Shown here piece by piece: positions 1-33,810 of a stretch of DNA of 33,810 nucleotides. The notes beneath the pieces are model-generated. The model did not search any database and was not told where the DNA came from. It saw only the letters and a program-made list of their open reading frames with translations. Location of the stretch: contig JAKEIC010000249.1 of the NCBI GenBank assembly GCA_022614695.1, positions 1 to 33,810 of the forward strand. Reading direction: 5' to 3'. Origin of the DNA: Planctomycetales bacterium. Lineage in GTDB: Bacteria; Planctomycetota; JAKEIC01. Within the stretch, counting starts at the first letter, position 1, and each line of letters starts with the position of its first letter. Made by a program: the position numbers and the translations under genes.

Positions 1-224
1 GCAAACTCGCCCAGCTTGTGTCCGACCATGTCCTCGGTCACATAGACCTTGGTGAAGTTCTTGCCCTGGTGGACGAGGAAGGTCTGGTCCACGAAGTCGG
101 GGACGATGGTGCAGGAGCGCTTCCAGGTCTTGAGCGGCTCGCGGTCCCCCTTGTCCTTGGCCACGCGCACCCGGTCGAGGAGGCGGGGGTCCACGTGAGG
201 GCCCTTCTTGAGGGAGCGGCTCAC
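1..224 (-). CDS. rpsS: 30S ribosomal protein S19 (3' end cut by the window edge)
   Basis: Small-subunit protein of the 30S head that binds 16S rRNA with S13. The visible 74 codons read [11 protein letters not shown] near the start, then C-T-I-V-P-D-F-V and [13 protein letters not shown], which are diagnostic S19 segments. The start is a GTG at 222-224 that overlaps the rplB stop codon in a GTGA arrangement, indicating translational coupling. The gene follows rplB as in the standard S10 operon. The C-terminal 15-20 residues lie outside the window. The identification is secure. Confidence 0.96.
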
Positions 225-1078
225 TGCCCGAGCCCCGGGGCCGTCCGAGGCCCGGGCTTGCGCCTGCGGAGGATCCGGCGGGAGGAGGTCTTCCGCGGGT
301 TCCGCGTCTTGCCGCCCTTGGAGAGCACCCCGGTGGCCGAGACGGGGTGGCGGCCGCCGTGGCTCCGGCCGTCGCCGCCCCCGAGGGGGTGGTCCACGGG
401 GTTCATGGCGACCGGGCGCACTCGCGGGCGGATCCCGCGGTGCCGGTTCCGGCCCGCCTTCCCGATCCGGACGTTCACGTGGTCGAGGTTCCCCACCTGT
501 CCGATGGTCGCCCGGCAGTCGAGGTGGATCTTCCGGACCTCGCCGGATGGGAAGGTGATGTGCGCGTAGTCGCCCTCCTTGGCGGCGAGCTGCGCCACCG
601 TCCCGGCACTCCGCACGACCTGCGCGCCCCTCCCGGGGGTCAGCTCGATCGCGTGGATGGGCATGCCCGGCGGGATCCGGCGCAGGGAGAGGCAGTTCCC
701 GGTCTTCGGCTCGGCCTCCGGACCCGACAGGAGCTCCTCGCCCACCCGGAGCCCGTCCGGCGCGAGGATATAGCGCTTCTCGCCGTCCCGGTAGGCGAGC
801 AGCGCGATGCGCGCCGATCGGTTCGGGTCGTACTCGATCGAGGCGACGCGGCCGGGGATCCCGTCCTTCTCGCGGCGGAAGTCCACCTTGCGGTAGAGCT
901 TCCGGGCCCCCCCGCCCCGGTGCTTGACGGTCATGTAGCCCGTCGCGTTTCGGCCCCCCGTCCCGTGGATGCGCTCGAGGAGCGACTTCTCAGGAGTCTC
1001 CCGCGTGATCTCGGCGAAGTCGGACACCGACCCGAGGCGCCGTCCGGGGCTCGTCGGTTTGTAGTACTTCAGTCCCAT
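221..1078 (-). CDS. rplB: 50S ribosomal protein L2
   Basis: Large-subunit protein that contacts 23S rRNA near the peptidyl-transferase centre. The 285 residues match the usual length (about 275). The start [14 protein letters not shown] is typical, and the C-terminal half carries [14 protein letters not shown], which holds the conserved histidine implicated in peptidyl-transferase activity. ATG at 1076-1078, 3 bases after the rplW stop. The gene order rplW-rplB-rpsS is canonical. No oddity was seen. Confidence 0.98.
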
Positions 1079-1081
1079 GCC

Positions 1082-1366
1082 CTAGAGGAACTCGATCCGG
1101 TCCCCCTCCTTCAGCTTCACGAGGGCCTTTTTACGGTCGGCGGTCACCCCTTGGTGCATGAGGCGATGGCGGCGCACCTTCCCACGGACCGTCATCGTCC
1201 GCACGCCCATGACGGACACGCCGTACCGATCCTCGATCGCGCGCCGGATGTCCACCTTCGTCGCGGCGCGGGCCACTTCGAACGGGTAGACGTTCGTCCG
1301 CTCCATGAGGCGCATCCCCTTCTCGGTCACCCACGGCCGGAGGAGGACTTCGGAGTAGTGGTTCAC
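1082..1366 (-). CDS. rplW: 50S ribosomal protein L23
   Basis: Protein at the polypeptide exit tunnel; docking site for trigger factor and SRP. I start it at GTG 1364-1366 (V-N-H-Y-S-E-V-L-L-R-P-W-V-T-E-K), giving 94 residues, the normal L23 length. A longer in-frame reading upstream lies inside rplD and has no L23 similarity. The GTG overlaps the rplD TGA stop (GTGA), the same coupling as rplB/rpsS. Family features are L-R-P-W-V-T-E-K-G near the N terminus, the N-V-Y-P-F-E-V segment, and the basic loop R-G-K-V-R-R-H-R. Confidence 0.96.
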   Translation of the reverse strand: MNHYSEVLLRPWVTEKGMRLMERTNVYPFEVARAATKVDIRRAIEDRYGVSVMGVRTMTVRGKVRRHRLMHQGVTADRKKALVKLKEGDRIEFL

Positions 1367-2019
1367 GGCCGGGCCGCCTTTGCAGGGGCGGGCGCGGGGG
1401 CCTTCCCCGTGAGCCTCTCGAGCGCGGGGAGTGTCACCAGGAGCCGCGCCTGCCGAAGGACTTCCCACGTGTTCCACTCCGCGACGGGGCGTACGCGGAC
1501 CGTCGGGATGTTGCGCGCCGCCCGCAGGAGGCTGGCGTCGTTCTCCGAGGTCCCGAGGAGCACGGTGCGCTCGCCCACGATCCGGCGCAGGACCCCGGCC
1601 ACGGTCTTGGTCTTCGGGGGATCCCCGATCGCCCAGGCGCGGATCGCGGCGACCTCCCCGTCCCGGAACTTCCCGAGGAGGGCCGATTTCAGCGCGAGCC
1701 GGCGCGCCTTCGTCGGCATCTCGAGGGAGTAGTCGCGCGGCCTCGGGCCGAAGACCGTGCCGCCGCCCTTCCAGATTGGGGACTGGAAGGACCCGGCCCT
1801 CGCGCGGCCCGTGTGCTTCTGGGCCCAGGGCTTGCGGCCGCTCCCGGCGACCTCGCCCCGCTCCCGGGTGCAGGCGGTCCCCCGGCGCTGGTTCGCCTCG
1901 TGGCGCACGAGGGCGGCCTTCACGATCACGCGCCGGATCCGGTCTCCGAAGACGCTCTCGTCCACGGAGAGCAATTCCGCAAATCGGCCGTCCGACTCGT
2001 AGAGCGGGACGCGGACCAC
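1363..2019 (-). CDS. rplD: 50S ribosomal protein L4
   Basis: L4 lines the exit tunnel through its extended loop and in E. coli autoregulates the S10 operon. The 218-residue product has the characteristic loop G-S-G-R-K-P-W-A-Q-K-H-T-G-R-A-R-A-G-S, then S-P-I-W-K-G-G-G-T-V-F-G-P. Start is GTG at 2017-2019, only 2 bases after the rpsJ stop. In the standard operon rplC sits between rpsJ and rplD; here it does not. The C terminus is Ala/Pro/Lys-rich. Identification is secure. Confidence 0.97.
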   Translation of the reverse strand: MVRVPLYESDGRFAELLSVDESVFGDRIRRVIVKAALVRHEANQRRGTACTRERGEVAGSGRKPWAQKHTGRARAGSFQSPIWKGGGTVFGPRPRDYSLEMPTKARRLALKSALLGKFRDGEVAAIRAWAIGDPPKTKTVAGVLRRIVGERTVLLGTSENDASLLRAARNIPTVRVRPVAEWNTWEVLRQARLLVTLPALERLTGKAPAPAPAKAARP

Positions 2020-2021
2020 GG

Positions 2022-2336
2022 CTAGACCTTGATCCGGATGTCCACGCCCGCGGGCATGTTCATCTTGCGGAGCGCCTCGACCGTCTGCGAGGTGGGCTCG
2101 TGGATGTAGATGATCCTCTTGTGGGTGCGGATCTCGAACTGCTCCCGCGACTTTTTGTCCACGTGCGGAGAGCGGAGCACGGTGTAGCGCTCGATCCGCG
2201 TGGGGAGGGGGACGGGCCCCGAGACGCGGGCCCCGGTCCTCTTGGCCTCCTTCACGATGTCGCTCGCCGACTGGTCCAGCAGCTCGTGGTCGTAGGCCTC
2301 CATCCGGATCCGGATCGTCTCGAAGGGAGCCGTCAC
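2022..2336 (-). CDS. rpsJ: 30S ribosomal protein S10
   Basis: Head protein of the 30S subunit, also NusE, which pairs with NusB in antitermination. 104 residues, usual length; typical segments are [14 protein letters not shown], then G-P-V-P-L-P-T-R and [17 protein letters not shown] start at 2334-2336. It is the first gene of the S10 segment and lies 179 bp from fusA, with its own strong promoter at 2472-2499 and a leader of about 130 nt. No clear Shine-Dalgarno sequence precedes the GTG. The next gene is rplD instead of the expected rplC. Confidence 0.97.
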
Positions 2337-2471
2337 GGCGAGAGTCCGAGGTGATCGGGACCGCGGGACCTCATCGTCGGGGGTCCCGGACGCGGCGACA
2401 GCGATGGCGGAAGCCGATCATGGCGCTTCTCTTCCGGCAGAGGCTCCGCGCCTCCGCCCGAGGGGGCAGGG
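2337..2471 (-). promoter_or_regulatory. rpsJ mRNA leader with alternative hairpins
   Basis: This stretch of about 135 nt between the predicted -10 element and rpsJ holds two copies of the 7-mer cgggacc (2356-2362 and 2364-2370) that can each pair with a single ggtcccg (2382-2388). The two stems are mutually exclusive. A 16-codon Arg-rich reading frame starts at 2421 and ends inside the leader. In E. coli the S10 leader is the L4 autoregulation site. Whether this leader does the same is inference; I do not see the E. coli structure itself. Confidence 0.4.
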
Positions 2472-2499
2472 ATTCTACAAGCCCGACCTACCCTGTCAA
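2472..2499 (-). promoter_or_regulatory. Promoter of the S10 segment
   Basis: On the minus strand a perfect -35 TTGACA (2494-2499) is followed after 16 bp by TAGAAT (2472-2477). It sits 17 bp downstream of the fusA stop codon and points at rpsJ. This is the best sigma-70-type promoter in the window. It implies that the S10 genes can be transcribed independently of the upstream str/rpo genes. Confidence 0.75.
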
Positions 2500-2515
2500 C
2501 CGGATTCGACCGGGC

Positions 2516-4621
<2,106 letters not shown>

Positions 4622-4633
4622 AGAGGAGGGAGG

Positions 4634-4639
4634 ATTCTA
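4634..4639 (-). promoter_or_regulatory. Possible -10 element just upstream of fusA
   Basis: TAGAAT on the minus strand, overlapping the TAG stop of the preceding gene and ending 12 nt before the fusA ATG. The intervening sequence is pyrimidine-rich (CCTCC) and has no Shine-Dalgarno. No convincing -35 element lies 16-18 bp upstream, so it is only suggestive on its own. The same arrangement recurs before other starts in this window. Confidence 0.35.
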
Positions 4640-5149
4640 CGAGGCGACGGGGCCTGGGGGCAGGCCCTGCGCCGGCCGGCACGCGAGCACCAGGCCCCAG
4701 ACTCCCCAGGCGGCGACGCCCGCCCCGACCGCCGCCAGGAGCACCGATTGCCAGGGAGCGCCCGCATCGAGGACCGCAAGGGCGGGGTCCCCCGGGTCGT
4801 AGTGCACTGTCGCCCGGCCGCCGGGCGGGTAGCGAGCCACAAGATCCTCGGCCCGGGACCGGCCCCCCAGGATGCCGAAGTCAACGCGGCGGGAGGTGAA
4901 GTGGCGCCCCGCGACGATGTAGGCGTACTCGACGCGCGCCTCGGCGGAGGGGCGTCGCCCTCCCGTCTCGACGAGCCTCGAGTCGGCGATGACACCCTGG
5001 ACCGTGGGCCACGAGGAGGCGCGCCACCCGCGCCAGGCGTCCTGCCCGGCGATGACCGCGATCAACCCGCCGAAACCGAGGAGGAACGTCCCGACCACGA
5101 CCCGCATGGGCCGCCCCATCGCGCGGTAGCGGAAGAAAAGCCGGATCAC
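4637..5149 (-). CDS. Small membrane protein, DUF3592-like, inserted in the str operon
   Basis: 170 residues with a hydrophobic segment near the N terminus (about 16-36: V-V-V-G-T-F-L-L-G-F-G-G-L-I-A-V-I-A-G) and another near the C terminus (about 137-158). The ectodomain between them has W-P-T-V-Q-G-V-I, V-E-Y-A-Y-I-V-A-G-R-H-F and Y-P-P-G-G-R-A-T-V-H-Y-D-P-G-D-P. That pattern (W-P-x-x-x-G, Y-x-Y, Y-P-x-G-x-x-V-x-V-Y-x-x-P-x-D-P) is what I know from DUF3592 proteins, whose function is unknown. GTG start at 5147-5149 with AGGGGA about 8 nt before it. It lies 46 bp after rpsG and 15 bp before fusA, where canonical str operons have no gene. Confidence 0.75.
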   Translation of the reverse strand: MIRLFFRYRAMGRPMRVVVGTFLLGFGGLIAVIAGQDAWRGWRASSWPTVQGVIADSRLVETGGRRPSAEARVEYAYIVAGRHFTSRRVDFGILGGRSRAEDLVARYPPGGRATVHYDPGDPALAVLDAGAPWQSVLLAAVGAGVAAWGVWGLVLACRPAQGLPPGPVAS

Positions 5150-5195
5150 GGACGATCCCCTGCACCAACCGGGGCCGGGAGCGGGGCCGGCGCGA

Positions 5196-5672
5196 CTACC
5201 AGGCCGCGAAGTGGGCGAAGGCCTTGTTCGCCTCCGCCATCTTGTGGATGTTCTCCCGGGTCTTGATGGCGTTCCCCTCGTTCCGGAACGCCTCGGACAG
5301 CTCCTCAGCGAGGCGCTGCGACATGGGCTTGCCCTTGCGCTTGCGCGCCGAGTCGCGGATCCAGCGGAAGGCCAGCGTCGTCTGCCGCTCGCGGGAGACC
5401 GGGATCGGGACCTGGTAGGTGGCGCCCCCGACGCGCCGGGAACGCACCTCGACCTGGGGCTTCACGTTGCCGAGAGCGGTGTTGAAGACCTCGATCGGGG
5501 CCTGGTCCGGGACCTTCTGCTTGAGGATGTCGAGCGCCCCGTACACGATCCGCTCGGCGACCGTCTTCTTCCCGCCCTCCATCACGGCGTTGATGAACTT
5601 CGAGAGCACGAGCGAGCCGTACTTCGAGTCGGGCTTCAGGAACCGCGCCGTGCTCACGTAACTCCGGGGCAT
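5196..5672 (-). CDS. rpsG: 30S ribosomal protein S7
   Basis: Primary 16S rRNA binding protein of the 30S head and translational regulator of the str operon in E. coli. 158 residues (family about 156). Recognisable segments are Y-G-S-L-V-L-S-K-F-I-N, V-E-V-R-S-R-R-V-G-G-A-T-Y-Q-V-P and R-E-N-I-H-K-M-A-E-A-N-K-A-F-A-H-F. ATG at 5670-5672 is preceded by a good AGGAGG (plus strand 5676-5681 region). It follows rpsL by 8 bp. Confidence 0.98.
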   Translation of the reverse strand: MPRSYVSTARFLKPDSKYGSLVLSKFINAVMEGGKKTVAERIVYGALDILKQKVPDQAPIEVFNTALGNVKPQVEVRSRRVGGATYQVPIPVSRERQTTLAFRWIRDSARKRKGKPMSQRLAEELSEAFRNEGNAIKTRENIHKMAEANKAFAHFAAW

Positions 5673-5680
5673 CGTTCCTC

Positions 5681-6048
5681 CTACGCCCTCTTGACGCCGT
5701 ACTTCGACCGCGACTGCTTGCGCCCCTCGACCCCCTGCGAGTCGAGGGTTCCGCGGATGATGTGGTAGCGAACGCCCGGGAGGTCGCGCACGCGCCCCCC
5801 GCGCACGAGGACGATCGAGTGCTCCTGCAGGTTGTGGCCTTCCCCCGGGATGTAGGCGGTGACCTCCTTGCCGTTCGAAAGGCGGACCCGGGCGATCTTG
5901 CGGAGGCCCGAGTTCGGCTTCTTCGGGGTCATCGTCTTCACGATCAGGCAGACGCCGCGCAGCTGCGACCGCCCCTCGAGGACCGGCGACTTCACGCGCT
6001 TCTTCTTGAACCCGCGCCCGTGTCGGACGAGCTGCTGGATCGTGGGCA

Positions 6049-6049
<1 letters not shown>
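5681..6049 (-). CDS. rpsL: 30S ribosomal protein S12 with Arg88
   Basis: Decoding-centre protein of 122 residues. [11 protein letters not shown] (K43 retained), then G-E-G-H-N-L-Q-E-H and [12 protein letters not shown]. The residue equivalent to Lys88 (Met counted as 1) is Arg, encoded by CGC (plus strand 5786-5788). Lys-to-Arg at this site is a classical streptomycin-resistance substitution in other bacteria. The N-terminal arm also differs ([14 protein letters not shown]). The ATG start overlaps the rpoC stop by one base (TAATG), so rpsL is coupled to rpoC. Confidence 0.97.
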
Positions 6050-10176
<4,127 letters not shown>

Positions 10177-10180
10177 CCCG

Positions 10181-13100
10181 CTACACCTTCTTCTTTTCGA
10201 GGACCATGTTCAGCGCGAGACCGCGGATCTCGTTCGTCAGGACGTCGAAGCTGACGGGCGTCCCGGGCTCGAGCGTGTTCTCGCCCTTCACCATCGCCTC
10301 GTAGATCTTCGTCCGCCCATCCACGTCGTCGCTCTTCACCGTGAGGAGCTCCTGGAGTATGAAGGCGGCACCGTAGGCCTCCAGCGCCCAGACTTCCATC
10401 TCCCCGAACCGCTGGCCCCCGAAGCGGGCCTTCCCGCCGAGCGGCTGCTGCGTGATCAGCGAATAGGGGCCCGTCGCCCGGGCGTGCACCTTGTCGTCCA
10501 CCAGGTGGTGGAGCTTGAGCATGTAGAGCTGCCCCACGGTCACCTTCTGGTCGAAGGCGTCCCCGGTACGGCCGTCGTGGAGCGTCACCTTGCCGTCGGG
10601 CGGGAGCCCCGCCTCCCGCAGCGCCGCCTCGATGTCGGCCTCCGTGCAGCCGTCGAACACCGGCGTGATCGCCTGGTAGCCGAGGAGCCGCGCCGCCCAG
10701 CCGAGGTGGGTCTCGAGGATCTGCCCCACGTTCATGCGGGAGGGGACCCCGAGGGGGTTCAGGACCATGTCCACGGGCGAGCCGTCCTCGAGGAACGGCA
10801 TGTCCTCCTCGGGGACGATCTTCGCGATCACGCCCTTGTTCCCGTGCCGGCCGGCCATCTTGTCCCCGACCGAGAGGTTTCGCCGCGTGGCGACGTAGAC
10901 CTTCACCATCTCGAGGACGCCGGTCGGGAGCTCGTCGCCCCGCGTCAGGCGCCCGACGACCCGGTTCTTCTCCTCGTCGGCCTCCTCGATCTTGTCGGAG
11001 TACTCCCGGATGACCCGGATCGCCTCCTCGCGGCCCTTCTGGCTCCGGATCCGGAGCACGTTCACGTTGAGCCTCTCGGCGATCTCCTTCAGCTCCGAGG
11101 CGCCCGCCCCCTCAGGCACGGTGACCCGCTGGCCCGACCGGACGTCCACGAGGGCCCCGCCCACGGCCTTCTCGAGCTCGCCCACCATCTCGCGGACGGC
11201 GCGCGAGAGCCGCCGCTGGTAGTCCTTCTCGGCCTTCCGGATCTCGGCCCGGTTCTGCTGCCGCTCCTCCTCGGAGATGTTCATCTTGCGCGAGAACTTC
11301 TGCGTATCAATGACGATCCCCTCGACGCCCGAAGGGACCTCCAGGCTCTCGTTCCGGACGTCCTCGCCGGCCCGCCCGAAGATCGCCTGCAGCAGCTTCT
11401 CCTCGGGGGCGAGCTCCGACTTCGTCTTCGGGGCGACCTTGCCGACCAGGATGTCGCCCGGCGAGACGCGGGTGCCCACCCGGACGATGCCGTCCTCGTC
11501 CAGGTTGCGGAGCGCCTTCTCCGACACGTTCGGGATGTCGCGCGTGAACTCCTCCCGCCCGAGCTTCGTCTCGCGGATCTCGATCTCGAACTCGTCAATG
11601 TGGAGGGACGTGAAGGTGTCCTCGCGCACCAGGCGATCGGAGACGACGATGGCGTCCTCGAAGTTGTGCCCGTCATAGGGCATGAAGGCGACCATGATGT
11701 TCTTGCCGAGGGCGAGCTCCCCGTCGCACGTCCCCGCGCCGTCGGCGATCACCTGCCCCGCCTTCACCTTGTCGCCCTCGTGCACAACGGGCTTCTGGTT
11801 GAGGCAGGTGCGGTCGTTGAGACCGGTGAACTTCCGGAGGCGGTACTTGCGGTCGTCCACCACGATCTCGGTGGCCGTGACGCGCGTGACCGTGCCGTCG
11901 GCCTCGGCCGTCTGGACCATGCCCGAGTTCTCGGCGACGGCCTTCTCCATCCCGGTCGAGACGATGGCCGGCTCGGTGCGCACGAGCGGGACGGCCTGCC
12001 GCTGCATGTTGCTCCCCATGAGGGCGCGGTTCGCGTCGTCGTGCTCGAGGAACGGGACGAGGCTCGCCGACACTCCGACGATCTGCTTCGGGGAGACGTC
12101 GGCGTACTCGACCTCCTCGGGAGAGGCCATCTTGAAGTCGCCCCCCTGGCGGACGAGCACGGGGCCCTCGCTCAGCTTCCCCCCCTCGCCCAGCGTGTCG
12201 GCCGGGGCGAGGACCGCGTTCACCTCCTGGTCGGCGCGGAGGTACACGACCTCGTCGGTCACCTTTCCCCTCTTCACGCGCCGGTACGGGGTGATGAGGA
12301 ACCCGTACTCGTCCACGGTCGCGTAGATCCCGAGCGACGAGATGAGCCCGATGTTGGTCCCCTCGGGCGTCTCGATGGGGCAGATGCGGCCGTAGTGGGA
12401 GATGTGGACGTCGCGCACCTCGAAGCCGGCGCGCTTGCGGTTGAGGCCCCCGGGGCCGAGGGCGGAGAGCCTCCGCTCGTGGGTGAGCTGGGCGAGCGGG
12501 TTCGTCTGGTCCACGACCTGGCTGAGCTCGCCGCGGGCGAAGAAGAACTCGATCGCCGACGAGATCGTCTTCGAGTTGATGATGCTCCGCGGGGTGAGCG
12601 TCTCTTTCGCCTCGAGGCTCATCCGCTCGGAGACGGTGCGCCGGAGCTTCAGGAACCCGCGCCGCAGCTCCTCGGCAAAGAGCTCGTCAATCGTGCGGAT
12701 CCGGCGGTTCCCGAGGTGGTCAATGTCGTCGAGCTCGCCCTCGTTGCGTCGGAGCCCCATGATGTAGCGGACGGCGTTCACGATGTCGAGCGGGTTGAGC
12801 GTCATCTCGGTCTCGGGGAGCGTCTGCTGGAACTTGCGGTTGAGCCGGAAGCGGCCGACCCGCCCGAGCCGGTAGCGGTTCCCGTCGAAGAACTTCTCCT
12901 TGAAGAGCTCCCGGGCCTTCTCGAGCTGCGGGGGATTGCCCGGACGGAGCCGGCCGTAGATCTTGAGGAGGGCCTCCTCGTGGGAGGACGAGGTGTCCTC
13001 CTTGATCGAGGTGAGGACGAGCGGGTCCTTCACCTCGGCGAGGATCTCGAGGGACTTGCGGTCCCCGGAGAGGACGGCGTCGGCGTGGCGCTCCTCCACC

Positions 13101-13858
13101 ACCTCGCCGCTCTTCAAGACCACCTCGCCGGTCTCGAAGTGGACCAGGTCGTCCACGACGTGCCGGCCGATCACCTTCTTCACGGAGGGCTTCCCGTGCA
13201 GCTCCACCTCCTCGACGGGGTAGAAGCAGCGCAGGACGTCGGCGTTCCGCGAGTAGGCCTCGCTCATCGCCCGCAGGAACGTGATGGCGGAGAACTTGCC
13301 GCTCTGGTCTATCTTGATGGTGAGCGTGTCCTTCTTGGAGACGTTCACCTCGATCCACGACCCGCGCTCCGGGATGATCCAGCACGAGTGGAGCTTCTTC
13401 TCGCCCGCGTTGGTCTCCTCGCTGAAGTCCACGCCGGGCGAGCGGTGGAGCTGGGCCACGATGACCCGCTCGGCTCCGTTCACGATGAACTCGCCGCCCC
13501 CGATCATGACCGGGATCTCGCCGAGGTAGACCTCCTCCTCGATCGGCTCCTCCCTCTCGAGCCGCACGCGGATCTTGAAGGGCATGCCGTAGCTCAGCCG
13601 GAGCTTGCGGCACTCGTCGGCCGTGTAGCGGGGGCGGCTCAGGTGATAGGAGACGAACTCGAGCGAGAGGCTCTTGTCCTGGCTCTGGATGGGGAAGCTC
13701 TCGGCGATGACGGCCTGGAGCCCGGCGTTCTCGCGCTTGTCGGGCGGGACGTCCGCCTGGAGGAACCGCCTGTAGGACTCGGTCTGGAGCTGGACCAGGT
13801 TCGGAGTGGGGTAGTCATCCGTGTAGCGTCCGAAGCGACGGATCTCTTTGGGCTTCAT
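10181..13858 (-). CDS. rpoB: RNA polymerase beta subunit
   Basis: Catalytic subunit of 1225 residues, shorter than E. coli (1342). Hallmarks are [29 protein letters not shown], and near the C terminus [15 protein letters not shown]. The rifampicin pocket reads [12 protein letters not shown] then T-H-E-R-R-L-S-A-L. The residues equivalent to D516 (here D450), H526 and S531 are retained, but Q510, F514 and M515 are E, V and V. ATG at 13856-13858 has purine-rich GGGAGAAGGG just before it. Confidence 0.99.
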
Positions 13859-13867
13859 CCCTTCTCC

Positions 13868-13889
13868 CGGGCGGCCTCACGGCCGCCCG
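13868..13889 (-). promoter_or_regulatory. Hairpin immediately upstream of rpoB
   Basis: Perfect 9-bp GC stem (core gggcggcc / ggccgccc) with a four-base loop that reads GTGA in the mRNA, a GNRA-type tetraloop. It ends about 10 nt before the rpoB ATG, close to its ribosome-binding site. There is no U-tract, so it is not a classical terminator. Location suggests a processing site or a translational control element between rplL and rpoB. Confidence 0.6.
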
Positions 13890-13901
13890 CTGGGGGATCG
13901 G

Positions 13902-13927
13902 GCGCCCCCCGCACGAGCGGGGGGTGC
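13902..13927 (-). promoter_or_regulatory. Second hairpin in the rplL-rpoB spacer
   Basis: An 11-bp stem with one G-T wobble (core ccccccgc / gcgggggg) closed by a four-base loop (TCGT in the mRNA). It begins 17 nt after the rplL stop codon. E. coli has an attenuator and an RNase III site in the same spacer; equivalence here is inferred from position only. The lack of a U-run argues against full intrinsic termination. Confidence 0.55.
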
Positions 13928-13943
13928 GCGACCCCGACGTCGC

Positions 13944-14360
13944 CTACTGGATCGTGACCTGTCCGCCGGCCTCCTCGACCTTCTTCTTGATGGCGTCCGC
14001 CTCCTCCTTGGGGAGGTTCTCCTTGAGCTTGCCGGGCGTGCCCGGGACGCCGTCCACCAAGGCCTTCGCCTCCTTCAAGCCGAGCGCCGTGATCTCGCGG
14101 ACCACCTTGATGACCTGGATCTTGTTGGCGCCCGAGTCCTTGAGGAAGACGTTGAAGGAGGTCTTCTCCTCCTTCTTCTCCTCGGCGGCCCCGCCGCCCC
14201 CGCCGGGCATCGCGGCGACGGCGACCGGCGCGGCGGCCGACACGCCCCAGCGCTCCTCGAGGGCCTTCACGAGCTTCGAGGCGCGTCCGATGGGGAGCGC
14301 GTCGAGTTTCTGGAAGAGGTCCTCGAGATCGGTCTCCAGACTCACCTTCGCTTCGGCCAT
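13944..14360 (-). CDS. rplL: 50S ribosomal protein L7/L12
   Basis: Stalk protein that recruits translational GTPases. 138 residues, slightly long because of an extended Ala/Gly/Glu/Lys hinge (G-G-G-G-G-A-A-E-E-K-K-E-E-K, about residues 53-66). The N-terminal dimerisation domain (about 1-40) and the C-terminal domain with K-I-Q-V-I-K-V-V-R-E-I-T-A-L-G-L-K-E-A-K and L-V-D-G-V-P are typical. ATG at 14358-14360 with a strong AGGAGG Shine-Dalgarno. It lies 25 bp after rplJ. Confidence 0.98.
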   Translation of the reverse strand: MAEAKVSLETDLEDLFQKLDALPIGRASKLVKALEERWGVSAAAPVAVAAMPGGGGGAAEEKKEEKTSFNVFLKDSGANKIQVIKVVREITALGLKEAKALVDGVPGTPGKLKENLPKEEADAIKKKVEEAGGQVTIQ

Positions 14361-14385
14361 GGCATCCTCCTGATCCGAATGACGA

Positions 14386-14958
14386 CTACGACGGACTCCC
14401 CTCGGGTTTCGCCTCCGGGGCCGGCGACGCGCCGGCTCCTTCCTTCGCGGCCTTGTCCACGCGGGCCTGGATCACGCGCGCTAGCGCCCCCGGCACCCCG
14501 GCGAGCGCCACCGCGAGGCCGCGCGCCGACCCGATCACCGCCCCCGCGATCATCCCCCGGAGCGCCTGCCGGTCGGGCATCCTGGCCAGGTCCGGCACGG
14601 CGGACGCCGGGTAGACCTCGCCTTCGGCCACCGCGCCCCGCGGACGGAGCGCCGGGCCCTTCCTGTTCCACTCGACCACGGCGCGGGCCGCCGCGATCGC
14701 TCCCTCCCCGCCGAAGATCGCGGCCGTCGGCCCCGAGATCGCCTGGCGGACGAGGCCGAGACCGGCCGTGTCCAGGGCCCGTCCGGCGATCGCGTTCCGG
14801 AGCACCCGCATCCGCAGGTGCTTTGTCCGGAGGCGGCGGCGGAACTCCCGGATCGCCTCGGCCGGGACCCCGCGGTAGTCCACGAGCACGCAGCCCGTCA
14901 CGCCCCGGAACTCCCGGGCGATCTCGTCGGTCATCGCGGTCTTCATCGCGCGGCCCAT
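14386..14958 (-). CDS. rplJ: 50S ribosomal protein L10
   Basis: Stalk base that anchors L7/L12 dimers. I start at ATG 14956-14958, which overlaps the rplA stop by one base (TAATG), giving 190 residues. A longer in-frame reading upstream lies within rplA and is rejected. Family features are G-V-T-G-C-V-L-V-D-Y-R-G-V, L-R-V-R-N-type N-terminal rRNA-binding segments (here M-R-V-L-R-N-A-I-A), and a helical C-terminal tail with about 20 extra Ala/Pro/Glu-rich residues. Confidence 0.95.
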   Translation of the reverse strand: MGRAMKTAMTDEIAREFRGVTGCVLVDYRGVPAEAIREFRRRLRTKHLRMRVLRNAIAGRALDTAGLGLVRQAISGPTAAIFGGEGAIAAARAVVEWNRKGPALRPRGAVAEGEVYPASAVPDLARMPDRQALRGMIAGAVIGSARGLAVALAGVPGALARVIQARVDKAAKEGAGASPAPEAKPEGSPS

Positions 14959-15671
14959 TACGACACCGCCAGGGCGACGCCCGGCCCCATCGTGGTCGAG
15001 ATCGAGGCGCCCCGCACGAAGGAGCCCTTGGCGGCCGCGGGACGGCTGGCGCCGAGGTGGTCGAGGAAGGCCCGGATGTTCTGGGCGAGCTTCTCGCCCG
15101 GGAACGAGCGCTTCCCGACGGGGGCGTGGACGTTGGCTCCCGTGTCGGTCCGGTACTCGAGCTTGCCGGCCCGGAACTCCCGCACGGCCGTGCCGACGTC
15201 GTCGGTGACCGTGCCGGACTTCGGGGACGGCATCGTCCCCTTGGGTCCCAGCACGCGTCCGAGCTTTCCGACGTGGCGCATCATCGCGGGATGGGCGATG
15301 GCCACGTCGAAGTCCGTCCATCCGTCGAGCACCTTCTGGACGAGCTCCGCGCCCCCGACCTCGAGAGCCCCGGAGGCGCGGGCGGCCTCCGCCGCATCGC
15401 CCTCCGCGAAGGCGACGACCCGCTTCTCCTTGCCGACCCCGTGCGGGAGCACCAGGGTGCCCCGGATGCCGCCCTCCTGCTTCTTCAGGTCCACCCCGAG
15501 CCGCACGGCGATCTCGACGGTCTCGTCGAACTTCGCCGCCGGGAACTGCTTCACGATCGCCACGGCCTCCTCGATCGGGTAGAGCTTCTCGGGGTCCACC
15601 AGCTCGGCGGCCTTCCGATAGCGCTTGCTCCCGCGGCGGGCGGCGGCGGCGGTCTTTCCGGCGGCGGCCAT
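14958..15671 (-). CDS. rplA: 50S ribosomal protein L1
   Basis: L1-stalk protein and, in E. coli, repressor of the rplKA mRNA. 237 residues, normal length. Core segments are K-F-D-E-T-V-E-I-A-V-R-L-G-V-D, R-G-T-L-V-L-P-H-G, L-G-R-V-L-G-P-K-G-T-M-P-S-P-K-S-G-T-V and near the end S-I-S-T-T-M-G-P-G. ATG at 15669-15671 directly abuts the rplK stop codon. The Ala-rich first 12 residues are an N-terminal extension. Confidence 0.98.
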   Translation of the reverse strand: MAAAGKTAAAARRGSKRYRKAAELVDPEKLYPIEEAVAIVKQFPAAKFDETVEIAVRLGVDLKKQEGGIRGTLVLPHGVGKEKRVVAFAEGDAAEAARASGALEVGGAELVQKVLDGWTDFDVAIAHPAMMRHVGKLGRVLGPKGTMPSPKSGTVTDDVGTAVREFRAGKLEYRTDTGANVHAPVGKRSFPGEKLAQNIRAFLDHLGASRPAAAKGSFVRGASISTTMGPGVALAVS

Positions 15672-16100
15672 CTAGGCTCCCTCCACGACGATGCCCATGC
15701 TCCGGGCGGTGCCCAGCACGATCTTCACGGCCCTCTCGACGTCGTCGGTGTTCAGGTCGGGCAGCTTCTTCTTGGCGATGTCCCGCACCTGGGCGAGGGT
15801 GACGTTGCCCACCTTCTCCTTGAGTGGGTCGGCGGAGCCCTTCGCGATCCCGGCCGCCTGCTTCAGGAGCACCGCGGCCGGAGGCGTCTTCAGGATGAAG
15901 TCGAAGCTCCGGTCCTTGTAGACCGAGACGATCACCGGGATGATCGTCCCGTTCTGGGTCTTGGTCGCGTCGTTGAAGCGGCGGACGAACTCGCCCAGGT
16001 TCACGCCGTGCTGGCCGAGCGCGGGCCCGACGGGCGGGGCCGGCGTCGCCTGCCCCCCCGGGAGCTGCAGCTTCACCTTCGCGGTCAGTTCCTTCGCCAT
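15672..16100 (-). CDS. rplK: 50S ribosomal protein L11
   Basis: GTPase-associated-centre protein, 142 residues (family about 141). It shows [14 protein letters not shown] with the two prolines that in other species contribute to the thiostrepton site, so that contact surface appears standard. The C-terminal rRNA-binding domain has [14 protein letters not shown] and [11 protein letters not shown] at 16098-16100, one base after the nusG stop. Confidence 0.98.
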
Positions 16101-16101
16101 C

Positions 16102-16632
16102 TCAGACCGCCTCCACTTGCCAGTACTCGAGCTCCACCGGCGTCGCCCGGCCGAAGATCGTCACGATCACCTTCACGAGCCCCTTCTCAGGGTTCACTTC
16201 CTCGACCGTGCCCTCGAAGTTGAGGAACGGCCCGTCTTTGATGCGGATGTGGGCGCCCTTCTGGAACTCGATCCGGAGCTTCGGCTGGTCGGTCGGGCGC
16301 TCCATGTCGGTGAGGATCCGGTCCACGTCCTTGCGCTCCATCGGCACCGGGGCGCCGCGCGAGCCGATGAAGTCGCCGATGCCGGGCGTCTCGCGGATCA
16401 GGTACCAGGCGTCCTCCGTGCAGTCCATCTCGACCATCAGGTAGCCGGGGAAGATCTTCTTCTCGGTCACGCGGCGCTTGCCGCCCTTGATCTCGCTCAC
16501 GCGCTCGGAAGGTACGAGGACCCGCGAGATCTGCTCCTCGAGGTTCGCGGACTTCACGCGGCGCAGGAGCCCCTCTCGGATCGTGTCCTCCCGTCCCACC
16601 TGCACCCTCAGCACGTACCACTCCTTCGCCAC
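16102..16632 (-). CDS. nusG: Transcription termination/antitermination factor NusG
   Basis: 176-residue Spt5-family factor that binds RNA polymerase through its NGN domain. The NGN start [12 protein letters not shown] and F-P-G-Y-L-M-V-E-M (about 62-70) are clear. The C-terminal KOW domain reads [19 protein letters not shown] start at 16630-16632, 7 bp after secE. Length and order (secE-nusG-rplK) are canonical. Confidence 0.98.
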
Positions 16633-16639
16633 GCCGCGC

Positions 16640-17899
16640 CTACCTGCCGGACGACCCCGCCGACGTGGACCGGTAGAGGCCCGAGACGTTCGCCAGGCTC
16701 GCGAGCGCCAGGTCCACGACGTAGAGGTAGATGGCCAACGTCGCGATGCACGCGATCACGACCCCGGAGGAGCCCACCAGCTCGCGCCCCTTCGGCCACG
16801 AGACCTTCTTCATCTCGACCTCGGTCTCGATCAGGAAGTCGGCGACGCGGGGCTTGTTGAGGACCACGAAGATCACGAAGTAGCCGAGCGCGAGCCCGAC
16901 GCCGACCGAGATGAGGAACCCCGCCGAGAGGTCGAGGTCCACGACGGGGACCTGGCCGAGGAGGGGGCGCGTCCAGAATGTGGGGCGCTCCACCGAGTCG
17001 CTCGAGACGAGGGTGAAGCCCAAGAAGTCGTGCGGGGAACCGGATCGGATGGTTATCTCCCCGTCGTCCCGGACGCGGATCCCCTTCCGGGGCACATCGG
17101 CGGCCCGGATCTTCTCCACGTGGGCCCGGGTGACGGCCTCCCCCGCCTTCACGACGACTTCCTTCGGCCCCCGCTCCTTCGCGAGGACCGGCCCGAGGAG
17201 CTTGTGCCCGACCCGGAGTTCGAGAGGTTCCTTGAGCGACCCGGGCTTGCCGTCCTCCAGGACCTCGACGGGCCTCTCCTTCAAGGGGACGGCGCTCTGC
17301 GCGAGATCGCCCCGGATCTTCTCGACGTTCTCGGGGGTCACCTCGAGCCCCGCCTCGTGGAGCCGCAGGCGCGGCGCCTCATCGACCGTCTCGGCCGCGA
17401 GCCGCCCGAGGAGCCAGGTGTCATCGAGAGGGATCTCGTCCCGGTTCACGCCGTCCTTCTCCTGGACGGGGACCCGCCGGATCTTCTCCTGGCGGAGGCT
17501 CTCGATCCTCTCCTTCGTGAACTCGCCCCCCTGCGGGACGATCTCCTGCCCCTGGCTCCCGGCGATCTGGCGGGTCGCCTTCGCCCCGAGGAGAAGGTCG
17601 GAGACGGCCTGGTTCGAGAGCCCGTCCACGTGGATCTTCCAGCCGTCGGCGACGCCCGCGGCCCCCGCGTGCTCGGCGAGGGCCTCGAGCCTCTCCTTCG
17701 TGAGCACCTGGCTCTTCTGGACAACCCAGGCCTGCCGCGCGGGCACCTGGAAGACCGTGAGCGCGAACCAGAAGATGAAGATGGCGCAGAGTGCCCAGGC
17801 CGTCCCCCGCGCCCACATCCCCTGCCCCCACCTGTGGAGGCCGCCGGGGCGGGCGGGAGCGGGAGAGTCGGGCTTCCGGTCGGGCGTGGGCTCGGTCAC
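16640..17899 (-). CDS. secE: Preprotein translocase subunit SecE with a large extracytoplasmic insertion
   Basis: The last 60-70 residues are a textbook SecE core: amphipathic E-T-E-V-E-M-K-K-V-S-W-P-K-G-R-E-L followed by the conserved membrane helix. The whole protein is about 419 residues, against about 60-130 for known bacterial SecE. Layout: TM1 about 30-50, a hydrophilic region about 51-326, TM2 about 327-347, SecE helix, TM3 about 377-402. With a cytoplasmic N terminus the large region would lie outside the membrane, where three-helix SecE proteins such as that of E. coli have only a short loop. The region contains three to four copies of a G-x-x-[FV]-T-x-E-x-[IV]-E-x-[IL] motif (about 62, 124, 183, 252). 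GTG at 17897-17899 is 9 nt after GGGAGG; an alternative GTG at 17906-17908 touches that site and is less likely. It lies 7 bp before nusG and 30 bp after tRNA-Trp. Confidence 0.92.
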   Translation of the reverse strand: MTEPTPDRKPDSPAPARPGGLHRWGQGMWARGTAWALCAIFIFWFALTVFQVPARQAWVVQKSQVLTKERLEALAEHAGAAGVADGWKIHVDGLSNQAVSDLLLGAKATRQIAGSQGQEIVPQGGEFTKERIESLRQEKIRRVPVQEKDGVNRDEIPLDDTWLLGRLAAETVDEAPRLRLHEAGLEVTPENVEKIRGDLAQSAVPLKERPVEVLEDGKPGSLKEPLELRVGHKLLGPVLAKERGPKEVVVKAGEAVTRAHVEKIRAADVPRKGIRVRDDGEITIRSGSPHDFLGFTLVSSDSVERPTFWTRPLLGQVPVVDLDLSAGFLISVGVGLALGYFVIFVVLNKPRVADFLIETEVEMKKVSWPKGRELVGSSGVVIACIATLAIYLYVVDLALASLANVSGLYRSTSAGSSGR

Positions 17900-17929
17900 G
17901 CGACCCACCCTCCCGCGTCCTGGCTCTTA

Positions 17930-18003
17930 CAGGACGGGGGGGATTCGAACCCCCAGCCCGCGGATTTGGAGTCCGCTGCTCTACCAGTTGGAGCTACCGT
18001 CCT
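17930..18003 (-). tRNA. tRNA-Trp (anticodon CCA)
   Basis: 74 nt on the minus strand. The acceptor stem AGGACGG pairs with CCGTCCT and is followed by discriminator G. The anticodon arm GCGGA-CTCCAAA-TCCGC gives anticodon CCA. The T-arm GGGGG-TTCGAAT-CCCCC is perfect. The 3' CCA is not encoded. Its place between rpmG and secE matches the tuf-trnW-secE-nusG order of many bacteria. Confidence 0.97.
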
Positions 18004-18020
18004 AGGGGAGACCGTGGGGA

Positions 18021-18194
18021 TCACTTCCGCTTCTCGACGTGGTTCGTGTGCTTGCGGCAATGGCGGCAGAACTTCTTGAGCTCCAGCTTCGCGGTCTGGC
18101 CCGCGGTGCGGCGGCTGGTCCTGTAGTTGCGGTTCCCGCACTCGGGGCACTCGAGGAAGATCGCCTCGCGTGCCGACTTGCCTTTCTTCGCCAC
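18021..18194 (-). CDS. rpmG: 50S ribosomal protein L33 (zinc-binding form)
   Basis: Small large-subunit protein of 57 residues from a GTG at 18192-18194, preceded by GGGGGA. The sequence has A-K-K-G-K-S-A-R-E, then C-P-E-C-G-N-R-N-Y and F-C-R-H-C-R-K-H-T, that is two C-x-x-C pairs forming the zinc ribbon of C+ type L33, and ends H-V-E-K-R-K. It is 22 bp from tuf and 17 bp from tRNA-Trp, in the standard L33-SecE-NusG neighbourhood. Confidence 0.96.
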   Translation of the reverse strand: MAKKGKSAREAIFLECPECGNRNYRTSRRTAGQTAKLELKKFCRHCRKHTNHVEKRK

Positions 18195-18216
18195 CAGCGT
18201 TCCCCCGTCCGGCTGC

Positions 18217-19425
<1,209 letters not shown>

Positions 19426-19508
19426 CGAAGCTCCTCGGCGGCTCTGGGGTGCCGCGAGACGGAAGACGGCGCGGAGAGGGCACGTCCCTCACCCGGCCGA
19501 GATCCGCA

Positions 19509-19538
19509 AGTCTAGTTGGGTGGGCCCGACGAAGTCAA
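19509..19538 (-). promoter_or_regulatory. Promoter of tuf
   Basis: On the minus strand TTGACT (19533-19538), 18-bp spacer, TAGACT (19509-19514), pointing at tuf with a leader of about 77 nt. It lies between tRNA-Thr(GGT) and tuf, so EF-Tu can be made independently of the tRNA transcript. The rest of the 195-bp gap contains no gene. Confidence 0.65.
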
Positions 19539-19620
19539 GCGGAAACCCGCACGCGCCGTGCCGACGCCGCCAGGCCCGGGGCGGACGGGACTTGCGATCG
19601 TGCGCGCGCCCCAAGCCGGA

Positions 19621-19696
19621 TGGAGCTGTCGCTGGGATTTGAACCCAGGACCTCCTCCTTACCAAGGAGGTGCTCTGCCAACTGAGCTACGACAGC
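19621..19696 (-). tRNA. tRNA-Thr (anticodon GGT)
   Basis: 76 nt including an encoded 3' CCA. The acceptor GCTGTCG pairs with CGACAGC, discriminator T, then CCA. Anticodon arm CTCCT-TGGTAAG-GAGG-type loop gives GGT. T-arm CTGGG-TTCAAAT-CCCAG is perfect. Last of three tRNAs upstream of tuf, equivalent in position to E. coli thrT. Confidence 0.97.
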
Positions 19697-19697
19697 A

Positions 19698-19781
19698 TGG
19701 GGAGTGAAGGATTTGAACCTTCGAAGCTCGGAGAGCAACAGATTTACAGTCTGTCCCCTTTGGCCACTCGGGCAACTCCCC
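19698..19781 (-). tRNA. tRNA-Tyr (anticodon GTA)
   Basis: 84-nt class II tRNA with a long variable arm. Acceptor GGGGAGT pairs with ACTCCCC, discriminator A. The anticodon arm ACAGA-CTGTAAA-TCTGT gives GTA. Only one base separates it from the following tRNA-Thr(GGT). The 3' CCA is not encoded, unlike both flanking tRNA-Thr genes. Confidence 0.97.
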
Positions 19782-19821
19782 GCGGGAGCCGGGGTCCTCG
19801 GACGCCTGTCGCCGGCCCCGG

Positions 19822-19896
19822 TGGAGCCGGCGGCCCGACTCGAACGGGCAACCTGCTGTTTACAAAACAGCTGCTCAGCCTTTGAGCTACGCCGGC
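19822..19896 (-). tRNA. tRNA-Thr (anticodon TGT)
   Basis: 75 nt including an encoded CCA. Acceptor GCCGGCG pairs with CGCCGGC, discriminator T. The anticodon arm GCTGT-TTTGTAA-ACAGC gives TGT. T-arm GCCCG-TTCGAGT-CGGGC is perfect. First gene of the tRNA-tuf block, 40 bp before tRNA-Tyr, equivalent in position to E. coli thrU. Confidence 0.96.
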
Positions 19897-19913
19897 GAGC
19901 CGGACGCGGGGGG

Positions 19914-19941
19914 ATGATACCGGACGGGCGCCGCTTTTCCA
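19914..19941 (-). promoter_or_regulatory. Probable promoter of the tRNA-tuf block
   Basis: Minus-strand TGGAAA (19936-19941), 16-bp spacer, TATCAT (19914-19919), then a C/G-only discriminator and the tRNA-Thr 5' end 17 nt downstream. A GC-rich discriminator is typical of stringently controlled stable-RNA promoters. The -35 matches the consensus at only four positions, so the call is moderate. It lies between the PepSY-like gene and the tRNAs. Confidence 0.5.
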
Positions 19942-19946
19942 GCCGC

Positions 19947-21179
19947 CTACTTGCTGCCGGCTCGGATCACCTTCGTGAGGGTGAGCTCGGCGTCGCGGAT
20001 GAGGCCCACCCCCGGCGCGTAGAGCTTGAACTCCCGGGCGTGCGGCTCGAGGGGGGTCGTCTCCAGGCACTTCAGGCAGCCCTCGAACTTCCCGGCCGGG
20101 GTCTCGACGGTCTCCGAGACCCCCACGACCTCCGCCCGGTCCATCGCGACCCCCGGGGCCACCTCCTGGTAGTAGCGCCCCCCGAGCAGCGGGATCCCCG
20201 GGATCATCAAGCCGAACCGGGCGCCGTTCTGCCCGTGCAGCCACGCGCCCGGGTGGCCCGTGAGCTTCCCGTCCTTGAAGACGTCCACGTCCTCCCCGAA
20301 GTAGAAGACTCCGTTCGTCCGCTTCGAGATGGCGAAGAAGTTCCGCGAGACCTTGATCAGCTGGCCGTCCTCCTCCTCGCGCTCCTCGACGACCCGGGTC
20401 TCCACGCCCTCCACCATCTTCGTCTCCGGGAGGACCGTGACGGTGAGGCGGACGCCCCCGCCCTCGAGGACGAGGACGTGGCCGGGCTCGAGGACGAAGT
20501 AGGGGTTCGTCCCCGTCGAGGACCACTCGCTCGGGTCCACGCGGAAGACGTCCGTGTACGACGCCTCCGGCGCCGCGGGCTTCGCGGGCGCGGGGGTCGG
20601 GACGGCCGGGGCGGCGGGAGCCCCGCCCGTCGCGGGCTTCGGGGGCTTGGCGGGCGACGCCGTCCGGACCGTCCCCGTGGCGCCGTCGAGGGTCACCACG
20701 GTGATCTTGCCGCCCCCGAACACCTCGACGATCGCGATGGACTTCCCGCCCTTCACGTCGAGCTTCGCCTCGACCGCCTTCGCGCCCGGGACCGCGGCGA
20801 GCGCCTTCTCGATGGCGCCGAGGAGCCCGAGGGTGCCGGCCTTCGCCTCGGGCGAGCGGTCCTTGGCCGCCAGGTCGGACCGGAGGACCTTCCCGTCCCG
20901 GGCATCCAGGAACGTCGTGCGGGTCTTGTTCCCCTGCGCGATCCGGACCCTGTAGAAGACGAGGTCGGCGTCCTCGGCGAGGTCGGCCCGGACGGCGACT
21001 CCCTCGCCCGCGTCCCGGAGGGCCCGCTGCACGCCCTCGGAGAGCGGGAATCTCGCGGCCTTCAGGACCTTGGCCCAGTCGGGCGCCGGCGCGGCGGACG
21101 CCAGGCCGCCGAGGGTGCCAAGGGTGCCGAGGGTGATGGGAGCGAGCAGCGAACCGACGATCGCGATGCGGCGGAGCAT
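19947..21179 (-). CDS. Secreted protein with PepSY-like N-terminal half and a conserved uncharacterised C-terminal domain
   Basis: 410 residues from ATG 21177-21179, which has AGGAGG 5 nt before it; an upstream GTG overlaps that site. A signal peptide covers about residues 1-30 (hydrophobic, ending A-S-A-A-P-A). Residues about 33-172 contain two PepSY-like units (F-Y-R-V-R-I-A, then T-T-F-L-D-A-R-D-G-K-V-L; I-V-E-V-F, then T-L-D-G-A-T-G-T-V). A Pro/Ala linker follows (about 173-206). The C-terminal domain has N-P-Y-F-V-L-E-P-G-H, T-R-V-V-E-E-R, G-V-F-Y-F-G-E-D-V, T-P-A-G-K-F and L-Y-A-P-G-V-G-L-I, a pattern I know from unnamed secreted bacterial proteins. Function unknown. It starts 42 bp after the helicase gene on the same strand. 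Confidence 0.75.
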   Translation of the reverse strand: MLRRIAIVGSLLAPITLGTLGTLGGLASAAPAPDWAKVLKAARFPLSEGVQRALRDAGEGVAVRADLAEDADLVFYRVRIAQGNKTRTTFLDARDGKVLRSDLAAKDRSPEAKAGTLGLLGAIEKALAAVPGAKAVEAKLDVKGGKSIAIVEVFGGGKITVVTLDGATGTVRTASPAKPPKPATGGAPAAPAVPTPAPAKPAAPEASYTDVFRVDPSEWSSTGTNPYFVLEPGHVLVLEGGGVRLTVTVLPETKMVEGVETRVVEEREEEDGQLIKVSRNFFAISKRTNGVFYFGEDVDVFKDGKLTGHPGAWLHGQNGARFGLMIPGIPLLGGRYYQEVAPGVAMDRAEVVGVSETVETPAGKFEGCLKCLETTPLEPHAREFKLYAPGVGLIRDAELTLTKVIRAGSK

Positions 21180-21221
21180 GGGCACCTCCTCGTGCGCGCG
21201 AGGATCCTGCCCGCAGCCACC

Positions 21222-24038
21222 TTAAGTGGTCGTGAAGGCCGGGAACATGCCCGACGGCGTGCGGCGGGGCTCGGCGGAGGCCGCGGGGCCGGCCGTCCGG
21301 ACGCCCACGAGGAGCGCGCACGCCAGCCGCTCGGGAGGGAGGGGGGCGACGCCCGTCCTCCGTGCGAGGGCGGCCTTCGCGCGCTCCTCGCGGCTCCGGA
21401 GGGCCCGGCGGCGGGCCTCCTCGGCCCGGATCGCGATCGCCACGTTCTCGCCCTCGGCGGCCCGGGCGCGCAAGCCCTCCTCGCGCCTCGCGATCTCGCC
21501 CTCCTTCGCCGCGACGTACCGGGAGCGAGCGGCGTCGAGGGGCCGCGCGTCGGCCTCGCGCTCGGCCCGCCGCTCGGCGGCGAGCCTCTCGGCCTCGACG
21601 GCCGCGGCCCGAGCCGCGGTCTCGAGGAGCGCCTCCGCGTGGTCCGAGAGGGCGCGGGCCCGCGCCTCGTCGGGGCCGCCGGGGGGGGGCGGCGCTGCGG
21701 CCGGAGGGAGCGCCACGGCGCGGCCGATCTGCGTCCCTCCCCCCGCCCGCACACGGACGGGCAGCAGAGCCGACTCCTCGCCCCCGCCCGGCTCGCGGAC
21801 CCGGACCCGGAAGAGCGCCCACAGCCCGTCGCCGTCCGCCTCCCCCGGTATCCAGAGGGTCTCCGGGGCGCCCGGCGGCGCCTCCAGCACCCGCCGCGCC
21901 TCGCCCTGCACCAGCGCGTGGCCCGGGTCGAGGAGCGCGGCGCCGGTTCCCCCCGTGCCTAGAGACCGCGCCGCGTCGAAGGCGACCAGCTCCGGGACCG
22001 GGACGGTCGCGCCGGGGAGCCGCAGACGGAACGTCCCGGCCGCCCGGCCGCGCTCCAACGATCCCCCGCGCGCCGCGGCGGCCCGGGCGACGAACTCGCG
22101 CACGGCCGCGGCCCCGGGGCGGACGGCGAGGCTCCGGCGGAGGAGCGAGGTCGCCCGCGCCGGGTCGTGCGTCGGGATCGCGGCGGAGAATCCCTTCTCG
22201 ACGGTCTCGGCCATCCGACGCCGTTCCTCGATCGCGCGGGCGACATGGTCGGCGGTCACGCGCGGCGGCTCGTCGGCCGCCAGGGCGTCCATGAGCATGT
22301 CCGCGAGGCTCACGCCCGAGAGCACCGCGCCGAGCACCTCGGAGACCCGGCCTCCGAGGGCCCTCTCCATCCGCCTCACCTTCTCCGAGAGGAGGTCGAA
22401 GATCGCCCCCTCGCGCGTGTCGGCCACCTGCAGGTTCCAGACCCTCACCTCGCGCCGCTGCCCGTAGCGGTGCAGCCGCCCGATCCTCTGGTCTATCCGG
22501 TTGGGGTTCCACGGCAGCTCGTAGTTCACGAGGCGGTGGCAGTGGGCGTGGAGGTTCAGCCCCTCGCCGGCGGCGTCCGTCGCGACGAGGAGCGCCGGTC
22601 CGGGCCGCGTGAACTCCTCCACGATCCGGCGGCGGTCGTTCACCGGGACCCCGCCGTGGATCACCAGCGGGCGGTGGTGGGCGAGGAGCTTCCCCGCGAG
22701 GTGCTCGAGGGTGTCCCGGTACTCCGTGAAGACGAGGAGTTTCCCGTGGGGCTCCTCCGCGCGGAGCCCGTCGGCGAACCGCCGGAGCGTCGCGCCCTTC
22801 GAGTCCCCGCGCGCGAGCACGGCGTCGCAACGACGGAGCAGCCCCTCGACCGCAAGCGCCTCGTCCTCTCCGTCCCCGATGGGTCCGCCGGGTCCGCCGG
22901 GTCCGCCGGGGCGGCGCGGCGCCCGGGTCCCCTCGAGCCGCCGCTCGATTGCGGCGATCTCCTGGAGGCGGGAGTCGTCGAGGTCCTCGGGCTCGTCGCA
23001 GGCCGCCTCGTAAGCCGCGAGGTCGGCCGCCGAGGGCGGGGCGGAGGGGGCGTCCCGCAGCGCGTCGAGCCGCCGCCGGAGCGACTCGCGGAGCGCCCAG
23101 ACCGAGGAGACGAGCCGCTTCTGCAGCAGCACCATGGCGAACCCGCCCACCACGTCGTTCTCGGCCCGGGCCGCCCGGTACCGCTCCCGGATGTGGTCCG
23201 TCACCGCCTCGTAGAGGGCCCGCTCGTCCTCGCGGAACTCGACGGCGAGGGTCTTGACCCGCCGCGGGAGGAAGACCGGCTTCCCGGCGGCGTCGCGGAT
23301 CTCGCCCTTCCCGCGCCGGATCATGAGGCCCCGGAGCCGCGCGGGCGGGACGGCCCCCTCTTCCGGGAGGAGGAACGGGTCCAGCAGCGCGACGAGGCCC
23401 TGGAAGGCCACCTCGTCCCCGTGGTGCGGCGTCGCCGTGAGCAGGACGAGCGACTCCGTCGCGTCCGAGAGCGCCTCCCCGAGCCGGTAGCGCTCGGTCC
23501 TCGAGAGGTGGCCCGCGACGAGGGCGAGCCCGAGCTTGTGGGCCTCGTCCACCACGACCAGGTCCCAGTCCACGGCCGTGGCCTCGGCGGCGACCTCGGC
23601 CCGCTTCAGGTAGTCGAGCGAGGTGAGGACCCGCGTGTGGTACCCCCACGGGTTCGCGCCGGGGGGGAGCGCGGCCCGGAGCCGCTTCACCGTCGCGGCG
23701 TCGTACACGTGGAACGTCTCCCCGAACTTCTCGGCCATCTCGGCCAACCACTGGTCCCGCAGCGCGGCCGGGACGACCACGAGCGTCCGCCGGGCGCGCC
23801 CGCGCGCGGCGAGCTCCGAGATCAGGAGGCCGGCCTGGACCGTCTTCCCGAGCCCCACGTCGTCCGCCAGCAGGAACCGGCACCGGGGCGCCGAGACCAT
23901 CCGGTGGACCGCCTCGACTTGGTACGGCTCCGGCGCGACCCTCACGCGGGCGAGGGCCCCGACGGTGTCGGCGCCGACCGTGGGGTGGAGGAGCCGCGCG
24001 GCCAGGGTCCGGAGGTGGACGGACGGGGAGCCGGGCAT
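21222..24038 (-). CDS. SNF2-family helicase (HepA/RapA-like, DrmD-like)
   Basis: 938 residues. Q-motif-like Y-Q at 39-40, Walker A D-D-V-G-L-G-K-T (59-66), D-E-A-H (164-167), T-A-T-P-H-H-G-D (201-208), motif V A-T-D-A-A-G-E-G-L-N-L (about 486-496), motif VI Q-R-I-G-R-L-H-R-Y-G-Q (517-527). A low-complexity G-G-P linker (about 378-387) separates the two helicase lobes. The C-terminal 350 residues hold an Arg/Glu/Ala-rich coiled-coil-like stretch. Such ATPases include RapA (RNA polymerase recycling) and DrmD of the DISARM defence system. No methyltransferase, drmA, drmB or drmC gene is present nearby, so I do not call DISARM. ATG at 24036-24038 lacks a Shine-Dalgarno (CTCCTCC precedes it). Confidence 0.85.
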   Translation of the reverse strand: MPGSPSVHLRTLAARLLHPTVGADTVGALARVRVAPEPYQVEAVHRMVSAPRCRFLLADDVGLGKTVQAGLLISELAARGRARRTLVVVPAALRDQWLAEMAEKFGETFHVYDAATVKRLRAALPPGANPWGYHTRVLTSLDYLKRAEVAAEATAVDWDLVVVDEAHKLGLALVAGHLSRTERYRLGEALSDATESLVLLTATPHHGDEVAFQGLVALLDPFLLPEEGAVPPARLRGLMIRRGKGEIRDAAGKPVFLPRRVKTLAVEFREDERALYEAVTDHIRERYRAARAENDVVGGFAMVLLQKRLVSSVWALRESLRRRLDALRDAPSAPPSAADLAAYEAACDEPEDLDDSRLQEIAAIERRLEGTRAPRRPGGPGGPGGPIGDGEDEALAVEGLLRRCDAVLARGDSKGATLRRFADGLRAEEPHGKLLVFTEYRDTLEHLAGKLLAHHRPLVIHGGVPVNDRRRIVEEFTRPGPALLVATDAAGEGLNLHAHCHRLVNYELPWNPNRIDQRIGRLHRYGQRREVRVWNLQVADTREGAIFDLLSEKVRRMERALGGRVSEVLGAVLSGVSLADMLMDALAADEPPRVTADHVARAIEERRRMAETVEKGFSAAIPTHDPARATSLLRRSLAVRPGAAAVREFVARAAAARGGSLERGRAAGTFRLRLPGATVPVPELVAFDAARSLGTGGTGAALLDPGHALVQGEARRVLEAPPGAPETLWIPGEADGDGLWALFRVRVREPGGGEESALLPVRVRAGGGTQIGRAVALPPAAAPPPPGGPDEARARALSDHAEALLETAARAAAVEAERLAAERRAEREADARPLDAARSRYVAAKEGEIARREEGLRARAAEGENVAIAIRAEEARRRALRSREERAKAALARRTGVAPLPPERLACALLVGVRTAGPAASAEPRRTPSGMFPAFTTT
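22882..22908. repeat. Three tandem copies of a 9-bp unit inside the helicase gene
   Basis: The unit ggtccgccg occurs three times head to tail and encodes the G-G-P repeats of the inter-lobe linker. The unit length is a multiple of three, so copy-number change would only alter linker length. Confidence 0.85.
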
Positions 24039-24078
24039 CCGGAGGAGATTTCGGCCGCCGCCGGGGGGCGGCTTGAGC

Positions 24079-25125
24079 CTACGGACCCCTGCGGGAGGGC
24101 GCGCCCGTGGGGGCCGCCCGTCCCGCGGCCTCCGCCTCGAGCGCCGCCCGCACCTCCGCCGGCCAGACGTAGATCTCCCGGAGGGCCGCGCCGAGCGCCC
24201 GGCGGCTCCGCCGCTTGCGGTCCTCCTCGGCGACGACGGACGCCGCGTCGTCCCAGGCCTCGCCGAGCGGCTGGAGGTCCACCCGCGGCCGTCGCACGAG
24301 CCGGACCAGGTGCCAGGCCCGACCCTCCCCCTGCCCGTCGAGGATCGGCTCCGTGACCCCGCCTTCCGGCAGCCCCTCGAGGGCCCGCTGGACGAGCGGG
24401 TGCTTCGCGAACGACTTCTCCGTCGTGCGGTAGGGCCACGGGGTCACGTACACCAACTGGCGGTCGGGGAACGCGCGGGCCACCTCCGCCAGGTCCGAGG
24501 CCTTCCCGAGCGCCTCGCGCACGGGCCCGGCCAGCGGCGGCGGGGCGCCTCGCTCCCCGGCGAGCGGGAGCTGCGCGTACCAGAGATCCCCCGGGATGTC
24601 CTTCCGATACCGATCCAAGTGGCGGGAGTACCAGGTCTCGACGCCTCCCGGGCGGGAGAGGTGCGTGAGCCTCTCCCGCTCGGTGATGCCCTCGACTTCC
24701 GGGCCGATCACCAGCCGCCTCACGAAGAGCTGGACCGTCGCCTCCTGGCGCTGGTCCTCCTCGTAGTCCACGAGGGAGCGGCCGAACGTGCGGATGCTCT
24801 TCAGGTACTCGCCCGCGTCGTCGAAGCGCCGGATCTGGCGCTCCTTCTCGCGCGCCAGCATCTCGGGCGGCGCGACGAACCCCTCCCGGCGCGCCATCAG
24901 GTAGAGGATCACGTGCTTGGCGAGGAGAAGCCTCTGGGTCTCGAGGAGCGCGCGCTGCTTCTGGCCCGGCGCCGCCTCGAGGTCCCCCGTCTTCCTCCGG
25001 ACCTCCTCCCAGGTGTAGACCCGCCTCTCGACGACGAGCGCGATCGGATCCTGGAGGTCGGGGCGGGCGCTCTCAGCCCCGGCGAGGAGCGCGGAGGCCA
25101 CGGCGAGACCCGCGATGATTCGCAC
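24079..25125 (-). CDS. Secreted SurA/PpiC-like protein
   Basis: 348 residues from GTG 25123-25125. An N-terminal signal peptide (V-R-I-I-A-G-L-A-V-A-S-A-L-L-A-G-A) is followed by a SurA-N-type segment (P-I-A-L-V-V-E-R-R-V-Y-T-W-E-E-V) and long charged helices. The C-terminal part has the rotamase-like pattern L-V-Q-R-A-L-E-G-L-P-E-G-G-V-T-E-P-I then W-H-L-V-R-L-V. The parvulin core is short and probably divergent, so a chaperone-like role in the periplasm is more likely than strong isomerase activity; this is inference. A -10-like TACGAT ends 6 nt before the GTG, which supports this start over the GTG 18 bp upstream and suggests a leaderless mRNA. It lies 40 bp before the helicase gene. Confidence 0.7.
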   Translation of the reverse strand: MRIIAGLAVASALLAGAESARPDLQDPIALVVERRVYTWEEVRRKTGDLEAAPGQKQRALLETQRLLLAKHVILYLMARREGFVAPPEMLAREKERQIRRFDDAGEYLKSIRTFGRSLVDYEEDQRQEATVQLFVRRLVIGPEVEGITERERLTHLSRPGGVETWYSRHLDRYRKDIPGDLWYAQLPLAGERGAPPPLAGPVREALGKASDLAEVARAFPDRQLVYVTPWPYRTTEKSFAKHPLVQRALEGLPEGGVTEPILDGQGEGRAWHLVRLVRRPRVDLQPLGEAWDDAASVVAEEDRKRRSRRALGAALREIYVWPAEVRAALEAEAAGRAAPTGAPSRRGP

Positions 25126-25131
25126 GCGGGA

Positions 25132-25137
25132 ATCGTA
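25132..25137 (-). promoter_or_regulatory. Possible -10 element of the SurA-like gene
   Basis: Minus-strand TACGAT ending 6 nt before the GTG start; transcription would begin at or next to the start codon. No good -35 is visible. Confidence 0.35.
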
Positions 25138-25164
25138 ACACACCGCCGGTCTGGGGCTCCCGCG

Positions 25165-25267
25165 AACCGCAGAGACGCGGAGGACGCAGAGGGAGAGGGG
25201 CGAGAGGTGCGTTCCGTCGACTAGACCCGCTGAATTCCGACTCCGCGGGCTCCGCGTCTCCGCGGTT
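25165..25267. repeat. Long inverted repeat of a dispersed-repeat type
   Basis: Arms aaccgcagagacgcggag (25165-25182) and its complement (25250-25267) match at 17 of 18 positions, and weaker pairing extends about 10 bp further into the loop. The rest of the 153-bp gap between the SurA-like and amidotransferase-like genes holds no gene. Sequences of the form accgcagagacgcggaggacgc are, as I recall, widely dispersed in several bacterial phyla and often mis-annotated as small proteins. Here it lies just past the stop of the amidotransferase-like gene and could act as a 3' stem. Confidence 0.7.
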
Positions 25268-25278
25268 GACTCCCTGGT

Positions 25279-26064
25279 TTACCGCCCCGCCGGCGGGAAG
25301 CGGCCCGAGCCCCGCCGGGGCGCGCCCCGGGCCGCCGCGGCCTCCAGTTCCTCGGCTTCCACGACGCCGCCGGCGGCCGTGGCGGAGAGGACCGCGTCGG
25401 GCCCGATCTCGAGCCAGCCCGCCTCGCGGTCGAACGGGCGGGTCGAGACGTACAGCCCGCCCGTCGGGACGGGGCGCCACGAGAGGGGCAGCCCGCGGCG
25501 GGCCGCCGCGAGCACCTCGCCGTCGGTCGCGACGAGCGCCGCCGCGGGGCGCTCCGAGGCCCAGGCGTCCGCGGCGATGCGCTCTGCGCGGGCGAGCGAC
25601 GCGGCCACGGCCGCGCGCAGGACATCGGCCGACGGGGGGCCGCCCGGGGCGAGCCTCTGCAGGGTGGCGAGGAAGAGGGCGAGGAGAGCCTCGGCGTCCG
25701 AGCCGGTCGGCACCTGGCCCCGGAGGGGCTCCGGGACGTCCTCGTGGATGCGCTCCCGGAGCCCGGAGAGCGCCGGGAGCCGGACGTCGGCCGCGAAGAG
25801 CCACCGGAAGAACCGGATCGGCCGCCCCGGGACGCCGAGGGCGGCGAGCACCGCGTCCCCGATCGCCTCCCCGGCTGCCGCGGCGTAGGCGGCGTCCTCC
25901 CCGGGGACGCCGGCACCCGCGCGGGCGTCCCCGGTCTCGCCCGCGAGCCACGCGACGCCCCAGCCGGGGGCCCTCTCCCCGCCTTCCAGCTCCGAGCGCC
26001 CGGCCGCGACCAGGGAAGCCGCCGCGGTCGCGCGCGGCCCGAGATAGGCGAAGACGGCGGGCAT
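25279..26064 (-). CDS. Class II glutamine-amidotransferase-like protein lacking the catalytic cysteine
   Basis: 261 residues from ATG 26062-26064. The start M-P-A-V-F-A-Y-L-G-P aligns by eye with M-C-R-F-L-A-Y-L-G-P of the EgtC/YafJ class II amidotransferases, but the nucleophile Cys2 is Pro. P-G-W-G-V-A-W (33-39) corresponds to D-G-W-G-V-G-W. W-L-F-A-A-D-V (88-94) corresponds to W-x-F-x-H-N-G, so the oxyanion Asn-Gly pair is lost too. T-G-S-D-A-E-A-L-L-A-L (120-130) corresponds to the T-D-S-E segment, and L-Y-V-S-T-R-P-F-D near the C terminus to the family's terminal strand. I infer a catalytically dead Ntn-fold paralogue with unknown role. TAGGAT ends 8 nt before the ATG. Confidence 0.65.
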   Translation of the reverse strand: MPAVFAYLGPRATAAASLVAAGRSELEGGERAPGWGVAWLAGETGDARAGAGVPGEDAAYAAAAGEAIGDAVLAALGVPGRPIRFFRWLFAADVRLPALSGLRERIHEDVPEPLRGQVPTGSDAEALLALFLATLQRLAPGGPPSADVLRAAVAASLARAERIAADAWASERPAAALVATDGEVLAAARRGLPLSWRPVPTGGLYVSTRPFDREAGWLEIGPDAVLSATAAGGVVEAEELEAAAARGAPRRGSGRFPPAGR

Positions 26065-26072
26065 CGGCGGGG

Positions 26073-26078
26073 ATCCTA
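26073..26078 (-). promoter_or_regulatory. Possible -10 element of the amidotransferase-like gene
   Basis: Minus-strand TAGGAT ending 8 nt before the ATG, next to the large palindrome. No clear -35 is seen, partly because that position falls in the palindrome. Confidence 0.3.
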
Positions 26079-26083
26079 CCCCC

Positions 26084-26140
26084 TCTAACTCGCGTAGTTC
26101 GCGCACGGCTTGTGCCGTCGCGCGAATGATGCGAGTTAGA
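26084..26140. repeat. Large imperfect palindrome spanning the fabL-like stop codon
   Basis: Arms of about 26 nt (26084-26109 and 26114-26140) flank a 4-nt loop (ttgt). Pairing blocks are tctaactcgc, ttcgcgc and acggc, interrupted by a 4-nt mismatch bubble and one bulge. It contains the stop codon of the upstream minus-strand gene and fills the 71-bp gap. There is no U-tract. It could be a transcript-stabilising or terminating stem or a REP-like element. Confidence 0.8.
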
Positions 26141-26957
26141 CCACGAACTCGGCCCCGTCCACGCCGATCACGTTCCCCGTCGTCCACGAGGAGTCCGGGT
26201 GGCACAGGAGGCCGATCATCCCGGCGACGTCCTCGGGCCGCGTGAGCCGGCGGTGCGGGTTCCCCTTGCGGGCCGCCTCGATCATCTCGACGTGGCCGGG
26301 GATCTTGCGGAGGGCGGGAGTGTCGGTGACGCCCGCGCGGATGGCGTTCACCGCGATCCCCCGCGGGGCGAGCTCGACCGCGAGCTGCCGGACGTAGGAC
26401 TCGAGGGCGGACTTGGCCGCCGAGACCGCGCCGTAGGTGGGCCAGACCCGCGCCCCTCCCGCGCTCGTCATGGCGAGCACGCGGCTCCCCTCTGCGAGGA
26501 GCCCCTTCGCCACGAGGTCCTGCGTCCAGTAGACGAGGCTGTTGGCCATGACGTCGAGGGTCATCTCCAGGGAGGCGCGCGTGATGGCTTCCTCCGCGCC
26601 GTTCCCCGTGGACGAGACGAACGGCTTGAGGGCGCCGAACGCCAGGGAGTGGAACAGGAGCCGGATCGGCCGGGTCTTCCCGTCGGGTGCCCGCGATTTC
26701 TCGGCGAGCGCCGAGACGACCTCCGCCCGCCTCGCGTCCTCCGCGGCGTTCGCGTTCCAGAAGAGCGCCTCGCGCCCGGAGTCCCGGATCGCGGCGACCA
26801 CCTCCTCGACGTGGGGAAGGGTCGCCTTCCGGTCGAGGTGGACCCCCGCGACGTTGTAGCCGGACTTCGAGAGGTGCCGCGCCGTGGCCTCCCCGAAGCC
26901 GCTGCTTGCCCCGAGGATCAGGACCCAGGAGTTGTCCGTCGTCGGCTGCCCGGCCAT
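26136..26957 (-). CDS. fabL: Enoyl-ACP reductase, FabL/FabI-like SDR
   Basis: 273 residues from ATG 26955-26957. Short-chain dehydrogenase fold with a classical G-A-S-S-G-F-G (16-22) nucleotide motif, and Y175/K182 separated by six residues (Y-G-A-V-S-A-A-K). The Y-x6-K spacing marks divergent enoyl-ACP reductases (FabI, InhA, FabL) rather than ordinary Y-x3-K SDRs. The C-terminal W-T-T-G-N-V-I-G-V-D-G-A-E is typical. The predicted role is the last reductive step of type II fatty-acid elongation using NAD(P)H. FabL is preferred over FabI because of the classical glycine motif; an unrelated SDR is possible. A promoter at 26968-26996 would give an almost leaderless mRNA, consistent with the absence of a Shine-Dalgarno. 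Confidence 0.75.
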   Translation of the reverse strand: MAGQPTTDNSWVLILGASSGFGEATARHLSKSGYNVAGVHLDRKATLPHVEEVVAAIRDSGREALFWNANAAEDARRAEVVSALAEKSRAPDGKTRPIRLLFHSLAFGALKPFVSSTGNGAEEAITRASLEMTLDVMANSLVYWTQDLVAKGLLAEGSRVLAMTSAGGARVWPTYGAVSAAKSALESYVRQLAVELAPRGIAVNAIRAGVTDTPALRKIPGHVEMIEAARKGNPHRRLTRPEDVAGMIGLLCHPDSSWTTGNVIGVDGAEFVV

Positions 26958-26967
26958 GGGGCGCGGG

Positions 26968-26996
26968 ATTCTACGCGTCATCCCCCGACCCGGCAA
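26968..26996 (-). promoter_or_regulatory. Promoter of the fabL-like gene
   Basis: Minus-strand TTGCCG (26991-26996), 17-bp spacer, TAGAAT (26968-26973). The -10 ends 10 nt before the ATG, so the leader would be only a few bases. Confidence 0.6.
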
Positions 26997-27270
26997 TGCC
27001 GGTCCGGGTCCCCCCGGGGTCCGGCTCAGTCTTTGCGCTCTCCATGCGCCTGCACTCCGGGAGCGGATGGGCGCGAAGGGAACGAATCGCCCAACTCGCG
27101 GATCAGAAATGTGTTAGGGTGCCGGGGCCAGGGAGGATGCGTGATCGGCGCGATGCTCGGAGGACCGCCTTGACAACGGCGCTGCCGAGAGGCCGCAACC
27201 GGATTACCAGGACCCGTATCCCCATCGGGCAGGGCGAGGTCTGGGCGGTTAATCCGTGCGGAGGCGGGAG
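26997..27270. other. Intergenic region between divergent fabL-like and sigma-factor genes
   Basis: About 270 bp with no convincing gene. It should hold the plus-strand promoter for the sigma factor. GGAAC at 27079-27083 followed after 16 bp by GGATCA (27100-27105) resembles an ECF-type promoter. A perfect TTGACA at 27170-27175 lacks a -10 at the right distance. Confidence 0.4.
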
Positions 27271-27873
27271 ATGAGCCGCCTCCCCACCGACCGCGAGCTC
27301 ATGACCCGCGTGTCGGTGGGCGGAGACCCGGCGGCGTACGAGGAGATCTTCCGGAGACACTATGGATCCCTGGTCGCCTTCTTCTACCGGATGCGCGGGG
27401 AGCGGCACGCCTCGGAGGATCTGGCGCAGGACGCGTTCCTCAGGCTCTGGAAGTACCGTTCCACCTACAAGCCGACGGGGTCGTTCGTGGGGTACCTGTT
27501 GACCTTGGCGCGCAACGTCTGGGCGGACCGCGCGGGACGGATGGCGCCCACGGTCGTGGAGGACGAGGTTCTCGACGCGTTCCCGGAGGGCCGCCCGGAG
27601 CCCGGCGAGGTGGCCGGCGCCGAGGAGGAGAAGGAGCGGGTTCGCCGGGCGGTGCTCGATCTCCCCGAAGCGTTGCGCGCGCCGCTCGTCCTCTCGCGGT
27701 TCCACGGCATGGAGTACAAGGAGATCGCGGAGGTCCTCTCGATCTCGGCGCGTACCGTGGAGGCTCGGATCTCCCGGGCCATGGACGGCATCATTCGCCG
27801 GCTCGGTCGCCTCCCGTCCGGCGGCACCCTGGCGCCCGAGGGCCCCGAGGGTGGTGGGGGGGCGCGCCCGTGA
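27271..27873 (+). CDS. ECF-family RNA polymerase sigma factor
   Basis: 200 residues from ATG 27271, which has GGAGG 6 nt upstream; an in-frame GTG at 27256 lies before that site. Region 2 shows Y-E-E-I-F-R-R-H-Y-G-S-L-V-A-F-F and D-L-A-Q-D-A-F-L-R-L-W. Region 4 shows L-P-E-A-L-R-A-P-L-V-L-S-R-F-H-G-M-E-Y-K-E-I-A-E-V-L-type helix-turn-helix and S-A-R-T-V-E-A-R-I. The C-terminal 25 residues are Gly/Pro-rich. The following anti-sigma gene overlaps by 4 bp (GTGA), the normal sign of a sigma/anti-sigma pair. Confidence 0.93.
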   Translation: MSRLPTDRELMTRVSVGGDPAAYEEIFRRHYGSLVAFFYRMRGERHASEDLAQDAFLRLWKYRSTYKPTGSFVGYLLTLARNVWADRAGRMAPTVVEDEVLDAFPEGRPEPGEVAGAEEEKERVRRAVLDLPEALRAPLVLSRFHGMEYKEIAEVLSISARTVEARISRAMDGIIRRLGRLPSGGTLAPEGPEGGGGARP

Positions 27874-29594
27874 CGCCGTGTGCGGACCTGCGGCGCCGGT
27901 TCGTCCCGTTCCTCGACCGTGAGGTCACCGACCCGGAGGCGGCCGCGATCGCCGCCCACCTCGAATGCTGCCCCGGCTGCCGCGAAGTCCGGGACGCCTA
28001 CGTCGGGGTGCGGCAGCTCCTCGCCGCGGTCCCCGCCCCGGCCCCCGACCCGATGGCGTGGCGGCGGCTCCAGCGCCGGATCGGGACGGCGCGGCCCCTC
28101 TGGCGGAGGCCCGTCCCCCTCGCGGCGGCCTCCTCGCTCGCGGCCGGTCTCCTCGTCTTGGCGACGCTTTCGACGAGGGGCACCTCCGCGCCGGCGGGAC
28201 GCGGCGGGGCGCCGACAACGGCGCCCCCCCGGAGCCCGGGGGCTCGGGGGATGGTGGGCGGGGGGGGGGGTCCGGCGTGTCGGGCGGTGTGGCGCGATCT
28301 GGTGGGGGCCCCGGTGGCCGTGGCTCCTTGGCCGCTCGGCACGCCGGCGGAGCCCGCCCCGGGCGGAGCGCCCACCGTCTCGCGTGAGCGCGCCGAGCTC
28401 GCGGACGATCCCGCCGGACGCGCGGGGGCCCGGATCGAGTCCGGGGCGGCGCGGCCCGAGGCCCCCACCTCCGTGGATGGGGAGGGATCGGGACAGGCCC
28501 CCTCCGCGACGCCTCCCTCCGCCCCCGCAGGGCCCGCTCCCGCGCTCCCGGCGCCGGTGGCCTGGATCTCGGCGCGACTCGGCTCCGAGCACCGCCGGGA
28601 GGGGATCGTGCTGCGGTCCCTCGGTGAGGAGTCCCGCGAGTTCGATCCGGCGGCCGGCCAGCTGCCGCTTCCCCGCGGCGACGGGCAGGTTCCGCTCCGC
28701 GAGCTTCCGAACGGGAACCTCCTCGTGGACGCGGGGGGCGACGGGGGTCCCTGGGTCGAGGTGCCCGACCGGGGGCCGCAGACGATATCGGTCCAGGTGC
28801 GTCACGAGGGCGGCTCCCCGCGCGCCCTGCACGTCCGGCTGGAGAGGGTGCGCGGAGGGGGCCCGGGGGCAGGCCGCGCCGGGCGAGAGGCCCGCTGGAC
28901 CCTGCGCAACGTCACCGCCCGGGCGGGCCGCTGGCAGAAGGAGCCGGTGCTCCTCCTCGACGGCGACCACGACGGCCGCTACGACGACCCGGGGGCCGAC
29001 GCGCTGGTCTTCTCGGACGGCGTGCCCATCCCCCTCGGCTCGACGGTCGCCTGCAAGGCAGGCCTCCTCGACGTGGCGGTGGACGACCCGTCGGGGGAGA
29101 CTCTCCGGATGAAGCCGCACGAGGGGCTCGTGGGCGGTCTGAGGGTCCACGCGATCTACCAGGGCGACGCGCAGATGCAGTCCGTCGTCCTCCGTTCGGG
29201 GGACCGCTACGTGGAGGTGTCCGGCGGACCCGGGACCGCGCGGTCCCGGCGCGTCGTGACGGTCCCCGTCGGCCGCTGGGAGCTCGCCGGAGGGTGGGTG
29301 AGTGGGACCGACTTCCAGGCCCGCGTGCGGCCGGGCTCGTGCCCCCCGGTGGTCGTCGAGGCGGTCGGCGGTCCCTGCGAGATCCTCCTAGGAGGCAGCT
29401 GCCGGCTCGACGCGCGCTGGGAACGGGGCGCAGGCGGCGAGATCACGATCGCGGCCGACTCCGTGGCGATCGTGGGGGCGTCGGGGGAGGTCTACGAGGA
29501 GCGTTCGGGCGGGCTGCAGGCGGTCCGGGCGAGCTTCCGCCGCCGGGGAGATTCCAAGCCCTTCGGGAAGCAGACCGTCAGCCGGTTCACGTGA
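27870..29594 (+). CDS. Zinc-finger anti-sigma factor with large extracytoplasmic domain
   Basis: 574 residues, GTG start overlapping the sigma-factor stop. The N-terminal anti-sigma domain has C4 and the H30-x3-C34-x2-C37 zinc motif. A single membrane helix lies at about 81-100. A Pro/Ala/Gly-rich linker follows, with a G10 run in the DNA at about residue 131. The remaining 350 residues would be outside and include D-G-D-H-D-G-R-Y-D-D (a DxDxDG calcium-loop pattern) within a beta-rich region. Predicted role: hold the ECF sigma factor until an envelope signal arrives. The TGA at 29592-29594 is followed in frame by 42 codons of coding-like sequence, so the protein may once have ended, or may still sometimes end, at 29723. 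Confidence 0.85.
   Translation: MTPCADLRRRFVPFLDREVTDPEAAAIAAHLECCPGCREVRDAYVGVRQLLAAVPAPAPDPMAWRRLQRRIGTARPLWRRPVPLAAASSLAAGLLVLATLSTRGTSAPAGRGGAPTTAPPRSPGARGMVGGGGGPACRAVWRDLVGAPVAVAPWPLGTPAEPAPGGAPTVSRERAELADDPAGRAGARIESGAARPEAPTSVDGEGSGQAPSATPPSAPAGPAPALPAPVAWISARLGSEHRREGIVLRSLGEESREFDPAAGQLPLPRGDGQVPLRELPNGNLLVDAGGDGGPWVEVPDRGPQTISVQVRHEGGSPRALHVRLERVRGGGPGAGRAGREARWTLRNVTARAGRWQKEPVLLLDGDHDGRYDDPGADALVFSDGVPIPLGSTVACKAGLLDVAVDDPSGETLRMKPHEGLVGGLRVHAIYQGDAQMQSVVLRSGDRYVEVSGGPGTARSRRVVTVPVGRWELAGGWVSGTDFQARVRPGSCPPVVVEAVGGPCEILLGGSCRLDARWERGAGGEITIAADSVAIVGASGEVYEERSGGLQAVRASFRRRGDSKPFGKQTVSRFT
28260..28269 (+). repeat. G10 homopolymer within the anti-sigma gene
   Basis: Ten consecutive G residues in frame with a Gly-rich linker, just after the membrane helix. 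Slippage by one base would cut off the extracytoplasmic domain while leaving the sigma-binding part. Confidence 0.8.
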
Positions 29595-29723
29595 CGGAAC
29601 ACGGGACGGTCGCAGTTCGCGATCGCCGTGCCGGGGGGAACGAACGAGGGGGCGGTCGAGGTCACGCTCGCGGCTCCCTCCTACGAGAAGGCTCTCGGGG
29701 GCCTCGTCCCCGAATGGCGGTGA
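29595..29723 (+). other. In-frame coding-like extension after the anti-sigma TGA
   Basis: Starting directly after the TGA, the same frame reads R-N-T-G-R-S-Q-F-A-I-A-V-P-G-G-T and then V-E-V-T-L-A-A-P-S-Y-E-K-A-L-G-G-L-V-P-E-W-R before a second TGA at 29721-29723. Codon third positions are nearly all G or C, as in the gene itself. It looks like the natural C terminus, separated by one nonsense or readthrough codon (context TGA-C). There is no independent start with a ribosome-binding site. Confidence 0.55.
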
Positions 29724-29769
29724 GCGTGGCGGTCGCGAGGACCACGAGCGTTCGGGCCGGGCGGGGTGC

Positions 29770-29775
29770 TAGAAT
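29770..29775 (+). promoter_or_regulatory. Probable -10 element of the TPR protein gene
   Basis: TAGAAT in the 134-bp gap before the TPR gene, with a leader of about 75 nt. The -35 position (agcgtt) is weak. A short stem (ggcct / aggcc) follows in the leader. Confidence 0.45.
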
Positions 29776-29857
29776 CGGCACCCGGCCTCTGGAGGCCCCC
29801 GGTGAGAAGGACAACTCGGGCGGCGGGCCCGGGGTTCGAGAAGGAGGGGAGGAGCCC

Positions 29858-30826
29858 GTGAGCAAGAACCGAATCTGGGATCCCAGGAAGTGCGGGATCG
29901 CCTTCGCGGTGGCGGCGGCCGCGCTCGCCGGGTGGACGGCGGCGCGGGCCCAGGACGGCGGGCAAAGCCCACCCCCCTCCGATGCGAAGGCGGACGGGGA
30001 GAAGAAGGACGAGGGCACTCCCGAGCCCCCGAAGCTCACCCCCGAGGAGATCGCCGCGAAGATCAAGGAGGCCTTCAAGCTCTACAAGGAAGAGCGCGAC
30101 GAGAAGGCCTTGAAGATCGTGGACACGATCCTCGTCTCGGAGCCGACGCACGCGAAGGCCAACTACCTGCGGGGCGAGATCCTCTTCATCCAGGGCCGTC
30201 TGCGGGAGGCCGAGCAGGCGCTGCGCCGCTCCCTCGAGAACCAGCCGGGCTACGCCTACGCGCTCGATACGTTGGGGATGGCCCAGGTGGCTCAGGCGAA
30301 GTTCGTCGAGGCCGTCGAGTCGTTCCTGGCTGCCATCAAGGCGGACAAGAAGCTCGCCGACCCACACCTCCACCTCGGTGAGCTCTACGAGCGGCAGCAG
30401 AAGCTCCCGGAGTCCGAGAAGGAGCTGATCACGGCCATCCAGCTCGCCCCGACTCTCCCGGCGGCGCACCAGGCGCTCGGCTTCCTCTACCTGGCCCAGG
30501 CGAAGTACAAGGAGTGCTCCTCGGAGTTCCTCAAGGTGACGCAGCTCGACCCGAAGAACTTCGACGCGCAGTTCGCCTACGGGTACAGCTTGGATGTCCA
30601 GCAGAAGTTCGCGGAGGCCGAGGCGATCTACAAGCGTCTCCTCGCGGCGCAGCCGCGCTACCCCGACGCCTACCGGAACCTCGGCGTGCTCTCGGAGCGC
30701 AAGGGCGGGAAGAAGGCCTCCCAGGAGGCTCTCGACTACTACAAGAAGTACATCGAGAGCGGCGGGAAGGACCCCCAGGTGAAGAGCTGGATCTCGGCCC
30801 TGGAGGAGCAGCTCAAGGCGAAGTAG
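29858..30826 (+). CDS. Secreted or membrane-anchored TPR-repeat protein
   Basis: 322 residues from GTG 29858, preceded by AAGGAGG/GGAGG. A signal peptide (about 1-33, I-A-F-A-V-A-A-A-A-L-A-G-W-T-A-A-R-A-Q) is followed by a charged linker and roughly seven tetratricopeptide repeats (for example A-N-Y-L-R-G-E-I-L-F, Y-A-L-D-T-L-G-M, P-H-L-H-L-G-E-L-Y, A-H-Q-A-L-G-F-L-Y, D-A-Y-R-N-L-G-V-L). It probably scaffolds protein contacts outside the cytoplasmic membrane; no specific partner can be named. It ends 10 bp from the convergent cytochrome gene. Confidence 0.85.
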   Translation: MSKNRIWDPRKCGIAFAVAAAALAGWTAARAQDGGQSPPPSDAKADGEKKDEGTPEPPKLTPEEIAAKIKEAFKLYKEERDEKALKIVDTILVSEPTHAKANYLRGEILFIQGRLREAEQALRRSLENQPGYAYALDTLGMAQVAQAKFVEAVESFLAAIKADKKLADPHLHLGELYERQQKLPESEKELITAIQLAPTLPAAHQALGFLYLAQAKYKECSSEFLKVTQLDPKNFDAQFAYGYSLDVQQKFAEAEAIYKRLLAAQPRYPDAYRNLGVLSERKGGKKASQEALDYYKKYIESGGKDPQVKSWISALEEQLKAK

Positions 30827-30836
30827 CGGCGCCGGA

Positions 30837-31157
30837 TCAGAGGCCCGCCAGATAGTCGAGCAGCGCAGCGAGGTCGGCCTCCGAGAGCCCCCGGACCGGG
30901 TCCATCTTGGCGTGGGGGTCCACGGCGCGCGGGTCCCGGATGTAGCGGGCCAACCAGTCCCGGGTCCGGCGTCGCCCCGCCCCCGCGAGGCTCGGGCCCG
31001 GCGCCTCGCGCCCGGTCGGGCCGGCGACGGCGTGGCACGCGTCGCAACGGCGTTCGAGGAAGACGCGCCGCCCCGGCGGGGCGTCGGGCTCCGCCGCGCG
31101 GCCGCAGCCCGCGGCCGCGAGGAGGGCCAGCGCTCCGAGGGGGAGCCGCCCCCTCAG
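30837..31157 (-). CDS. Monohaem cytochrome c lipoprotein
   Basis: The reading frame has the haem motif C-D-A-C-H and a distal Met in K-M-D-P-V-R-G-L followed by S-E-A-D-L-A-A-L-L-D-Y-L, a class I cytochrome c. A lipoprotein-type leader (L-G-A-L-A-L-L-A-A-A-G-C) precedes it. No ATG or GTG is available. I place the start at CTG 31155-31157, which overlaps the upstream stop as CTGA and gives 106 residues; a TTG at 31245-31247 is the alternative but would lie inside the upstream gene. It is a periplasmic electron carrier by family; its partners are not in view. Confidence 0.75.
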   Translation of the reverse strand: MRGRLPLGALALLAAAGCGRAAEPDAPPGRRVFLERRCDACHAVAGPTGREAPGPSLAGAGRRRTRDWLARYIRDPRAVDPHAKMDPVRGLSEADLAALLDYLAGL

Positions 31158-31540
31158 CGCCTGGCCGGCGCCGGGATGGGGCGGCGCCCCGCGAAGCCCG
31201 CCTCGCGCGTGTGCCAGAAGGCGACCTCCGGCTCGCCCGCCAGCCAACAGAGGAGGGCTTCCTCGCCCTCGATCTCCCCCGGGAAGTCCACCAGGCCGAT
31301 CGCGGGGTCCTTCACCTCGCAGCCGACCGCCTCCAGCTCGCGCGCGAGGTCGGCAAGCTCCTGGGCCGCCTCGTCACAGGCTCCTTGGAGGCGATCGCGG
31401 GCGGCGGCGTCCCCGCGCGGCGCCGCGGCGAGCGACTCGCGGGCCGCCTCGTAGCGCCGGTAGGCCGACTGGACGTCCTCGACGATGCGCCGGACGAGCG
31501 GGAGCGTGCGCGTCGCCTGCTCCGGCGTGAAGCGTCTCAC
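31154..31540 (-). CDS. DUF2203 family protein
   Basis: 128 residues, GTG at 31538-31540. R-R-F-T-P-E-Q-A-T-R-T-L-P-L-V-R-R-I-V starts the family's first helix, and the C-terminal half has G-C-E-V-K-D-P-A-I-G-L-V-D-F-P, G-E-E-A-L-L-C-W-L and E-V-A-F-W-H-T-R-E-A-G-F-A-G-R. These are hallmarks of DUF2203, an uncharacterised mostly helical family. A good promoter (31549-31578) places transcription start one or two bases before the GTG. The cytochrome gene follows with an overlapping start. Confidence 0.85.
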   Translation of the reverse strand: MRRFTPEQATRTLPLVRRIVEDVQSAYRRYEAARESLAAAPRGDAAARDRLQGACDEAAQELADLARELEAVGCEVKDPAIGLVDFPGEIEGEEALLCWLAGEPEVAFWHTREAGFAGRRPIPAPARR

Positions 31541-31548
31541 CGCGGGGG

Positions 31549-31578
31549 ATCGTAGCGACCCGCGCCGGCAAGGGTCAA
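31549..31578 (-). promoter_or_regulatory. Promoter of the DUF2203-cytochrome pair
   Basis: Minus-strand TTGACC (31573-31578), 18-bp spacer, TACGAT (31549-31554), ending 8 nt before the GTG start. No Shine-Dalgarno is present, so a leaderless transcript is predicted. The -35 lies within a palindrome shared with the divergent promoter. Confidence 0.65.
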
Positions 31579-31589
31579 GCGCCCTTGCC
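31567..31589. promoter_or_regulatory. Palindrome at divergent -35 elements
   Basis: Inverted repeat ggcaaggg (31567-31574) / cccttgcc (31582-31589) with 7-base spacing, covering the -35 of the minus-strand promoter and part of the -35 of the plus-strand promoter. It could be an operator for a dimeric regulator; this is inference from position. Confidence 0.45.
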
Positions 31590-31613
31590 CGTGCTCCGGG
31601 GCGCGAGTAGACT
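31585..31613 (+). promoter_or_regulatory. Promoter of the metallophosphoesterase gene
   Basis: TTGCCC (31585-31590), 17-bp spacer, TAGACT (31608-31613), with a leader of about 67 nt before the ATG. Confidence 0.55.
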
Positions 31614-31686
31614 CTCGGCGCCCGTGCGTGCTCCTCGGCCGACTCCGGAGGATTCCTAGCCGGGACGGCAACGTCCCGGAGGCTCG

Positions 31687-32412
31687 ATGCGGTACGGGAT
31701 CCTCGGCGACATCCACTCCAACTTCGAGGCCCTGGACACGGTCATCCGGGAGCTGAGGAAGGAGCGCGTGGACCGCTGGATCTCCGTGGGCGACGTCGTG
31801 GGCTACGGCGCCGACCCGGCCCGGTGCGTGGACGTCGTGCGGGAGTTGAAGTGCACCGTGGTGGCGGGCAACCACGACTACGCCGTCTGCGACCGCTTGA
31901 ACGTGGACTTCTTCAACGCCTACGCCCGGGAGGCCGTCCTCTGGACCCGGAAGGTCCTCTCGCGGGAGCAGATGCAGTTCCTCGAGGACCTCGAGCTGAT
32001 CTCGGTCCTCGACGGCGAGGTGACCGTCGTGCACGGGTCGCTGAATTTCCCGGAGATGTTCGATTACATCCAGACCTCCTACGACGCCCACCTCTCGCTG
32101 CAGGCCCTCACGACGCCCGTCTGCTTCCTCGGCCACAGCCACGTCCCCGTCACGTTCCTCCAGGGCCAGACCGTCTCCTACACCCTCGACCCGGTGATCC
32201 GGCTCCGGGACGGCGAGAGGGCGCTCGTGAACGTGGGGAGCGTCGGGCAGCCGAGGGACGAGGACCCGCGCGCCGCCTACGCGGTCTACGACTCGAAGAC
32301 GCGCACCGTCGAGGTGAAGCGGATCGAGTACGACGTCGAGGCGGCCGGGAGGAAGATCCTGGACGCGGGGCTCCCGGAGATCCTGGCGGAGCGGATCAAG
32401 TACGGGCGGTAG
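31687..32412 (+). CDS. Calcineurin-like metallophosphoesterase
   Basis: 241 residues, ATG at 31687 with GGAGG just upstream. All metal-site motifs are visible: G-D-I-H (7-10), G-D-V-V-G-Y-G (35-41), G-N-H-D (61-64), V-H-G-S (115-118) and G-H-S-H (149-152). This is the two-metal core of the YfcE/MJ0936-type phosphodiesterase family. Substrate cannot be deduced. The 3' end overlaps the convergent moaE gene by 17 bp. Confidence 0.9.
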   Translation: MRYGILGDIHSNFEALDTVIRELRKERVDRWISVGDVVGYGADPARCVDVVRELKCTVVAGNHDYAVCDRLNVDFFNAYAREAVLWTRKVLSREQMQFLEDLELISVLDGEVTVVHGSLNFPEMFDYIQTSYDAHLSLQALTTPVCFLGHSHVPVTFLQGQTVSYTLDPVIRLRDGERALVNVGSVGQPRDEDPRAAYAVYDSKTRTVEVKRIEYDVEAAGRKILDAGLPEILAERIKYGR

Positions 32413-32812
32413 GCTCGACCCACTCTTCCCCGTCCGGCCCGTACTCCTTCTTCCAGATCGGGGCGTCGGCCTTCACGCGCTCGATGGCGTGGCGGCAGGC
32501 TTCGAAGGCCTCGGCACGATGGGGGGAGGAGACGGCGACCGCCACGCTCGCCTCGCCGAGGGCGAGGGTGCCCACCCGGTGCACGATCGCGGCGCGCGCG
32601 CCCGGCCAGCGCGACTCGATCTCGCGACCGATCCTCTCGAGGACTGCCCGGGCCATCGGGGCGTGCGCCTCGTAGAGGATCCTCTCGACCCGCCGGCCCG
32701 CGCTCTCGTCCCGCACCGTCCCGAGGAAGAGCGCCACGGCCCCCGCCCCCGGGCGGGAGACCGCCGCGAGCAGCTCGGAGACGGCGATGGGCGCCTCGAC
32801 GACCCGGAACAC
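32396..32812 (-). CDS. moaE: Molybdopterin synthase catalytic subunit MoaE
   Basis: 138 residues from GTG 32810-32812, overlapping the moaD stop by one base (TAGTG). F-L-G-T-V-R-D-E-S-A-G-R-R-V, L-Y-E-A-H-A-P-M-A, V-H-R-V-G-T-L-A-L-G-E-A-S-V and A-I-E-R-V-K-A-D-A-P-I-W-K-K-E are the family signature, including the active-site lysines. It joins dithiolene sulfur to precursor Z in molybdenum cofactor synthesis, with MoaD as sulfur donor. A longer in-frame reading upstream covers moaD and beyond and is rejected. Confidence 0.95.
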   Translation of the reverse strand: MFRVVEAPIAVSELLAAVSRPGAGAVALFLGTVRDESAGRRVERILYEAHAPMARAVLERIGREIESRWPGARAAIVHRVGTLALGEASVAVAVSSPHRAEAFEACRHAIERVKADAPIWKKEYGPDGEEWVEPTART

Positions 32813-33063
32813 TAAGGAGTCCCTCCGGAGACCGGGGGGATCACGGCCGCTTCGCCGCCCTCGGAGAGCCTCGCGTCGGGCGGGACGAACTCGTCCCCGA
32901 GGGCCACGCGGGAGCGATCGAGGAGGGGCCGGACGGCGGGATGGGCATGGGCGAGGGCCGTGAGGAGGTGCGCGACGGTCGCCCCGGCCGGCACGTCCAC
33001 GGTCTCGGACTCCCGGCCGATCCGCTCCCGCATCGCCGCGAAGAAGAGGACGCGGACACGCAT
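32812..33063 (-). CDS. moaD: Molybdopterin synthase sulfur-carrier subunit MoaD with non-terminal GG
   Basis: 83 residues, ATG 33061-33063. The ubiquitin-like fold is indicated by V-R-V-L-F-F-A-A-M-R-E-R-I, the central V-A-L-G-D-E-F-V, and A-V-I-P-P-V-S-G-G near the end. MoaD normally ends in Gly-Gly so that MoeB can adenylate it; here Thr-Pro follows the GG before the TAG. Either a protease trims it, or the extra residues reflect a recent mutation near the moaE overlap. TAGTCT ends 6 nt before the ATG, so a leaderless mRNA is likely. Confidence 0.93.
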   Translation of the reverse strand: MRVRVLFFAAMRERIGRESETVDVPAGATVAHLLTALAHAHPAVRPLLDRSRVALGDEFVPPDARLSEGGEAAVIPPVSGGTP

Positions 33064-33069
33064 GCCGAG

Positions 33070-33075
33070 AGACTA
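33070..33075 (-). promoter_or_regulatory. Possible -10 element of moaDE
   Basis: Minus-strand TAGTCT ending 6 nt before the moaD ATG; transcription would start at the A of the ATG. The -35 is not evident. The 52-bp gap also holds the opposite element for the PAP2 gene. Confidence 0.35.
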
Positions 33076-33096
33076 CTCGCGCGCGGAGCGGGGCGG

Positions 33097-33102
33097 TAGA
33101 GT
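33097..33102 (+). promoter_or_regulatory. Possible -10 element of the PAP2-like gene
   Basis: TAGAGT ending 13 nt before the ATG; no Shine-Dalgarno and no clear -35. Confidence 0.3.
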
Positions 33103-33115
33103 CTCGATCCTCGCG

Positions 33116-33810
33116 ATGGCTCCCCCGCCGCCGGACGCCGCTCTTCTCGAGGTCTCCCGCCCGCCGCGGCGGGCGCTCGGACCCTCCGGCCGGTTCTGGC
33201 TCCCGCGGGTCGCGACGCTCGCCTCGATGCTCGCCCTCTTCGGAGGGGGCTTCTACGCGCTCGCGGCCTGGAACGAGGCGCGGCACGCGGCAGGGGTCAC
33301 CTTCGTGGGTCTCTCCACGCCGCTCGACGAGGCGATCCCCCTCTTCGCGCCCGCGGTCTGGGGCTACCTCCTCTTCTATCCCGTCGCGTTCCTGCCGGTG
33401 CTCCTGCTCGGTCCCCGGGGGGACTTCCGGGCGGTGGCCCGGGCCACCTTGCTCCTCCTCGTCGTCTCCTTCGCGTGCTACGCGCTGATCCCGGTCCGCG
33501 TCGTCCCGCCGGCCGTCCCGGGGTCCGGGGCCTCGGCGGACGTCCTGCGGGCGATCCACGCCGTGGACCACGGCTACAACGCGATCCCGAGCCTCCACGT
33601 CTCCCACGCCGTCCTCGTCGCGCTCCTCTTCCGCCGCCTGCGACCCGGATCGGAGGGCCTCCTGCTCCTCGCCGCAGCGGTGGTGGCCGCGTCCTGCGTC
33701 CTCGTGAAGCAGCACTATGCCGCCGACGTCGTCGCGGGGGCGCTCCTCGGCTGGGGGGTCGCCCGGGCCGCCCTCGGGCCGGTCCCTGGCCCGCGCGTCG
33801 AGACGTCCCC
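33116..33810 (+). CDS. PAP2-superfamily membrane phosphatase (3' end beyond the window)
   Basis: Open from ATG 33116 to the window edge (231 codons, no stop). Several hydrophobic segments are seen (A-T-L-A-S-M-L-A-L-F-G-G-G-F near residue 38, G-Y-L-L-F-Y-P-V-A-F-L-P-V-L-L-L near 85, L-L-L-L-V-V-S-F-A-C-Y near 115). The PAP2 motifs N-A-I-P-S-L-H-V-S-H-A and K-Q-H-Y-A-A-D-V-V-A-G carry the two catalytic His/Asp regions. This arrangement resembles the inositol-phosphotransferase/Aur1-like branch of PAP2, acting on lipid phosphates at the outer membrane face; the substrate is unknown. It is divergent from moaD. Confidence 0.85.
   Translation, partial: MAPPPPDAALLEVSRPPRRALGPSGRFWLPRVATLASMLALFGGGFYALAAWNEARHAAGVTFVGLSTPLDEAIPLFAPAVWGYLLFYPVAFLPVLLLGPRGDFRAVARATLLLLVVSFACYALIPVRVVPPAVPGSGASADVLRAIHAVDHGYNAIPSLHVSHAVLVALLFRRLRPGSEGLLLLAAAVVAASCVLVKQHYAADVVAGALLGWGVARAALGPVPGPRVETS

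Follow-up and report, generated by a model that had tools for sequence, protein, structure and literature searches.

A planctomycete SecE carries a tandem repeat array resembling BBM2/BEAN modules of RNA polymerase between its first two transmembrane helices

Introduction

In the universal protein channel, SecE is usually regarded as a clamp that is both minimal and invariant. The locus described here raises the question of why a SecE protein would contain some 250 additional residues, on which side of the membrane they would lie and from what kind of module they might derive. The locus is part of a 33,810-nucleotide stretch of DNA from a Planctomycetales bacterium (assembly GCA_022614695.1, contig JAKEIC010000249.1), referred to below as the window. 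A preliminary description, made from the sequence alone, had recognized a SecE core fused in one frame to a repeat-built domain between the first and second transmembrane helices (TM1 and TM2), had proposed that this domain sits at the exit side of SecYEG, where it might accept secreted proteins or link the channel to a partner in the envelope, and had mentioned in passing a similar stretch in RpoC. A literature search found no published description of such a SecE. We analyzed the gene, its insert and its relatives among the Planctomycetota, and we weigh below several explanations for the insert.

Results

An intact SecE at the standard secE locus

On the minus strand of the window, positions 16640–17899 form a single uninterrupted open reading frame that encodes a SecE of 419 amino acids. 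The stop codon occupies 16640–16642, and the start is either the GTG at 17899 or an in-frame GTG at 17908. A tRNA-Trp gene identified with ARAGORN lies upstream (17929–18004, minus strand) and nusG, recognized from its reading frame and translation, lies downstream (16102–16632, minus strand); the order tRNA-Trp, secE, nusG, rplK, rplA is the standard place for secE. Residues 354–402 match the SecE family PF00584 with E = 1.5e-12, passing the cut-off, and the core also matches TIGR00964 (E = 6.4e-11); it comprises the cytosolic amphipathic helix and TM3 and is encoded by 16691–16858 (minus strand). The reading frame, the PF00584 match and the ARAGORN prediction thus bear out a SecE core fused in one frame to a domain between TM1 and TM2 in a tRNA-Trp–secE–nusG context. 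No second SecE was found in the window's genome, which is 88% complete, and the gene is present there as a single copy.

SecE proteins of Planctomycetota share a layout in which a 'YK-GQGK-AR' box is followed by TM1, which a short loop connects to an 'IP-x-DL' box; TM2 and the core with TM3 come next. Every one of these elements is found in the window's SecE, including the N-terminal GQG box with TM1 (17744–17830, minus strand), which is common to other SecE proteins of the phylum, and the V/I-P box with TM2 (16859–16963, minus strand), assigned by the same comparison. What distinguishes the protein is an additional run of about 250 residues that separates TM1 from the IP box. One hydrophobic helix lies on each side of the insert, and another comes after the core. 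By homology with other SecE proteins and their topology, the insert is predicted to lie outside the cytoplasm, at the exit side of SecYEG. SecY has no matching insertion.

Four tandem units in the insert

The insert proper spans approximately residues 59–308 and consists of four tandem units of 59–70 residues. Aligned with itself, it scores 77, compared with a mean of 33 for shuffled sequences (standard deviation 6.4, maximum 56; none of 60 shuffles reached 77), and the alignment keeps a constant register that defines unit 1 (17546–17725), unit 2 (17369–17545), unit 3 (17159–17368) and unit 4 (16976–17158), all on the minus strand. The unit consensus can be written as LLGxxLAxxV....V-V-x-x-G-x-x-[VL]-T-x-E-x-[IV]-E-x-[IL]-R....V-x-V. 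The preliminary description had counted three to four copies in about 275 extra residues; the repeats themselves hold up and number four, and the extra domain is likewise real at a smaller size of about 250 residues, the larger figure including linkers. The insert lacks cysteine and is very rich in charged residues (38 K+R, 42 D+E). Its overall hydrophobicity is unremarkable, and no stretch of it is hydrophobic (the highest mean over 19 residues is 0.43). Its third-position GC content is 0.94, compared with 0.93–1.0 in the rest of the gene.

Searches of Pfam, NCBIfam and PDB sequences returned no credible family for the insert. A match to DNA polymerase theta (E between 0.06 and 0.11) was rejected as chance, and the two HD-GYP reading frames read in the window's genome had no matching motif.

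A full-length relative in a second family

The only other genome of the class that was examined, G001, belongs to the same order and a different family, and it encodes a full-length relative with the same fused architecture and 30% overall identity. Identity is 44% from TM2 to the C-terminus and 25% in the insert, which therefore diverges faster than the core. In a search of 392 genomes of the phylum with a two-sequence profile, only the window's own genome (G000) and G001 gave matches covering the insert, and a profile of the units found only the SecE copies in these two genomes, the next best match having E = 0.42. Two observations would have spoken against a genuine fusion: an N-terminal part encoded as a separate protein, and relatives with a short SecE and an independent gene for the domain. 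Neither was seen, since G001 shares the one-frame fusion and the unit profile detects nothing beyond the two SecE proteins. The occurrence of the same architecture in another family also indicates that the fusion is not an assembly error.

The units of G001 taken alone do not exceed shuffled sequences in self-alignment (11/60). Between the two proteins, the best conserved stretch of the array (Pa/Qa) comprises the last part of unit 1 together with most of unit 2. Against its positional counterpart it scores 58, compared with 24–42 for the other cross pairs, a pattern that an array older than the split between the window's lineage and that of G001 would produce. A tree built from NusG, L11 and L1 groups the window with a locus designated L032 as its sister (local support 0.98); the simplest interpretation is that the insertion occurred once, before the two diverged. 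The L032 locus lies on contig DYIT01000013, from an assembly of mine metagenome data that bears the label Candidatus Kuenenia stuttgartiensis; by inference it is the same contig as that of G001, whose SecE it carries. Its placement with the window suggests that this label is wrong. The insert is thus present in one deep lineage of Planctomycetota and is restricted to one class among the 392 genomes searched.

Unrelated domains at the same loop

In most of the SecE proteins of the phylum that we examined, the TM1–TM2 loop is about 6–40 residues long. The expectation that only a short loop would be found elsewhere therefore holds for most of the phylum and fails for at least 18 other SecE proteins, which have roughly 100–150 extra residues at this position. 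These counts come from regular expressions and hydropathy, with the sequences checked by eye, and are lower bounds. Eleven of the 18 belong to family f3 (L027, L028, L165, L219, L222, L223, L235, L238, L280, L281 and L282), where an unclassified insert of about 105–125 residues is present, other f3 members being short-looped. Three more are from f63 (G110, G184 and G397), and two are from f43 (L157 in G090 and L256 in G072), with an insert of roughly 150 residues that is unrelated to the window's by HHalign. The remaining two have a PDZ domain in the loop: G219 (L224/L161, family f56) matches PF14685 with E = 1.1e-5, and G400 (L227, family f63) matches PF13180 with E = 5.1e-6. With the isolated loop as query, each match narrowly passes the curated cut-off. 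Kinship with the window's insert was considered for the f43 inserts and for those of L213, L027 and L211 and was rejected, with HHalign probabilities below 3%. Because short loops occur within the same families f3, f56 and f63, gains or losses appear to be frequent. Domains of different kinds, unrelated to one another, occupy this loop of SecE across lineages of Planctomycetota.

Resemblance to insertion modules of RNA polymerase

The resemblance to RpoC provided the principal lead on the nature of the repeats. The stretch noticed earlier is correct: a BBM/BEAN-type segment lies in RpoC of the window's genome (7555–7719, minus strand; sequence comparison), and RpoB contains a second such module, the BBM2/BEAN insert beta-i4 (13028–13192, minus strand; RpoB alignment). 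In RNA polymerase beta, the insert i4 (SI1) consists of 1–6 tandem BBM2 repeats (PMC2939025). The BEAN domain has been described as an insert in RNA polymerase beta and beta', archaeal uL10, MoeA, OKR decarboxylase and ferredoxin (PMC11515920); SecE has 0 occurrences in that paper. From these two papers, we take the BBM2 repeat and the BEAN domain to describe the same thing here.

Three tests bear on the resemblance. First, a profile of the six clearest units was aligned by HHalign with planctomycete RpoB and RpoC segments, with 200 column permutations as a reference. The score against RpoB beta-i4 was 26.7 (probability 79%; best permutation 14.7) and that against RpoC was 25.1 (probability 69.8%; best permutation 14.1); the RpoB and RpoC segments aligned with each other, as a positive control, gave 42.6 and 96%. 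Membership in the BEAN group has been assigned at an HHalign probability above 70% (PMC11515920). The window's units alone gave 63% to RpoB and 9% to RpoC, and those of G001 alone gave 16% and 49%. Second, when the unit profile was slid over RpoB, RpoC, SecY, SecDF, NusG, L11 and L1, the seven best of 273 sequence segments were exactly the RpoB and RpoC modules, and the next best scored 14.9. Third, AlphaFold was used to model one unit from eight unit sequences. The best of five models reached a pLDDT of 83, the other four being poor (42–57), and its first PDB matches were RNA polymerase beta' (TM-score 0.84, rmsd 0.9, 47 columns) and then beta (3e7h), although no Foldseek match passed an E value of 0.001 (best 0.085). 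A search of 177,635 PDB sequences with the unit profile also pointed to RNA polymerase beta i4, near residues 246–287, with E = 0.084. A library of viral structures gave no match, and a whole-protein AlphaFold model built from a two-row alignment had a pLDDT of 40, from which no interpretation was drawn. The TGD/E motif of the RNA polymerase beta copies is absent from the SecE units in the alignment; BEAN domains outside RNA polymerase beta lack it as well (PMC11515920).

Because these three modest tests (profile, ranking of segments and unit model) agree, the units are likely to be BBM2/BEAN-like, forming a tandem insertion of four units between TM1 and TM2 of the host. Common descent with BBM2/BEAN modules is likewise likely, as judged from sequence profiles and a predicted fold, short of proven homology for units this small and of such low identity. 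Convergence on a common beta-alpha motif is possible for units of about 50–70 residues at this level of identity. We also considered whether the units were recently copied from the genome's own rpoB or rpoC; when modules are ranked by similarity, the native RpoB and RpoC modules come 2/7 and 6/25 for the window and 1/7 and 3/25 for G001. They are not clearly the closest, and a recent local copy is therefore not supported.

Discussion

Our results describe a real and unusual variant of a known protein, SecE, and not a new kind of system. We favor a reading, to which we assign a probability of about 0.5, in which a three-helix SecE has acquired four BBM2/BEAN-type modules in its TM1–TM2 loop that serve as a non-enzymatic docking arm at the exit side of the channel. 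Under this model, the loop would have gained four tandem beta-beta-alpha-beta modules in a single insertion, before the two known families of the class diverged, and the array would now dock accessory factors or an envelope component at the SecYEG exit. Candidate partners include the periplasmic domains of YidC or SecDF, or an envelope chaperone. Support for a translocon-borne domain at the channel exit comes from the fusion in a single frame, its conservation in a second family and the conserved SecE topology. Two suggestions of the preliminary description, the exit-side domain and the link to the RpoC stretch, gain support.

The docking role itself is a proposal that we would place slightly below even odds. 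Small loop domains recur at this position without any sign of enzymatic function, and PDZ domains, which are binding rather than catalytic modules, are among them; this recurrence suggests a binding role. Crosslinks between SecE and the periplasmic loop of YidC are known from E. coli (PMC5766551), which would place accessory factors near the position of the insert. A separate observation, apart from the docking argument, concerns the SecDF fusions of the two genomes (L201 in G000 and L202 in G001), in which the periplasmic domain of SecF is enlarged and about 20 additional residues form a cytosolic stretch; these features were not seen in six other genomes compared, except for a larger periplasmic domain in G005. 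A wider scenario is more tentative: modules of the RNA polymerase type would have entered secE, which heads the conserved cluster secE–nusG–rplKAJL–rpoBC, and become an extracytoplasmic arm, with the TM1–TM2 loop as a recurrent site for docking domains in Planctomycetota.

The most serious alternative is that the insert serves as a spacer or linker peculiar to this lineage, with no specific partner, built from duplicated repeats whose likeness to BBM2/BEAN reflects convergence on a short beta-turn-alpha motif. The poor conservation of the insert, the many relatives that have none and the lack of a credible Pfam match would all suit such a segment, and its short motif also weakly matches a 7TMR-HDED region (probability 11%). 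We nevertheless find this explanation rather unlikely: unit order and length are preserved across a divergence to 30% identity, the modules of RpoB and RpoC are well separated from the other 266 segments, and the match extends over 44–47 positions, well beyond a short motif.

An array that receives secreted substrates as a holdase or chaperone, in a role like that of PpiD or the SecDF P1 domain, would fit the exit-side position, and there is precedent for such a role beside SecYEG in PpiD and YfgM (PMC8082313). This reading appears improbable, because the insert has no similarity to any chaperone family, its composition is charged rather than hydrophobic and SecE is positioned around the back of SecY rather than at the lateral gate (PMC5766551). 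We consider it very improbable that the array instead shares kinship with 7TMR-HDED or other extracytoplasmic sensor regions. A planctomycete 7TMR-HDED region does contain a similar G-x-x-V-x-x-E-x-I-x-x-L stretch, but the weak match noted above covers only 32 columns of a thin, poorly built two-sequence alignment, PF07697 has no match in G000 or G001 and the insert itself matches no Pfam family. Finally, both genomes are fragmented assemblies, yet an artefact of assembly or gene calling that fused a short secE to a neighboring gene has a negligible chance given the same in-frame architecture in genomes of different families, the uniform third-position GC content and the phylum-typical SecE sequence on both sides of the insert.

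The large exit-side arm on this SecE and the repeated gains of unrelated domains at the loop across the phylum suggest that the channel can be customized for the unusual planctomycete envelope. Should the repeats be BBM2/BEAN modules, SecE would be a new host for them and the first predicted non-cytoplasmic one known to us. The authors who described the BEAN domain suggested that gene neighborhood near nusG, uL1 and uL11 influenced the insertions (PMC11515920), and this idea would then become testable because secE lies in that neighborhood.

Compared with known systems, the protein is closest in plan to the three-helix SecE of the E. coli type (PF00584/TIGR00964), with which it shares the cytosolic amphipathic core, TM3, two preceding helices and the secE–nusG order, and from which it differs by the approximately 250 residues, predicted to be extracytoplasmic, between TM1 and TM2. 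The PDZ-loop SecE proteins have a domain at the same loop, but theirs is a single PDZ domain of about 110 amino acids, unrelated in sequence and found in a different order. Large extracytoplasmic domains at the SecYEG exit are also known from PpiD/YfgM and from SecDF, as its P1 domain; these are separate proteins with other folds, and no sequence similarity was detected. The array is like the BBM2 repeats of beta-i4 in being a lineage-specific insert of tandem modules of about 50 residues, predicted to be beta-beta-alpha-beta, for which the profile and fold comparisons suggest similarity, whereas its host is a membrane channel subunit, it is predicted to lie outside the cytoplasm and it has no TGD/E motif. 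Relative to the BEAN domain, the SecE array differs in its four units and its predicted extracytoplasmic location, and resembles it as an insertional domain of unrelated hosts, several of which are encoded, as secE is, near nusG, rplK and rplA.
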